DNA from: a virus | Direction: 5' to 3' (one strand) | Length of the DNA: 64,000 nt | Virus record (IMG/VR): IMGVR_UViG_3300036853_000446 | Coordinates: 1 to 64,000 of that record | In this document: positions 1-64,000 of the stretch, one piece after another | Layout: the number at the start of each line of letters is the position of its first letter | Numbering within the stretch: position 1 is the first letter of the stretch | Made by a program: the position numbers and the translations under genes | The notes under the pieces: model-generated | What the model was told of the DNA's origin: nothing | The model's input: only the letters and a program-made list of their open reading frames with translations | Databases searched by the model: none

Positions 1-1031
1 GCGGCCGAGAAAACATGATCGAAGCTCAGGTCAATCGCCCGTGTCCAAAAGAGCGGCGATCCTGTTGGAAACGTCTGAGCGGAATTGTCGACGACGACAA
101 GTGAGCCCGCCGCGACGACAGGTGCCTCCAAGCCCTTGCGTACCCAACGGCTCGGCGCAGCCTCCGGAAGCGTCGTGGCCTCGTAGAAAACCGCTTCCTC
201 GTGTAGGGCGCGGCGCGCCGCGGGAAACGCGATCCGGTGAGTTGGCGTATTGAACAAAAGTTTGGTCGGGTCATTGAAGACCGCCGTATAGGCCCGCTCG
301 TACGCTCGGTATTTCAGGTCCCGAAAGAGCGGCTGCTCCAGCGTTGCGCTGAGATCGCCCGGGTCGTAGCTCCCCGGCGTGATCAGCACGTTATTGTACC
401 GATAATGATGACCCGACGGCGATGGCCCGCCCGGGTCTCGATTCCAAGCGTTGAATCGAAACTCGGTTGAATTGAGCCGACGGATCTCGACCCGCGGATT
501 GTCGAGCCACGAGTAATCGACCTCTACATCTCCCGTGGGAACTGGGTTGTTGGGTAGGACGATTTGCCCCCTGAGTCCGACGACCGCGACGGGGACCACG
601 GGCACGCCACCGACACGCACGACGACGTCGGCCGGGTCGTCCGCAATCTGGCCCGTCCGTGGATCGAAGAGCTGCCAATCGATGGTGCCACTATTCGCAT
701 CTGGCAAAATAAACCGTGCGCGGACCTTGACCTCGTTGATACTGATGATCGAGAGCACCTCGTAAACGCTGTCGTTTGAGACGCTGCCCGTCAGTCGAAG
801 CCTCTTGCCTATATCGCTCAAGGTCAAGGCTGCCCCGGGCAATGTGACGCACTCGTAAGTATCGAGCGATCCCGCCGTGCCCGCCTGCAGCGTGAGGGGA
901 GGCTTGGCTATCGGACCCCTGTCGGTGAATATGCTCTGGCTCGCGAGCGCCGAGACGCCCTCGACGAAATCAGAGTCCTCGGCTCCGCCGAAACCGCCCC
1001 TGCCGTATTTACCCCCGCCGAAGCCCGCCAC
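1..1031 (-). CDS. Structural protein, 3' end beyond window (fibre/baseplate region)
   Basis: An open frame of about 343 codons starts at a GTG (1029-1031) and stays open to the left edge, so the C-terminus is missing. It opens with a Gly-rich stretch (MAGFGGGKYGRGGFGG), a style seen at the start of phage structural proteins. Beta-rich sequence follows, with repeated V-x-V strands typical of virion proteins. A GAGG about 8 bases upstream could serve the GTG. The codon just before the start is a TAA in the same frame, ending the tiny ORF upstream, so initiation here probably depends on translational coupling. It lies downstream of the fibre gene at 1134-2687. No named family is recognised; the virion role is inferred from position and composition. 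Confidence 0.7.
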   Translation of the reverse strand, partial: MAGFGGGKYGRGGFGGAEDSDFVEGVSALASQSIFTDRGPIAKPPLTLQAGTAGSLDTYECVTLPGAALTLSDIGKRLRLTGSVSNDSVYEVLSIISINEVKVRARFILPDANSGTIDWQLFDPRTGQIADDPADVVVRVGGVPVVPVAVVGLRGQIVLPNNPVPTGDVEVDYSWLDNPRVEIRRLNSTEFRFNAWNRDPGGPSPSGHHYRYNNVLITPGSYDPGDLSATLEQPLFRDLKYRAYERAYTAVFNDPTKLLFNTPTHRIAFPAARRALHEEAVFYEATTLPEAAPSRWVRKGLEAPVVAAGSLVVVDNSAQTFPTGSPLFWTRAIDLSFDHVFSA

Positions 1032-1130
1032 TTATGGACCTCGTCTCATCTTGCCCGCGTCCTCGGGACCCTCGGTCGCACTTATGCCTTGGGTGAAGTC
1101 GTCAAGCACCAGGGTGTCGAGGTTGGTCAT
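1032..1130 (-). CDS. 32-codon ORF, possible truncated N-terminus or leader
   Basis: An ATG-initiated frame of 32 residues lies 3 bases after the stop of the preceding fibre gene. It ends in TAA (1032-1034), directly abutting the GTG of the next gene in the same reading frame. It contains a GPEDAGK motif that also occurs inside the upstream fibre protein (about residues 283-289), so it is not random sequence. It could be a real leader cistron that couples translation to the next gene, the N-terminus of that gene separated by a single stop codon, or a degraded duplicate of part of the fibre gene. No function is assigned. Confidence 0.35.
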   Translation of the reverse strand: MTNLDTLVLDDFTQGISATEGPEDAGKMRRGP

Positions 1131-1133
1131 GTG

Positions 1134-2687
1134 TCAGCGATTGTCGGCGACGAGCCCGAGCGCAGCGAGGGCGGCAACGAGTGAATCGATCTGATCCTGG
1201 AGGTCCACGCCCGTGATGGACTGGCGCGGGACGGGTGGACCGTCGTCGCCCAAGAAACGGATCGTCGCAGTCGTGTCCCCGTCCGCGCCCATCAGCAGAT
1301 TGGTAACAAAGCTGCCGAGCGGGCCATTGCCCTCGGTGCTGAACCGATGCCCGCCGTTCAACGGAACGCCTTCAGTCGTGGTGCTGCGCTCTTGTTGGTA
1401 GAGTCCGCCGCCCTCACATTGGATGTTCGTGGTCCCGAGCGCGCTCGAAACGAGGAAGGTAGAGGCTCCGCTCATCGATAGGAAGCCGGTTCCTTCGCCC
1501 AATGCTTGGATGTCTATGCCTCCCAGCGAGCGCAGAATGATATTGCTTGCCGTGCCGAGCGTGGCCAGTTCGATCACGGAATTGTTGGCCGTGGTGTGAA
1601 GAACTAGATGCGACTCATCGCCTTCGCCCGCACTCTCTATCAGGTTGACCTTTAGCGCCTCCTCGAGTGTGAGCCCGAGCCAAGCGGTGCCGTCAAACGT
1701 GAGGGGCTGCCCGATGTATGAGCCCGGCGCGAGCGTGGTGCCGCCGCCCCCGCCGACAACGTCCTCCGCTGCGACATATTCGATGTTGTCCCCCGCGGTA
1801 TTGACGCGCGCGAGCTTGCCTGCGTCCTCGGGCCCCTGGGGCGTGCTGAGTTCCGCCGAAGTCGCCGTTGTCGCTCGAGAGAGCACGATCCAGGTATTAC
1901 CCCCTTGGTGGGCCACCATGAGGCTTGCACCGCCTCGTAGCTCAACCGTCGGCTCGCTTCCGATGAATCCTCCACCCGCTGGCATCACCGTTGCCAGGTT
2001 TTCATCCGACCCCAGAGCTGCAATCCGCACTACGAAGCCCGAACGAGGCGCATCAGGCAATAGGAACTCCGCGGAGCCTCCGATCGTCGGGAGGTCCACC
2101 ACGTGCAAGGGTGCATCGGTGACCCCTGCTTGGAAAGGAGTCGTATCGACGACCTGAAACGGTAAGTCTGAGTACGTCCGGAGGAACTCATCGATTTGCC
2201 CGGCGTTTCCGTTCCCAGCCCAGCCGCGGACGTTGTCCCGGTAGTTCTGCTCGTCCGGCTTCACCGGCCGAGGACCGTCTGAGATGATCGCCAGGGCGAT
2301 CAGTGGCAACGGTGGCGGGTTTCCCTGGAACGGTGGAAGCACAAAACCGCGGGCGTTTGGTATCCCAAAACACCTGATGTCCCGGTCCACGTGACCTGAG
2401 ACGTCGCTGACCTCGAGCATCACGCGGTATGTCCCCGCCACATCCGGAATGAAGTCCGCCGTAGGACTTCCGTCCACCGCTTGAGCGATAATTTGAGGCG
2501 AACCTGCCGGGGGAAAGGTTGCGCTGTCCGAAGGTGCGTCGAGCATGTAGAGCCTCCAACTGACGACGCCCGTGTCATTGCCGTTCGAGATGGTGACCTT
2601 TGAGAAATCACCGTGAACTCCGAACACAGCCTTTCCAGCCGCGTCAGTGTTGGCGCCCTGAACGAACTGAATGAGAGCTGTAGCCAT
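1134..2687 (-). CDS. Tail fibre-like virion protein (517 aa)
   Basis: The ATG start is preceded by AAAGGGGAT at good spacing. The N-terminal ~110 residues look like an Ig/PKD-type beta domain (SWRLYMLDAP ... AGTYRVMLEVSD). A Pro-rich linker follows, then modules rich in short hydrophobic strands, a Gly-rich hinge (VVGGGGGTT) and repeated Leu/Ile-Thr strands that suggest a beta-helical fibre. The C-terminus ends in a short amphipathic helix (LQDQIDSLVAALAALGL), which could trimerise. A 130-base spacer separates it from the upstream gene, the longest gap in this part of the operon; I see no clear promoter in it. Role as an adhesin or fibre is inferred from architecture and position next to baseplate genes; no family is named. 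Confidence 0.65.
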   Translation of the reverse strand: MATALIQFVQGANTDAAGKAVFGVHGDFSKVTISNGNDTGVVSWRLYMLDAPSDSATFPPAGSPQIIAQAVDGSPTADFIPDVAGTYRVMLEVSDVSGHVDRDIRCFGIPNARGFVLPPFQGNPPPLPLIALAIISDGPRPVKPDEQNYRDNVRGWAGNGNAGQIDEFLRTYSDLPFQVVDTTPFQAGVTDAPLHVVDLPTIGGSAEFLLPDAPRSGFVVRIAALGSDENLATVMPAGGGFIGSEPTVELRGGASLMVAHQGGNTWIVLSRATTATSAELSTPQGPEDAGKLARVNTAGDNIEYVAAEDVVGGGGGTTLAPGSYIGQPLTFDGTAWLGLTLEEALKVNLIESAGEGDESHLVLHTTANNSVIELATLGTASNIILRSLGGIDIQALGEGTGFLSMSGASTFLVSSALGTTNIQCEGGGLYQQERSTTTEGVPLNGGHRFSTEGNGPLGSFVTNLLMGADGDTTATIRFLGDDGPPVPRQSITGVDLQDQIDSLVAALAALGLVADNR

Positions 2688-2817
2688 CGCGCGATCCCCT
2701 TTCAGGTGACGCTTCGCGCCTCGCCGTAGCCATACGGCCTGTCGTCACGAACTTCCAATGTGGCGGTGTGCATAATTTTTGAGGGCATGCGGAGTTCTCT
2801 GTCACTTAGGCCCGGCA

Positions 2818-3660
2818 TCAAAGGACTAGATGTGACCGGATGTTACCGTGCGCCTCCCCGACCACCGCCTGATTCTCCTTCTTGCCCAGGCGATCGATGT
2901 CCCGGAGACCCGCCCAGTAGCTCCGGAAGTCCTCGTAGAAGTAGCTCTGCAGCTTCCACCGCATCTCGTCGAAAATGTGACCAAGGGTGTCGTCCGTGTG
3001 ATTCGGGTCGTTCGGGTCATAGACGTCCGTGAAGATGAACCGGATCTGAAAGATCGTGTGCGCCGGACGGATGATGTCCAGAATGACCCGAATGGACGAT
3101 TGCAGGTCGAAGATGCCCTGGGGAAACTTGTTGTGCGTGGCAATATCGATCTGGAACCCGAACTGATCCGAGATGTCCAAGCCCGCTGATCCCTGTCGAA
3201 TCAGCAGAAAGTTCTCGAGGACTCTAAAGTCAGTCTTCAGAAACAGCCCGACGGCGTCCTTGATCGCTGAGGGAACCGACCCCTGGAAATAGACTCGGAT
3301 CAGATTGAGGAGGAACTGCCGAAACTCATCGTCGTCGAATTCCAGGCTCGGCAACCTGTTATTGAGGAAACAGAGGTAGCCAACGACGCCATAGAGAAAC
3401 TCGCTCCGCGTCCGGGTGAAATCGACGTCTGAGCTGACGTCCTCGAGCGCCAGCTCGATCTTGGCCAACTCGACGGCGACCGCTTTGCATTCGACGGTGT
3501 AGTGCGGGCCCTGCACCGTCGACGTGTAGTTCGACGGCAACAGTCGAAGCAATGTCGAGAAGATCGCCTGCGCGCGCTGAAGTATCCTGAGGTTGTATTC
3601 TTTCCCGCGCCGCTCGACGCTAAAGTTTAGCCGGGAAGAATCGATGATGAAGCGCGCCAT
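2818..3660 (-). CDS. Baseplate-region structural protein (280 aa)
   Basis: It begins at an ATG overlapping the stop of the baseplate-J gene (TGATG), so the two are probably translationally coupled. The protein is mostly helical with conserved-looking aromatic clusters (AIFSTLLRLLPSNY; FLYGVVGYLCFLNNRLPSLEF; EDFRSYWAGLRDIDRLG). There is no signal peptide or membrane segment. In myoviruses the gene after the J/gp6-like protein is often a wedge or tail-protein-I component linking baseplate to fibres, which fits here with a fibre gene following. The sequence does not let me confirm membership of the tail protein I family. Confidence 0.6.
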   Translation of the reverse strand: MARFIIDSSRLNFSVERRGKEYNLRILQRAQAIFSTLLRLLPSNYTSTVQGPHYTVECKAVAVELAKIELALEDVSSDVDFTRTRSEFLYGVVGYLCFLNNRLPSLEFDDDEFRQFLLNLIRVYFQGSVPSAIKDAVGLFLKTDFRVLENFLLIRQGSAGLDISDQFGFQIDIATHNKFPQGIFDLQSSIRVILDIIRPAHTIFQIRFIFTDVYDPNDPNHTDDTLGHIFDEMRWKLQSYFYEDFRSYWAGLRDIDRLGKKENQAVVGEAHGNIRSHLVL

Positions 3661-6600
3661 CAGGCTGCCTCCACCGCTTTTATCGTGAGCGTGAAGTTGC
3701 CCAAGTCGATAAACTCGACTTGCGTCGGTACAATGTCGTGTGGGCCACGATCACCCCGGATCACGTAGCTGGCGGCGTAGCGGTGTTGATCGGGATTGTC
3801 GACAGGGCTTCCCGCGCCGCTCAAGGAGACCACGATATGGTTCGCCGTGAGGCGCAACCGCTCGGCAGCGATGTCGTCGGCGTCCGTGAAGCCGTCGGCG
3901 ATCAGAGTCGCGTCGTCCGAGAACCCCGCGATCGAAGCGCCGTCCCGACCGATAATATAAGCCTGCCCAGCTGCCGCGCCGACGTTTAACAGCGACGCAG
4001 CCAGGGTCAGTGGTTCATCGTCCTCGAAGACCCCCTTATGCTCCGTGAGTAGCCCTCCCCCGTCGGTCGTTGGATAGTTCAAAGGGTTTGAGAGAATGAA
4101 TACGACGCTGCTGCCAATGTCGAGCGAGGACAACCGGCTATTCGTCGAGAGGAGCGTGACCCTCAACTTTCTCGAACCGTCCGCGTAGCCCATTCGCGCA
4201 AGCGGCAACACCTGGAAATCAACGCCCTCTGTCGAATCGATCGCGTTGATCATATCCGATTGCGCGGTGCCCTGACCGATCAACTTCGAATTGAGTTCGA
4301 TGGAGACATTGGTCCGGATCGCCGGGTCAGCGGAGTCTTTCGAAGCGCCCTGCTTGAGCTGTACCGTCGTATCGACGACGACCGAGTTCTGGACCGCTTG
4401 TTTGACGATCACATCCGCGGTCACATGGCGACGCGCATCGACCTTTTGTTGGAGTTGCTGCAGGAGGTCGTTGATGACGTAGGTCACCGTAAAGTTCTCA
4501 TCATGTTGATAGTCGACGAGGACCGTTTCACCGCTCGAGATTCGGGAGGCGTTGGTCCGCACGATCTTGACCGGTGTCGTTGCCGTCCCCGCGACGATCT
4601 CATAGTCGGGCGCAACACTCCCTACCCTTACCAACTCCGCAGCCGCCGTCGGCCCGAAATACTCCACCAGTCGGTCCTGGCTGAACATCTTCAAGGTCGC
4701 CGTGTTGATGCCGACGTTTCTCAGGGGCTCCTCGAAGAAGCCGATGAGAATATGACTCTCGGCCGTCACCGGGATCGCGTCGCCGGTCGGAATTCCGCCC
4801 ACCTGGTTGATGACCAGAAAGTCCTTGGCGATGGTGCTCTCGCCGGTGAGCAGTGGGTCGTCGGTCTTGTAAAGATTGAAGCCATCGTCGAGGTCGAGGG
4901 GCCCCGACGATTGACCGGCAACGGAGACAACGCGACGAACCGGCTGAAGCGAGAACGTGAAGCGGTTGATGCTCCGGAAGCGGTAATCGGCGGTGATGAT
5001 ATCGTTGATGTGTGTCGAGGGCTGCACGACGGACGCATTGAGCCGGAAGGTCTCAAAATCGATGATGATGACGCCGGTCAGATCAAAGTTGCTGCCCGTG
5101 GTTGCGTTCCGAACGCCTAACCCTTCGGCAAGATCGTCGAGAATCTCGCCCACCGGCGTGCCCACGGTGACCCGCGCGTCGAGCACCCGGAAGGTGAGCG
5201 TCGCGAGGTCGACAATCTCGCAGCGAATGTCGCGGGCAACCTGGAACGAGAAGGCGAATTTCTCCGCCACTGTCCGCTCGCGGAGGCCCTGCACCCAGAT
5301 GTCGACTTTGCCACCGATGTGCTTCTTCCGCAGCTCGTCGTAGTCCCGCATCATGAGCGGGTCACCACTCTTGACGATCTTGCTCTTTACGATACCGATG
5401 CTCTCTGCCGCCGTCGCGGCGTACCCCCCTTCAGTGCCGGCATCGACGCCAACGAAGCCGAGTTGCGCTCGAGTTGCCAGATCGGCATTGCTCTCGCGCA
5501 GCGTTCCGAATCTCGTTGCCTCTCGATTGACGACCTGCAAGCCCGACACTCCAGAGACGAGGTTCTTGATCTGGCCCGCGGAGCGGTTGCCATTGGTCCC
5601 GATGAACTCGGCGGTGACGTCGACGGTGATCTCGTACTGCTGAGTATCGAAATTGAAGAATGCGTCAGCGGCGTCTGCCGTCATCACGAATGTGCCACCG
5701 ACGACATACCGGACCGCGGGCAATCCGTTATCGGAATCGGCGTCCGTGGAGACAACGGAGCCGGAAGGGATGATGACGTCGCGCCTCGGTCGCGTGCCGC
5801 TGAAATAAACCACCTGCCCTACCGCCGGGCGACCCGGAAGCCGCGTCTTGTTGTAGTTCCCCGCGATCTTGTCGAACTGGGTATCGATCAGGCTTTGGAC
5901 CGACGGATCGGATTGAAGACCCAGGGCAGCCTTCAGCGCCTGCTTGTACGAGTTGCCTGCCACGGAATCAGAAACGCCGTCACCATTGGCGTCGTCGATC
6001 TGAAGGAGGGTCAGGAAACTCCCGCTCCGGTGCACGAAATCGATGATGAACCAGACACGCTCGACCTCCGAGGCGAATGGATCAATGCTGACGTCCCGCG
6101 ACGTGGATCCCGGGATGAGGCTGATCTCCTGGTCAAGTCTTTGGATCGCCGAAACGTAGTCTCGTACGACCTCGATCTGGGTCCGACCTGGCAAGTCTCG
6201 GATTGTCGTATCGATGACGAGCGGTGAACCGAGCACCTCTTGCGAGTGCGGCGTCTCAAATTCGAGATTTTGCGCCCGGTCGAAGAAGATGGCCGTTATC
6301 GTATAGTAGAGAGGCTCGGCCCCATCCACGTCCACGAACTGGTCAGAGTTGATGATCCCGTCCGCCTCAGTTCCGCTCCGGACATGGGTGAACCCGACAA
6401 AGTCCTCGAGTTCATACGCCGACAGAGACCCGTTGAACCTCATGTCAGTGAAGACACCCGAGACGTCGACGGTCGTATCGGACACCGTGCTCAACACTTG
6501 CCCAAACTCGTCTTCCAGCGTGACGACGGTGCGCGCGATGTTGCCTTGCGGGGTAAAGACGGCTTGTGACGAGACGATCTCCGTGATGTCCTCCTCTTGT

Positions 6601-7139
6601 GTCGTCACTTCGCTGATGGGGCTTGCGTTGATTCGGAAGCGCCCTGATGACCCGCCGGGACTCGTGCTCGCGTAGAAATTGAAACCGCGGAACACCAGCG
6701 GGTCGGTGAACCCGGGGTTGTCCGTTGGCAGGCGGCTCGACACGAGCAGGGTGACCGAGCCCCGCCTCCGTCGAACACGGATCCCTGTGGGGATGACGGC
6801 GTCCGATTGGGTCGACGATTGGACCCTCGTGATCTGCGCCGTCGAGGACGGGCTAACGCCTCCCACGATGTCGATCGCGCGGAGCAGAATCGTGTTCTGT
6901 CCGAAATCCAGATCCAGGCCGTCAGGGAAGGAGGCAAGATTCGGAATCGCGAATGCCGGACCGTCCAACCGGATCATGGCCGAGTCGGAAACGAACGGAC
7001 CACCGTTGATCGACACCTGAATGTCGATGGTATTTGCCGCAGCAAGGCCCGACAAGAAGACCGCCCTCTGGTTCGTCGAGAGGGTCAGACTCGTCGCGCG
7101 TGAGCCATCGGGGGCATCGATCTGCGGGGCACTCGCCAT
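3660..7139 (-). CDS. Baseplate J-like / gp6-like wedge protein (~1159 aa)
   Basis: This is a large baseplate wedge protein. The central third (roughly residues 450-750) carries the features of the Baseplate_J family (PF04865): an IPSGSVVSTDAD segment, a YEITVDVTAEFIGTNGN segment, then NREATRFGTLRESNADLATRAQ, and a pattern of strands up to a GGYAATAAES helix. The N-terminal ~450 residues contain Ig/FN3-like beta domains not found in the minimal J protein, and a C-terminal ~350-residue extension is also beta-rich. T4 gp6 (660 aa) and P2 gpJ (302 aa) are much shorter. I use the ATG at 7139; a TTG two codons upstream is also possible. No good ribosome site is visible. The stop overlaps the next gene (TGATG). 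Confidence 0.8.
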   Translation of the reverse strand: MASAPQIDAPDGSRATSLTLSTNQRAVFLSGLAAANTIDIQVSINGGPFVSDSAMIRLDGPAFAIPNLASFPDGLDLDFGQNTILLRAIDIVGGVSPSSTAQITRVQSSTQSDAVIPTGIRVRRRRGSVTLLVSSRLPTDNPGFTDPLVFRGFNFYASTSPGGSSGRFRINASPISEVTTQEEDITEIVSSQAVFTPQGNIARTVVTLEDEFGQVLSTVSDTTVDVSGVFTDMRFNGSLSAYELEDFVGFTHVRSGTEADGIINSDQFVDVDGAEPLYYTITAIFFDRAQNLEFETPHSQEVLGSPLVIDTTIRDLPGRTQIEVVRDYVSAIQRLDQEISLIPGSTSRDVSIDPFASEVERVWFIIDFVHRSGSFLTLLQIDDANGDGVSDSVAGNSYKQALKAALGLQSDPSVQSLIDTQFDKIAGNYNKTRLPGRPAVGQVVYFSGTRPRRDVIIPSGSVVSTDADSDNGLPAVRYVVGGTFVMTADAADAFFNFDTQQYEITVDVTAEFIGTNGNRSAGQIKNLVSGVSGLQVVNREATRFGTLRESNADLATRAQLGFVGVDAGTEGGYAATAAESIGIVKSKIVKSGDPLMMRDYDELRKKHIGGKVDIWVQGLRERTVAEKFAFSFQVARDIRCEIVDLATLTFRVLDARVTVGTPVGEILDDLAEGLGVRNATTGSNFDLTGVIIIDFETFRLNASVVQPSTHINDIITADYRFRSINRFTFSLQPVRRVVSVAGQSSGPLDLDDGFNLYKTDDPLLTGESTIAKDFLVINQVGGIPTGDAIPVTAESHILIGFFEEPLRNVGINTATLKMFSQDRLVEYFGPTAAAELVRVGSVAPDYEIVAGTATTPVKIVRTNASRISSGETVLVDYQHDENFTVTYVINDLLQQLQQKVDARRHVTADVIVKQAVQNSVVVDTTVQLKQGASKDSADPAIRTNVSIELNSKLIGQGTAQSDMINAIDSTEGVDFQVLPLARMGYADGSRKLRVTLLSTNSRLSSLDIGSSVVFILSNPLNYPTTDGGGLLTEHKGVFEDDEPLTLAASLLNVGAAAGQAYIIGRDGASIAGFSDDATLIADGFTDADDIAAERLRLTANHIVVSLSGAGSPVDNPDQHRYAASYVIRGDRGPHDIVPTQVEFIDLGNFTLTIKAVEAA

Positions 7140-7175
7140 ATACAAGGCAGCGCGAAAAAGAGAATACTTAGTGCT

Positions 7176-8339
7176 CTACCGGCCGAGGGCGGGGACATCG
7201 TTTTGCCTCCGCAATGAATCCTGAACGGAAGAGCCCAGAAGATCGATGGGGAGCGGTAGCTGGAGGCCGCGCGAGATCTGAATGGGGGAACTCGACCGAT
7301 TTTGCACGAAAGCGTTGACATAGACCACGGTCGGATTGACAGGGTCCTGCTCGAGATTCACGACGAGCAGGCGGAAGGGGTATTCCTCGTCCGAGACGAA
7401 TTGCACCCGGTCCTCCTGCTCACTCTTGATCGCCTGCCATCGGCGGAACGCCTCCTGCAGGTCGCTGAGAATCAGATTCTGCATCAGCCCGTGGTCGGAA
7501 ATCTTCTTCCCGATGGCCTCGAGCAGCCCCGTCCCATACCACGGATGAAAGGGGTTACTGCCCTTCTCCGTATAGGTGATCTTGAGCACTTCCTGGCTGA
7601 GCAGCTCGGCGTTGCGCACCTTGATGACGTTACCGGCCGCTGTATATTGCCAATCGTTCTCGATGCCGACGCCGCCACAGCGCCGGCACTCTTGCCGCAC
7701 CGTCGTGTAGTTGATCTCGACGAAATCTGTCGCGCTCTCGATGCGGCGGTCGAAGACGATCAGCCGGGTTGGTCTGTCGCTGAGTGTGTTTGGATCGTTG
7801 ATGAGGGACCACGGCGGGAAGACCTCTTGCCCGCGGTATACGCGACCCACGGTGAAGCCCAGCGTCCGAGCGAGGCTGCCCGTCGGGACGCCCGATTCCG
7901 AATGCGGTAACGCCTTGAAGACGATCCGGGCAGACGGCCCCCGGGTCGCCGTGAGCGCTTGAACCTGGAGCCGTCGCGACACCCTAAAGACCAGCCCGAC
8001 CACGGCTGAAGACAGCGCCTTCGTCAAGGCCTTCGCCGTGATACCTAGACCCGTCGGAGCTACGAAGTTCTGGTCAGGACCGCCGTTGACACTGACGATG
8101 AGGCGGTCATTCACGCCGGCTCGAATGTCAAAAGGTCCGGGACTCGAGCCTTTGGCCACTGCCGGAATCAAATGTCCGACGGACGTGATCTCCTGCTCTC
8201 CGTTGAATCGCACGCGAACCGAGGCCGCACTCGCAATGGGTCGGAGGGGGCGGACCGTCCTTCGGTCGGCGTTTAGAAAGAGCGCCTCCTCCACGACCAG
8301 ATGGGGGCAGACCTGCTCGATTCTTCGATCGTAGCTCAT
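7176..8339 (-). CDS. gp25-like baseplate wedge protein with zinc-knuckle insertion (387 aa)
   Basis: The ATG overlaps the previous stop (ATGA). The C-terminal ~110 residues (WYGTGLLEAIGKK ... DLQEAFRRWQ ... LLVVNLEQDP) have the helix-strand pattern of GPW/gp25-type wedge proteins, the partner of gp6/J in the T4 wedge. That fits the J-like gene directly downstream. The N-terminal half carries a repeat-type segment (LGITAKALTKALSSAVVG) that resembles modules in the sheath and in the gene at the right edge. A CRRCGG knuckle near residue 220 suggests metal binding, probably paired with other ligands in the trimer or wedge. Typical gp25 proteins are about 130 residues, so this is a fused or expanded form. 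The gp25 assignment is moderately sure. Confidence 0.65.
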   Translation of the reverse strand: MSYDRRIEQVCPHLVVEEALFLNADRRTVRPLRPIASAASVRVRFNGEQEITSVGHLIPAVAKGSSPGPFDIRAGVNDRLIVSVNGGPDQNFVAPTGLGITAKALTKALSSAVVGLVFRVSRRLQVQALTATRGPSARIVFKALPHSESGVPTGSLARTLGFTVGRVYRGQEVFPPWSLINDPNTLSDRPTRLIVFDRRIESATDFVEINYTTVRQECRRCGGVGIENDWQYTAAGNVIKVRNAELLSQEVLKITYTEKGSNPFHPWYGTGLLEAIGKKISDHGLMQNLILSDLQEAFRRWQAIKSEQEDRVQFVSDEEYPFRLLVVNLEQDPVNPTVVYVNAFVQNRSSSPIQISRGLQLPLPIDLLGSSVQDSLRRQNDVPALGR

Positions 8340-9106
8340 TTCGTCCTTCCCACATCGCCAGGTCCGACGAATCCCGTGCCTTGCCGTTGAGGCCTTTCGA
8401 CCACTCGATTGGGCCCGCCCGCCGCTGGGTCAACCGGCATCTCGACGTCGTACTGACTGAAGGGCGCGTGAGTGTTGAGCCCGAGGGGGTCAGAGCCGTG
8501 GTCATCGTAAATGGCCCGATAGTTCCGATTACCGATGAGCTGCTCGAGCTGATTAGCGACGAATTCGAGAGAGCCATCGGTCGTTGCCGCCGCCGCCGTC
8601 GCCTCGAGTTCGCGAATCTCCTCCGTGAGCTGGTCGGTGTAGTCGATGGCCCTGCGGATCTTTCGCTCGAGCAGGGTGAAGCGGTAATCGAGCACGTCCT
8701 GCACCGGTCGTCGCATCTTTCGCATCAGCTCGGAGCTGAAGGCGTCCTGCTGACCTCGGGTCCCGAGGACCTCACCGCTCGACATGGCGGTCGCTGGAAC
8801 CGCGGCGCTCCCTTGCAGAACGAAGACGGCCTGATTCTTGTTACGCGACCGCAAATCGAGAAAGGGATTTCCCCCAAGGACCTGGTACGCCGCGAGGAGC
8901 TTCCCGAGGTATGAGTCCGATGGATTGGCGGTCACTGCCTCTGGGACGTGGTTGCTATCGAAGCGGAAGACGAGGGTCCCCGTGCGTCCGATCTCGGCCT
9001 TCAGATGAGCGATTCGCGCTCTGAGCTGCCCTTGCTGCGCCCTGGCGAACACCAGGAAGCGCTCGAGCTGACTCTTGTTGAAGGTACCACTAAAGTCGAA
9101 CGCCAA
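8336..9106 (-). CDS. Baseplate-region structural protein (256 aa)
   Basis: The start is TTG with AAAGGCGG about 9 bases upstream. The N-terminus (FNKSQLERFLVFARAQQGQL) is a long amphipathic helix. A second helical stretch (VLDYRFTLLERKIRRAID ... LTEEIRELEATAAAA) is probably coiled coil. The C-terminus is Pro/Gly-rich and likely disordered. The stop overlaps the start of the gp25-like gene (ATGA), implying co-translation and perhaps a complex with it. I do not recognise the family. A baseplate wedge or scaffold role is inferred only from position. Confidence 0.6.
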   Translation of the reverse strand: MAFDFSGTFNKSQLERFLVFARAQQGQLRARIAHLKAEIGRTGTLVFRFDSNHVPEAVTANPSDSYLGKLLAAYQVLGGNPFLDLRSRNKNQAVFVLQGSAAVPATAMSSGEVLGTRGQQDAFSSELMRKMRRPVQDVLDYRFTLLERKIRRAIDYTDQLTEEIRELEATAAAATTDGSLEFVANQLEQLIGNRNYRAIYDDHGSDPLGLNTHAPFSQYDVEMPVDPAAGGPNRVVERPQRQGTGFVGPGDVGRTK

Positions 9107-9135
9107 CTCAAACCGCCTTTTGGATCCTGCTCACA

Positions 9136-11268
9136 CTACCCGCCGAATATGAGTGAAAACGCAGTGGCAATGCCCGTCACGTCGGGCGCCACGTACGCCA
9201 GGGCAACACCCGCCGAATACCCGCCGGGTCCCGTGGGCGGAATTGTACCTTTCGCGGTGTCGACTTCCCGGACCCATTCGTCGACCGTCCCATTGACCGC
9301 AGGCACGAAGAGGATAAACGCTCCGATCTCGAGCGATTCGACGAAATCCAATACGGAAATCAGCTGCTCGAGAAGCCGCTCGAGCGTGTCGATCTTGCGC
9401 TGCAGCAGACTGATGAAATCCCTCAGCTCTGCGACGACACCACCGAAGGCATCGACGAGGGCCTGGATCTTGTCGAGCAGGCTGTACAGGATCTCTCCCG
9501 ACCACGGCACGATGTCTCGAAGCGGCGAGACCGAGATCCAGTCCGGCGAGACACCACCCCCCGTGAAGGCCCGGAGAAGCGTCACGACCTCGAGAAGAGC
9601 TTGTCTAAAACGCTCGTCGTCATAGGCCTTGACGAAATTCAGCCCCTGCCGCAGGTCGTCGAGATCGGTGCTGGTGAGTTCCGTCAAAGCCTGCTCCAGC
9701 GTCGGCTTCGACAGAAGGGGGTTTGGCTGCTGCAAGAACGTTCGGAAGGAATCGAGGGCAGTACCGCCAACCTCCAGGAATGCAGACCCGATGGCGTCGG
9801 CGAGACGCGCTGACTGTCTACGGACGCCGCGATTCTCCCACGGGAACTCGATAACGGACAGGGTCGCAAGTAGAGCAGCGACCTGCTCTTTCGTCGTGTT
9901 GCGATGGGTCTGCAGGATCTGCACGTACAGATCCTCCGCCGAGAAAGCCGCAACGGGTCCCGCGAGCTTGGTCATCGAGCCCAAGCCGACGGGATCGGTG
10001 GTCTCTTTTACATCGGATAGATCGGAGAGATTTCGATGAAAGTCGCACGTAAAGGCGGCCTGAAAGACGCGCCGGAGATTCCCCATGACGTCGAACGTCG
10101 CGGCATCCCCCGTGCGCAGAGGTGGCAGCCTGACGGCGACGATTGCCGAAGCCCGGCCCACTACGCAAACGGCGCCAGGCTCCTTGGAAGTCGATGGCCA
10201 GTCGACCTTGGGTTCGGAACGACCGCCCTGGGCTTTGGGGTACGCGAAATTGATCTGGCCGTTGCGATTGATGTCGAGGTCCCCGCTGAACGCGCGAACG
10301 CGGTAGTAATAAGTCACGTCGCGCTCGACGTCGGCGTCAACGTAGCGCATGCGACCGAAATAGCCCGTAACGGCGAAGAACACCGTCGGATCGACCACGA
10401 TGCACTCGGTGAACTTGATCACCAGGTCCTCGTACGTGTCTCGAACGAGCGAGCGCTGCAAAACCTTCGAAGTCGTGCCGGCGACCAGCCGCTCGACACT
10501 CTGCTCGACCTTACCCGCCACGGTGGGATCGAGAAGGTTCGACACGTCGATCAAGCCCGCCGCCGGATCGATACCCTCGGATTTTTCGATGAGGTATTTG
10601 GCGGGGACGAACTCGTTCGCGACCCGGCTGATCACGTCGTGAAAGCCTATGTCCGGCGTCTCGGACGAGGTCGGCAAATCCCAGGTAAGGCCGATCCGGT
10701 CCGGGCTGGTCGTGAAGACGTCGAGCAGCGAGAGCAGCGGATCTCCACCGGGCCCCAGAGGCGCGGCCTTCATATTCTGCGGGGGCTCGTAGCGCGGCGA
10801 GATAAAACCTCGCTGGAAGAACAGCATCAGCTGTCTGACTTTCGATAGCAACGTAAACGGGGCGTCGGCGGTCACGAGCATCAACAGGAAACCCCCCTCG
10901 GTCGAGCCCGGCCGTGGCTGCGGACGGCTCGAATCCTTCATGTCGTAGAGGCTCTGCTTGAAGACATTCGTGAAGGCGTCGAAACCCTTGTGGTTGTCGA
11001 AATTCGTGTCCTCGACCGGGTTGGGCACATGGAAGAGCGCGAAGACACCCGTTACTTTGAGGGCAAGGAAGATCTCTTGAATCATTCCGATCAAGGCCTC
11101 GACCAGGGCTCGGACGGGATTCCCGAAGTCGACGAGGAACACCTTGACGGTGTCGAGCAGTGCTTTGAGAACGTCCAAGAGCAACAGAAGCTCCTCGAGA
11201 ACTCTCCGCGCCGGATCTAGTAGGTTCTTGCCCGGAACCTCGATCTGAAGGGACTTCCAATCTGCCAT
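9136..11268 (-). CDS. Baseplate-associated structural protein with FN3-like domain (710 aa)
   Basis: ATG start with GGAAG upstream. The N-terminal ~75 residues form very hydrophobic amphipathic helices (LEELLLLLDVLKALLDTVKV), probably a bundle or assembly interface rather than a membrane anchor. The middle holds a fibronectin-III-like segment (GLTWDLPTSSETPDIGFHDV ... DVTYYYRVRAFSGD), suggesting interaction with glycans or other virion proteins. The C-terminus is Leu-rich and helical (LQRKIDTLERLLEQLISVLDF), followed by a Gly-rich tail. It sits between a 2149-aa structural gene and the wedge genes. No named family is recognised; a baseplate or fibre-attachment role is inferred. Confidence 0.6.
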   Translation of the reverse strand: MADWKSLQIEVPGKNLLDPARRVLEELLLLLDVLKALLDTVKVFLVDFGNPVRALVEALIGMIQEIFLALKVTGVFALFHVPNPVEDTNFDNHKGFDAFTNVFKQSLYDMKDSSRPQPRPGSTEGGFLLMLVTADAPFTLLSKVRQLMLFFQRGFISPRYEPPQNMKAAPLGPGGDPLLSLLDVFTTSPDRIGLTWDLPTSSETPDIGFHDVISRVANEFVPAKYLIEKSEGIDPAAGLIDVSNLLDPTVAGKVEQSVERLVAGTTSKVLQRSLVRDTYEDLVIKFTECIVVDPTVFFAVTGYFGRMRYVDADVERDVTYYYRVRAFSGDLDINRNGQINFAYPKAQGGRSEPKVDWPSTSKEPGAVCVVGRASAIVAVRLPPLRTGDAATFDVMGNLRRVFQAAFTCDFHRNLSDLSDVKETTDPVGLGSMTKLAGPVAAFSAEDLYVQILQTHRNTTKEQVAALLATLSVIEFPWENRGVRRQSARLADAIGSAFLEVGGTALDSFRTFLQQPNPLLSKPTLEQALTELTSTDLDDLRQGLNFVKAYDDERFRQALLEVVTLLRAFTGGGVSPDWISVSPLRDIVPWSGEILYSLLDKIQALVDAFGGVVAELRDFISLLQRKIDTLERLLEQLISVLDFVESLEIGAFILFVPAVNGTVDEWVREVDTAKGTIPPTGPGGYSAGVALAYVAPDVTGIATAFSLIFGG

Positions 11269-11272
11269 GCCG

Positions 11273-11413
11273 TCAACTTCCGTACTTGAGCTTCTCTAGT
11301 TTCCTGCGCTCGCTCTCGAGCTGTTGCCCCGTCGCCTTGATTGCCAACCTGAGGACGTCTGCCGTACGCCGTTGGATTCCGAGCTGTTTGGCGTAACGCC
11401 AGCCAGGCTTCAA
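11273..11413 (-). CDS. Small basic helical protein (46 aa, TTG start)
   Basis: This frame starts at a TTG whose last two bases overlap the TGA of the giant gene upstream (TTGA), the same coupling geometry as the ATGA overlaps elsewhere in this operon. It stops 4 bases before the next ATG. The product is very basic and helical (WRYAKQLGIQRRTADVLRLA ... SERRKLEKLKYG) and resembles a small nucleic-acid-binding or bundle-forming peptide. The frame continues upstream without a stop inside the giant gene, so the start is not certain. It fills an otherwise empty 137-base gap, which supports it being real. No family is recognised. Confidence 0.5.
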   Translation of the reverse strand: MKPGWRYAKQLGIQRRTADVLRLAIKATGQQLESERRKLEKLKYGS

Positions 11414-14400
11414 AGGCTCAGCAGCTTGGTCAGGTTCTTTACCGTCGTCTCGAGCGCCTTCTGACGGTTGGCCACCGCCCGGTCCTTCTTCGGGAGGATT
11501 CCCGTCTCCAAGTTGATCCTGCTGTCGATCCATACAAATCTCCCGTCGTAGAGTCGTCCCGAGGACAAGATGTTCTGAAGGGCCTCTATCGAGTTGGCTG
11601 TCCGAACAGCGAGCGCCGCTTCGCGAGTGGTCAGGCTCGAAATGGCCCTCGCATACGCGCCGCCGAGAACGAGCCGCCCCGCTGTTCGCGTAAACGACGA
11701 GTCCACCGTGCTCGCGTTCCGATAGACGAGAATTGGGCATTCGTGCAGCAACCGCTGGTTGCCCGCGCTGACGATGGCCGCCTCCACGTTCTCGAGTGCC
11801 ACCCGTGCCTCGTCGATGGCGGCTGCGGGAATGAGTTCCGGCGTCGCGTCGACCAGAAACCGCTGCAAGGCTACCCGCTCGGGAACGGCGCGACCCGGTA
11901 TCATGTCGGCGCTCGGGTCTTTCGTGAGAACCACGGTCGCGATGCGCGTCGTGCCAGTCGTCCCGACGACCCTGAACTGCTTGGAAAGCGCCTGTTGAGC
12001 GGACGACGCGCGCGTCGCGGTGAGGAGGGCGCTCGTCCCGTTTGCGTTGAAGAGCGGAATCAAAGTCTCGTCGCCGTCCAACGAGTAGAAGCGACTGCCC
12101 GGCGATGATGAGCACAAGAAATTCAAGACGAGATCGCCCGCGTCGACGGACGACAGCCCGGATGCTCCCAACGTCGTCGGTGCCGTCAATACGCTTGCTG
12201 TCCCCACCGAGATGCTCTTCATTGCGCTCAGCTTGAGGGCAAAGACCTTCATGTTGGGTGCCGTGGCCGTAGCCGTCACGACGAGGTTCCCACTGCCCGC
12301 GAGCCCTTCGCCCGCGTAGACGTGTAGGCCAAAGGCCTGCGCGCTTGGCGTCGCGAACTGGGCCGTCAGGGGGCTCCCTGCGAAGGTCAAGCTGGACAAA
12401 CCGCTGTCGACAGCTTCCACGACGACGAAGACGAGCAGCGTCTGGAAAGCGCCCATATCGATCCCGCTCACGGTAATCGTGTGGGCCGTCGCCTGCTCGA
12501 CGATGCGTTCAGAGAAATCGATCAGGTCCTGTCCTTCGAGAGCGCGCAGTTGTTCGCTGAGTGCCAAGACCCACTCATCTTGCAGCGACGACGCCGTGCC
12601 GCCGTAGGTCGCGAGGCTATTGACGACCTGATAACCGATGACCCCGGTGCTAGAGAAAGGACTCACCACCGTGAGCTGCGTGGCCGTTACCGCCGTCACT
12701 TGACGGCGCTCCCCGACCAGTGCCCCGGAGACGGCGACGACGGTGAAACCCGGCTGCACGCCGTTGACAATGAAATTGCCCCCCGCGCTGAAGATGACGT
12801 TCGTCGGAGAGACGGTCCCCGAGCCCGAGGCGACGACCGGCCCCGTCGTGATCTCGAACGTCACCGCCCCCGCTGAGAAATCGAGCGCTGGCTCGAGCGT
12901 GAGGGTCGACCCGCCCACCGCGGAGGCCCGATGGTAGTCGGACATGCCCGCCGTGCCTCCCGTCAGAATGCGGACGAGATCCCCGACCTTTGGCGCAGGG
13001 GCGAGCCAGGCCGCCCCGTGGTCGATGGTCGTCGAGGATGTCACCGTCCCAGCACCGACGAACGACGACGTGACGACCGCCTCGAGCCTTCCTGTCGCTG
13101 CATCGATGAGCGACAGCTCATCCTCGATAGCACCAAGTTCGGCCCCTCCCACCCCCAACGCGGGGAACTGCCGATTGCCGTCGTCATCCGTAGTGCCTCC
13201 ATCCAACGCAGGGAAACGTGCGGGCGAGGTCGTCGTGCCGCATTGAAAGGTCACGTCCAATGCAGCGCCCGCAGCCGGGCTCGAGTTGGGCAAGAAGAAG
13301 ACAGGCACGTCGTCGCTGCGAACATGAGTCAAAAATCCCCCGTCAGTGTCGACACCGACGTCGATGCCGAGATTGAATATCTGGCGGTAGACGTCGTCTA
13401 ACAAGGCCATCCGGATCGTCGCTCCCTCGGGAACCTCGACGCCGACCGGGGCCAAAAGAGTGACGCTGTTCGGCGTAGTCGACACGACCGTAGCCGGGGA
13501 GCCGTCGGCTACGAGCACGGCGCCCTCGCGCGTCGTCATCGCCACCTTGAGGCCCGGCACGACGTTCAGACCGGGCCGTAACAGATAGGCGTCACCTTCT
13601 GCATGGTCAACCTGAAACTCTGTCGAACCGGCGGGCGCAGCCGCCGTGGTTACCGCCCACGGGGAGCGCGTCCTGACAGACGTGACCGACCTGAGGGCAG
13701 TCTCCTGCAGGTCGAAAATCGGATCGCCGGTGGCAAGCCCTGTCGGGTCCGTTGCTTCTCCGAATCGTGTCTTCTGCGTCGGATAAAACCTGCTGTAATT
13801 GGCCGCTTCGAAAGCCCGTCGCGGCGTCGAGCCAAACACCTGGATCAAATCGTCAATTTGATTGGTTGCGTGCGCGAAATGGGTCCGGACGGGATTATCG
13901 AGGTTGCCATCGAACATGAAGCGTCCATCATGATCGCCTACCACTCGCCCGTCCCAACCCTGAAAGTACGACTCGAGGGCATTGATGGCGTTGTTGTAAA
14001 ACTGCAACGTCCGGCGCGCGATCAGGTCTTGGTTCGAGAGGTCGCCTTCTGCAAAGAAGAGACTCGGGTTCCCCTGCTCGTAGAGGGGAGTGCTGCCCGA
14101 GTTCTCGAGAACAGGTCCCTGAGAGGGACTCGCAGCTTTGGCCTCGTCGGCAATCTCGTCCGCCACCTCAGCTCTGAAGTTTGTGAAAGTCTCGACCCGA
14201 TAGAAGAACGTATCCGGAAGATATGCCGTGTAGTCCATCTCCAGGACTTGGTTCAGCATGCCGTTGTCGAGGGATGGGACGATGGTGAATGTCCACGACG
14301 CCTTCGTTCGGCGCCCGGCCTCGATCCGACTCGCTCCCGTGTATAGGATGCCGATTTCTTCATCGAGCCCCAGGCTATCGGTAAGCACGACGCGGCCCGA

Positions 14401-17400
14401 GTCGTCGATCGCGTAATCGCGGTCCAGCACCAGAATCCTGCCCGCCTGTCCTTCCACCTGCCGATAGACAACATGAGGCAAAGCCAACATGGGCGGTCGA
14501 CTCGTTAGAGCCGTCGCGACCGAAGAACCCAGGATCGGTCGGAGGGACTTCAACAGAGTCGTGGGCATGGCATATTGACGGAGCGCCCCATTCGCGAGAA
14601 CGAGCGTCGTTCGAAGATTTGCGGAGTCGAAGAGCGCAGCCTCGACCGAATAGTAGTCTTGAAAGGTCAAAGAGTCAGAGAAGCCAACGACGCTGCCTTG
14701 CGCGTAAATTCGGGAATAGTCTCCGACGAGCTGCAGCTTCTTGGCACCGCGTGCAACGGTGTCATACGCGGCCTCTTCGATGACGAGATACGCGGGGAAC
14801 ACGTCCGGGAAGCGTCGCACCGCTCCCGATGTCACCCTCAGCGGCGGATTGACCAGGTCAGAACGGAAGCACTGGGGACTCGTTTGATCGAGGCTGACCG
14901 TTGTCACCCCGGCTTCGAAGGTCGATCCCGAGGTGAGGTACACCTCCGAACGATCCACTTCGAGTAGGCCGGGTTGAAAGTCTGCCGTACGATCGCCTTC
15001 AATCGTGAACGCGGTAGCGCCTGCATCGACGACGACGCGCACCGTTGCCATGGGGGTGCGGGAAATGGTGAGGTTTCGCTCACCGCCGAGCGCCTCGTGG
15101 ACCTGGTAGTCAATGTGGATATTTTCGAAAGGGATACCGTCGGCCACAAAGGACGGAAGAACGGATGATCCGTGCGGCAGCGCATCCGTGACTTGAGAAT
15201 CCGGCAAGAACGTGACGGTTGAATCCGTCAGATTGAACGTTACTCGATCGCTGCCCTGCTTGCGCCCGCCTCGATAGGCTATCGGTGTAGAAGCGCTGGC
15301 CAATTCACGCCCTGTAGGATTAAAATGCAACGTGGATGTGGGCGTCAGGTGAGGCTGCACCAACTCCTTGGAGACGAGGAACGTCCCGCGCTCCTCGATC
15401 GGAATCTTCGTCGCCCCATCTTCGGAAAAGGTCGTGTAATGAACGAGGACCTCTTCGCGTTCGAGCATACGATCCGCAAGATCGATGAACCCGAGCACTG
15501 GCTGCAGGTTGTACTCGGTACCGGGCCGCAAAGTCAGCGAGACATAGATCGCAGTCCCTGCTGCGATGTCGGCCTCGCTGAAATTGATCGCCCCCGTTGT
15601 AGGATCCACCTCGACGTGCCCTTGGTCCAAGCTCCCGGGCGTCGTAAAGAAGGTCTCGAGAGGCGGCGGCGATAGAAGAACGACTGCCGTCGAGAACCTC
15701 GTCTTACCGAAGCGAAAGCGCACTCGGGACGCAAACGCCGGGTTGATACTCAACCGCGGCTCATTGGTGATGGTGCCGAGCGAGTTAATGCGCTCGACGC
15801 GGGTATTCGGATCGAATGGAAGGACCTCCCTGAAGAAGCGGTCCGCGAGAATCTCTCTGCCACGCCGTATCTCGTATGAGACATCGTTGGGCGTATCGAG
15901 CGGTTTCTCCGGGAAGCTTGGCCGGACCGTAACCGTGGGCGTCGCTACTTCAGTCAGCTCGTAGACGCCCTCTGCGTAGCCGGACTGAATGATGACGAGG
16001 TCGCCCGTCTCGGGCCCGGTCAAATTTCCAGCGACCGTTAGCGTCGGGCCAGACAAGGTGGCCGTGCCCGTCAAGATCGTAAAGCCTTCTGTCTCGACGT
16101 ACGTGACGACACCCGAGCCACGATCGATGATAAAATCCCGATTCTCGACCCGAGCCACGAAGTTGCCGTTGCCCCGAGCACTCTCGAGTGCGAGCGTCAA
16201 TCCCGTCGCGTGGACCGGAGACCCGGGTAACTGTACCATGTTAGGTACGTTGGATATCTCCAAAACCTGATCGTGCCTGTGCTCGGCATACGCAAGCTGA
16301 CGAGCGCCGAAGTCGAGCGTGTAGCCTTTACCGTCTGGAGGGTCCGCCACATCGAGGCGCTGAAGCTCACCAAGGAATGATCCGGTCCCCTGGGTCACCG
16401 TGACCTTCAGGACGCCGATGTCTTCTTCCTCGTCCTCTCCTTCTCGAGGCAGAGCCGGCAGGAATACAAATGGTTGTCCAACCATCGGTTCCGCGAGCGT
16501 CGCCGCTGTCTGCGTATAGAACGCAGTTACGTCCTTGACCCCTGCCGTCCCGTCCGGATTGACGGGACTCCTAAAGAGACGAACGGATATGCCGCGCTCG
16601 ATGAGCACGTCGGGCAACACGGCTTCGACGGTCGCAGCTGCATAAGCAGCCCGGTCGGCTGCCGACAGCTGCACAGCACCCCTGTTACCGCGCTCACTAT
16701 CGAATCTCTGGATCTGCACGTGTCCTTGCTTGCCCGTGGGATCGAAGTCGTCTACGAAATCCGTCTTGGGGAACTGAACGAGCCCAGGAATCCGAAAGTG
16801 GACGTCGCTCGACTCCGAAGGAAGCTCCGATAGGGCCCCGCACGGCGTCGATTGTGCTGCGCCTACCAGCACGGTCGGGACTTGAAAGGTCCCAAAAAAC
16901 ACCCCGTCATAAACCACGGGTTGGCCGCTGTGGGTCGCGAGATCAGCGGCACTGAAGTTTAGCCGACCGGTGTCGAGAGCCCACTCGACCGTGTGCTCCG
17001 AAGGGTCCGAAAAGGCTGCCTCCGTCGCACACTCGACCGTCGTCAGATAGCGCCGGGACCCGATCTGGATCGCGGGACACTGCCCGGTCGCTGGCAACGG
17101 GTTGAGCAGCAACGCCGTCCCGAGCACCCCAAGGATGCCCGTCGTCTCATTCAGCTGATAGAACGACTGTCGTTGATAGTAGACGGGCGCGCCCAAATTT
17201 GTGTCGAGGTCGTCGGCATTCCAGTTCAGGGCGCCGGTCGCATCCATCTCGACGGTGAGCGGCGGCGGCGAACCAAACGAGCTGACCCGTTCCAAGACGA
17301 AGGTCGTGCCGCTACCCGTCGCCCCCACCGAGATACGGACCGGGAACGCCGCCAAGTCGGTCAAAAGCGGGACCGCGGATACCACGAGCCGGGCGGAATT

Positions 17401-17859
17401 GGACTCGCCCGAGAGAGTGCCCACAGCCTCACGGGGAGCCCCCTGGAAAGGCTTGAAGCGTTGGTCCTGCCCAGCGTAGCCGAAACGTTGGAAGGGCACG
17501 TGTATGCCCTCCTGGACGGCCCCCTCGTTCTTAGTCCACCCGAACGTCGCGTCCGGGAGTACGGCGACACCCCCAGGCCCCGTCCCGGTCGCCGGGCCTT
17601 CGCGCAGAGCCTGAACCATGTATTCGGTACGCGGAACAGACTCGTCCGCGGGATAAGCGGCGTCGAATGCGTCTTGATTCGTTATGACGACGTTGGGGCT
17701 GAGCGTGAAGGGTGAGTTGGATCCACCCACCCGCGGGGGCTCGAGGACGTACCCCTTCAGTTGCATGGGCACAGACACGTAGTTCTCCTCTGCCGACACG
17801 ATCGGTAACGGAAGCGGCGGCAAAGGATCCAAGATCCACGTGAGGCTTTGAGAAGTCAT
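11410..17859 (-). CDS. Giant virion structural protein (2149 aa)
   Basis: The longest gene in the window. It has no membrane segment or catalytic motif that I can see. The sequence is a long series of beta-rich modules with Ser/Thr/Gly/Val composition (for example TGTATLSGPTLTVAGNL and GSGTVSPTNVIFSAGGNF), separated by a helical patch near residue 1250 (FRAEVADEIADEAKAASPS). It ends in a helical C-terminus (RAVANRQKALETTVKNLTKL). Such proteins are usual for long curly fibres, whiskers or large outer baseplate parts of big myoviruses. Its neighbours are collagen-like fibres upstream and baseplate proteins downstream. The exact role is unknown; a fibre or outer-baseplate component is inferred. 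Confidence 0.65.
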   Translation of the reverse strand: MTSQSLTWILDPLPPLPLPIVSAEENYVSVPMQLKGYVLEPPRVGGSNSPFTLSPNVVITNQDAFDAAYPADESVPRTEYMVQALREGPATGTGPGGVAVLPDATFGWTKNEGAVQEGIHVPFQRFGYAGQDQRFKPFQGAPREAVGTLSGESNSARLVVSAVPLLTDLAAFPVRISVGATGSGTTFVLERVSSFGSPPPLTVEMDATGALNWNADDLDTNLGAPVYYQRQSFYQLNETTGILGVLGTALLLNPLPATGQCPAIQIGSRRYLTTVECATEAAFSDPSEHTVEWALDTGRLNFSAADLATHSGQPVVYDGVFFGTFQVPTVLVGAAQSTPCGALSELPSESSDVHFRIPGLVQFPKTDFVDDFDPTGKQGHVQIQRFDSERGNRGAVQLSAADRAAYAAATVEAVLPDVLIERGISVRLFRSPVNPDGTAGVKDVTAFYTQTAATLAEPMVGQPFVFLPALPREGEDEEEDIGVLKVTVTQGTGSFLGELQRLDVADPPDGKGYTLDFGARQLAYAEHRHDQVLEISNVPNMVQLPGSPVHATGLTLALESARGNGNFVARVENRDFIIDRGSGVVTYVETEGFTILTGTATLSGPTLTVAGNLTGPETGDLVIIQSGYAEGVYELTEVATPTVTVRPSFPEKPLDTPNDVSYEIRRGREILADRFFREVLPFDPNTRVERINSLGTITNEPRLSINPAFASRVRFRFGKTRFSTAVVLLSPPPLETFFTTPGSLDQGHVEVDPTTGAINFSEADIAAGTAIYVSLTLRPGTEYNLQPVLGFIDLADRMLEREEVLVHYTTFSEDGATKIPIEERGTFLVSKELVQPHLTPTSTLHFNPTGRELASASTPIAYRGGRKQGSDRVTFNLTDSTVTFLPDSQVTDALPHGSSVLPSFVADGIPFENIHIDYQVHEALGGERNLTISRTPMATVRVVVDAGATAFTIEGDRTADFQPGLLEVDRSEVYLTSGSTFEAGVTTVSLDQTSPQCFRSDLVNPPLRVTSGAVRRFPDVFPAYLVIEEAAYDTVARGAKKLQLVGDYSRIYAQGSVVGFSDSLTFQDYYSVEAALFDSANLRTTLVLANGALRQYAMPTTLLKSLRPILGSSVATALTSRPPMLALPHVVYRQVEGQAGRILVLDRDYAIDDSGRVVLTDSLGLDEEIGILYTGASRIEAGRRTKASWTFTIVPSLDNGMLNQVLEMDYTAYLPDTFFYRVETFTNFRAEVADEIADEAKAASPSQGPVLENSGSTPLYEQGNPSLFFAEGDLSNQDLIARRTLQFYNNAINALESYFQGWDGRVVGDHDGRFMFDGNLDNPVRTHFAHATNQIDDLIQVFGSTPRRAFEAANYSRFYPTQKTRFGEATDPTGLATGDPIFDLQETALRSVTSVRTRSPWAVTTAAAPAGSTEFQVDHAEGDAYLLRPGLNVVPGLKVAMTTREGAVLVADGSPATVVSTTPNSVTLLAPVGVEVPEGATIRMALLDDVYRQIFNLGIDVGVDTDGGFLTHVRSDDVPVFFLPNSSPAAGAALDVTFQCGTTTSPARFPALDGGTTDDDGNRQFPALGVGGAELGAIEDELSLIDAATGRLEAVVTSSFVGAGTVTSSTTIDHGAAWLAPAPKVGDLVRILTGGTAGMSDYHRASAVGGSTLTLEPALDFSAGAVTFEITTGPVVASGSGTVSPTNVIFSAGGNFIVNGVQPGFTVVAVSGALVGERRQVTAVTATQLTVVSPFSSTGVIGYQVVNSLATYGGTASSLQDEWVLALSEQLRALEGQDLIDFSERIVEQATAHTITVSGIDMGAFQTLLVFVVVEAVDSGLSSLTFAGSPLTAQFATPSAQAFGLHVYAGEGLAGSGNLVVTATATAPNMKVFALKLSAMKSISVGTASVLTAPTTLGASGLSSVDAGDLVLNFLCSSSPGSRFYSLDGDETLIPLFNANGTSALLTATRASSAQQALSKQFRVVGTTGTTRIATVVLTKDPSADMIPGRAVPERVALQRFLVDATPELIPAAAIDEARVALENVEAAIVSAGNQRLLHECPILVYRNASTVDSSFTRTAGRLVLGGAYARAISSLTTREAALAVRTANSIEALQNILSSGRLYDGRFVWIDSRINLETGILPKKDRAVANRQKALETTVKNLTKLLSL

Positions 17860-17912
17860 GTCTCACTGCAGAGGATTTCGATAAGACACCTAACCGCATA
17901 CTTTTCCTTACC

Positions 17913-17934
17913 GGCACCCTTCGGCCGGGTTGCC
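17913..17934 (-). terminator. Weak hairpin after small fibre-region gene
   Basis: A stem of about 7 base pairs (GGCA + CCC with one bulge, 7-base loop) starts just after the stop of the gene at 17939. It lacks a clear U-tract, so it may only stabilise an mRNA end. It lies in the 79-base gap before the giant gene. Confidence 0.3.
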
Positions 17935-17938
17935 TCGA

Positions 17939-18301
17939 TCATACGAGCGTATCGTCGGCGTAGATGACCGTGAGCGTGAGACCGAGCCCCGAGCCGAATG
18001 CCATGACCTCGTTGAGCGAGCCGACCCCGAGCGCGCGGCGACCTTGACCGCCGTACTGGGCGACGGGAAATGACGCGGCGTTGGCGGGAACGGAAAACCC
18101 AAATGCGACGTCGCTATTGGCGGCGGTGAGGATGGCCGCGACTCCGATGGCGACGTTGAGCGTGATGATGGCGCCCGTCGTGTTGGTCACATAGATGCCG
18201 CGAAAGAAGCGGTTGATGAGCGCCGATGGCGCGAGGATGCGGTTTGTCGGCGTCGTATTGGTAGCGGTGACGGCGAGAGTAATCGAGTTCGGAATGAGCA
18301 T
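17939..18301 (-). CDS. Small fibre-region structural protein (120 aa)
   Basis: I take the ATG at 18301 (MLIPNSITL), because GGAGGAG lies about 8 bases upstream; an in-frame ATG six codons earlier would itself contain that ribosome site. The protein is beta-rich (ITLAVTATNTTPTNRIL; GIYVTNTTGAIITLNVAIG) and ends with LTLTVIYADDTLV. It looks like a compact beta-sandwich of the kind found in fibre caps or decoration proteins. It is separated by short hairpins from the collagen-like fibre upstream and the giant gene downstream, so it may be expressed at its own level. No family is recognised. Confidence 0.6.
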   Translation of the reverse strand: MLIPNSITLAVTATNTTPTNRILAPSALINRFFRGIYVTNTTGAIITLNVAIGVAAILTAANSDVAFGFSVPANAASFPVAQYGGQGRRALGVGSLNEVMAFGSGLGLTLTVIYADDTLV

Positions 18302-18329
18302 GGAAGGTCTCCTCCCCATGCTCGACGAT

Positions 18330-18346
18330 AAAAGGAACCTCGTTCC
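18330..18346 (-). terminator. Short hairpin plus U4 between fibre genes
   Basis: On the minus strand a 5-bp stem GGAAC/GTTCC with a 3-base loop is followed directly by TTTT. It lies in the gap between the collagen-like fibre gene and the next small gene. The short stem makes it a weak terminator candidate. Confidence 0.35.
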
Positions 18347-18419
18347 GGGCAGTCACGAACTTCTGCTCTTCTTTAGGAAATCTTGTCGACGGTGATGCAT
18401 GCGCCGCTTTGTCTTCTAG

Positions 18420-22250
<3,831 letters not shown>

Positions 22251-22271
22251 CCAATAATCCGAACGATCCGA

Positions 22272-23063
22272 TTATCCAATCACGACACATCTGAACTGAT
22301 TTGTGGTCGGTGCTATCGCGAAGTTGAGACGCACGGCGTTGACCGTGGGACGCGACGTGTCGCAGATGATCTCATCGAGTGCCCCCGAGTTCCTGTACAC
22401 CACAACTTGCACATCATTGGTATTTAGATTGTGTGTGATGTCATACTGAGTCGCGCTTCCATCCCCGAAGTTCGCGGTGACCTTGTGCAGGAGCCCGACA
22501 AAAGTCTTGAGTTTGAGCGGCGTGACAAACTTCGTGTCATCTGTGCCGGTGTCTGTCTCCGCCTGCGTCGCAATTGCGGCGATGCCCGGAGTTGACGTGG
22601 TTGCCGCTGGAGCGACGGTGCCAAACGAGACGAATGCGACGGCGCCGGTACCGAGTACGAAATTGATCGAGGTTTGCCGAAAGGTTGAATTGGCGCTGGT
22701 TCCTTCCTCGATCGTCGTGATCGCCTGCTCGAGTTCATCGCTGGTATTAGCGTCGAGCGCGCGACTTGCCGCAATGGCCGCGCCGTTCCATAGATAGATA
22801 CCGTTTTCGGCGGGCAGCGTCTGCGCACGGACGAGGACGCGGTCGCCAACCACCATTGTCACGCCGTCGATGGTCGCGCCGGGTGCCGAGAGATTTAAAT
22901 TCGCCTGCGTTGCGACTCGGCTGGAGTCCTTCCAGGCGAGCCCCTCGACGGAGCTGTCAACGTAGGCCTTGGTGGCTGCCTCTTGCGCTGCCGCCGGGTT
23001 TGGTAAATTGACGATCTTCGTCGAGTTTAGGAAATCGAGATTACTATGAATTGCTTTGGCCAC
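22272..23063 (-). CDS. Tail fibre protein (263 aa)
   Basis: Start GTG at 23063. The N-terminus (IHSNLDFLNSTKIVNLPNPA ... AATKAYVDS) is a classic phage fibre attachment pattern, in which residues ending in ATKAYVDS lead into a shaft. A segment follows (GLAWKDSSRVATQANLNLSA ... DRVLVRAQ) that is common in phage fibres and ends in ENGIYLWNG. The C-terminal ~70 residues (FGDGSATQYDITHNLNTNDV) are a small beta domain also seen at the end of fibre and head-spike proteins. It shares the N-terminal motif with the collagen-like fibre, so both may dock on the same baseplate site, as alternative or co-assembled fibres. Confidence 0.8.
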   Translation of the reverse strand: MAKAIHSNLDFLNSTKIVNLPNPAAAQEAATKAYVDSSVEGLAWKDSSRVATQANLNLSAPGATIDGVTMVVGDRVLVRAQTLPAENGIYLWNGAAIAASRALDANTSDELEQAITTIEEGTSANSTFRQTSINFVLGTGAVAFVSFGTVAPAATTSTPGIAAIATQAETDTGTDDTKFVTPLKLKTFVGLLHKVTANFGDGSATQYDITHNLNTNDVQVVVYRNSGALDEIICDTSRPTVNAVRLNFAIAPTTNQFRCVVIG

Positions 23064-23134
23064 GATGGCGCCCCCAGGTGCTGAGCTGTGTCAGCTGCCT
23101 GGCAATCAAAAGAATCTCGCAAACCTCTCGGAAA

Positions 23135-23731
23135 TCAGGTGAATCGCGCTGTGCCGGCCGTCTGTACGTCAAACATGACGATGGATTGATTGAGGCTCAC
23201 GTGCTGCACGGCGACCTCGATCTCGAGACCTCCGAGCGTCTCGACCGCCCACGAATATGGATGCCGACCAAAGTTGTGGTTGACGATCCATGTCGCCGTC
23301 GCCGGGAACGTTTCGCTGTATGACTCGCCGGCTCCGGCGGGACCCGTAGCTCCTGTCGCTCCGGCGGGACCCGCAGGTCCTGTCGCCCCCGTAGCTCCTG
23401 CGGGACCTGCAACCATGACTACCTCCTCGGAATACAAAACGAGAGTTGGGTTTCCGGGCCACTTAAAGCCGCGCCTCAGCTCAAAGTGCCAGCGTTCGAA
23501 GCCCGGATCGACAACCAGTGAAACGGTGGACCCTGTGTACGGCGCCAGGAAGTCGGTCGCGACGAGTGGATCGCTAGCGAACGCAAGCTCCGAGTGAGCG
23601 ACCCGGGGAAACTTGATCCCTAGGGTAATTTGCCCAAAGTTTGCCTCTGAACGAACGTCGAAGCTGAGGACGTCATCGGGTTCGATATCGGTTCCCGCCG
23701 AGGGAACGACATTCAGGAACTCGAACGCCAC
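23135..23731 (-). CDS. Short collagen-like fibre or adaptor protein (198 aa)
   Basis: GTG start with AAAGG about 9 bases upstream. Residues 1-105 form a beta-rich domain. Residues 109-135 are nine GXY triplets ([16 protein letters not shown]). Residues 138-198 form a terminal beta domain (ATWIVNHNFGRHPYSWAVET) like the C-terminal domain of the neighbouring fibre (QYDITHNLNTNDVQVVVY), with the shared theme of an N-H-N hook followed by V-x-V strands. This suggests modular exchange between fibre genes. A probable role is a short fibre or connector in the adsorption apparatus. Confidence 0.75.
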   Translation of the reverse strand: MAFEFLNVVPSAGTDIEPDDVLSFDVRSEANFGQITLGIKFPRVAHSELAFASDPLVATDFLAPYTGSTVSLVVDPGFERWHFELRRGFKWPGNPTLVLYSEEVVMVAGPAGATGATGPAGPAGATGATGPAGAGESYSETFPATATWIVNHNFGRHPYSWAVETLGGLEIEVAVQHVSLNQSIVMFDVQTAGTARFT

Positions 23732-23873
23732 TCGCCGGGCCTTTCGAGTGAGGGGGTCATGACGGCGTTAACTCGTCAGACGGTGTCGTGTTCTTTCAGG
23801 CAGTGACTTTATTACATCTTGCATTTGCATCCTCGCAGATGCTGAGGACGGTGCATCAATGCTTTCTTGCGAT

Positions 23874-24446
23874 TCAGATGATGTTGCCGAAGCCGCGCCC
23901 CGAACCCGCAAACGGGGCCGAAGGGCCTACGATGGGCTGCGGTAGAACGAGCGACATGAACGTGCTCTCGAGGCCTCGTCCGAGCGCCCGTGCTAGCCGA
24001 GTGCCCACGTCGTTGGTCATGCCAACTGCGGCGAATCCCGCTCGAATTGGCGGAAACGCAGGCGGAGGCTTAAACGTCGCGACCCCTGCCCCTGTTCCTA
24101 CACCGGCGTGCACCGTGTTCGTGAAGCCCTGCGCGTAAAGCGCCACGAGACCGTTCGTCAGGCCCAAGATGAAGGCGGGGGCGAGCACGCCGATGAGCTT
24201 CTGCGCGTGCATCCCTGCCATCAGATTGGCGTAGAGCAGGGGCTGCGCGAGGATGATCGGCACGGGCAGCCCCTTTCCCGTCCCGACCGTCCCCACGTCG
24301 GTCGTGTTGATCGAGATGGTCGGCGTCCAAACGCTCAGACCGATCCCGAGCCCCCTCGCGAGCTTCGGTACCCCGACACCTAACATGGCCGTTGCCACCA
24401 GGTTCGGAATGAGGGTCGCCATCGCTTGCGGAGTCGTGACGGGCAC
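23874..24446 (-). CDS. Spike-associated virion protein (190 aa)
   Basis: GTG start (24446). The protein is hydrophobic and Gly/Ala-rich with internal pseudo-repeats (ATLIPNLVATAMLGVGVPKL ... LARGLGIGLSVW, then AAVGMTNDVGTRLARALGRG). It ends in LPQPIVGPSAPFAGSGRGFG. This two-lobed pattern is familiar from phage virion proteins encoded just after the gp5/VgrG-like spike, which matches its position. It could be a spike-capping or hub-closing protein. The hydrophobic stretches look like buried helices rather than transmembrane segments. The function is inferred from position. Confidence 0.6.
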   Translation of the reverse strand: MPVTTPQAMATLIPNLVATAMLGVGVPKLARGLGIGLSVWTPTISINTTDVGTVGTGKGLPVPIILAQPLLYANLMAGMHAQKLIGVLAPAFILGLTNGLVALYAQGFTNTVHAGVGTGAGVATFKPPPAFPPIRAGFAAVGMTNDVGTRLARALGRGLESTFMSLVLPQPIVGPSAPFAGSGRGFGNII

Positions 24447-24473
24447 GACCCAAACGGCCTATTGAAAGAACCT

Positions 24474-26648
24474 TCACATCGCCCGAACCACGGCGCTGCC
24501 TTGAAGGGGGAGATTGGTGATGTAATCGAGACTCGGCGCCCCGGGCGGAAGGATCGGTAAGCCTCGGACCACGCCCAAGACTGCCACCACGCCCCCGAGC
24601 AGAATTTGCGGGGAAGTAATGCTCACCGCAATCGCGGCGGTCATGTTGATGGCCAGTCCCGCGGTCAGCGAAATGGCTCCCGCAGCGGCGCTCAAAGACA
24701 TCGCGCCCGCTGCCGTCGAGAGGGACACTGCCCCGGCGCCCACGGAGGCAGAAAAGCTCCCCGTGCCCACCACGACAGAGAAGGCTCCCGCCGGGTTATT
24801 GAAGGTCGTTGCTCCCGCCGCCGTCGTATAGGTCGTGGCCCCCGCCGCGACGGTTTGGGTCACCCCACCCGCGAGCACGGTCAGGAGCTTCCCGCCCAAG
24901 GCGACCGTCTCTTGGTACTGCAGGGCGTAGTTGATCTGGGTCTTCCCCGCGATCATCTGATTCATTTCGCCAGCATTGATGCTGACGCCACTGATCGCAT
25001 TGAGATTGTACCGGTCGGCCTCCGTCTTGTAGAGACCGCTGGCCGTGGTAACCCGCGAACCTTCGATCAGAGTCTCTTGTCGTCCGGTTATGGTCGAGCG
25101 CTTGACCCCTCGGATTTCCTCGTCCGAGGCGACGTCATTCTCGTTCGGATTACCGTCGTAGATCGTCTTCACGCCCGAGTGATACTGGACCGTGACGGCA
25201 TTCCCTTTGGCGTCGCGACCGATATCGAGATGCACGCCCCCCTCCAGAGTAATGTGCGCCGAAATGCGGTCGGGCGTCGAGGCCCCGAGGAAAGCCTTGA
25301 GCGCTCCGCCTAAACTCACTTCGGCAGAGATGTTCTTCGATCCGCTCGGATACTCTTCGTTCGTAGAGCCCGGAGCGCTCAGGAACATCTTGCCCTGTTT
25401 GCTCACCGCGAACGTGAAGGCGTTGGCTTCGCCGCGGGTGCCCTCGGGCGGACGGATCCGCAGCATGTAGGCGCCGGCCTGAGTATTGACCTCCGAGTCC
25501 GGACTCGTCGGACGACGGTCGACCGCCTCGAGAGTGAGCTTTCCGAGCCGGTGCGATCTAAAATCGTCGAAGAGCTTCGGCTTCAAGACTTGGGCGTATT
25601 TGCGCTGGCCATCGGTCGAATTGAGGGTGTTGCCGACGAGGGTCCCGTAGACGCGCTCGATATAGGGGAGCCGGCGATCCATCGAGAAGCCGTCGATTTC
25701 CTCCTGCACCTCCTGCGTCAGGTCTGTCGTATGGCTGATTTCCAGCCGGTCCTCGACGAAGGCGTCGGCGCCGCTGTCCGGATCGTCGATGCTTCCGCCG
25801 CGAATCGTGGGCGGGTAGTGAGCCTTGCGACCGTTGGCGAAGGCGACCGCAGGGAAGTTCACCTCATCGTTGAACAGCTCGAGAACCTGCCCGTCCGCGT
25901 TGGCAAACCTAGGTTCTGCGCCCTTGGTCGCCCCGGGCCCTGCCTCCTGCAGCTCGTCGCGCCCATAGTACGGGTGGCTCGATTCCTCGGATCGAAGCGT
26001 TCCGTCACTTTCGAAGATGTCCTCCGGGAGGAAAAACGCGCTACGCCGGAGAGGCCCCGAGATGCGGCGAATCCCCGCTTCGTTCTCCACCCGATGAATC
26101 GACGAGAGGACGCGCGTTCGGTCGATCGCACGCAGCTCGAGCGCGTCTCCCGCCCGGTTCATCGCCCGCACGTCGCTCGTCAAAGTAAATTCGGCGCCCG
26201 CCGACGACATGCCGCCAACCTCTCCCTGCTTCAGATAGAGCCGCTTGAAGCGGGTCGTCTTGCCGAACAGGGCTTCGAATTCCGGCCGCGTGCTTTCGTC
26301 TATCTTGGCTGGATCGTCGGGGGCGATCGGGTCGAATCGCCAGCTGCTTCGGATTGCCGCCGGGAGGTATCCGAGGATGGTTGCCTCGTGCAGCTTGCTC
26401 TGGATGCGACGGTACCCGATAATCGCGAGGGAGTTGACCTCGGGCACGCCACCCCAGAAGCTTCGCGGCCCGTACAAGCCTTGGCTCAGAGGGATCTCGA
26501 ATCGCTCCGACGGGGCGCCCGTCAGGATCTTGAGATCGGCCTTCATGTTGACCTCGTCCACTCGCTGGACGATCGCGATCTTGATGCTGTAATCGTCCCC
26601 GGAGAACTGCGCGCCGGGGGTCTTTCCGATGAGGTCCTTGTTGCTCAT
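24474..26648 (-). CDS. gp5/VgrG-like baseplate spike protein (724 aa)
   Basis: Its ATG overlaps the stop of the hub gene (ATGA). The N-terminal ~110 residues have the OB-fold pattern of gp5/VgrG/gpV spikes (IKIAIVQRVDEVNMKADLKI ... VNSLAIIGYRR). The C-terminal ~130 residues are short Ala/Gly/Ser/Thr strands (TQTVAAGATTYTTAAGATTF; GAGAVSLSTAAGAMSLSAAA), the signature of an intertwined trimeric beta-helix. A Pro-rich tip follows (LPILPPGAPS). The middle third is unassigned. Unlike T4 gp5, the lysozyme domain is not here but in the hub-region gene at 30177-31964. It forms the membrane-piercing needle below the hub. Confidence 0.75.
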   Translation of the reverse strand: MSNKDLIGKTPGAQFSGDDYSIKIAIVQRVDEVNMKADLKILTGAPSERFEIPLSQGLYGPRSFWGGVPEVNSLAIIGYRRIQSKLHEATILGYLPAAIRSSWRFDPIAPDDPAKIDESTRPEFEALFGKTTRFKRLYLKQGEVGGMSSAGAEFTLTSDVRAMNRAGDALELRAIDRTRVLSSIHRVENEAGIRRISGPLRRSAFFLPEDIFESDGTLRSEESSHPYYGRDELQEAGPGATKGAEPRFANADGQVLELFNDEVNFPAVAFANGRKAHYPPTIRGGSIDDPDSGADAFVEDRLEISHTTDLTQEVQEEIDGFSMDRRLPYIERVYGTLVGNTLNSTDGQRKYAQVLKPKLFDDFRSHRLGKLTLEAVDRRPTSPDSEVNTQAGAYMLRIRPPEGTRGEANAFTFAVSKQGKMFLSAPGSTNEEYPSGSKNISAEVSLGGALKAFLGASTPDRISAHITLEGGVHLDIGRDAKGNAVTVQYHSGVKTIYDGNPNENDVASDEEIRGVKRSTITGRQETLIEGSRVTTASGLYKTEADRYNLNAISGVSINAGEMNQMIAGKTQINYALQYQETVALGGKLLTVLAGGVTQTVAAGATTYTTAAGATTFNNPAGAFSVVVGTGSFSASVGAGAVSLSTAAGAMSLSAAAGAISLTAGLAINMTAAIAVSITSPQILLGGVVAVLGVVRGLPILPPGAPSLDYITNLPLQGSAVVRAM

Positions 26649-29600
26649 GGCGTCCGCTCGAGCTGCCGAAGCTTGGCGTTGGCATTGTCCCGCTGCTGGG
26701 CAGTTTTGACCCGCTCGGCCTGCAGGTTAGCGAGGCTCTCGCCGACGTCGATTTTGCCGTGCACTCCTACGACAAGGCTCTTCGAGTCGCGAGCGGCGAT
26801 GAGGCGCCGCTCCTCGGCGTCCAGACTGCGAATCTTTTCGTTTGCCTGGTCGATCTGACGGTTCAGCGCCGCGCGCTTCGGCTCGCGCCGAAGATTGTCG
26901 CCAAAGGCCTTCCAGGACCGTGGGATATCGCTGACGGCCGTGCTCCCCTGCAAAGCCAAGGCTCTGGGGTCCCCGCCTATGGCGCGACTGGAGACCGAAA
27001 ACGGCGGACTGAACGGGCTCGGCGGAGTCTGGTTCTCGTCGCTGGAAATTATTGTCGCACGGTCTGGCCCGCGAATGAGCTGACCGCGGAGAGCCTTCTC
27101 GTACTCCTGGTGGGGGGCATCGAGCACCTCGTACAAGTTCGCGAGAAAGGTTTCGACCTTCGAGATGGTCTGCCCCAGATTTAGCGTCGTTGAGTGTGAG
27201 ACCGGCGAGTTGAGGTCGAGACTCGACAGGCTCGCGAATGGGTCATCGTCCCCCGTGACCTTTACCTTCTGAGCTTTGAAAAGCTCAATCTGAGCGAGAA
27301 TCTCCACCTCCTCCTTGGCCAAAGGCGCGTCTATTCCTTGGGCAACAACCAACGGATCATTCGCCGTGAGGGCTGCCAGCCTCCGCACTTCGACGAGCTG
27401 CTCGTTCAGTTCGACGAGTTGTCGACCCACCACCGTCGAGGCATTGCTCGACCGGTCAGCGGCCGTGCCCTTCAAGAATTCGACCTGGTAGCCCACGTTC
27501 ATGAACGCAAGCTCGGCTCTGCCAAGCAAACAAGCGCATTGCTGGTCCGCCCCGCCATCGTCCTTCAACTTCATGCCCATCTCGGCAATGGTGAGCGCTC
27601 GCGAGAGCTGAGAAACCTCGACGCTGGCGGGACGCCCCCGATTGACCGGTGAGTTGAGCGGTGCCGTATCGATAAAATTGAGCCCCGTACCCATGAAAGT
27701 CGGCGTTGGCGTTTCGGGATTGATAGCCGTTTCGAGATCCCCCGGCGCCATCCCCGCCACCGCATCGGCAATGTTCCCATAGGCAGAAGCGGTCAAGGTC
27801 GTCAGCCCATGTGACTGGGCCTGAAGCATGGGAAATAGGCCACCAGCGAGCGCAAGCTGCGTGTCGATGACCGATTTAGTGTTCCCCTGGTCGCCATTCA
27901 AAACGAGGGACCCGTCTCGCAGCGCGATGCCTCGCCCATAGAGGTGGTGTCCGACGACCTCAAAACCGCGTTCGTCAGAGACCGGTCGGATTGTTGCCGT
28001 GCCGTGCGCGTTGGACAAAGCCGCACCGGTGTCGGACGAGACCTCGATGCTGGTGATGGGCAGCTGGACGATTTCCTGGAGAACCCGCGTCTTGTTCCCG
28101 CCCGCCTTATCGCCACTCAACATCTCGTAAACGTACGTGTAGACGCCCGCGGAGGTCATGCCGTAGATGTATCGACCGTCGAGGTGCCGGTCGATCAGAT
28201 CGCGGGTCTGGTTCTGGACGAGTCCCGCCTCGAGGTTCTTGCGATTCTCATTAGCTGCGGTCACGTCCCGAGTCTTTGAAGGTTTACTTGGCGAAGTCTT
28301 CTCACCCGCATTCAATTTGAAAGTCGCGGTGTCCGGCTTGTAAGGCCGCGTGTAGACCATGTTCACGTTGGGGTAACCGACGATACGCCCTGTCTTCGGA
28401 TGCCGCAGGACGAGGGGCTCGTAGGGGTCTTGGGTAAACGTTCCAGCCTGTTGGTTCGTCGGCGGAGTTTCCGCCGCTAGACCGATGTGCACATTGAAAT
28501 GGCCGAATTGCGAGAGTTCGTTTGCCGTCGGCTTCGACCGCAAAACGAGAGGCACGGACGACTCCACAGAGGTTGCTTTGCCAGAGTTTGCCTTGTCAAC
28601 CGCGGCACTTGCGGTCTTCGGCGGTTTCGGTCTTTCGACCTTGGTGAGCTGGATGCTGCCGATTCCCTTGGGCGCTATGAACTTGCCACGTCGTGCCGTC
28701 AGGGTGAGCTGCGTCTGGGCACGGCCGCCGAACGACAAGCTGTGGCTGATGCCGCTCAGGTACCAGATCTGATCCTTCGGAGCGAGATAGACCGGAAACC
28801 CGAGCCGTAGCTCAGGTCGCATGGGAATGGTCACCGTAGCCCGGTGCCTGTGGGCGTTGATTCTGTCGAGCATGTCCAAGCCGGCATAAAACATCGCCTC
28901 GCCGTTGCTGAGATACTCGGCGTTCATGCTCTGCACGCGCCAGCCGTATTGCCGAAGCAGGTGGTAGTCCGTCACCTGACTGACCGGCGTGTTAAAATCC
29001 GACGTTACCGAGTGGTCCATCGCACCGCCGTCGTACGTCCCGCTCATTTGGAGCTGTGTGATAACCTCTGCTTCCGACTCGGAGATGTTCCAATCGATGA
29101 TGTCGATGTCTTGAATCCACGACACAGGCTTATTGCTCAACGTGTCGAGGTTGTAAAATGGTGGCTTGAAGACGATGTCTCCCGTCGCGTCCATAAAGAA
29201 CTCGAAGCCCACCGCCTCTTTTGCAACGTTGGCAAGCTCGAGTTTGGTCTGAAACTCGCTTTGCCACATGTTCGGGGGGCCGGCATTCGAGATGTTTGAG
29301 CGGAACGCATACACACTCGAAGCAGGATCGAAGAAGGCTTGACTCGAAGCCTCGCCGCCATTGGCATTCCGCACAGCCGTCGACGCGACTTTATTCCCAC
29401 CCGGCTTCGTGCCCGACGGTTGACTCGCGAAGATGGCATCGCCCCGCACGGCAGCGCCCTCCATTCCATAGAGCAGGAGGTTACTGCGCATCTGGCCGAA
29501 CCGTGCGTTCCAATAGGCCGTTATGTCGCCACGAAGGGCATTGAAGGTCCCAGGGGATTGCGCCTCCCGAGTCGTGCTCACGAGCGAGCCTTGTGCTTGA

Positions 29601-30175
29601 ACGACGTCGCCCATCGACTGTTGCGCCAGGCTCCAGATGATGTCGTAAACATTGGCACCATGGAAGACGTTACCCGTATTGGTGTCCCTCCCCATCTGTC
29701 CCCCAGTCTGCGTGAATGCGGGATTAATGTTCATCTTGGAGAGTTCCCACCACTTTAGGATATCAGCACAGCTGATGCTGACGGTATGCTCGCCCGAAGA
29801 ATAGTTGTCCGAGACCTCGGTGATGAGCCCCCAAAAGATGGGATAATACTGAGGCATCCCACCAACGAGATAGTAGCCCTTGGCATAAATCTCGATTTCC
29901 ATCATGGGAATGACCACTGCGACGCCATCAACGAAGAAATCATCAACGGAATGCTGCGGGATGCTCAGGTTAATACTGGCCGAACCCGGAGCACTGTCGA
30001 CGTTCAAGTCGACTTGAACGCTCGTGACGTATTTGTTGAAATCGAAGCGCCGCCGACAGTTGGAACACGCGGTGAGGTCAGGACGCCCGTTGATGTAGAC
30101 GAGCGCGTCTGGCGCCGTGACCACCGTCGGTCGGCTACCTTGCTGCCAGGTTCCTTGAAAGGGCCCGCGAGCCAT
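26645..30175 (-). CDS. Baseplate hub protein, gpD/gp27-like (1176 aa)
   Basis: The N-terminal ~480 residues match the hub/late-control D pattern: paired beta-barrel strands (VTSVQVDLNVDSAPGSASIN; IPMMEIEIYAKGYYLVGG), a YYPIFWGLITEVSDNYSSG segment, and ISCADILKWWE. Two cysteines (C37, C40; CSNC) may bind metal. The remaining ~650 residues are not typical of gp27 (391 aa). They include disordered Pro/Lys-rich parts and a C-terminal coiled coil (RQIDQANEKIRSLDAEERRL). The stop overlaps the spike gene start, as expected for partners that assemble together. It trimerises to join the tube to the spike. Confidence 0.75.
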   Translation of the reverse strand: MARGPFQGTWQQGSRPTVVTAPDALVYINGRPDLTACSNCRRRFDFNKYVTSVQVDLNVDSAPGSASINLSIPQHSVDDFFVDGVAVVIPMMEIEIYAKGYYLVGGMPQYYPIFWGLITEVSDNYSSGEHTVSISCADILKWWELSKMNINPAFTQTGGQMGRDTNTGNVFHGANVYDIIWSLAQQSMGDVVQAQGSLVSTTREAQSPGTFNALRGDITAYWNARFGQMRSNLLLYGMEGAAVRGDAIFASQPSGTKPGGNKVASTAVRNANGGEASSQAFFDPASSVYAFRSNISNAGPPNMWQSEFQTKLELANVAKEAVGFEFFMDATGDIVFKPPFYNLDTLSNKPVSWIQDIDIIDWNISESEAEVITQLQMSGTYDGGAMDHSVTSDFNTPVSQVTDYHLLRQYGWRVQSMNAEYLSNGEAMFYAGLDMLDRINAHRHRATVTIPMRPELRLGFPVYLAPKDQIWYLSGISHSLSFGGRAQTQLTLTARRGKFIAPKGIGSIQLTKVERPKPPKTASAAVDKANSGKATSVESSVPLVLRSKPTANELSQFGHFNVHIGLAAETPPTNQQAGTFTQDPYEPLVLRHPKTGRIVGYPNVNMVYTRPYKPDTATFKLNAGEKTSPSKPSKTRDVTAANENRKNLEAGLVQNQTRDLIDRHLDGRYIYGMTSAGVYTYVYEMLSGDKAGGNKTRVLQEIVQLPITSIEVSSDTGAALSNAHGTATIRPVSDERGFEVVGHHLYGRGIALRDGSLVLNGDQGNTKSVIDTQLALAGGLFPMLQAQSHGLTTLTASAYGNIADAVAGMAPGDLETAINPETPTPTFMGTGLNFIDTAPLNSPVNRGRPASVEVSQLSRALTIAEMGMKLKDDGGADQQCACLLGRAELAFMNVGYQVEFLKGTAADRSSNASTVVGRQLVELNEQLVEVRRLAALTANDPLVVAQGIDAPLAKEEVEILAQIELFKAQKVKVTGDDDPFASLSSLDLNSPVSHSTTLNLGQTISKVETFLANLYEVLDAPHQEYEKALRGQLIRGPDRATIISSDENQTPPSPFSPPFSVSSRAIGGDPRALALQGSTAVSDIPRSWKAFGDNLRREPKRAALNRQIDQANEKIRSLDAEERRLIAARDSKSLVVGVHGKIDVGESLANLQAERVKTAQQRDNANAKLRQLERTP

Positions 30176-30176
30176 T

Positions 30177-31964
30177 CTACGGATTCCTCGTGCCCGCTGC
30201 CGCTAACACGAAATCCGCGGCGGCATTCAGCGTCGCTTGGACAGCGTTCGCGTTTACGACGCTGCCGCCAAAAGCCGCGACATCGGCAGAGGCCGCGACA
30301 TCGACAATGCTGGCTATCGAAGTGTCCTGTGACTGCGTGGGCAACCCGGCCCGGCCGCCTTTGAATGCGACCGCGTCGCCGTAGGTGAAATCAGGCGGCA
30401 AGTCGAGAAGGAATGCCGCACGCACCGTAAACTCGAAATCGTACTCGACCGTGAACGGCTTCATATCGGTCTCTCGCACATTGAGCGAGTCGAAGCTTCC
30501 GATGTAGAGAATGTTGTCATAGAACAAATAGACCGACCCGACCGTCGTGAGCAGGAGGTCGCGGTCCGTTTGGCTCACGTCCGACAGGTACATCCCGCCG
30601 TTGTTGCGATAGAGCAGGTAAAGCGATTGGAAATTCTGCCAGCCCATGCTGACGTTGCGCGCGTGCCGGGTAAGCCCAGGCCCTCCGCGGCCGAGCCCCG
30701 GGGCGGCATCAATGGCGTAGAAAGCCGCCACCTGTCCGGAGCCGGAGATCTTGTCCTGGTCATCGCCCCAGTATTCGATGATGGGCCCCTTCCGACCCCA
30801 GTTGCCATCGCTCGCGATCTTCTGCGATTTGACGCTGAAGCTGTTGGGATTGACGAGCAGACGCAACGGCGGTGTGTTCTGCATGTCCTGCAATGCGGCC
30901 TTAATGGCCTTGCGGTAACTGAACTGGCTGGCCGAGTAGTCGAGCTGTGTGAGGTCGGCTTGGCGCGCGAGTCCTCGTCTGAATGCGTTTGCATTCTGCG
31001 AGCCATAACCTGCAAAACCGGATGAATCGGCATCGGCGGCTAACGGAACGGGCTGAGCAGGATCCAGGACCCGGCGATCGAAACTCTGTCTCTCGATTGA
31101 ACGTCGAGCGACCTGCCAAGCCGATACGACCTTTCCCTCCTTGCCTTTGACGCGGACCTTGTTGAAGGCATCAAATTCGGCGCTGGCACCGCCGAAATCT
31201 CCCGCGTTGAGCTTCTTGGCGAGTGTACTCCGGGCGAATGCTCCACCACCGATGTTGAAGGCGAGGCTGACCATGGCGTCGAACTGTCCCTGGGTAACAG
31301 GCACCTTAATTGTGTTGGCCACAGCCCTCTCGAACGTATCAACGTCGGCACGAAACGCCGCATCTACCTGCTCTTGCGTCCAGACTAGATCTTCCGTGAC
31401 CTCAGGCCCTGTGTGACCGATGCCGATCGTCAGCACGCCCCCAGAATCCTGGTAGGCCTTCAGCCTGTTACCTTCAAATTTCGCAATGAGTCCCTTCCCA
31501 ACTGAAGAGATCTGACGTGGGACGATGAACTCTTCTGTATCCGCGCGGGCGATCGCTGCCTCAGCTTCGGCGGTTTGGGCGTCGCCCGTCAGATTGGAGA
31601 TTACGCCCGACCTGTCGAGACGTTGGCTCTCATCCATCTGGATGTTCGGAGGAAGAATCCCGATCGCGAAGAGCGTCGGGTTGCGCCCCCTCGAGGGGAT
31701 GGCTGACATCGGAATGAAGCCTGCGGCAGCAGGGTCAGCCGTCAGCGAGAGGTCACGATAGAAAGTGAGCAGTCCCGGCACGTCGTTCCCGCCCTTCGAG
31801 CTGAAGGCGTAGACGGCAGGCTCATAATAGTTCGCCGAAGTCGAGATCTGCTGGCTGATTGACGCCGGAACCGCCTCGCTCGCAGTGCCTTGGCTGGGCG
31901 TGGGCGCCATGAGGGCACTGAAGCCCTGCCCCACCAACTTCGCTCGCTGTCTCGGCGTGCTCAT
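30177..31964 (-). CDS. Baseplate hub protein with GH24 lysozyme domain (595 aa)
   Basis: Residues ~153-300 are a T4-type GH24 lysozyme: E164 (KFEG), D173 (AYQDSGG) and T179 (LTIGIGHT) have exactly the spacing of T4 lysozyme E11-D20-T26, so the muramidase site is intact. The SLAFNIGGGAF motif and the C-terminal RRSIERQ helix also fit. Residues ~372-520 form a second domain related to the protein encoded just upstream (NPNSFSVKSQKI ... EYWGDDQDKISGSG versus NPANLSETNTKK ... QHWGDELVEVSADG). The likely role is local peptidoglycan cleavage during tail penetration. T4 carries this activity in gp5; here it sits in a different hub protein. No signal peptide, so it is probably not the lysis enzyme. 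Confidence 0.85.
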   Translation of the reverse strand: MSTPRQRAKLVGQGFSALMAPTPSQGTASEAVPASISQQISTSANYYEPAVYAFSSKGGNDVPGLLTFYRDLSLTADPAAAGFIPMSAIPSRGRNPTLFAIGILPPNIQMDESQRLDRSGVISNLTGDAQTAEAEAAIARADTEEFIVPRQISSVGKGLIAKFEGNRLKAYQDSGGVLTIGIGHTGPEVTEDLVWTQEQVDAAFRADVDTFERAVANTIKVPVTQGQFDAMVSLAFNIGGGAFARSTLAKKLNAGDFGGASAEFDAFNKVRVKGKEGKVVSAWQVARRSIERQSFDRRVLDPAQPVPLAADADSSGFAGYGSQNANAFRRGLARQADLTQLDYSASQFSYRKAIKAALQDMQNTPPLRLLVNPNSFSVKSQKIASDGNWGRKGPIIEYWGDDQDKISGSGQVAAFYAIDAAPGLGRGGPGLTRHARNVSMGWQNFQSLYLLYRNNGGMYLSDVSQTDRDLLLTTVGSVYLFYDNILYIGSFDSLNVRETDMKPFTVEYDFEFTVRAAFLLDLPPDFTYGDAVAFKGGRAGLPTQSQDTSIASIVDVAASADVAAFGGSVVNANAVQATLNAAADFVLAAAGTRNP

Positions 31965-31967
31965 GCG

Positions 31968-32609
31968 TCAGGGTGATGTAACGTTGAGACCCTGAAAGCT
32001 GGGACTTGGGCTAGCAGGGCGCTGACCGTTTGCCATCTGAAGGATCGTGTTCTCGATTTTGAAACTCCAGTTGAGCGTAAAGGCGAACGGGCTCGAGTCT
32101 GTCTCTGCCATCTCGAAAGACCGAAATCCACCGATGTACGTGCCTCGATCGTACATGAGGAGGACGTGTCCGCTCAGCACGATCTTGCCGAACGGATCGT
32201 ACACGGCGCCGTTGTTGTGGTAGAGATCATGAAGATCCCGGTAGCGGTCCCAGGCGATTGTCCTTTGCCGTAGGACCGAGCTGAGCCCGGTGTATAGATT
32301 GACAAACGCGCCCGTAGAACCGTCGGCGGACACTTCGACCAGTTCATCGCCCCAGTGCTGCTCGACCCAGCCGCCTCTTGTCTGAAAGCGCTCGACCTTC
32401 TTCGTGTTGGTCTCGCTCAGATTCGCCGGGTTGACGTGCATCACGAGAGCGTGCGGCAAGAGCACCTTCTGTTTGTCGAACGGGCTCGTGATCTGAAAGG
32501 CGAGCGGAATAGCGCCCTTCTTACGCTCAAGCGGATGGAGGTATCCCGTCTCGCTGCCGAACCGTGGCACCGCCTGGAAATCTGGGTTGGCTGAAGGGAT
32601 TGTCGGCAT
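31968..32609 (-). CDS. Baseplate hub / LysM-type tail protein (213 aa)
   Basis: The ATG overlaps the tape-measure stop (TGATG). The core (VMHVNPANLSETNTKKVERF ... GWVEQHWGDELVEVSADGST ... LSGHVLLMYDRGTYIGGF) is shared with the C-terminal half of the lysozyme-containing protein that follows, so the two are paralogues. Genes just after the tape measure in myoviruses usually encode the hub or tail-tip protein that contacts the tube (gp53 or XkdP-like position). That is the likely role, by context. The FAFTLNWSFKIEN motif near the end matches the EYDFEFTV motif of the paralogue. Confidence 0.65.
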   Translation of the reverse strand: MPTIPSANPDFQAVPRFGSETGYLHPLERKKGAIPLAFQITSPFDKQKVLLPHALVMHVNPANLSETNTKKVERFQTRGGWVEQHWGDELVEVSADGSTGAFVNLYTGLSSVLRQRTIAWDRYRDLHDLYHNNGAVYDPFGKIVLSGHVLLMYDRGTYIGGFRSFEMAETDSSPFAFTLNWSFKIENTILQMANGQRPASPSPSFQGLNVTSP

Positions 32610-35600
32610 CAGTTGAACTTCTCTCGCCGCCTGTATTCACGGACGCCTTCGATGACCTTGCCCTCGATCAGCCGCACGAGATCGGGGCCACCGATACCGT
32701 TGACCATAACGTTTATGCCCGCTGCGGACCCACCGCCCGCGGGCATGATGCGCTCCCCTCTCCCCACCGACGCGAGGCCCTCCCCCTGCGCCGCGACAAC
32801 GGCTAGCCCCCGGGCAATGCCCGTCACCATACCCCCCCTTGCCTTTGCGCCGAGCACTTCTGGGGGCGGCGTGGCCACGTTATTGACACCACCCGACGGA
32901 CCGCCCTCAGCCAAGGCCCCTTCTAAGAATTTCGGTCCCACCTGCCCTGGGGCGACTTTACCGGCCTTCATCGCCGCGATCATCGTTCCGCGATCGGTGT
33001 CGCTGTACATGTAGTACTCGAACAGCGCCGTGCGAAGCGCCGAGAGCATTGAGGCTTCCATACCCTTGGCTTCCGCCTTGAGTGTTGCCGGGGCGATCTT
33101 GACGCCCTGCTGCTTCAGGGTCGTCTCTGTCTTCTTGTTATCCTCGATAACCGTGTCCAACTGCTCGTTGGCATGCTCTCCGGCGGATGCCGCAACAGCG
33201 GTTGGTGCCGTCGGTGAAGTAGCCAATGTTGGCGCAACACCTCCACCAGCACCAACCTCATAGTCGCCACTATCGATGTCGTGAGCAAGCCCTGACAAAC
33301 TCTCCAAGCTCCCCGAAGCCCACCCTGCCTTTCGCAATAAATCGGCCTGCTCTTCAGAAGACAAACCTATATCCTTGAGGATAGCGAGAATGTCTCCCAC
33401 TTCACCGGTCTGAGCGAGACCGCTGGTTGCCTGATGCGTCATGATCATGCCGCCAGCACCACCATCCGTCGGCATGAGAGAGGTTCGTGTGCGTTGCAAC
33501 CGGTCCTGGAGCTTGGCCTTCCGCTCTTGATCGAGGCCCATGTTCGACGCCATATCCAGCACTTCTTTTCCCGAGAAGTTTTTTCCAACAGACGATGCGA
33601 CCTGCGTCTTGCCGGCGTCCGTATTCACGAGAGCGTCCAACTTCTTGCCGAAGGCTCCCCCGGCCATGCTGCCCTTAACCTTCCCGAAGTCAGCCGTGCC
33701 ACTATTCTTGTCGAGGGCCTTTTCGAACGCTTGAATGAGTTCGGAGCTACCAGACTTGTAGACCGCCCTCTTCTTGCCCGCAGTGCCGGACCCAAACCGA
33801 TCGGCAAGGTCCATCACCGCCTCGAAGATGCCCTTCATCAGATTATAGAGCTTGTTGGTAAACCACTTGACAAAGTTGTCGAACTTGTCGATGAAACTCT
33901 GCGTCAACTGGCCCTGCTTCTTACTCATCTCTTTGACTGCGTCCTGAACGGATTGTGCAGCGTCCTCCTGACTCTTCTTCAACGCCTCCGCGTCGGCCTG
34001 CAATGACGGGTCCTCATCCGTGATCTGCTGAGCACTCAAGCCCTGGATGCGGGACACCTCGGCAGCAATCGCTTCTGGTGTTTTGAACGTACCCTGTGCG
34101 TTCTTCTTGGTCAGTTCCGTTCTGCGATGGCGTTCCGAATCCACTGCGAGTGCGAAATCCCGCAATTGTTCGACCAATTCCTGACTCTGGCCACTGGCTT
34201 CAGCGACCGCCCCGATATTGACCTTGGTCACGTTTAAGAGTGAACCACCCAGACTCTCGGCAACCCGCGCCATGGTCTCCATCTGACGAGGAATCGATTG
34301 AATTTCTCGTGAACCTTGCGATACGCTATACTCATCACCCTCAGAACCCTGCGTCAGGGTCTGTAGGCCAGCGGCCTTGTGGCGCAGAGTGCCCATCTTG
34401 CTCTTGTCGGTGATGCCCCGAATGGCTTCGTCCGCGCCTCGATAGCCATGCTCCTTTATGAGCGCGACAATATCGTCAATCTTGAGAGGTGAACCCGCTT
34501 CGGAAATTTGCTTGGCAACCTCTTGTCGCTGCTCGGCAATCTCAGACACCATCTCCTTTCGCATCCACTTCGGACCAACCATCAACGTCTGCCTCAGCAG
34601 ATCCTGTCGACTCATGTTCTTGAATCCAGACGCGATTGTCTGAAAGAAGCTCGCAGCTGAGCGCGGATTCATGATCTTTCCGAGTTTGCTGAGCAGGTCG
34701 ACAGCGCCGTCCAGTCTCAAGTTCCATAGACTCAGATCCGCGCTGGATCCTTTTATGATGTTGAAGAACTTGATCCCAGCGATCCCAGATCCCGCTGCGG
34801 CGCGTGTTATGTTCGCAAACGATTCCGCGGTGCTGTCAATACTCTGCCCCATCTCGACGGCCATCTCGGCCTGTAACGAAACGATTTCCTGCAAGGGCAC
34901 ACCGAGCGAACGAGAATAGCCGACACCCATCGTGACAATGCTCTGAGTCAGCTTCTTCATACCCTCTTCGGTGTTGCCAGCCTGCTTGGCCAAATTGCCG
35001 AAAGCGACGCCTTCTTGATTGAGGGTATTTAGGATCGCCGTGTGCGTGTCTGCGGTGATTCCGAGAGCGCTATTGAATGACTGATCTAAAGCAGCCTCCC
35101 GGACACCGTCGAGTGCCTTCCCCATATTCATTATCGCAAGCGACGCCGAACCGCCCGCCTGATTGAGGAACTCGACGTTCGATGTCGACTCCATGATGCC
35201 GCGGTTGAAATCCTTCACCGTGGCGTCTGCGTCGAGGAAGAATTGAATGACACCGATTATGCTCGATTGCAAAAGAGGAGCGAGGGCTGCGAGCGGACGC
35301 ATAATCTTACCGAAGCCGCTCAACAGACTTCCGAGCATTTTCAGGCTCCCGCCGCCCAATTGAGTCATGGCTCCGCCGACGCCCCCAGCGGCTTTCCCGG
35401 CGATCAACTTTTTCTCGCCTTCTCTTTTGAGATGCAGCCGGGAGACCCTGGAGAGTAACTGCATGGGCTTGTACGCGCGTTTGATACCCGCGCCAAAGAT
35501 GTCGGCAGACTTCTCTATGAAGTTCTTAGCGTCCTTTTGGAGAAATGCCGCAAGAGGCGCTTTCAACTCTTCTCCGGCGTCGGCCATCGCTGCTTTCAAA

Positions 35601-36046
35601 CCCTTGGGCGCGATCAGCGTCAGTGCCATTTTGCCGACGCCACCCCTGGCTTTGTTTCCCCGGGCAGCTTTGCCGAGCGTGACTTGACGCTTATAGGCCT
35701 TCTCCAAAGCGTCGATCTGAACCACCAGGCCGGCCTTCTTCTTGCCCGCGGCAGCGTCATGAAGCTTTCTCAGGTCCCTGAGCGAGTCACCTTGCGTCTT
35801 AAGCCGGTCGTCTTGCCTTTCGTATTCCTTGTTGAGGTTCTCGACGGACTTCCTCCACTTGTCGGTGTCGTCCTTCCCCGCCTTTGCCGCCTTCTTGGTC
35901 TGTTTGCTCACTTTCTGACCGCTTTCCGCGATCCCTTTCATGGACTTCTTCATCTCGCGCGCGAACTTCTCCATGGCCTTGACCGAGGCCCGGATGTCCA
36001 CGAGGACGTCAAATGTAAGGACGTCGTCTTTTGATGGTGTCGCCAT
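32609..36046 (-). CDS. Tape measure protein (1145 aa)
   Basis: It lies in the classic position after two chaperone-like genes. The N-terminal ~140 residues are Lys-rich coiled coil (VKAMEKFAREMKKSMKGIAE). Hydrophobic Gly/Ala/Leu-rich segments follow near residues 235-290 (LKMLGSLLSGFGKIM; LAALAPLLQSSIIGVIQFFL), then long helical repeats with Gln/Ser/Asn, and a C-terminal Gly/Pro-rich part. These are the hallmarks of tape measure proteins, which set tail length and leave through the tube at infection. With about 0.15 nm per residue, 1145 residues predict a tail tube near 170 nm. A peptidase or transglycosylase domain is not visible. Confidence 0.85.
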   Translation of the reverse strand: MATPSKDDVLTFDVLVDIRASVKAMEKFAREMKKSMKGIAESGQKVSKQTKKAAKAGKDDTDKWRKSVENLNKEYERQDDRLKTQGDSLRDLRKLHDAAAGKKKAGLVVQIDALEKAYKRQVTLGKAARGNKARGGVGKMALTLIAPKGLKAAMADAGEELKAPLAAFLQKDAKNFIEKSADIFGAGIKRAYKPMQLLSRVSRLHLKREGEKKLIAGKAAGGVGGAMTQLGGGSLKMLGSLLSGFGKIMRPLAALAPLLQSSIIGVIQFFLDADATVKDFNRGIMESTSNVEFLNQAGGSASLAIMNMGKALDGVREAALDQSFNSALGITADTHTAILNTLNQEGVAFGNLAKQAGNTEEGMKKLTQSIVTMGVGYSRSLGVPLQEIVSLQAEMAVEMGQSIDSTAESFANITRAAAGSGIAGIKFFNIIKGSSADLSLWNLRLDGAVDLLSKLGKIMNPRSAASFFQTIASGFKNMSRQDLLRQTLMVGPKWMRKEMVSEIAEQRQEVAKQISEAGSPLKIDDIVALIKEHGYRGADEAIRGITDKSKMGTLRHKAAGLQTLTQGSEGDEYSVSQGSREIQSIPRQMETMARVAESLGGSLLNVTKVNIGAVAEASGQSQELVEQLRDFALAVDSERHRRTELTKKNAQGTFKTPEAIAAEVSRIQGLSAQQITDEDPSLQADAEALKKSQEDAAQSVQDAVKEMSKKQGQLTQSFIDKFDNFVKWFTNKLYNLMKGIFEAVMDLADRFGSGTAGKKRAVYKSGSSELIQAFEKALDKNSGTADFGKVKGSMAGGAFGKKLDALVNTDAGKTQVASSVGKNFSGKEVLDMASNMGLDQERKAKLQDRLQRTRTSLMPTDGGAGGMIMTHQATSGLAQTGEVGDILAILKDIGLSSEEQADLLRKAGWASGSLESLSGLAHDIDSGDYEVGAGGGVAPTLATSPTAPTAVAASAGEHANEQLDTVIEDNKKTETTLKQQGVKIAPATLKAEAKGMEASMLSALRTALFEYYMYSDTDRGTMIAAMKAGKVAPGQVGPKFLEGALAEGGPSGGVNNVATPPPEVLGAKARGGMVTGIARGLAVVAAQGEGLASVGRGERIMPAGGGSAAGINVMVNGIGGPDLVRLIEGKVIEGVREYRRREKFN

Positions 36047-36049
36047 GAA

Positions 36050-37309
36050 TCAACCCCTGCGGAAAGGCGTTCCTGTGGAGCGCGGTCGCGCTTTAGCCGG
36101 CATCACGCTAGGTGAATTCCTAACAATGGGTTGTTGCAGCCACTTCTGCGAGAACTCGTCGTACTTGGGATCGCTGTACTCGGGATGCGCCGCTTGTGCC
36201 GCGAGACTCCGCGCGATCTCGACCCGCCTCTCGGCGATTCGCTTCTGAACCTCGGAGCGAGAGAGGCCGGACATATCCGTTCCGGCAATGATTGGCCGGT
36301 CGCCGAACTCCCGAATGTGAGCCGCCCTTGCCTCGTTGATGGCCTGCGCTCGCTGGTCGAGGTTCGCGCGGACTCGATTCTCGTGATCCTCGATGACGCG
36401 ATCGTGCCAGTCCTTCTCGCCCGTCAAGTCGCGCTCGAGCTGCTTCGTCAACTCGGCAACGGAGCGGGCGACGAGGACGGTCCCCGTTTGCTTCTGCTCG
36501 TCCATTGGCTCGTTCAACAGGGCGAACCGGAGGATCTTCTCACGACGCTCGATCTGCTCGGTGCGGGCCTCTTGTCTCCGTCTTTTGTCCGCGTTGTAGA
36601 TGCGTTGCATCCCTTTGCCGGCCATGGAAGAGGCCACAAATTTGGCATTCTCCCACTCGCGCTCGGCATTCTCTCGCAGGTCCTCCAGGTTGTTGAGAGC
36701 GCGCCAACTGAGTTGGCCCCAGTTGAGGCCCAGCGATTGGGTGCCTTCAAACCCAGTTATGGCTGTGGCCGACAGATCCAAACCCTTCACTTGGACCCAT
36801 CGCATTCGCGAACGATTCTCCAGCATGTAGGGCTCCACGAGGAGCACGGCACGGTTAGCGCGACGGTTGATCTCGCTCAGGTGACGGACGACCTTCTGTT
36901 GGGCTTCCTTCGGCAGCGAGCCAAAAAATTCGGCAAGTTCGTGAAGCCGCTCGTCGCGAGCCTTGAGGACGTTGACGCCGTCCACCAAGGCCACACCGTA
37001 CGCCAGGAACATGCTGTAGTAGCGCTGAACCGCGGCCACGTCTCGCGTGTGGAGCTGCTGCGTCAATGCCAGCCACTCGAATTCATGGTGGTTCAGGGAC
37101 TTGAACACAAACGGCACGCCGTTGATGGTCGCCGCCACCGTCAGGAACCCCCGAAAGAGAATGGGGTCGACGTCCTTGTAGATCTCCGGGTTGACCTCGG
37201 GGACTTGGAAGTCTTCGGGGTTTATCTCTAGGTCAGTTTCGTCTTCGAGACCTTCTTGTTGGCGTAGACGCTGTTGCTCTGTCTCGTAGTCCCCCGAGGC
37301 GTTGACCAT
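36050..37309 (-). CDS. Tail assembly chaperone-region protein (419 aa)
   Basis: It lies between the gene after the tail tube and the tape measure, the usual place for tail assembly chaperones. An N-terminal beta segment (LTVAATINGVPFVFKSLNHH) precedes helical sequence with AVQRYYSMFLAYGVALVDGV and KVVRHLSEINRRANRAV. A long charged, coiled-coil C-terminal half follows (KRRRQEARTEQIERREKILR). It starts 6 bases after the previous stop and ends 3 bases before the tape measure ATG. I found no overlap that would allow a programmed frameshift with its neighbour. The chaperone role is positional inference; an alternative is a baseplate hub assembly protein. Confidence 0.6.
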   Translation of the reverse strand: MVNASGDYETEQQRLRQQEGLEDETDLEINPEDFQVPEVNPEIYKDVDPILFRGFLTVAATINGVPFVFKSLNHHEFEWLALTQQLHTRDVAAVQRYYSMFLAYGVALVDGVNVLKARDERLHELAEFFGSLPKEAQQKVVRHLSEINRRANRAVLLVEPYMLENRSRMRWVQVKGLDLSATAITGFEGTQSLGLNWGQLSWRALNNLEDLRENAEREWENAKFVASSMAGKGMQRIYNADKRRRQEARTEQIERREKILRFALLNEPMDEQKQTGTVLVARSVAELTKQLERDLTGEKDWHDRVIEDHENRVRANLDQRAQAINEARAAHIREFGDRPIIAGTDMSGLSRSEVQKRIAERRVEIARSLAAQAAHPEYSDPKYDEFSQKWLQQPIVRNSPSVMPAKARPRSTGTPFRRG

Positions 37310-37315
37310 GAGGGG

Positions 37316-38434
37316 TCACCGCTTGGCGGCCGCTCTCGGGTTTAAGCCGCCCCTACTGAGCGGATTGACATATTTTGAATTGATTCCCGCCACAGGCGGC
37401 TTATCGACGATGCTCTGTGCACCGATCGGATCGACCTTCGGCTCCGATTGCAGCACGACCACATCGGAATCGTCCATGGCCTCCGTGGCCGCGAACCGTG
37501 CCGCTTTCGTGGTCATGTCATAGACCTGGTCGGCCGGAGGCGCGCCCGAACGTCGGTTGGCCGTGGCAACGTTTTGGTCGGGAAGATTGACGGGCACGGG
37601 GTCGCGTATCGGTGTCTGGTTGAGGGGTACTCTGCGAACGGGAGCCTCTGTCGAGTCCGGCGAATCTGCCGCCTCCGAGGCCGCCTGCTGACTCGTGGCC
37701 CCCGGAGCCACAGCTCCCTGGGCCACAGCCTGCACGAGCTGCTGCGGCGCACGGGGAGGCGGAGCCGCCGGGGACTCCTCCGCGGGTTCCTCCTGGATGG
37801 CTTTGACGTCCTCCTGCGAGGTCGGGGGCTTCGCCCACGTCTTGGCGCGCTCGCCCAAGTCTGCCAGCTCGGTTTTGGAAGTGGCGACGAGCAGACCATC
37901 TTCCTTTAGAATTGACTCTCGCATGTCGCTCGGCAGCTCGGCCCCCGCTTCGCTCAGCTCGCCGAGAATGCGACGGAATTTCTCCTCATCCGTCTCGGCT
38001 TCGACCTTGAACTGAACGCCCGCATTGGCCAACTGGGTCGCGATCGCCATGACGTCCAGGACCTTACGAAAGGCGACCTGCACCATGTCGCTGCTCCAGG
38101 TCGAGACGACGTTATCGCGCAGCCATTGTTGACGCTCGACCTTTATCGGCGGTGCGCCGGACTCGTCTGCGTCGACTTCGATGAAACTCACGTCGCGAAA
38201 GCTCTGGCCCTCGACTTGAACGATCGAGTGACAGACGTGCTCCAGCTGGTACTCGATCGCGTACGAAACCTCAGGAACGTCCTTCAGCTGCTCGAGGATG
38301 CGCGTAACGCCTTCTGCGGGAAGGCTGCTCATAACCAGCTCTATGCCGGCAATCGTGACGGACTCTTCGACCTGACCCGCGTTGCGGGCCTTCTCCAGCA
38401 CCGCCTTGAGGCGACTGGCTTTCAAAACCGGCAT
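37316..38434 (-). CDS. Tail assembly chaperone-like protein (372 aa)
   Basis: ATG start with GGAGAT 6 bases upstream. The N-terminal ~190 residues are compact and acidic-helical (AGQVEESVTIAGIELVMSSL; VSYAIEYQLEHVCHSIVQVE; DMVQVAFRKVLDVMAIATQL). The C-terminal half is low complexity (Ala/Pro/Gln-rich) and likely disordered. It directly follows the tail tube gene and a strong hairpin, and precedes another chaperone-position gene and the tape measure. It could coat the tape measure or guide tube polymerisation. No sequence family is confirmed. Confidence 0.6.
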   Translation of the reverse strand: MPVLKASRLKAVLEKARNAGQVEESVTIAGIELVMSSLPAEGVTRILEQLKDVPEVSYAIEYQLEHVCHSIVQVEGQSFRDVSFIEVDADESGAPPIKVERQQWLRDNVVSTWSSDMVQVAFRKVLDVMAIATQLANAGVQFKVEAETDEEKFRRILGELSEAGAELPSDMRESILKEDGLLVATSKTELADLGERAKTWAKPPTSQEDVKAIQEEPAEESPAAPPPRAPQQLVQAVAQGAVAPGATSQQAASEAADSPDSTEAPVRRVPLNQTPIRDPVPVNLPDQNVATANRRSGAPPADQVYDMTTKAARFAATEAMDDSDVVVLQSEPKVDPIGAQSIVDKPPVAGINSKYVNPLSRGGLNPRAAAKR

Positions 38435-38463
38435 AATTTATCTCCATGTTTTCATCTGAGCGC

Positions 38464-38496
38464 CGAGGGCAGCTCGGCCGGAGCCGAGTGCCCTCG
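38464..38496 (-). terminator. Strong hairpin after the tail tube gene
   Basis: A GC-rich hairpin of 8 + 6 base pairs with one bulged G and a 4-base loop (CGAGGGCA ... TGCCCTCG outer, CTCGGC/GCCGAG inner). It lies between the tail tube and the next gene. There is no U-tract on the minus strand (an AAAAC follows), so it may act as an attenuator or 3'-end protector that keeps tube mRNA abundant relative to downstream genes. Confidence 0.65.
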
Positions 38497-38500
38497 AACC

Positions 38501-38526
38501 GTCTTCATCTATTGTCTTCGTCTATT
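38501..38526. repeat. 13-bp direct repeat downstream of tail tube gene
   Basis: Two adjacent copies of GTCTTC(A/G)TCTATT with one mismatch, located between the tail tube stop and the strong hairpin. The function is unknown. Confidence 0.8.
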
Positions 38527-38541
38527 GGGCGACGCGAGCAA

Positions 38542-39285
38542 CTACCCGTTGAAGCCGGCGAGACCTTGTGAGGCATTCGCCGAGTTGCCGGCAAAACGGA
38601 TCGAAGTTCCCGCACCCGCTGCACCGCCATGTTCAGTCAACGGCGCGAGGCCCGAATCGATGTATTCACCATACGTAGAGAACCCGTCGATCACGTCCGT
38701 CGCCACGACGGTGCTCCCCTCTGCGACAATTGCTGCATCCGCCGTGTATGAAGCATTATAGGACTGCATCCAGCACCCCTCGTAGATTGTGATGAGCGCC
38801 TTCACGGCGTTTGTTGTAAACTCCCCGGGGCCTCGCACCACCGATGCAGCCCTCACGCCGGGTGCATTATCGACGTCACCAATCTGGTTGGAAGAAACCA
38901 ACTCGGAGAACACGAGTTCTTGCTTGATGTCGAAGGGCCACCGGTGGTGCCGTAACGACCTCACGAGCCCCTCGACGCCGCCCTTGTAACCAAAGACTTG
39001 GAAGAGGTTCACCGCGTAGAGCAGCGTCTTATTGACGGTGATATTGATCGGCTCCGTGACGCCAGGAACCATCTCCGCGATCTGATCCCCGTAGCCCACC
39101 CCTCGGACCGGATCAATTTGACGGCTTTCATCATGCCCAAATTCGGTGAGCACACCAATCTGTTGGAACTTCCGGGCCCCCGCCATATAGGAGAAGACCT
39201 TGTTCTTCTGAGAGACAGCCGCGCGAGTATTCGGCGCTGTCCCCTGGCGGTACAAATAGTTAGACGTGTCCGATGGTTTTCCCAT
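38542..39285 (-). CDS. Tail tube protein (247 aa)
   Basis: ATG start with AAGGA 6 bases upstream. The C-terminal half carries typical tube protein signals: TLLYAVNLFQVFGYKGGVEG, FDIKQELVFSELVSSNQ, and a final strand pair IYEGCWMQSYNASYTADAAI, followed by ATDVIDGFSTYG. Size and position (before chaperones and tape measure) fit a gp19-like tube monomer that stacks as hexamers inside the sheath. Here the tube is separated from the sheath gene by about 7 kb of accessory genes, whereas sheath and tube are usually adjacent. It is followed by a strong hairpin. Confidence 0.75.
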   Translation of the reverse strand: MGKPSDTSNYLYRQGTAPNTRAAVSQKNKVFSYMAGARKFQQIGVLTEFGHDESRQIDPVRGVGYGDQIAEMVPGVTEPINITVNKTLLYAVNLFQVFGYKGGVEGLVRSLRHHRWPFDIKQELVFSELVSSNQIGDVDNAPGVRAASVVRGPGEFTTNAVKALITIYEGCWMQSYNASYTADAAIVAEGSTVVATDVIDGFSTYGEYIDSGLAPLTEHGGAAGAGTSIRFAGNSANASQGLAGFNG

Positions 39286-39335
39286 GATGTGTTCCTTACA
39301 TATTCAAGGTCACCCACACAGGGCGACTTGACTCT

Positions 39336-39428
39336 TTAGCGTTGGACAATCTGCAAGCGAGGCACGACATTATCGACTGTATGGGTGCCACTCTTCGACA
39401 GAACCAGGCAATCTTCGCAGACCTTCAT
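39336..39428 (-). CDS. Tiny CxxC protein (30 aa)
   Basis: An ATG with AAGG 6-7 bases upstream starts 30 codons in the otherwise empty 151-base gap before the tail tube. The product begins MKVCEDC, a CxxC knuckle, and has no second pair of cysteines, so metal binding would need a dimer or a partner. Its ATG lies 9 bases after the previous stop, typical operon spacing. It is too short for confident assignment. Confidence 0.4.
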   Translation of the reverse strand: MKVCEDCLVLSKSGTHTVDNVVPRLQIVQR

Positions 39429-39436
39429 GTGGCGCC

Positions 39437-40270
39437 TTATACCGACGACCGGTGAAACAAGCCGTGGAGTCTGTCGTTGCGTGCCGCGAGCTTCGCGAGA
39501 TCGTCCCGCACCCAGCCCTCCGTGAGTTCGGTCTGGCTGCAGATGCTCGCGACCTTTGTCGTGACCCGGGCGATGTCAGCTCGAGCCCGCGCCGCGTCGA
39601 ACTTTTTGCCCGTGGACGCGAGGCGGTTGATCGTGGCGACCGTTTGCTGCGCCTTGGTGAGAATGCCCCGCGCAACCTTCATGTTCGACTCGTACGAGTC
39701 GAACGCGAGCGCGGCGCTCTTCGGGTTGATGAAGTCCTCGTCTAGGAAACTCGCTCCGCCCCACGCGAGCGTTTCGTTTCTAAAGTTGATCAGGTGTTTG
39801 AGGAAGCCATCGATGTCCCGTAGATCGAGACCCTGCCCGACGGAAGGAGATGGTCTCCGCATCGCCTTGGCGAGGTTGCCCAACGTTGCCTGCAACGAAT
39901 CACACAACCTCCCTGCACTCATCGTCAAAGCATTGAGGTTATGGACCTCCCGACTGTCTTCTCTGGCTTCGACTCGTTTGGGGTCCATGCAGATCGTTCT
40001 CCCCTGATCGGAGGGCATAAAAGGACCCGCGGCCCATCGAGCGCGAATCGGGGCGAGAAGCGACCAGAGACGGTCGTCGTCGACCGCCATCAAGACCTCC
40101 CCCGTCTTCAGAAATTCATCGAGCGCGCGCCGCGCCGTCTTCGAATTGCGGCTCAGACGCGAGACGAGCGTGAGAACACTGACGGGACCGAGCGCGAATT
40201 TCTGCCCCTCGGGCGTACGGACCCAGTCCTTCGATCCGTCTGTGCCGAACGTGACGAGCAGAGATGGCAT
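39437..40270 (-). CDS. Unknown protein upstream of the tail tube (277 aa)
   Basis: I use the ATG at 40270; AGGAGG lies just one base upstream of it, which is too close, and no other good start follows. The true start or ribosome site is therefore unclear. The N-terminus (LLVTFGTDGSKDWVRTPEGQ) is beta-like; the rest is helical (VLTLVSRLSRNSKTARRALD; LAALAARNDRLHGLFHR at the end). A conserved-looking FAFDSYESNMKVARGILTKA-like helix lies in the middle (about residue 200). No family is recognised. It may be a tail-tube partner or belong to the accessory island. Confidence 0.55.
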   Translation of the reverse strand: MPSLLVTFGTDGSKDWVRTPEGQKFALGPVSVLTLVSRLSRNSKTARRALDEFLKTGEVLMAVDDDRLWSLLAPIRARWAAGPFMPSDQGRTICMDPKRVEAREDSREVHNLNALTMSAGRLCDSLQATLGNLAKAMRRPSPSVGQGLDLRDIDGFLKHLINFRNETLAWGGASFLDEDFINPKSAALAFDSYESNMKVARGILTKAQQTVATINRLASTGKKFDAARARADIARVTTKVASICSQTELTEGWVRDDLAKLAARNDRLHGLFHRSSV

Positions 40271-40317
40271 GCCTCCTGGAGGCAGCACGCAAAAGGATTC
40301 GCGACGCGCCCAGGCAC

Positions 40318-40347
40318 AAAAGACGAACGGCCCTGTGTGGGGGCCGT
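40318..40347 (-). terminator. Intrinsic terminator after the antitoxin gene
   Basis: On the minus strand a perfect 7-bp stem ACGGCCC/GGGCCGT with a 7-base loop is followed by TCGTCTTTT. It lies about 95 bases after the antitoxin stop and before the next structural gene, closing the toxin-antitoxin cassette. Confidence 0.7.
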
Positions 40348-40442
40348 CACTACTTCGGAGATTTCCCGGAGGACCTGACTACGGGCTACGACGCTTTCTT
40401 TGCGATCTCCCGCTGCATTTGGGAAAGCGGCGTGATCGGCAA

Positions 40443-40853
40443 TCAAGCCGCTACGGTCAGCGTCAGTCCCGAGGGCACCACTGCCTCCAGAGTACCGGTG
40501 GAACGAAACCGATCGAGCAGGTGTAAGACGGCTAGGCGTACTACGGCTGAGATTTCGCCGTCTGCCGTTTCCCAGCGGCAAACCGTCTCGAGCGCAACGC
40601 CCAAAAGCGCACCGAGATCGCCCTGTGATAGGCCGAGTGCCTTACGGGCAAACCGAAGTTCGAGACCGCCGACGCCCTCAGACCGAGATAGCACGACTGC
40701 CGCGGCTTGAAGCTCGAGCCGCTCCCATTCATCAGACGTGAGCCCTGACGCCGCCCCCGTGGGAAGGTCGAGAGGTACCGCCTCGTAGGGTGCTTTCACC
40801 TCGTAGTGCCCGACCCGAATAACCGCTTCTCCCCGATCGATTGACTGACTCAT
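40443..40853 (-). CDS. HTH antitoxin of a type II toxin-antitoxin pair (136 aa)
   Basis: I choose the ATG at 40853, since GAGGTG overlapping the toxin stop sits about 8 bases upstream; a TTG two codons earlier is less likely. Residues ~66-115 are a Cro/CI-type helix-turn-helix (LRFARKALGLSQGDLGALLG then VALETVCRWE), as in the DNA-binding domain of MqsA/HigA-class antitoxins. The N-terminal ~60 residues hold no CxxC pairs, so a YgiT/MqsA zinc finger is absent or replaced by a degenerate, beta-rich toxin-binding part. The toxin gene lies 12 bases upstream, so this is the toxin-first order of HigBA and MqsRA. Autorepression of the upstream promoter is expected. Confidence 0.75.
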   Translation of the reverse strand: MSQSIDRGEAVIRVGHYEVKAPYEAVPLDLPTGAASGLTSDEWERLELQAAAVVLSRSEGVGGLELRFARKALGLSQGDLGALLGVALETVCRWETADGEISAVVRLAVLHLLDRFRSTGTLEAVVPSGLTLTVAA

Positions 40854-40865
40854 TTGCAAAACACC

Positions 40866-41147
40866 TCAAAAGACCGTGACGACAATCAGCCCACTCGTCA
40901 CCACGACGGCGAGCCCGACCTCTACGCCCTCTGCGTCCACACCGCCTGTGGCGAGCCACGTGCCCTCGTCCTCCTGAAAGACTACGGTCCCAACGCCCGA
41001 GAGCGCGTGGCGAATGTCCCGACGAGTCAGGTTCCGTTCCAAAGCACGATCGAAAGCGTGATCCCTCATGAGGAAGATGCCCGTCTGCCCCGCCCGATGG
41101 CACTCGGCCAGGATGAGACCTGGACTGTGGGTGGGGACGAATCGCAC
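40866..41147 (-). CDS. DUF4258-type toxin of a toxin-antitoxin pair (93 aa)
   Basis: The pattern matches DUF4258 (PF14076): an N-terminal helix, an H-A-x-x-R-x-x-E-R core (DHAFDRALERNLTRRDIRHAL, H30-R38), a Trp strand (EGTWLATGGV) and a final hydrophobic strand (GLIVVTVF). Family members are typically toxins of the RelE/MqsR-like fold that pair with HTH antitoxins, as here. The only upstream start is the GTG at 41147, preceded by an in-frame TGA. A promoter -10 box ends 2 bases before it, so the message would be leaderless. The alternative ATG at 41069 (MRDHAF) would cut off the first helix. Ribonuclease action is known for some relatives but not shown for this protein. Confidence 0.7.
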   Translation of the reverse strand: MRFVPTHSPGLILAECHRAGQTGIFLMRDHAFDRALERNLTRRDIRHALSGVGTVVFQEDEGTWLATGGVDAEGVEVGLAVVVTSGLIVVTVF

Positions 41148-41180
41148 TCAATATATTGCCAAAGTTTGATGAATTGTCAA
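41148..41180 (-). promoter_or_regulatory. Sigma70-like promoter of the toxin-antitoxin operon
   Basis: Minus strand: a perfect -35 TTGACA (41175-41180) and a TATATT -10 (41150-41155; 5 of 6 matches) with a 19-base spacer. An AATATA at 17-base spacing is an alternative. It is clearly AT-rich against the GC-rich background. It directly precedes the toxin GTG and is the only convincing host-type promoter I see in the window. Confidence 0.7.
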
Positions 41181-41312
41181 ATAACCAGCGACGACCCACT
41201 GAACGGAAGAGGGCCCAACCGCCCCGCTGTAAAGCGACGTAGGGGGATAAGCGACGTTCGTCGGGCGTCGATCTTCTTAGAACCGGCTTTCGGGCCGCCC
41301 ACACAGATTGAG

Positions 41313-42134
41313 CTAAACCCGCAAGAACGTCTGGATCACGTCTTCTCTCGAGACGGCAGTTCCGGTCTCGGGACCCGCGAGGAGGAAACGATTCAGCTTC
41401 CAGCCCCCTGGGTGCCCCAGAGACGCTTCGGCGGCGTTCAAGTGGACCTCCGCCGCCTGGAGATCAAAACGCACGTAAGGGCTCTTTCTGAACGCCAGAA
41501 CCATCTCCCGACCGCTCTCGAGTCGGTGAAAAACCACTCCGCGGAGGTGCCCCTGTCGGTACAGCTCGATGACCGCGTCAACGAGACGCCCCGTCCCGGT
41601 CGCGAGCACGAAGCCGTTGGTCCCTCGATCGATAATTGTCGGGGGCTCGGCCGGGCGCGGGAGCGCGGGAAGCGTCCCGTGCAGCACGTAGCCCCGCAAC
41701 CACTCGACCACTTGCCCTAGCCGCCGGCCCTGCTCCTCCCGATTCATCGGCGCCGCGCAGAAATAGCCGTCAACCAGCAGGAACAAGCGCGCGAGGTCCC
41801 GATCGACGTGCGCCAGGCCACCCTCTTGAAGCTGGGTGGCAAGTTCGACCGCCGACACCAGCGCCGCAGCCATGGGATGAAGGCACAGCTCCCTGTCGAG
41901 AAACAAGCTCGCGGCAACGACCGTTGCGAGGTTCTGGGCCGAGCGAGCGACGAACGTCAACGGCAACGAGCGCCCACAGATCAGGTCGACGTAGAGCCGC
42001 GACAGCGGGGACCCCGGGCCACCGGGCGCGTAGACGGTGAGCCCAGCGCATGATCCCGTGAACGAGCCGAACGCTACGACTGGCTCGTTCAGCAGTTCAG
42101 GGAGGTCGGGGTCGACGGTGACGCGGAGGTCCAC
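41313..42134 (-). CDS. Unknown protein in accessory island, bacterial-type (273 aa)
   Basis: No standard domain is recognised with confidence. The gene is visibly more GC-rich than the helicase genes before it. The middle (NLATVVAASLFLDRELCLHP ... GLAHVDRDLARLFLLVDGYF) is helical. The last ~80 residues (VIELYRQGHLRGVVFHRLES ... FRKSPYVRFDLQAAEVHLNA ... SLGHPGGWKL) loosely recall the GGH-bearing tail of DHH-type phosphoesterases, but no DHH metal motif is present, so I do not call it that. It starts 17 bases after the upstream gene and is followed by a 165-base gap with the toxin-antitoxin promoter. It looks like bacterial cargo rather than a virion gene. Confidence 0.55.
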   Translation of the reverse strand: MDLRVTVDPDLPELLNEPVVAFGSFTGSCAGLTVYAPGGPGSPLSRLYVDLICGRSLPLTFVARSAQNLATVVAASLFLDRELCLHPMAAALVSAVELATQLQEGGLAHVDRDLARLFLLVDGYFCAAPMNREEQGRRLGQVVEWLRGYVLHGTLPALPRPAEPPTIIDRGTNGFVLATGTGRLVDAVIELYRQGHLRGVVFHRLESGREMVLAFRKSPYVRFDLQAAEVHLNAAEASLGHPGGWKLNRFLLAGPETGTAVSREDVIQTFLRV

Positions 42135-42150
42135 GCCGATAGGTTACACC

Positions 42151-43014
42151 TCAACCATTCAGATATCGGGCGGCCACACTCTCGACGAGCGGGTCGGCGG
42201 CAAATCGACCGTACTGCTGGCGCGGCTTGCCGCTGAGATCCTCAAACGTCCACAGTTCAACCTCGGCATCGCTCTTGTAAGCTCTGGTCTTCTGCTTCAG
42301 CTCCAAGAGACGCACCCTCTTTCGCTGGTTGCCCTTGCTGACGGCCATACCCTCGTCGCCCGGCTCACCTGGCCCCGCAATCTGAAGCCCCCAAGCTCCG
42401 CCGGGCAGCGCGCGATAGACACCCTCGAAAGCCGGAGTCGGCTTGGTCTTCTTGAGACCCGGCATCTTGGGTGCGGGCACTGAGGGAACACGTGCGGGCT
42501 CTTCGCGGGAGTTCTCCCTCTCCTCGCGAATCTCTGCCTCCTCCGCATCCTCGATCTCATGGTGCTCTCTAGGCGTCAGATCAGGCAGCGACTCCTTGAC
42601 CGCCTCATCCAAGGCATCCTCTCTGTCAGAGCCACCCCCGCCCGTGTTGAGCCGGCGCTCCTTCCAATACCCGACCTTGGATTCATAAATCTCCAACAGA
42701 TCCTCGATACGTTCCTGCAGAGCGTTGCGCCAGTTGGTCGTACGCATCACCAACTTGCTCGGTGGCATGAGCGCCTTGTTCTTGTCGGTCAGCATCACGA
42801 CCCTGATCGAATCTGAGCCCTTTTTCCGTACTATGCCGTCTCTAAAAATCGACGAATAGACACGGATGAAAATCTGGTGATTGTCACTGAGGCTCAGATG
42901 AAAGACCACCTGACCCTTGTAAATCTCCTTCTTTGGATGCAAGGCACGATAAGCCCTCTTGAGGAAAGCCTCCATATCCTCGAGCGTGATTTCGACGAAG
43001 CGACTACCAGCCAT
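42151..43014 (-). CDS. Helicase-coupled protein of unknown function (287 aa)
   Basis: The ATG at 43014 lies inside the last codons of the helicase gene (11-base overlap), so the two are translationally coupled. Longer upstream forms of the frame are within the helicase and are rejected. Residues ~5-120 have a compact alpha/beta pattern (VEITLEDMEAFLKRAYR; FIRVYSSIFRDGIVRKKGSD; SIRVVMLTD; TNWRNALQERIEDLLEIYES). It resembles small phage and plasmid proteins in which F-x-x-I-T...M-E...L is followed by R-V-Y-T/S-S-I...G-x-D-A/S-I-R-V. I recall that family only loosely, and its function is not known to me. An acidic linker follows, then a basic C-terminal domain. A nucleic-acid role with the helicase is inferred. 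Confidence 0.6.
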   Translation of the reverse strand: MAGSRFVEITLEDMEAFLKRAYRALHPKKEIYKGQVVFHLSLSDNHQIFIRVYSSIFRDGIVRKKGSDSIRVVMLTDKNKALMPPSKLVMRTTNWRNALQERIEDLLEIYESKVGYWKERRLNTGGGGSDREDALDEAVKESLPDLTPREHHEIEDAEEAEIREERENSREEPARVPSVPAPKMPGLKKTKPTPAFEGVYRALPGGAWGLQIAGPGEPGDEGMAVSKGNQRKRVRLLELKQKTRAYKSDAEVELWTFEDLSGKPRQQYGRFAADPLVESVAARYLNG

Positions 43015-46000
43015 TGTTGCCCCCGACGAACGGCAAATCATTGACGGTGTCGCGTCTATAGTCTTCGACGAAAACCGCGGCGGTCTTGGGTGCATTCTCC
43101 GCTTCTGCGCCGGGCACCGGTACGTTCTCTCCGAGAGTCAGACCAGCCTCGCCCAAGAACGGGCTCATTCCAGCTGGCTTTCCCCCGTACTCGCCAGGAG
43201 CCACCACCCTCAAATCCTTCGAGGCTCGGGTCAGCGCCACGTAGGCCAAGCGCCGGAACCCCTCGAGTTCACCATCCATCTCCGCCAAACGCTCGGGGGT
43301 CAACTCCTCATCCGGATCAACTCTCGGTATCATCGGAAACTTACCCTTGGTCATCTGCACCGTGACATAAGGCCATTGCGCGCCTTTGACGCTATGGACA
43401 GTCCCTAGAAATACCGCTGGTGGCGGCGTACCACCCTTCCACTTGTCCAGGTCGTAACTCAGCTCTTTCGAGCGCGCCCGCAGACGATTCATCTTTGCAA
43501 CGAAGCCTTGCGGCGTCTCAGGCGGGAAAGCCGAGTCCAACGGATCGTCGGGGTTCGGCTTTGCCAACTCGAAAAGAAATGACACGTTGCCGAGCCCGCT
43601 CGTAGCTACCGCCTGGTCGTCAACATCGCCCTCTTCGTCGTCTGCATCGTCGCTCTCCTCTCCACCAATGTCCTTAGCCGAAGCGGACAGTGACTCCCGA
43701 AAGGTCGTTGGGTTCTGGAGGAGCTTCCCCGTCTTCGGGTTGTTCTTCCACTCCATTCCCGGAACAGCCAGAACGGCGTCGAACAGCACCTTGGTGTTGG
43801 TATCCTCTTGCGTCGCAAGCATCCCGAGATCAGTCAAAGCAGAGGACAGGATCTCGAGCTGGTCGAATACGTAGTCTGGCGCCCCGGGACCCTTGAGTGC
43901 TTTGCCCAACTCAGTCCGAAACCGTGAATCCCGCATTGCGGCCACGGGGTTGACTTCCTTCATTGAAAGGCCAAAACGTCGTGCGTAGCTGTTTACAGCA
44001 GTATCCGTCGCAGCCTTAAGCTTCTCTGCATCGTTGATGTAAAAACGGTTGGGATTGTTGAGGATCTTTACGAACGCTTCCTGTGCCTTCTCAGCGTCGG
44101 TGTCCATCGCGAGTGTCACGTACCCCAAAAATGCCTCGGTCTCTCGCGATGATAGGAAGCTCGAGCTTCCCTTCCGGGCGTAGGGAACCCCCTTGATCAA
44201 AAGGGCAGTCTCGTAGGAATGCAGTTCGGCATTGGTGGCAGCCAAGATGGCATTGGATTCGGCAGGTACCCCCTCACCCCCCTCCCACCGGCCTGCGATC
44301 TCTCGCGCTACGGCGAGCGCGGTCGCGGCCTCATCCACATAAACCGAAGCGTTGACGCTAGCCTCGCCCTTAACCCTCTGAGGGGAAGCAATGGCTTCCT
44401 TATTCATTCGATTCTTGTTGTGCGCGATGAGCTTGTTGGCTGCCTCGATAACTTCAGGCGGACAGCGGTAATTGGTCCTTATGAGCCGCGTCTTCCAACC
44501 TGCGGCACCATCCAACGCGACGAAGTCTTCGGGGCGTGCACCGCGGAACGCATATATACTCTGGTCGGGGTCCCCGACCATCCAGAAGGACTTTCCATCG
44601 CTCCCGTCGGTGACCTGCTCGGTCATCAATCGAAGCGCGCGACTTTGGGACTTATTTAAGTCCTGACATTCGTCGACCATCACATGATCGTAGGCCTTCT
44701 GAGCGCGGCCACGAATGTCGGGGCTTCTTTCGAGGATGTCACCGAAGACCGCAATCATGTCGTCGTAGTCGCCGATGCGTCGAACCGACTTCCGACCCCC
44801 TTGGGTGATCGTTCGCATGTCGGTGATGAACTTATCGTACTGGTACTTGACGCCCTTGGCATCAGCACAATCCTGCGGGCGCCACGCGATCGACCCTTTG
44901 AGCCCCTCGTACATTTCGTACCATCGAGCGGCTTCCTTCTCCTTATCCGAAACGGCCCCCGCCAAGGCTTCCGCTGGGCTGATCCCGTTGGCGCTCCACT
45001 TCGTTTTGGCAAGCTTCATTGCCTTCGCAGGCGGAGCCTCAGCGTCATTGACCTTTCCCGTCAACTCGTCGACCGTCGCGTAACATTTACGCCAAATACG
45101 ATTGACGGCAGTCGCGGTCGGACCCCCAGCTAACTGTGGCTTGGTGAGCCCTACAAAGAGGGTCTTCTCTTGGGCATCCCCGTACTTGAGAATGGACCGC
45201 TGATAGAGGCTGTGCATCGTACCCACCTGCATCGCTTGGGCTCGATCCTTTCCCACGGCCTCAGAAATCTTGTGTTTCAGTTCGGCCGCCGCCTTCGCAT
45301 TGAAGCTCGTCACGAGAATGCGTGCTGGGTTGACCTTCCGCTCATCGACCAGGTATTTCACCCGGGCTACCAAGGTCGTGGACTTCCCCGCGCCGGCACC
45401 GGCCGCAACGAGAACGCGACCATCCGTCATGGCCGCGGCACGCTGCTCGAGGTCCAAGCCACGCAGCGACTCAGGAACATCGGCGTCACTAAGACTAGTT
45501 TTTGCGGCCGCCGCTGCAGCCGTGGCGATGCCGATAACCTCACTCCGGGTCGGAGGTGCGTCGTCCTCACCAGAGGTCTCGAGCACAGCACGGGCCGCTT
45601 CAGTAGCGTCGTTCTGAAGCTGCTCGAGAGCACCCGTTCTCTCATCCTTGGCTTCCTGAATGTCCTCTGCTTCTGTCCTGGTCTCCTCGGCTGCTTGTTG
45701 CGTCTTGAGCGTTTGAGTCTGGTCCACGACAGCGACGGCGGCCATTTCGACCGGGTTCTGAATGACACTCCCCGAGCCGATCGTTTCCTGAGCCGTCTTT
45801 ATCCAGTTCTTAATCCGGACGTTTCTGAGAGGCACCGTAACGTAATCCGCAAAAGCCTCTGCGGGTTCACTCAATACGTTCGCGGCGACACTGATCTTGA
45901 TAGCCCGGCGTGCACGAGGTTCCTTGAAGATGTCTGGCAAGTCCGTCGAACGATGGAGCGCCACCCGTAAAGCTAGTGCACGACGTCCGAGCTGCTCAAT

Positions 46001-46291
46001 ATTCGAGATTCGGACCCGAAAAGTCCGCGCCACCGTTGCCTTTGAGACTGGGCGTGTGAGCTTCTCGGCAAAGAAGTCACGAAGGCCGTCGCCATAGTTC
46101 GCGTCCGTGAGACGGACCAGATTGATTCCCTTGTGAATATGGCCGTCTTTGGCGTCTGGGTCGCCCATCTGCTGTTCGACGTAGAGCTTATATGAAGTGA
46201 TCGAGAGAAGCAGCACGACGTACTCGGCGACCTCGACGTCTCCGATCAAGTCATCGTCATCATCTTCATCAGCTAAAACTGGTTCGGCCAT
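43004..46291 (-). CDS. SF1 (UvrD/Rep/PcrA-like) helicase with extra N-terminal domain (1095 aa)
   Basis: All SF1A motifs are present: Q (LDLEQRAAAM), I (AGAGAGKSTT, ~residues 297-304), Ia (ILVTSFNAKAAAEL), II (VMVDECQDLN, ~540), III (MVGDPDQSIYAFRGA, ~575), IV (IRTNYRCPPEVIEAANKLI), V (GTVHSVKGAQWPYV) and VI (AYVALTRASKDL, ~1019). This predicts an active 3'-5' DNA translocase or helicase. Residues 1-190 form an unrecognised acidic-then-alpha/beta domain, and ~190-280 are a charged helical linker. UvrD and PcrA lack these. The gene sits between the tail sheath and tube, where replication enzymes are not expected. Its composition is less GC-rich than its neighbours. Confidence 0.85.
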   Translation of the reverse strand: MAEPVLADEDDDDDLIGDVEVAEYVVLLLSITSYKLYVEQQMGDPDAKDGHIHKGINLVRLTDANYGDGLRDFFAEKLTRPVSKATVARTFRVRISNIEQLGRRALALRVALHRSTDLPDIFKEPRARRAIKISVAANVLSEPAEAFADYVTVPLRNVRIKNWIKTAQETIGSGSVIQNPVEMAAVAVVDQTQTLKTQQAAEETRTEAEDIQEAKDERTGALEQLQNDATEAARAVLETSGEDDAPPTRSEVIGIATAAAAAAKTSLSDADVPESLRGLDLEQRAAAMTDGRVLVAAGAGAGKSTTLVARVKYLVDERKVNPARILVTSFNAKAAAELKHKISEAVGKDRAQAMQVGTMHSLYQRSILKYGDAQEKTLFVGLTKPQLAGGPTATAVNRIWRKCYATVDELTGKVNDAEAPPAKAMKLAKTKWSANGISPAEALAGAVSDKEKEAARWYEMYEGLKGSIAWRPQDCADAKGVKYQYDKFITDMRTITQGGRKSVRRIGDYDDMIAVFGDILERSPDIRGRAQKAYDHVMVDECQDLNKSQSRALRLMTEQVTDGSDGKSFWMVGDPDQSIYAFRGARPEDFVALDGAAGWKTRLIRTNYRCPPEVIEAANKLIAHNKNRMNKEAIASPQRVKGEASVNASVYVDEAATALAVAREIAGRWEGGEGVPAESNAILAATNAELHSYETALLIKGVPYARKGSSSFLSSRETEAFLGYVTLAMDTDAEKAQEAFVKILNNPNRFYINDAEKLKAATDTAVNSYARRFGLSMKEVNPVAAMRDSRFRTELGKALKGPGAPDYVFDQLEILSSALTDLGMLATQEDTNTKVLFDAVLAVPGMEWKNNPKTGKLLQNPTTFRESLSASAKDIGGEESDDADDEEGDVDDQAVATSGLGNVSFLFELAKPNPDDPLDSAFPPETPQGFVAKMNRLRARSKELSYDLDKWKGGTPPPAVFLGTVHSVKGAQWPYVTVQMTKGKFPMIPRVDPDEELTPERLAEMDGELEGFRRLAYVALTRASKDLRVVAPGEYGGKPAGMSPFLGEAGLTLGENVPVPGAEAENAPKTAAVFVEDYRRDTVNDLPFVGGNNGW

Positions 46292-46401
46292 GTGTTCCCG
46301 TACACCGCCACCGATAAACAGAATCGCTGCTACGGGTTGCGCCCCTCACCCAACAGCCTGCAGCCGCGCGAAGATGACAAGGGGGTTGGCACTAAACTCA
46401 T

Positions 46402-46441
46402 CCCCAGAACGTCGAAGCCTTTGCTTCCTGACGTTCTGGGG
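46402..46441 (-). terminator. Strong hairpin after the tail sheath gene
   Basis: A perfect 12-bp outer stem (CCCCAGAACGTC/GACGTTCTGGGG) encloses a 5-bp inner stem GAAGC/GCTTC with a 4-base loop and 2 unpaired bases. It lies 16 bases after the sheath stop. No strong U-tract follows on the minus strand. It probably terminates part of the transcripts or protects the sheath mRNA end. Confidence 0.7.
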
Positions 46442-46456
46442 AACAAGTCAACAATA

Positions 46457-49400
46457 TCAAAGCTTTGATCTGAGGTTGAAAGTGCAGACGATATATAGAA
46501 GCGGATATATAGGCATAAAAAATGCCTCGATCCTGAGTATCGTCGGATCGTCCGGATCCACGATCGCTGAGATACCGGTGAAGGCCCCGACGATCTCCGC
46601 TTGGACGAGCGAATTGAACATCGCGGTCAAGCTGATCTCCACGTCATTGGTGCGGCTCGCGAGGAACTTCGTGCCGATGTAGACGTCGAGAGTCGAACGC
46701 GCCGATTGCTGCACGAGGTCCGCGATCTGAGTCACGGTCGGGAGGCGACTCAAGATCGTACTCATGTCCGTCGTGAGCCCGTGTCGAATCCGCATTACGG
46801 GGGCGAGGTCCTCGAGCAGCGTCACACCGCTCGTCGCTGTCAGATTGGCCTCGACGGCGTCCAGGATGCGCGGCAGCCGCGTGAAGCCCTGGATGCGTCG
46901 CCGGGTGAACGGCGTCGCCACGTCGAACGCGGGGCTCACCGCAGACCCCGCCACGGCGGCAGCGAGGAACGTCCCGTCAACGAGCGTCTCGAAATTGTTC
47001 CCGAGTTCGTCCGTGAGAGTCACCACGGCCGAATCCGGGTAGATGGCGATGACGCGGTTTGACTCGATGCTGCGAGCCACGGTCTGGGCCGTCGTCGGTC
47101 CCGTCCCCGATGCGAACCCAATATAGGCCATCCGTTCCGACTGGTTGCGGATGGTCGACATGACTTCGACGTGCTGGAGCGTCGCCGAATAGATGGCCGT
47201 GCTGGTCGAGAGCGGCACGATGACGTCGGGCTTGACGTTGCCAGGCAACGGCTTTTCGAGGTCCTTGAGGGCCGTGAGAAAGGCGCGATCCGAGCCCTGG
47301 TTACTGCTCGCGGCCTTGAGGACCTGCTTGATGCCCACGAGAACGGCCCCGTTGAGGATCATGAGGAACGCGGCCAGCGTGACGCGATTCTCGCCGCTCA
47401 AAACGCCGAAATTCGCTTCGATCGTCTTGAACTGCGCGAAGAGGCGCGTCCCGAAATCCTGCTTCATGTAGTGGTAGGTAATGAAATAACTGTCGCCGAC
47501 CGCCGGCTCGAGTCCGCCCGGGTTGAATGTCTGGATGCTGGCGGTGTCGTTCAGGCCGACCCCGACCGTGTCTGTGACGATCAACTCGAGACCCGGCACG
47601 CTGAGGTACGCGATCGACGGACTCACTTTCCACGTCTGGGAAACGTCGAGCGTGAACGCTCCCGTGTCCGTGTAGGTGCCCACGGCGCTCGGGAGAACCG
47701 TGAAGCAGAGCCCTGTGCGGGCGTCCGTATAGGTCTGACCCGGGAAGCCCGTACCGGCGGACCCCGCGGGATTCGTCGAGGTGACGATGAAATCGTCCTT
47801 TGCCGCCTCCCCGTTGTCTCCGTCGCCCGGGGTAATCCCGATCCCCGTGGTCACGTTGAACGCCGAATTGCTGCCGTCGGCGAGCACGACGGTCGACCCT
47901 ACCCCCGTGTGGAGCGATTCGATCGTGATGAACTCGCGGTCGTCGATCTCATGAACCCAAGCGAAGGCTTCTGTCGTGAAGGCCGCAGGGTTCGACGTGT
48001 TCATGAGGATGTCGACGATCTCTTGCGCCGTGACGCGCGTTTCAGACACCTGAGAGCCCGTCGAAAAACCCAGCCTCGTGTTGGCCGAGCCCGCCTTGAT
48101 GAGCAAACGGCTATTCGAACCCGTAGTGGGGCTCGTCAGCCGTATGTGGTTCAGGTTTGATAGGGTGCCGACGGAGGCAAGACCCCCGACGACCGCGTTG
48201 ATGTCGGTCACGATCTGAGCCGCGGTCCTGCCGATACCAGCCGTCAGCGGAATGACGTACTCGACGCCGTCGACCTGCAGATTCAGCTGGTCGTTGACGC
48301 TCGCCGTAATGTCGATCGGCTCCGCCAAGCTGCCCACCAGAGTCGCGGGCTTGTTCGTGGCCGACGCCGTGCCCGAGGCCGACTGGAACGCTTTGAATCC
48401 GAGAACGGCTTCAACGGTGCCTGGACGAACCGAGACGACCGCGCCGTGGTCGAAACCGCCCGGCAACGCTTCGGGCGTCGTGACGGATTTGACGATGAAC
48501 ACGGCATGGCTCGAGCCGATCGAGACCGTCGATGCCAGGGTGGTCGCCCCGAAAACGGTATCGAACACGGCGTCCATTTCCGCCACGATCTCGGACGGGG
48601 TGCGCTCGCCCGGCGTCAGCGGGATGCTCACCTCTCCGTTGCCGCCCGTCATGCCGTGGACGATGAATCCAGAGTTGACGACCGTATCCGTGACGGCTTC
48701 GTTGCTGCCCTCTGCATCGGACGAGTCATTGATCAGAGGGACGAGGGCGCCCACCGGAGCCGACGCCGTGATGAGTAGCCCGTCCCCGACCCCATTGATG
48801 GCCGCCTCGATGGAGGCTGCGACAACGGCCTCCGAATCGCCACCCGTGAACGTGACCGTCACGTGCCCGGAACCAACGCCGGCTCCGCTGTCGAATTCGA
48901 AGACGGTGGGATCGTTGACCCCGTCGTCCAACGTGAAGGTCTCGCCCTCGATGAGCGACGCGCCGCCCACCGCCGTGATCGAGCCTTTGGAGGCGGATAC
49001 CGCGTCGCCAATGGTCAGCTCGAGGACGTTGCCCGGGGCGTCCGGGATCGTAATGTTGCCGCCCGAGAGTGCGACCTTTCTACTCACGAGATAGGCGGGC
49101 GAAGCCGTGCCCAGGTTGGCCACGAAGGCCGTCCCGTTGACCGTCACCCGGAACTGATCGGAGCTTCCCGAGTAGAGATCGTAGGGAGCTTGACCGTCGT
49201 TGGTGAATCGAGCGTTCGTGGTGGTCGTCGACCCAAAGGTCACCGTCACCGTCTCGTTGACGGGCGATCCGGCGCCCGTATGGAAGGCGTCTGGCACCTG
49301 CTCGGCGCCGCGCGGCCACTGGACGACTTCGGGCAGCCCCGCCTTGTTACCGAACCGCACCTGGAAGAGGTTCGTGCCCAATACCGAGCTGCGGACCTCG

Positions 49401-51058
49401 TACTCGCCGGACCCGAGGGCGCCTGACACCTTGTTCGTGAGCGTGCAGACGTCGTCCGTGATCCGGCTGTAGTTGTAGGTTGCGAAGACCGTCTGGTCCG
49501 GCGGCACGACCTCACGCACCTTGAACCGGAGCGTGGTCGAGTCGACCTCCACAACCGTCAGAGCCGAACGGCTGAGAGCGTCGTTGACGTTGCGCCCCGC
49601 CCAAGCCTGGACCAGGTCCGGGCGGTTGCTCGGGAGCGAAATGCGGCTATTGGAAACCGCCGCGTACAGCGTCTGCCCGAGAGGCGTATCCCGGCCATTG
49701 CCCGTTGTCGGGACTTGGGTCAGCACGAACTCGCTGTCGGCGATGAGCGCCGGCACGACGCCCGTATCCACATAGCGCTCGGTCGGAGCCATGAAAATCT
49801 TCTCGTCGACGAGCGTCGAGAGGATCTGAGTCGAGTTGAGGACGGTCGTGCCCGCGGTGTGGCCCGTATTTGCCACGCTGACCGACGTGCCCCAATGGAT
49901 GACCGAGACGTCGGCGCTCGGATTCTCGACGACGAAATCCTGTCCCTGAATGAAATCGCTACGTCCAGAGGCAAACCCGCACCGGACGACGTCCGTGACC
50001 AGAGTGTTGGGTAGGTAGTCGAAGGTGTCTTGCCACGTGTTGGCAAAATACTGGACGCTCACCGTTGCGCCCTGTGGCGGCGGTAGCGCGAGGGTCACGG
50101 TGCCGTTCGTGCCGTCAACGGCGATCGGGACCTTCTGCACGCCGTTGACGAGGACCGTCACCTTGGTCGTGTCGTTCGTCGTGATGCCGCCGTCAGAGCC
50201 ATCCACGATCGGGCGCTGGAAGACTCGGAAACTCTTGGCTCGGCTCGTCTTCTTGCCTTGGGTAAAACCGAAGACGCCGTTGGCTGAGCCGTTACCGATC
50301 TCGACTTCGGAGGCCGCGATCAAAGTCAGGTGGTCGAGCCCGCGGTTGTCGGTAAAGACGAGCGTGGCAAGGCCGGAAATGAGATTCGAATCGATCTCGA
50401 CCTTGAGCGCCGCCGCCGTGTAGGTCGCCGCGGCGAGCGAAAAGATGCGCTCCGTGCCGTCGATGATGACCGAAAGAATCGACGCGCTCGACGAGATCAC
50501 GAACGGCGCCGCCGCTGGCGACGTCAATTCCGCCCGAGTCGCCGTCACCTGGTCGGAGACCGTGTCGGTGAAGGCCGTGTCCGTCCGTCGGAAAAAATAC
50601 GTGACCCGGATGTCGTCGCCAGCCTGCGGAGGCACCTGCAGCGTGACGTAGCCGCCCACCCCCTGCACTGCCCCGACCGCTACCTGCAGGCCGTTGATGG
50701 AGACGCTGACCGCGCGCACGTCGTTCACGACGCGGCCGTAGCCATTGCCGTCGACAATGGGGAAATTCCGAACCCGGAGCTTCGTCACCAGGCCATTCGC
50801 GGCGCCCAAGGTGGGGTTGTTCGGATTCCTCTCAGCGAGGACAAATCGAACCGAAGCATTCTCGCTCAGGATCTGCTGGTCGAGATTCGCGCTCGAGCCA
50901 CGGATGTTCTCGAGGTTGGACTGGATGAGCTGCTCCTGTCCGACGCCAAGGATCACGGGGATGCGCAATCCCGCGACGAGATTTGCAGCGTTTGCCTCCG
51001 TCAGTGTGCGCGTGTACACGCCGGGAGGAACGTACGTCACCATCGGTCCGATAGCCAT
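46457..51058 (-). CDS. Tail sheath protein, very large form (1533 aa)
   Basis: The N-terminus (VTYVPPGVYTRTLTEANAAN ... IPVILGVGQEQL) is the classic Phage_sheath_1 (PF04984) opening. The C-terminal ~330 residues (SERMAYIGFASGTGPTTAQT ... RIQGFTRLPRILDAVEANLT ... SLVQAEIVGAFTGI) match the conserved sheath C-terminal domain that interlocks with the tube. T4 gp18 is 659 aa and many sheaths are 400-500; here ~700-1000 extra residues lie between the ends. They consist of repeated beta modules, including a GETFTLDDGVNDPTVFEFDS-type domain and several LTxGxRTAxxIVxxINAV-like repeats. They probably decorate the sheath surface. ATG start with AGGAGA upstream. Confidence 0.85.
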   Translation of the reverse strand: MAIGPMVTYVPPGVYTRTLTEANAANLVAGLRIPVILGVGQEQLIQSNLENIRGSSANLDQQILSENASVRFVLAERNPNNPTLGAANGLVTKLRVRNFPIVDGNGYGRVVNDVRAVSVSINGLQVAVGAVQGVGGYVTLQVPPQAGDDIRVTYFFRRTDTAFTDTVSDQVTATRAELTSPAAAPFVISSSASILSVIIDGTERIFSLAAATYTAAALKVEIDSNLISGLATLVFTDNRGLDHLTLIAASEVEIGNGSANGVFGFTQGKKTSRAKSFRVFQRPIVDGSDGGITTNDTTKVTVLVNGVQKVPIAVDGTNGTVTLALPPPQGATVSVQYFANTWQDTFDYLPNTLVTDVVRCGFASGRSDFIQGQDFVVENPSADVSVIHWGTSVSVANTGHTAGTTVLNSTQILSTLVDEKIFMAPTERYVDTGVVPALIADSEFVLTQVPTTGNGRDTPLGQTLYAAVSNSRISLPSNRPDLVQAWAGRNVNDALSRSALTVVEVDSTTLRFKVREVVPPDQTVFATYNYSRITDDVCTLTNKVSGALGSGEYEVRSSVLGTNLFQVRFGNKAGLPEVVQWPRGAEQVPDAFHTGAGSPVNETVTVTFGSTTTTNARFTNDGQAPYDLYSGSSDQFRVTVNGTAFVANLGTASPAYLVSRKVALSGGNITIPDAPGNVLELTIGDAVSASKGSITAVGGASLIEGETFTLDDGVNDPTVFEFDSGAGVGSGHVTVTFTGGDSEAVVAASIEAAINGVGDGLLITASAPVGALVPLINDSSDAEGSNEAVTDTVVNSGFIVHGMTGGNGEVSIPLTPGERTPSEIVAEMDAVFDTVFGATTLASTVSIGSSHAVFIVKSVTTPEALPGGFDHGAVVSVRPGTVEAVLGFKAFQSASGTASATNKPATLVGSLAEPIDITASVNDQLNLQVDGVEYVIPLTAGIGRTAAQIVTDINAVVGGLASVGTLSNLNHIRLTSPTTGSNSRLLIKAGSANTRLGFSTGSQVSETRVTAQEIVDILMNTSNPAAFTTEAFAWVHEIDDREFITIESLHTGVGSTVVLADGSNSAFNVTTGIGITPGDGDNGEAAKDDFIVTSTNPAGSAGTGFPGQTYTDARTGLCFTVLPSAVGTYTDTGAFTLDVSQTWKVSPSIAYLSVPGLELIVTDTVGVGLNDTASIQTFNPGGLEPAVGDSYFITYHYMKQDFGTRLFAQFKTIEANFGVLSGENRVTLAAFLMILNGAVLVGIKQVLKAASSNQGSDRAFLTALKDLEKPLPGNVKPDVIVPLSTSTAIYSATLQHVEVMSTIRNQSERMAYIGFASGTGPTTAQTVARSIESNRVIAIYPDSAVVTLTDELGNNFETLVDGTFLAAAVAGSAVSPAFDVATPFTRRRIQGFTRLPRILDAVEANLTATSGVTLLEDLAPVMRIRHGLTTDMSTILSRLPTVTQIADLVQQSARSTLDVYIGTKFLASRTNDVEISLTAMFNSLVQAEIVGAFTGISAIVDPDDPTILRIEAFFMPIYPLLYIVCTFNLRSKL

Positions 51059-51094
51059 AACTACTTGTATCTCCTAGGTTTTTTGTTGCTCTAA

Positions 51095-51140
51095 CATCTG
51101 TGTCTCATCTGGGTGTTGCATCTGGATCTGGGTATGGGTG
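51095..51140. repeat. CAGAT-rich leader before the sheath gene
   Basis: Four CAGAT (minus strand) units at irregular 6-13 base spacing lie in the 104-base gap upstream of the sheath start. A similar tract occurs upstream of the gene at 62850. The function is unknown. Confidence 0.5.
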
Positions 51141-51162
51141 GGATTCGCCGGTCTGCTAATTC

Positions 51163-51633
51163 TCAGCCGCGGAAAAGAAGGTGTTGGAGAACGATCTTGG
51201 CGGCCATATCGGTAGTGAAGGCCCCAATCTTGAAAACCTTCTCCTCCTGGACTTTCCCGTTCACGGTATCGAGGTCCAGGTCGAACCTCACCTCGAAGTG
51301 TCCGGTGTGAATGATGGTTGCATAGCCATCGATCGGCATATCGCTCATGTCTTCGCCCGTGAGCGTCAAGAATATTGCAGAACCGCCCGACGAATCACTG
51401 ACTTTGGCCTGACAATGGCCCTGCTCAGAGGTTATCTGCTTTGCCACCTCACGAAGAAAGTCGCGGTCGGCTTCCTTCAAGTAATCGTTGTAAGACTTGC
51501 CCCCCGCGATGCGCGCTTTGAGTGTTTGCAGCTCTGACGCCATGCGTGAACGAGACGGGCGCGCGCTCTGAGAGTATGTAAGGAGGCGGCGCAGCTCTCG
51601 TTCAACTTCGTTAGCTTTGACAATCTTGCGCAT
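51163..51633 (-). CDS. Unknown connector-region protein (156 aa)
   Basis: I use the ATG at 51633 (MRKIVKANEVERELRR), with AAGGG upstream. The frame is open 21 codons further up to a TTG, but that stretch runs through a poorly conserved-looking, basic sequence. The N-terminal half is helical and basic. The C-terminal half is beta-rich (AIFLTLTGEDMSDMPIDGYA ... HFEVRFDLDLDTVNGKVQ) and acidic. It precedes the sheath gene, so a tail terminator or neck function is possible from position. No family is recognised. Confidence 0.6.
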   Translation of the reverse strand: MRKIVKANEVERELRRLLTYSQSARPSRSRMASELQTLKARIAGGKSYNDYLKEADRDFLREVAKQITSEQGHCQAKVSDSSGGSAIFLTLTGEDMSDMPIDGYATIIHTGHFEVRFDLDLDTVNGKVQEEKVFKIGAFTTDMAAKIVLQHLLFRG

Positions 51634-51711
51634 CGGTCGGGACCCTTGTGTTGAACGAGAAGCCTGGCGGTGTCTGCCAAACAACAGGCCGAACAACGCT
51701 TTATTGACGGG

Positions 51712-52194
51712 CTAGGTCTCTTTCTTCATCGAAGCCGTCGAGATGCCCTTCAGCGGGGCTTCGATGCCATCTCGGACGGCCTTCTCTTTGAAGGTGACCT
51801 CGAGCTTCTTACGCGCGGCGAAGCTTCCCTGCGACAGCGTCGTGTATTCCGTGACGACCTGACCCTGCTCGACCTGGTCACGCCGCGCGAGGCCTACGCC
51901 AAGGCCACGGATCTTGTCTTTCGCTGCGTTGCGCTCGTGGATGATGTGCCACTGCGCCTCTGCCGAACGCCCCACGACGTTGTCCGCTGTCGGATAGTCG
52001 TGCTTGGCCACTCCCGAGTTCGCCCGCGCCGTCGCCGCCGTCTCGCAAAAGCCAAAGCCGAAACCCTGGCCTTCCCATTCTCGAGGGGCCCCCTTCTTAC
52101 AGCTCGGGCACTGACACGTCGCGTTTATGCCCATGGCGAGCCGCCGCTTGAACTGGAGATTGCAGGCGCCGCATCGAAACGTGTACTGAGGCAC
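51712..52194 (-). CDS. FmdB-like zinc-ribbon protein (160 aa)
   Basis: GTG start. The first ~35 residues form a zinc ribbon of FmdB/CxxC type: MPQYTFRCGACNLQFKRR with C8 and C11, then CQCPSC with C29 and C32. Such ribbons occur in small regulatory and structural proteins. The rest is a basic helical domain with a Gly-rich start (GQGFGFGF) and no known match. It is encoded just after another small zinc-binding gene and before the gene preceding the sheath. A nucleic-acid or protein-binding adaptor role is possible, but the function is unknown. Confidence 0.65.
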   Translation of the reverse strand: MPQYTFRCGACNLQFKRRLAMGINATCQCPSCKKGAPREWEGQGFGFGFCETAATARANSGVAKHDYPTADNVVGRSAEAQWHIIHERNAAKDKIRGLGVGLARRDQVEQGQVVTEYTTLSQGSFAARKKLEVTFKEKAVRDGIEAPLKGISTASMKKET

Positions 52195-52214
52195 CTTTTA
52201 GCCGATTCCTTCGC

Positions 52215-52514
52215 TCATGTGCCCACCCGGGATCCGTCCTCCCATGTGAACTCGCCGTCTGGGCCCACGGGCAGATGCGTCCGACAGTTGGCGCAGAAGG
52301 TCCCGCTGTAGAAATGCGGTGCGCGCGCATAAGTCTCCGCAAGATGCTCCGCCATGGTGGTCGCGACACCACATTTCTCGTGAATGTACGTGCGGCGCAC
52401 GGGGCGCACGAAGCCTTTTGCTCGTTCTTCCTCGGACAGCACCAGATAGTTCTTTTGCATGCCGTCTGCGCCAATAGTCGTATCGAGCTTTGCTCGGTCG
52501 TCAACGATGCCCAT
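52215..52514 (-). CDS. Small zinc-binding phage protein (99 aa)
   Basis: ATG start with GGGAG 7 bases upstream. Ligand candidates are H45/C48 (IHEKCG) and C74/C77/H80 (GTFCANCRTHLPVG), followed by EFTWEDGSRVG. This pattern recurs in small phage and bacterial proteins of unknown function that share the closing TFCxxCxxHxPVGExxW phrase. Length is complete. It is placed in the connector cluster before an FmdB-like protein. Its role is not known. Confidence 0.65.
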   Translation of the reverse strand: MGIVDDRAKLDTTIGADGMQKNYLVLSEEERAKGFVRPVRRTYIHEKCGVATTMAEHLAETYARAPHFYSGTFCANCRTHLPVGPDGEFTWEDGSRVGT

Positions 52515-52558
52515 TAGTTGCTCCCTTCACGTTTCATGCCCTTTATTTCATGCCTCAA

Positions 52559-53677
52559 TCAGCCGATCCTCTCGAAGTCCGGGTTTCGCCCGGCGAGGAC
52601 GCCATAGGTGTCGTAGAAGGCCTGAGGCGCAACGGTCGCGATGCCCTCGGGTTCGATGTTGCTGATCGTGAGCGGCAGCGGGACGTGAATCTCCCAATCC
52701 GCCTGCAGCTGCACGGTCATCGTGGTCATGAACTGAAAGTCTTGACCCGTCTCGTCGATCGGCTCCTCGGATTCTCCACCCATCGATACGTCCGTTATCT
52801 CGATCCCCTCCCACGCGAGCACGGGACGCTTCTCGCCCCAGAGATACATGCTCACGAGGTCCGTAATTTCTTCGATCTGGGTCGAGTCCCTCGCGATGAT
52901 CTCTAGGTCGAAGGAAACCTCATGCTTTCCGCCGTAGGCTTGCGCCGCCTCGATTCGCTCGGCGTAGACGACGACGGCGGTCTTTTGCCCAGCCTCCGAG
53001 CGCTTCCCGAAGGCCAGGACGACGCCCGGGAGAGTCGTTGCGTCTGCCGTATTCCAGCGAAACGGAACGGGCCCTATCGACTCGATCGGGTATCGGTAGT
53101 CCGCCGTGATGTAGCTATCGGCGGCGAACGGATGCAGAAAGCGAATGCTGCCGTGTGTTCCGACTTCATAGTCGACACCGGCGTGGAGCATCATCGATCG
53201 GTCTTCGTAAAGTCGTAGGGTCCGCTCGAGCGGCACGTTCTGCAGCTGCCCTTCTGGCTCAAATCCGGTCTGGAATCGAAAAACCGGTTCGTTCGTCACC
53301 GTCCGCAAGGGGTCGATGATGAACGAGCCCGCCTCGCCCGGCGTCGTTGGCGCGCTCAGGATCTCGAGATAATAGACCCCCGGGGGCGTCTCGATGACCC
53401 CGCCATGGGCACGCACGGCCGCCAGGTCCTCTCGTACCCATTCGAGGGGGAATACCGACTCCGCGCCGATCTTCGCCAGCATGACGTGGCTCTGCACGGC
53501 GCCGATGAAATTCGAAGCGTCGAGCTGAATCTTGTTCGCGCTGCTGCCCTGCACGACGATCCCAAATTGCGGCCGCTCGTCGAAGGCGAACCGATTCTGA
53601 ATGAACGGGACGAGCTTCCGGTAAATCGGGTGCCGGCTGAAGCTGTCCTTCAGCTCGAGGATGAGCCGCCGCTTCAA
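52559..53677 (-). CDS. Connector / tail-completion structural protein (372 aa)
   Basis: The start is taken as the TTG at 53677; GAGGAAGG lies about 30 bases upstream, so a non-standard start nearer to it is possible. The protein is beta-rich, with YYLEILSAPTTPGEAGSFII, a YEVGTHGSIRFLHPF strand pair and a C-terminal domain (VSFDLEIIARDSTQIEEITD ... QADWEIHVPLPLTIS). The last domain resembles tail-terminator/neck proteins that cap the tail tube. It sits downstream of the actin-like gene. No named family is confirmed; connector or tail terminator is the best guess. Confidence 0.6.
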   Translation of the reverse strand: MKRRLILELKDSFSRHPIYRKLVPFIQNRFAFDERPQFGIVVQGSSANKIQLDASNFIGAVQSHVMLAKIGAESVFPLEWVREDLAAVRAHGGVIETPPGVYYLEILSAPTTPGEAGSFIIDPLRTVTNEPVFRFQTGFEPEGQLQNVPLERTLRLYEDRSMMLHAGVDYEVGTHGSIRFLHPFAADSYITADYRYPIESIGPVPFRWNTADATTLPGVVLAFGKRSEAGQKTAVVVYAERIEAAQAYGGKHEVSFDLEIIARDSTQIEEITDLVSMYLWGEKRPVLAWEGIEITDVSMGGESEEPIDETGQDFQFMTTMTVQLQADWEIHVPLPLTISNIEPEGIATVAPQAFYDTYGVLAGRNPDFERIG

Positions 53678-53734
53678 CGCGCCGATTAAATAATAGTACG
53701 TCTTGCTAGCCCGCCTTCCTCTGGAGCACCGCCT

Positions 53735-54772
53735 TCAGCGGCTCGCGTGCTCATCCTGGGCGAGCACCAGCAATCCTTCGGCAACGGCCGTAAGCGGGTT
53801 CGGGGCTTGCCGAACCTCGCTGATCTGGATCGGAAACTTCTTACGAACCCGATCAAATTCCTCTTCGAAGATTTCCATGAACCCGCCCGCCTTGCTGGTC
53901 CCCCCGCTCACGATGAAGGGGATCGGCTCAGGCAAATCGACATTGTTGGCGACCCTCTTGAACTCGCTCGTAATGGCCTTGAAGCAATAATCGATGACGT
54001 TTCGGTAATACATGGCGAGCGCCTGCTGCTCTCGACCCTCGGGATTCTTTAGATCGATTCCACGCTCCTTGATGGCGCACATTTGCGAGGCCGTCTTGCC
54101 GATGGCTCGCCCCGCCTGCTGATCGATCCAATCACCGCCGGCCCTCGAAAGGGCGAATTCCATCCCAGAACTAGCCTGATACGCGAGCGCGATGTTGACC
54201 ATACCAGAACCAAAGCTCACGGCGAGGCCGCTGAATTTCTCCTGAGCGCATTGCGAAAAGATGATGGCCATACCCTCGTTCGTCGGTTGGCCCGAGTATC
54301 CGTGCTCGTCGAGAATCTTCCTGAAGACCTCGGTGTGATAAACGATGTCTTGGCCCGGGTTGTCGATCGGCTCTGCCGGCACGCTGTAGAAGCAGAACTC
54401 CCGGGAAACGCGCGGCACGCCAACTACTCTCTTGATCAACTGGCTGATAATCCACTGCGCGTCCAATTCGCCCGCGGAAATGACCCCTCGACTCAGAGGG
54501 CGCCGCACCTCCCGCTTGAAGAGGTTCGCCATCGTCAAGGCGCCCTCGCCAATGACGATGATATCGTCCGAGCCCTCCTTCTTGATGTAATCCACGTTGC
54601 TCATCCGGAGCGATCGTTTGGCGTCCGCCTCCAGATCCAGGAAGGCATCTCGGATCGAGATGGTCACAGTCTTCGCCTCCGATTTGCGTGCCGAAACAAG
54701 GTTGCCAGTGCCGATGTCTAACCCAACACCCAGGGGTTCTCGTATATCGTCGTTCTTCATCTTCATTTCCAT
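53735..54772 (-). CDS. Actin-like ATPase (ParM/MreB/FtsA superfamily, 345 aa)
   Basis: The actin-fold signature motifs are in order: phosphate-1 (GVGLDIGTGNLV, ~15-26), a PTNEGMAII segment with the probable catalytic Glu, phosphate-2 (SFGSGMVNIALAY, ~184-196), adenosine (FIVSGGTSKAGGF, ~284-296) and connect-2 (PNPLTAVAEG). The length is close to ParM and MreB. It is predicted to bind ATP and polymerise. Possible jobs are phage DNA segregation, virion positioning or an assembly role. Three near-adjacent start codons (54772, 54766, 54760) leave the N-terminus uncertain by a few residues. The gene sits between a Dps-like protein and connector genes in a late virion operon, an uncommon place for a filament-forming ATPase. 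Confidence 0.85.
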   Translation of the reverse strand: MEMKMKNDDIREPLGVGLDIGTGNLVSARKSEAKTVTISIRDAFLDLEADAKRSLRMSNVDYIKKEGSDDIIVIGEGALTMANLFKREVRRPLSRGVISAGELDAQWIISQLIKRVVGVPRVSREFCFYSVPAEPIDNPGQDIVYHTEVFRKILDEHGYSGQPTNEGMAIIFSQCAQEKFSGLAVSFGSGMVNIALAYQASSGMEFALSRAGGDWIDQQAGRAIGKTASQMCAIKERGIDLKNPEGREQQALAMYYRNVIDYCFKAITSEFKRVANNVDLPEPIPFIVSGGTSKAGGFMEIFEEEFDRVRKKFPIQISEVRQAPNPLTAVAEGLLVLAQDEHASR

Positions 54773-54794
54773 CTTGAGTCATACGGCGTTCAAA

Positions 54795-55490
54795 TCAACG
54801 CGCGTACTCGTACACCGCAGACTCTCTCTGCTGGAGCAGGTAGACGAAGGTCTCGTGGAGGTCTGCAACGCCCTGCAAGAGGTTGTCTGCGCCCGGCGTG
54901 AGGCTTTCGGTGGATGATAGAACGGAGAGCGTCTCATCAACGATCGCGAGCACGAGGGACTCCACCCTGAGGCTCGCCTTGACCAGATTTGCCGCGGAGG
55001 CGTCCGGGCTGGCGACGGCCCCAACCATCTGCGCAATCTGCTCGGCCTGACGCGACGGGGTGACCAAATCGGCCGACCCGAGCCCAACGGCCTTCTCCGC
55101 GACTTGATCGATGAATGACTGAGAATCTTTATAGAGGCGATCAAAAAGCAGGTGGTCGGCGTAATAGCTCGGCCCCGATGTCTGCCAATGATGGGTCTGG
55201 TGAAGGAACGAGGCCGCGCGAAGCACGGACAGCACGGCACTCAAGGGGCTCCCCTCTATGCCGCTCCCGAGGCCGCTCCCGATAAAACGTCGAGCCACCC
55301 GCGGGCTCACGTGAGCGCTGGCGACTCGTCGGACGACGGCCTTCGCCTCTCGTGCCATCCGGACGGGCATGTACGGAGGTCCGTGGCGGAGCGGGTCGTA
55401 TTTCGTCGGATCGTGCCAGACGACTTCGGTTCCCTCTTCTCGAGGGTTCGGAGCGGCGCTCTCACAGCCGCACGCCTTCTTCGGGGTCAT
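54795..55490 (-). CDS. Dps-like ferritin with complete ferroxidase motif (231 aa)
   Basis: Residues ~85-231 fit the Dps four-helix family. The inter-subunit ferroxidase ligands align exactly with Listeria Dps spacing: H101 next to W102, H113, D117, D128 and E132 (HHWQTSGPSYYADHLLFDR ... DQVAEKAVGLG). A functional iron-oxidising cage is therefore plausible. The first ~80 residues are an extra basic, Cys-containing N-terminus (MTPKKACGCE ... REAKAVVRRVASAH), unlike the short tails of most Dps proteins, and could bind DNA or attach to a capsid. The gene is 24 bases after the coiled-coil gene and just before the actin-like ATPase. It could be a virion or DNA-protecting protein; that is inference. 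Confidence 0.85.
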   Translation of the reverse strand: MTPKKACGCESAAPNPREEGTEVVWHDPTKYDPLRHGPPYMPVRMAREAKAVVRRVASAHVSPRVARRFIGSGLGSGIEGSPLSAVLSVLRAASFLHQTHHWQTSGPSYYADHLLFDRLYKDSQSFIDQVAEKAVGLGSADLVTPSRQAEQIAQMVGAVASPDASAANLVKASLRVESLVLAIVDETLSVLSSTESLTPGADNLLQGVADLHETFVYLLQQRESAVYEYAR

Positions 55491-55513
55491 GCCCCGGGCG
55501 GTCCATCAAAACA

Positions 55514-56179
55514 TCAGGCGGATTTGCCGCGCAGAGATCGCAGCGCCGCGACGGCTTCGTCGAGGTTGCTGATCGACGTGCCTTCCCTGGGATTGATCCG
55601 CACTTCGGCAGCCTCTAAAGTCGTCGGCGGAATGAAATGCGGAACGGCTGCGGCCGTCCGTGCCGGACCGCCGATCCAGGGTGCACGGAACTGTGGGGGC
55701 TGAGGGACCGGGCCCTGGCGAAGAGTCAGCGTTTCGACGGCCCGCTGAATGTTCCAGAGCTGCTCGGTCATGGTGGTCAGAGTCCCCTGCAGCGCCTCGT
55801 TCAGAGCCTGCAGACGCCGGCACTCCTCCCGGCTCGCCTCTAGCTCGACGACCAGGGCCTCCCTCTCCCCCCAGGAGGCCGTCGAAGGCACCACGTCGGC
55901 CTTTGGCGCGGGGACGAAGGGGGCAATCCCTCGACCTCGAAGACTCGGGTTCAGCTGAGGGACTGACTCCTGCTTCATGACCATACCACCCGTGCCACTC
56001 CCCATAACGCTACCGAGTCGCATGACCCGTCGCTGCTGCAGCGCCTCGACGAGGTCCTGCGACCGTTCGGCAAGATGCGCCGGGATCTGGATTGGCACCC
56101 GCTGCGGAACGGTCGTTCGAATGTCCTCGAGATGGCACCCCCCTTGGACCAATCCAATGACGGTGACACCGCCCGTCAC
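55514..56179 (-). CDS. Coiled-coil structural protein (221 aa, GTG start)
   Basis: The frame is open further upstream, but the GTG at 56179 overlaps the previous stop (GTGA), matching the coupling used elsewhere, and the sequence upstream of it reads as a shadow of the preceding gene. The N-terminus (GGVTVIGLVQGGCHLEDIR) leads into TVPQRVPIQIPAHLAERSQD, a segment with IxxP strands. A long coiled coil lies in the middle (LVVELEASREECRRLQALNE ... LQGTLTTMTEQLWNIQRAVE). The rest is Pro-rich. A scaffold, neck or whisker-like role is possible; no family is recognised. Confidence 0.6.
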   Translation of the reverse strand: MTGGVTVIGLVQGGCHLEDIRTTVPQRVPIQIPAHLAERSQDLVEALQQRRVMRLGSVMGSGTGGMVMKQESVPQLNPSLRGRGIAPFVPAPKADVVPSTASWGEREALVVELEASREECRRLQALNEALQGTLTTMTEQLWNIQRAVETLTLRQGPVPQPPQFRAPWIGGPARTAAAVPHFIPPTTLEAAEVRINPREGTSISNLDEAVAALRSLRGKSA

Positions 56180-56691
56180 CGCTGCGCCTTTGCCAGCCCA
56201 ATGCGAATTTCTCGACGGAACTCCTTCGCCAGTCGCGCCATGATCACCTTGCGTGTCTCCACTCGCGCCTTCTCGAGGATGGTGGTTGGCTTCCTCTGAG
56301 GATGGTACCACGAGCCGTTTTCCATCGATCTCGGGGTGGCGTTGCGAAAGATGAGTTTACCCTCGTGCGTGATGATGGGGATGGGACGCTGCGCCTTCAC
56401 GAGCCAGCGCATCTGTTGGTGCTTGCGGCCCTCGAGAAGGGGCCGAAACGCCGGGTGCTTGGCGACGACCGTGATGCTGTGAGGGCCACGCCGGATCTCG
56501 AAACCGTTGCACAGGGCGGTCTTCGCTCGATGTGAGAAGGTACTCTGAAGGATCCGGCTCTGAAGTTGTTTGACGATCTGACGTTGAACGGACTTCAAAA
56601 GTCTCGGGACGTTGACCTTCTCGAGAGCCCCCGGTGGGAGAAGGGGCTTCAGGTTGATGCGCGCGACTTTGACGTTGGGTTGCTGGTACAT
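56176..56691 (-). CDS. Basic connector-region protein (171 aa)
   Basis: ATG start 4 bases after the previous stop. The protein is very basic and helix-strand mixed (LLKSVQRQIVKQLQSRILQS; ITVVAKHPAFRPLLEGRKHQ; RPIPIITHEGKLIFRNATPR; VIMARLAKEFRREIRIGLAK). The order, with an N-terminal helix, central strands containing IPIIT and a C-terminal helix, is reminiscent of tail-completion proteins of the HK97 gp10 type that join head and tail. It lies in the right genomic position for that. The family is not confirmed. Confidence 0.6.
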   Translation of the reverse strand: MYQQPNVKVARINLKPLLPPGALEKVNVPRLLKSVQRQIVKQLQSRILQSTFSHRAKTALCNGFEIRRGPHSITVVAKHPAFRPLLEGRKHQQMRWLVKAQRPIPIITHEGKLIFRNATPRSMENGSWYHPQRKPTTILEKARVETRKVIMARLAKEFRREIRIGLAKAQR

Positions 56692-56695
56692 AGGC

Positions 56696-58048
56696 TCAGT
56701 AGGTCAGATTCTCCCAGGTCTTCGTACGCCCGCGGAGTTCCCGCTCGTTCGGGATATTCGGTTTCGACGTCTCGACGACCGGCGACAGGCCGGGTGGCAA
56801 CACCTGCTCGACGGTGAGCCCCTGCAAGTTGTCGATGGGAAGCCTGTACCGGATGTCCTTCTCGTCGATGTAGCCGATGTTGAAATGCTGTTGAAGAATC
56901 ATCCCGCGGTTCGTCGGCATGCGCACCGGCCCTATCGAGTACCGCTCTCCGTTGATGCGAACGATGAAATCCCGTTGGCTCAAGAGAGGCGCTGGCCCCG
57001 TCCAAACGTCCATGACGTGCTCCAGGTTTCGCCCTCGCGCCGTTTGGTTGATGCGGCGCTCGGCGTCGTCAGGAGCGAACACGATCGCGTAAGGCCCCTC
57101 GTAGCCCCGCAGAATTCCTGTCCCATAACAGTCGGGGCAGTCATTGAGTGGCTGCTTGTGCGTCTCGTATCGCACGCACGAGCACGGCTCGCCCACGGTC
57201 TTCCGGATGTAAACCAGACCGCGTTCGCCCCCCTGTTGCAAGATCCATTGGTTACGACGGACCGCCTCGCGCCAGATCCAGTCGACCTTCTCGATCTCTT
57301 TGGAATTCGTCATGGCCGCCCGCTCGAGCGGCGTCTCGCGAATCTCTTCGACTCGAATCACGTCAAGGTCCGCCCGTATGGGCACCCCAACCGTGGTCAC
57401 GCGGTAGAAGACCCGCGTGCTCAGGTCCGTTCGAACGAGGGTGTTGTTGTACCGATAGCTGACTCGGACAACGGTCGACTCCGCGGGGACCGGCGACGGG
57501 ATCATCTTCTGAGTCGCCACGTCCGGAAACTGGCGCGTTTCGATCTCGATTTCACCCGTCTCGCCGACGACCCTCTTGATGTGCGCGGGCTCCCCATCGA
57601 TGGTGACCCGCACCTCGGCAATGTTCGCCTCCGCAAACGCCTGTGAACCTGCGATGACGATCGGCGATCGCAGCGTCCGGAACACGTAGCGAGGGGGATT
57701 CGTCTCGCTGCCCGCGGCTTCTCCCCGCAAGACCCATTGCGAGTCTTCCACCACTTCGTCGACCACGATGACGTTGTCCGTGCGGTCGCGGTAGAAGCGC
57801 GCGCCGACGGGCAGCTCAGTCAGACGGTAGTAGGGGCCAAACTCGCTGTCGAAGCTCTGGTAGACATTGACCCCCAAGATGACGAACCTCGAATTCGCCG
57901 TCAAAGACGCCGGGTCATCCCAACAGAGGTCGAAAATCCCTGGCTGGTACCCGCTCGTCAGGAACAGGTTCAACGGCGGCACGGGGTACGCCGGGTTTTC
58001 CAGCTCTAGGTCGTGGGGGCTTCGATCCCGTTGCGAGGCGTATGGCAC
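56696..58048 (-). CDS. Virion structural protein with zinc knuckle (450 aa)
   Basis: GTG start. The N-terminal ~230 residues are beta-rich with an Ig/FN3-like start (FDLCWDDPASLTANSRFVIL) and several V-x-V strands. Around residues 287-306 it has a CxC...CxxC cluster (PCSCVRYET; NDCPDCYGTGI) that should bind zinc. The C-terminal ~140 residues hold a membrane-free beta domain (FIVRINGERYSIGPVRMPTN). The GERY/GPVR pattern and the knuckle are of the kind found in head-tail joining or baseplate-linked proteins. A CRRCGG knuckle in the gp25-like protein at 7176-8339 is comparable. Function is inferred as connector or neck; no family is named. Confidence 0.6.
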   Translation of the reverse strand: MPYASQRDRSPHDLELENPAYPVPPLNLFLTSGYQPGIFDLCWDDPASLTANSRFVILGVNVYQSFDSEFGPYYRLTELPVGARFYRDRTDNVIVVDEVVEDSQWVLRGEAAGSETNPPRYVFRTLRSPIVIAGSQAFAEANIAEVRVTIDGEPAHIKRVVGETGEIEIETRQFPDVATQKMIPSPVPAESTVVRVSYRYNNTLVRTDLSTRVFYRVTTVGVPIRADLDVIRVEEIRETPLERAAMTNSKEIEKVDWIWREAVRRNQWILQQGGERGLVYIRKTVGEPCSCVRYETHKQPLNDCPDCYGTGILRGYEGPYAIVFAPDDAERRINQTARGRNLEHVMDVWTGPAPLLSQRDFIVRINGERYSIGPVRMPTNRGMILQQHFNIGYIDEKDIRYRLPIDNLQGLTVEQVLPPGLSPVVETSKPNIPNERELRGRTKTWENLTY

Positions 58049-58087
58049 GGCTCATGGAGCTGCGTCACAAATGGAATCGTCTCGTTG

Positions 58088-58399
58088 TCAGGTCTCCGCA
58101 GAAGGCGCCGGCTGGATGGGCGCTGGCTGGGTATCGCCAGCCCTCAGCCTAGCCCGAACCATAACCTCGCCCGTTCGCAGGTGAATATTCATGTCGGCGT
58201 CCTCCGGAATCCCCCGCTCCTTGGCAACGCGCCGGTAGAGGGCCGCCTTGTCCTCCCTGAGTCGTTTCCCCGCGGCAAGAAACGAGATCTTCTCCATCTC
58301 CAGATTATAGATCTGGTCGGCAAGGCCTTCCTCCGCCGAAGTCAACTCGTGCAGGTGAGCGAGTTCTTCGGCACTGACGGGCTCAAAAGGGGCGGGCAT
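58088..58399 (-). CDS. Small coiled-coil protein (103 aa)
   Basis: ATG start with AGGGAC upstream. It is mostly one amphipathic helix (AEELAHLHELTSAEEGLADQ ... LEMEKISFLAAGKRLREDKA), then an IPEDADMNIHLRTGEVM strand region and a disordered Pro-rich end. It resembles small phage scaffolding or DNA-binding accessory proteins only in general form. It lies between the endonuclease-like gene and the zinc-knuckle structural gene. Confidence 0.55.
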   Translation of the reverse strand: MPAPFEPVSAEELAHLHELTSAEEGLADQIYNLEMEKISFLAAGKRLREDKAALYRRVAKERGIPEDADMNIHLRTGEVMVRARLRAGDTQPAPIQPAPSAET

Positions 58400-58468
58400 T
58401 GTCCCTGGGCTTTACACCGCGCCGCCGGGATCGTTGAAAGCGTAGCCCCGAACGTGAACGACTAGGCT

Positions 58469-58585
58469 CTAGCCAAGCTCGCGCAGCTTGGCGATCACAC
58501 GGTCACGCCCCATGCATCTGCCGCAGGAGAACGACACGTCGAACGTTATGGCGTCATCCCACCAGCTTACACCAATTTGCCACAC
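58469..58585 (-). pseudogene. 38-codon remnant or mini-ORF with CxxC downstream of the endonuclease
   Basis: A frame ending in TAG at 58469-58471 and readable from a GTG at 58585 encodes a plausible sequence with DDAITFDVSFSCGRCMGRDR followed by VIAKLRELG. It contains a CxxC pair. Its upstream part overlaps the end of the endonuclease gene in another frame. No strong start is visible. It could be the tail of a gene displaced by insertion of the endonuclease or a very small zinc protein. Confidence 0.3.
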
Positions 58586-59798
58586 AGCTGACGATGGCAG
58601 CAGGGTCCCGTACAAATTCTGATTCCCAGATCACTAGACACTCAATTCCAACCTCCAAAAATGCGTCGATGACCTCTTGCTCGTGCTCCCAGATATCTTT
58701 CCCTGTAAATGCCTCCGAATGCCAGTAGTCGCCGAAGACTTCCACTACCTTCCTAATACCCCGATTGGCTAGCACGACTTCTGGCCCCGGCAGAACGAAG
58801 TCAGGGTTCTTGTGACATTTCAGCTTAGGAAGCCATACCCAATAGCTTCCATCACCGGTATATAGAAGCTGCGTCAAACACTCGGCGAAACGACGTTCCA
58901 GCCCGTTTGGACCCGGACGCCTGAAGTCCTTCCAAGCCGCTCGTGCCACCTCTGCATTTTGCATGGCATATGGGACACCGTATCGCGCAATCGAAGTCTT
59001 CTTAGCCTTATCATGAATGACTGGATTCTGCAGCGGGTGAGTCACCCCGTAACGCACCAAACACGTCTGCTCTCGACGTTGCTGCACCTGCAGGTTTTGA
59101 AGGGGACTACAAACGCCATATACCTTCAAACAGGTCGTGCGCATCTTGTCGACAATTTCAGCAGAAGCTGACGGCGCGGGACCGCCAAATCGTAAGATGC
59201 ACGTTGCCCTTCTCTTACTAATAGCACCCGGGATTGCACCCGTAGCTTCCACTCCGTACCTAAGTAAGCACGTTCCTCTCAGCCGGACACGGATCTCTTC
59301 CGATTGCAACGGGCTCGACACACCGTAGTTGATTTTTAGCGTGGCTACCTGACGTGCCTTTGTCTCCGATACTCGCATCGGATTTGCATCTCCTTTAGGG
59401 AATCTTCCTCGTTTCGGAGCGCGCTTCCTTTCAATGCTCTCGTACAATGGTGACTCCTTACAGAAGACATTTTCAACGCCATACTTCGTTTTTAGAGTCA
59501 ACTTACGCCGCTCTTCCAATCCCGGAATTTTTCGAAAAGATTCAGTGCCGTACCGCTCTAAGAGCGTTGCTTTCTGCCGAACACTCTGGACATCCCTACT
59601 GCGCGATAGCCATACCGAGCAACACTTGTGATGGCTCGCCATCCGACTTTCGTTAATAGCCGCGAACCCACACAGGCAATCCCTTGGGGTCAAATCCCCG
59701 AGAACAAGCTTCCAACCGCTACAGACGGCTTTGTGGCGTGAGTTTATACTGTCGGAGTTTGGGAAGTGCTTTCGACAGTGTGGACAGGTAACCGGCAT
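58554..59798 (-). CDS. Homing-endonuclease-like protein with YGV repeats and Vsr-like nuclease (414 aa)
   Basis: The N-terminus is a zinc finger (C5, C8, H22, C26). Eight repeats of about 30-36 residues follow, each with a K/R-x-T-x-L-x-R-Y-G-V core often ended by PLQN (for example CLVRYGVTHPLQN, SIARYGVPYAMQN), a pattern seen in phage homing-type DNA-binding proteins. The last ~110 residues look like the Vsr/EDxHD nuclease fold: an E in GLERRFAECL, NPDF, EVFGDYWHSE, then WEHEQEVIDAF and ECLVIWESEF. The gene is visibly AT-richer than its neighbours and has no clear ribosome site. It lies between two structural genes with no intron or intein evident, so it would be a free-standing mobile endonuclease. 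Confidence 0.8.
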   Translation of the reverse strand: MPVTCPHCRKHFPNSDSINSRHKAVCSGWKLVLGDLTPRDCLCGFAAINESRMASHHKCCSVWLSRSRDVQSVRQKATLLERYGTESFRKIPGLEERRKLTLKTKYGVENVFCKESPLYESIERKRAPKRGRFPKGDANPMRVSETKARQVATLKINYGVSSPLQSEEIRVRLRGTCLLRYGVEATGAIPGAISKRRATCILRFGGPAPSASAEIVDKMRTTCLKVYGVCSPLQNLQVQQRREQTCLVRYGVTHPLQNPVIHDKAKKTSIARYGVPYAMQNAEVARAAWKDFRRPGPNGLERRFAECLTQLLYTGDGSYWVWLPKLKCHKNPDFVLPGPEVVLANRGIRKVVEVFGDYWHSEAFTGKDIWEHEQEVIDAFLEVGIECLVIWESEFVRDPAAIVSCVANWCKLVG

Positions 59799-59815
59799 TT
59801 ATTGAGATACACCGG

Positions 59816-60700
59816 TCATCCCATGAACTTCTGTGGTGTGAGGACACCTCGGCCGCTATAGGGTCCAAAGGAACTACGGATCCCAATTCCGAAGCGGGGC
59901 TGTTGTAAACCCTTGATTACACGGACAGTTTGTTTGGCTTTCTCGAGTTGGCCTTCGAAGAGATCTTTGAAATTGTTGGCGGCGGCCTCGTACTTGCTCG
60001 ACTTGTCCAGATTGAGACTCACGCCACCAATCGAATAATCGAACTCTTCGGAAATCCAGTTGATCATGAGAGCAAGCAGCGCGTAGTTTGCAGCGCCCGT
60101 CAGCAGCAGCGTTCGCCACTCGGGCTTCCATTGACTCATGACGCTCATGTTCTGAAACGGCGTCCGAGGTGGCGATGCGATGACCGCGTCGAGCGCACGC
60201 TCCAGGAACTCTTTCAGCTCGACATCCTCCCAGATGTAGCCGAACACGCGGTTGAACTGGCTGACGGTCTCCTCGTGCGCAGGAGGCCTAAACCTATAAT
60301 TTCTATCAGGATTTGAATCTCTGAGCATGATCCTGAGTCGACGCACGAGGTCAGCCTCGCAATCGTTCATGTTCAAGCTCATGACCGTCTTGTCGATGAC
60401 CTCGAACTCCTGGATGGCCTGATGGACGGGCCCGCCAACGGTCTCGCGGAACGTCCAGCGAGCCCGATAGACCCCGATGTTGGCGTCGAGCGGGATGATG
60501 ATGCTCGCGTAATACTTGCCAACCTCCGGGCTCGCCGGTGAGCGCCGCGGCGCGCCCAAGAGAACCTCCCGCCCCGTCGTGAAGTCGTAGAGGGTGTAGT
60601 AGACCTCGGCCGCATTCGAGGGCGTCCCCGAACTGTTTTCCAAGAAGATGTTGAGGTCCTCTGGACCTAGCTGCTGACCTTTAAAGAATGCGACAGACAT
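59816..60700 (-). CDS. Connector/neck structural protein with N-terminal Ig-like domain (294 aa)
   Basis: The first ~105 residues are an Ig-like domain (AAEVYYTLYDFTTGREVLLG ... GVYRARWTFRE ... IQEFEVID), a type also found in the genes at 60980-61729 and 62184-62570. The rest is helical: DCEADLVRRLRIMLRDSNPD, VFGYIWEDVELKEFLERALD, AANYALLALMINWISEEFDY and DKSSKYEAAANNFKDLFEGQ. That arrangement (a small-molecule-like helical bundle of ~180 residues) is familiar from head-completion/neck proteins of large phages. It is probably a connector or adaptor at the head-tail joint. ATG start 3 bases after the preceding stop. Confidence 0.65.
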   Translation of the reverse strand: MSVAFFKGQQLGPEDLNIFLENSSGTPSNAAEVYYTLYDFTTGREVLLGAPRRSPASPEVGKYYASIIIPLDANIGVYRARWTFRETVGGPVHQAIQEFEVIDKTVMSLNMNDCEADLVRRLRIMLRDSNPDRNYRFRPPAHEETVSQFNRVFGYIWEDVELKEFLERALDAVIASPPRTPFQNMSVMSQWKPEWRTLLLTGAANYALLALMINWISEEFDYSIGGVSLNLDKSSKYEAAANNFKDLFEGQLEKAKQTVRVIKGLQQPRFGIGIRSSFGPYSGRGVLTPQKFMG

Positions 60701-60703
60701 GAT

Positions 60704-60976
60704 TCAACGCTCGCTCCGCCAGCCCTTGCCTTCGAGGCGGTCCTTCGCTGCGGCGCAAAACGCGCCGGGGTCATCGATATTACCGGTCATCTGCTCAATG
60801 CAGCGCGTGACCTCGTGTTCGCCGCCTCCGCTCAGATTGTCCCAGAATTTCTTCAGGCTCTTCTCGGTCCATCCCTTCGGGAGCGATTTCCAGCGGTCCG
60901 CGGTGCGCGAGACCTCTCGGCGCGCGAGATAACGACCGAGGTAGCGGCTGACGACTCTTCGTGAGGTGTCGTCCAC
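60704..60976 (-). CDS. Small conserved phage protein (90 aa)
   Basis: GTG start with GGAG 7 bases upstream. The C-terminal half (PKGWTEKSLKKFWDNLSGGG ... VTRCIEQMTG, then DDPGAFCAAAKDRLEGKGW) has the KGWTxxSxKKxWxxLxG...IDDPGAFCAxxxDxxEG pattern of a small phage protein found in many unrelated virions. Its role is unknown to me. The N-terminal ~30 residues are basic and helical. It lies between two Ig-like structural genes. Confidence 0.6.
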   Translation of the reverse strand: MDDTSRRVVSRYLGRYLARREVSRTADRWKSLPKGWTEKSLKKFWDNLSGGGEHEVTRCIEQMTGNIDDPGAFCAAAKDRLEGKGWRSER

Positions 60977-60979
60977 GTC

Positions 60980-61729
60980 TCAGCTCCACCCGAACTTGAT
61001 TTTGCGATCGAGAAGGTCCCGTGGGTCACCGACCGCGGCAGCGTCGAGGACCTGAAACCGCATCTCCGTCACCTCCGGTATCGACTGCGAGGTGCGCTGA
61101 ACGCTCCACTCGATGAACCACTGCCCCGACTGTCCCGTTTCCCCGGCGCGCCCCGTGGCGTAGAATTCGCCAACCTCGCCCGCCACCGGCAGGCGGTGAC
61201 GAGGCCCGACATATTTCCGCGATCCATCGCTTCTGATCTGCGCGAGGCTGTACGTGACGCGAAAAGGGACCATCGGCCTGTGACGGTCGCTGAGGAATAC
61301 CGGCAGGTCCCCTCGCTGCAGGGTCTGGAGCCAGCGGAAGGTCTTTGGACCCAACGTGATGGCGCGCAGCGGGGGCGGATGATGATCGATGACGGGGAGG
61401 ATCGAAAGATGGGAGTCCCCCTGGATGACGAGCGGCGCGTTGTAGAGAAAGAGGCTGGTTCCGACTACGACTCCTCTCGCCCCCACTCGGACATTGCCGT
61501 TGGCGGAAGCGTCCGAGGACCCCGCCACGACCGCTGAAGTGTCGACGAAATAGTTCCACTCGAACGTGCTGTCTCCCAGAAAGGTCCCGCTCGCTAGCTG
61601 TCCGACGCTCGCCACACCCGTAAAGGACGCGGTCCCCTGGAACGTGAGGGCGATGGCAATGCAGACAATCGCGGCCGCCGAGGCCGGGCTTGTCCCATTA
61701 ACCGTTGCGGAGCTATCGACGGTCGCCAA
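60980..61729 (-). CDS. Ig-like structural protein (249 aa)
   Basis: The start is a TTG 13 bases after the previous stop; an ATG is not available nearby. Residues ~1-110 are Ser/Thr/Ala-rich beta sequence. Residues ~120-249 form an Ig-like module (LPVFLSDRHRPMVPFRVTYS ... RLPVAGEVGEFYATGRAGET ... WFIEWSVQR ... MRFQVLDA), which is typical of accessory virion proteins placed on head or connector surfaces. Related modules occur in two neighbours. Probable surface or decoration function, inferred. Confidence 0.6.
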   Translation of the reverse strand: MATVDSSATVNGTSPASAAAIVCIAIALTFQGTASFTGVASVGQLASGTFLGDSTFEWNYFVDTSAVVAGSSDASANGNVRVGARGVVVGTSLFLYNAPLVIQGDSHLSILPVIDHHPPPLRAITLGPKTFRWLQTLQRGDLPVFLSDRHRPMVPFRVTYSLAQIRSDGSRKYVGPRHRLPVAGEVGEFYATGRAGETGQSGQWFIEWSVQRTSQSIPEVTEMRFQVLDAAAVGDPRDLLDRKIKFGWS

Positions 61730-61744
61730 GATTCCGCTTTCAGA

Positions 61745-62128
61745 TCAGGATTCGGACAAAATGAGCTGATTTGCGGGCACTCGAAGCTGGTCGCCTATCG
61801 CGATCGTGCGCGGCGCGGACAGGGCCGTGTGGTAGAGGAGATTCCCCGACGCGGGCGCGTCAAAGATTCCGAAATGAACGACGGTGCCCCAGGAAGCCGT
61901 AGCCATCGGGAACAGGACGTCTCCAACGTTTGCCACTTGATTCGCCGCGGGAGATCCGAGCGTCAGGGTCTGCCTCGTATACGCTCCGCCCGAGACTTCG
62001 GCGCCACCGCCAGCGTTCGTAGGCGCCGTCGTATACGCAGCGAGGTAAACTGCTGCCGGGGCGGCGAACGAAGTAGCTCTCAACACGTGGTTGAGTAGAT
62101 TGACCGCTAGGTAGTCGGACTTTGCCAT
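61745..62128 (-). CDS. Gp80-like tail fibre protein (127 aa)
   Basis: ATG start with GAGG 5 bases upstream. The whole protein matches the short phage tail fibre family of Gp80 type (PF23140 as I recall it): SDYLAVNLLNHVLRATSFAA, YLAAYTTAPTNAGGGAEVSG, GAYTRQTLTLGSPAA, TASWGTVVHFGIFDAPASGN and LLYHTALSAPRTIAIGDQLR. Family proteins are common in tail-associated gene blocks and are about 120-130 residues, so this copy is complete. It is surrounded by Ig-like genes and may be a short fibre or surface protein. Its place in the connector cluster, far from the main fibre genes, is a little unusual. Confidence 0.8.
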   Translation of the reverse strand: MAKSDYLAVNLLNHVLRATSFAAPAAVYLAAYTTAPTNAGGGAEVSGGAYTRQTLTLGSPAANQVANVGDVLFPMATASWGTVVHFGIFDAPASGNLLYHTALSAPRTIAIGDQLRVPANQLILSES

Positions 62129-62183
62129 GATGCCTCAACATCAGGCGGTTGATAAAAGCTGTCTCAGCCTTCATCGAACGGGA

Positions 62184-62570
62184 TCAGCGGTTGTTGAACG
62201 ACGCAGTCAATCCTCCCGATGTCTGAATGGGCTCCGACACGTCGTAATCTTGAGCCACAATCTGCTGACCGGCCGCGTACGTGAGACGGACTCTCCAAAA
62301 GCCCGCGGCATTGGGCCGAAATCGAAGGCTGTAACTACCTGGCGCTCCGGGGATTTCGTGGAAATAGAGACTGCCTGCGTTCACTTGGCTGTCAGAGACC
62401 GGAGCCCCGTTCATGACGGGCCAAGGCTGCGGCACGTTGTTGCAAAACGTGTGTGACGTCAGGTCGACGAGCGTCAGCCCTTTAATGGGCGTGAACCCAT
62501 CGACCTCAAAGAAATCCGCCTGATCAATCACCGTCTGATTGATCCGACCGACGCGACCTACCGACGCCAA
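62184..62570 (-). CDS. Ig-like small structural protein (128 aa)
   Basis: TTG start with AAAGGG 8 bases upstream. The sequence is a single Ig-like beta domain (TPIKGLTLVDLTSHTF ... GSYSLRFRPNAAGFWRVRLT ... QDYDVSEPIQ) of the kind also present in the genes at 59816-60700 and 60980-61729. It likely caps or decorates a virion surface. No named family. Confidence 0.6.
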   Translation of the reverse strand: MASVGRVGRINQTVIDQADFFEVDGFTPIKGLTLVDLTSHTFCNNVPQPWPVMNGAPVSDSQVNAGSLYFHEIPGAPGSYSLRFRPNAAGFWRVRLTYAAGQQIVAQDYDVSEPIQTSGGLTASFNNR

Positions 62571-62601
62571 ACGCTAACCCTTTCTCGCATGTGGTTCTTG
62601 C

Positions 62602-62850
62602 TCAAGGCATGTGGCAGAGGTGCTTCAGATTCTTGACCGTGTTGGCATAGAGAAGCGCGGGCACCTTGCCCGTTTGGTTGAACCACGCGGTCCGCAGCTC
62701 CCCAATGTTCACGACCGTGCAATCGAAGACGAAGCTGATTCTCGTGCCATTCTTCGACGTGTTCTGCATCGGCGCCCCCGCGACCTGCAGGTAGGCAGCA
62801 AAATACAGATCCGTGGTTTCGAATACGCTATCTCTTGTCTCGTCATTCAT
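62602..62850 (-). CDS. DUF5659-like protein (82 aa)
   Basis: ATG start in a leader with weak ribosome sites. The pattern (ETTDLYFAAYLQVAG ... ISFVFDC ... LRTAWFN ... ALLYANTVKNLKHLCH) fits DUF5659, a small domain with a T-x-D-L-x-x-A-A-Y-L start found in phages and bacteria. The role is unknown. It follows a terminator-like hairpin and a CAGA-rich leader, so it may be transcribed less than the gene before it. Confidence 0.65.
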   Translation of the reverse strand: MNDETRDSVFETTDLYFAAYLQVAGAPMQNTSKNGTRISFVFDCTVVNIGELRTAWFNQTGKVPALLYANTVKNLKHLCHMP

Positions 62851-62902
62851 ATGGGGTCTCGTCTTCAGAGGACTTCATCTTCGGTCTGGGGCTGATTTTT
62901 CA

Positions 62903-62932
62903 GGGTCTGGGTCTGGGTCTGAATCTGGATCT
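62903..62932. repeat. CAGACC hexamer tandem repeat in leader
   Basis: On the minus strand the leader reads CAGATTCAGACC then CAGACC units, three near-exact copies plus degenerate ones, in the gap between the right-edge gene and the DUF5659 gene. Confidence 0.55.
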
Positions 62933-62959
62933 AAAATCGAGGGGCTGGCGAAACCCCTC
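62931..62959 (-). terminator. Hairpin with U-tract after the right-edge structural gene
   Basis: On the minus strand GAGGGG/CCCCTC (6 bp, 9-base loop) is followed by GATTTTAG, 9 bases after the stop of the gene at 62968. A plausible intrinsic terminator or mRNA 3'-end hairpin. Confidence 0.55.
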
Positions 62960-62967
62960 CCAAGGCT

Positions 62968-64000
62968 TTACGAAAGCGCGACAGCGTTCGACACGCGATG
63001 CCGGACTTGGACCCGCACGCTGGTCGTGGACACGGCGACACCGGGAATGAGTGCCGCGGGGATCACGATGGCGGTCGGAAGGACGCTCCCGCCAGCTCTG
63101 ATGATCGCTTGCTGTTCCAACCGCGCGGCACCCACCCCGGTGAATTTGACGACGATGCCATAATCCCCCGTCCCGCCCCCGCTCTCGGTGCCGAGGCCAG
63201 TGCCGCTGAGCGTTACCATCCCCTCTGCAGGTGTCCCGCGAACCCCGGTCGCAATCGTTGGCAGGGTGTTCGCCGTGGCAAATGGCGTAGACCCATCGTC
63301 CTCGAAAACCGCCACAGCCGCCCCGGTGGGCACCGATGGCCGGCGCGGGTCCGGGTCATAAGTCGCGCCGCTGTATTTGGCGATATTGCCGACGAGAAAG
63401 CTTTCGACGGCTACGTCGGTGTCCGCGAGCAGAGGCGCCACGGCATCGGCCACCACGAATGCACGAGCGTCGCCCGCGTCGTAGAACGGCTCGAGCGCCC
63501 TCGCGTTGGTCGTGTCGCCAACGGCCTCCAGTTGCGCCTGGCCGATGGTGAGGGGGCCATTCGGGAGGCCCACTGAGGCGTAGAAGGCCGAAGCGGCAGG
63601 AAAGGTCCGCACACCATCGGTGAGATTTAGGTTGGCATTGGCCGTCGACCCATTGCCGGTGGTGTCGAGTTCGAGGAAGCTACTCGAGCCGTGCGTCCGA
63701 GACTCGAGCGACACGGCCGAGCCCGCTTTGAAAGCGCGGATGCCAGAGCTTCCGAAGGCCGTATTGATGGCAGCCACGAGCGCCTCAGTCGAGGCGTAGG
63801 CTGCCTCGCCAATCGTATAGACGCCGAACGAGGCCGTCGACGACGTCCTCAGGCGGAGCACCTTGTTGGCAGCCCCAATCGTGAGACTCGTCGGGGCGGC
63901 AGAGCCCGTGACCGTTGCGCCCACGCCCGTGCTCGAGTCCGCCAATGCCGCCGCGAGGAAAGCGACGGTGGGAGGCCCCAGGTATCTCTCTTGGCCAGGC
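62968..64000 (-). CDS. Structural protein, 5' end beyond window (at least 344 codons)
   Basis: The frame is open to the right edge; the apparent TTG start at 63945 is an internal codon. The codons before it read RYLGPPTVAFLAAAL in frame, a natural protein sequence, so the N-terminus is missing. The protein is Ala/Thr/Gly/Ser-rich, beta-rich and free of cysteine. A segment with GEAAYASTEALVAAINTAFG resembles modules in the sheath and in the gp25-like protein. Such a composition fits a surface or head-proximal structural protein. It ends in a hairpin with a U-tract. No family is named. Confidence 0.65.
   Translation of the reverse strand, partial: PGQERYLGPPTVAFLAAALADSSTGVGATVTGSAAPTSLTIGAANKVLRLRTSSTASFGVYTIGEAAYASTEALVAAINTAFGSSGIRAFKAGSAVSLESRTHGSSSFLELDTTGNGSTANANLNLTDGVRTFPAASAFYASVGLPNGPLTIGQAQLEAVGDTTNARALEPFYDAGDARAFVVADAVAPLLADTDVAVESFLVGNIAKYSGATYDPDPRRPSVPTGAAVAVFEDDGSTPFATANTLPTIATGVRGTPAEGMVTLSGTGLGTESGGGTGDYGIVVKFTGVGAARLEQQAIIRAGGSVLPTAIVIPAALIPGVAVSTTSVRVQVRHRVSNAVALS

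Follow-up and report, generated by a model that had tools for sequence, protein, structure and literature searches.

A Dps-like ferritin encoded within the connector/tail module of an uncultured jumbo-phage clade

The stretch of DNA analysed here (the window) covers the opening 64 kb of a virus record of 407,634 bases. It contains one ferritin-family match, a gene for a Dps-like protein at 54795-55490 on the minus strand, which lies among genes resembling those for phage connector, neck and tail proteins. The features of this region are as follows.

46457..51058, minus strand: tail-sheath-like protein, 1533 aa (family profile against Tunturi_5 gp326 'tail sheath', E 3e-287)
51712..52194, minus strand: zinc-ribbon protein, 160 aa (PF09723, E 2.6e-6, under cut-off), conserved in the cluster
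52559..53677, minus strand: 372-aa cluster gene, distant match to Tunturi_5 gp324, which is annotated as a tail terminator
53735..54772, minus strand: volactin-family actin-like gene, 345 aa (PF25216), directly downstream of Dps after a 22-base gap
54795..55490, minus strand: Dps-like ferritin gene P0001, 231 aa, ATG start (PDB, profile and structure matches)
54825..55244, minus strand: Dps four-helix domain with BC helix, codons 83-222 (AlphaFold2, Foldseek)
55095..55190, minus strand: ferroxidase residues H101, H113, D128 and E132 (invariant), W102 and D117, codons 101-132 (residue count, alignment)
55245..55364, minus strand: poorly conserved linker, codons 43-82, with two predicted helices (47-60 and 63-76)
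55365..55418, minus strand: conserved N-terminal motif WHDPTKYDPLRHGPPYMP, candidate docking peptide, codons 25-42 (family alignment)
55514..56311, minus strand: 265-aa cluster gene upstream of Dps (length as called; uncertain start), conserved in the cluster
56176..56691, minus strand: 171-aa cluster gene, probably tail completion or head-tail joining by position, conserved in the cluster
56696..58048, minus strand: neck/minor tail protein, 450 aa (Tunturi_5 gp322 'minor tail protein', E 2e-96)
59816..60700, minus strand: head-tail connector-like protein, 294 aa (Tunturi_5 gp319 'head-tail connector protein', E 8e-87)

The original prediction had placed a Dps-like protein at 54795-55490; the open reading frame is real and lies on the minus strand, which the prediction had not given. 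Using phmmer against the PDB, we found Dlp-1 as the top match (E 5.2e-7), with nearly all other matches being Dps or ferritin proteins, and a family profile made the same assignment at E 2.7e-14. PHROG 3636, 'DNA binding protein', also matched (E 4.2e-8). Judged on these matches, the resemblance to Dps is far beyond chance. Scores against curated profiles were lower, at 22.0 bits for Pfam Ferritin (E 1.7e-4; cut-off 24.5), 25.6 bits for Pfam DUF5856 (PF19174; E 2.6e-5; gathering cut-off 34.6), and 29 of 300 bits and 27 of 114 bits for the Dps equivalog profiles, far under their cut-offs. Because curated cut-offs are set for close family members, the protein is most safely called 'divergent Dps-like'.

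An AlphaFold2 monomer model built from the family alignment (mean pLDDT 85.7, pTM 0.78) has the Dps helix pattern, with helices at 82-103, 109-137, 145-159 (BC), 166-193 and 199-224. That is a four-helix bundle with a short BC-loop helix and no fifth helix, and in a Foldseek search of the PDB the best 50 matches were all Dps, at probability 1.00. In the model, H101 lies at the end of helix A, while H113, D117, D128 and E132 lie on helix B, as in Dps, so that both the predicted fold and the placement of the named residues agree with what had been proposed. Known Dps proteins are built from twelve subunits; iron is oxidized by peroxide where subunits meet at the two-fold interfaces, and is stored inside.

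The putative ferroxidase residues were indeed found where they had been described, with W102, H113 (+12), D117 (+16), D128 (+27) and E132 (+31) following H101, at the spacing of H31-W32-H43-D47-D58-E62 of Listeria Dps, as numbered in the original prediction. An alignment of 63 divergent relatives, reaching down to 24% identity, has just 11 invariant columns (H101, G106, D112, H113, Y120, D128, E132, G200, E213, Y217 and R222), and the ligands H101, H113, D128 and E132 account for 4 of these. W102 is kept in 59 of 64 sequences. The D117 column, by contrast with the invariant four, holds E in 33, D in 14, Q in 7, M in 4, G in 3, A in 2 and P in 1, which rules out full conservation of five ligands. 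The claim that all ferroxidase residues are present thus becomes one of four ligands and a loose fifth. Iron-oxidizing chemistry is likely.

Relatives were collected from IMG/VR with Dps as a single sequence (16 loci) or an alignment (54 loci), and with the 372-aa neighbour as a second marker that avoids selection for Dps (80 loci, the best 80 of 157 relatives). The scans were pooled and near-copies removed; about half of the loci come from Dps queries. All members of the clade are uncultured contigs. Two scans of 84,980 genomes for a cellular source or host gave no relative of either Dps or the 372-aa marker. Using BLAST with the window genes against these loci, we found a shared order of connector-like 294 aa, 103 aa, 450 aa, 171 aa, 265 aa, Dps, actin-like, 372 aa, zinc ribbon and sheath-like 1533 aa. 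Dps lies between the 171-aa gene and the actin gene in 54 of the 55 distinct clusters with both flanks (pooled scans, the 372-aa scan contributing its best 80 of 157 relatives), and the order is unchanged at loci whose Dps is 39-50% identical. Dps and actin lie within 150 bases of one another in 46 of 54 clusters.

In pairwise comparisons, Dps and three of its neighbours have diverged in step (Mantel r of 0.61, 0.63 and 0.78; 0 of 500 permutations as high), so Dps is inherited along with the module. The 450-aa neck gene tracks it best (r 0.78, against 0.61 for actin). Some genomes lack this arrangement. One record (L073; IMGVR 3300033489_000001) has the whole cluster and actin, with Dps nowhere in its 411,618 bases, and offers a natural comparison genome. 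The annotated phage Tunturi_5 carries the same tail genes with neither Dps nor actin there, and no Dps elsewhere in its genome; LR745208 has actin in the cluster and a motif-free Dps 142 kb away; LR756511 has actin and no Dps. Given the Dps-free cluster of Tunturi_5 and the displaced Dps of LR745208, Dps joined the module within the history of the clade. A Dps in a tail-connector cluster had been called unexpected; the cluster setting holds, but it is no local oddity, being shared by nearly all comparable clusters. As judged by gene order and co-divergence, this Dps is a member of the connector/tail module and not a stray stress gene.

Several neighbouring genes merit description. The actin-like protein matches Volactin (PF25216) at E 3.6e-69 and 234 bits (cut-off 35), a family named from Haloferax volcanii. 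Phages are not mentioned in the volactin paper; volactin-like actins also occur in two INPHARED huge-phage records, LR745208 (49.8%) and LR756511 (27.1%). For the 372-aa protein, the profile had no match in the PDB and the AlphaFold2 model was too poor for use (pLDDT 50). The 450-aa gene also matches phrog_1004 (virion structural) weakly, at E 0.007. As called, the genes at 55514-56311 and 56176-56691 (minus strand) overlap by 136 bases, and the true start of the 265-aa gene is probably further downstream. A homing-endonuclease-like gene (58554-59798, minus strand; phrog_3339, E 9e-27) separates the 103-aa and 294-aa cluster genes; relatives of it occur at the same place in loci L005, L007 and L011 but are absent from most others, so it is a mobile insertion. 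In several relatives (for example L024:9500-9947, L023 and L073:5500-6000), a further small gene, with the pattern KYTDPxGxxFYLxE...SPxTGKsF, separates the 265-aa gene from Dps (or actin). Terminator-like sites were no more numerous than expected by chance, and the terminase family PF03237 had no match in the phage's own genome.

Upstream of its Dps domain, the window protein carries an 80-residue extension that had been described as basic and Cys-containing. This is true of the protein itself (net charge +5, two Cys), but not of the family, in which the median net charge is -2 and any Cys occurs in 11 of 53 cluster members; we therefore dropped the idea that basic charge or Cys content is its key trait. 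Conservation lies in an 18-residue motif at residues 25-42, with the family form W-x-D-P-[TSL]-x-[YF]-[DN]-x4-G-P-P-[YF]-L-P. It is present without gaps in 52 of 53 cluster Dps proteins, including 3 in which A replaces the first G, and in none of 10 relatives encoded elsewhere. The cluster member L024 lacks it, as does L037, which has the same locus. Mean column entropy is 1.24 bits for the motif, 2.68 bits for the linker and 1.14 bits for catalytic helix B; by this measure the motif is about as conserved as the catalytic helix, and the linker is not. AlphaFold2 confidence over the motif is low (block means 62-72).

One relative, L012, has 49% identity in the Dps domain, like cluster members, and is nested among them (SH-aLRT 88), yet has neither the cluster nor the motif, so distance alone does not account for the missing motif. 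Where the neighbours of motif-free relatives outside the cluster were checked, they were DnaB helicase/ribonucleotide reductase, IMPDH or GroEL-type chaperonin genes. We also considered whether other proteins share the motif. The phage's own genome has no second copy, and the only three matches among six-frame open reading frames of the fetched loci were partial and in frames of 56-61 aa, ruling this out. Separately, the Dps proteins at L105:5681-6841, L018:4509-5414 and L019:5027-5923 are extended at the C terminus by some 80 to 150 residues, and PADR1_N matched two members of set A4 (best E 2.8e-5).

On the basis of these observations, we propose, at a probability of roughly one half, that a Dps-type ferroxidase cage has been built into the late virion-assembly module of this jumbo-phage clade, where it would be docked through the motif and protect DNA. 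With genes 22-23 bases apart on one strand, Dps would be produced late, on one transcript with the neck and sheath genes. Twelve subunits would form a hollow shell whose two-fold interfaces oxidize Fe(II), consuming peroxide or oxygen. The motif, held on a variable linker, may dock the cage to the neck, the portal or the capsid interior, and the docked cage would remove iron that otherwise drives Fenton damage to the long genome, packaged or being packaged, and to the particle. Attachment to the virion, raised in the original prediction, is a reasonable reading of the conserved position, the cluster-specific motif and literature precedent, although a place among virion genes is not in itself proof that the protein is in the particle. 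The idea, from the same prediction, that the protein defends against oxidative bursts during infection is speculative. More tentatively, and at less than even odds, the clade may load the cage into or onto each virion through the N-terminal motif as a standard virus part, an encapsulin-like cargo system in a tailed-phage particle.

It is also possible, if somewhat doubtful, that the protein is a soluble, late cytosolic Dps that is no part of the particle and that, inside the infected cell, detoxifies iron or peroxide or coats the DNA of the phage; the motif would then help the cage to self-assemble or line its pores. All known Dps proteins act without a virion, and long N-terminal tails occur in cellular Dps, for example in Deinococcus. 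Dps genes of other phages are located amid genes of metabolism, and other phage Dps proteins have been read as guarding anaerobic hosts (PMC8008677). By itself, however, a cytosolic role leaves unexplained both the fixed place in the virion module (54 of 55 clusters) and the restriction of the motif to the cluster version; the extension is not basic across the family, so DNA binding through the tail, as basic tails allow in some Dps proteins, is no family trait. We consider it improbable that the four-helix cage or dimer is simply re-used as a virion building block whose metal sites merely stabilize an interface. The position in the connector cluster and the vertical inheritance with structural genes would fit such re-use, but the ferroxidase residues are among the only 11 invariant columns, L073 has the same cluster without Dps, and Tunturi_5 has the tail genes without it. 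Least probable of all, and very unlikely, is a partnership in which Dps, bound to DNA or to particles under assembly, tethers them to volactin-like actin filaments, which would suit the short Dps-actin distance in most clusters, but L073 and LR756511 have actin and no Dps, LR745208 keeps the two genes far apart, and Dps divergence follows the neck gene more closely than actin.

Phage Dps is usually read as an optional stress gene; here it is near-universal and vertically inherited as part of the connector/tail module across a large clade of jumbo phages, and the adjoining volactin-like actin emerges as another conserved gene of that module. If docking of the cage is true, these particles carry their own iron-oxidizing machine, which would tie phage capsids to their encapsulin relatives and offer a concrete way of testing how packaged genomes of such length withstand oxidative damage.

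A search of viral protein structures bears on location. Uncultured-phage proteins in BFVD named 'Prohead protease' or 'ParB/Sulfiredoxin' (A0A6J7XDU5, A0A6J7WIS1, A0A6J7WPK9 and A0A6J5LAB8) have a Dps-like fold, and the 'Prohead protease'-named matches are 333-763 aa long. These models suggest that Dps has been fused to head-assembly or DNA-binding domains; if true fusions, the 'Prohead protease' matches would favour a place for Dps within the head. Using tblastn with two non-cluster relatives against annotated phages, we found no Dps-prohead-protease fusion.

Compared with bacterial and cyanobacterial Dps proteins (Dlp-1, Nostoc Dps4 and Listeria Dps), the window protein shares the four-helix fold with BC helix and the H/H/D/E core spacing. 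It differs in its extension of about 72-80 residues with the conserved 18-residue motif, in the variability of the D47 equivalent across its family, and in being encoded in a phage virion module. DUF5856 (PF19174) matches 37 of 63 members of the family at E ≤ 0.01, with the window protein itself under the cut-off, and the best match to the window Dps in INPHARED is not close (27.9%). Dps is also phage-encoded in Kuravirus-like phages, Privateer and Lactobacillus phages (PMC6669764), and in Gratiaviridae and 36 other gut phage genomes, where it was read as protecting anaerobic hosts (PMC8008677). Unlike the connector/tail setting described here, the Dps gene of Cronobacter phage GAP52 lies by RNR and polymerase genes and that of SU10 among middle genes. 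The Dps-family protein of Privateer was detected by mass spectrometry in purified virions (PMC7881722). Mass spectrometry of SU10 phage concentrate gave 6 peptides of its Dps-domain protein (35.8% coverage); because DNA polymerase was present in the concentrate too, the protein may be carry-over (PMC4281155).

In encapsulins, a terminal peptide loads ferritin-like cargo into an HK97-fold shell (PMC11202242). The proposed docking through the motif would resemble this targeting, the likeness to cargo such as EncFtn and IMEF being that of a ferroxidase protein with a terminal peptide. We intend a mechanistic analogy only: the peptide here is N-terminal and, as far as known, unrelated in sequence, and membership among encapsulin cargo is not claimed. 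Our literature search, of incomplete coverage, returned no paper on Dps as a core gene of a connector cluster, on the motif or on DUF5856. Phage Dps is thus already known, and its fold and chemistry here are ordinary; the setting and the motif are what set it apart.
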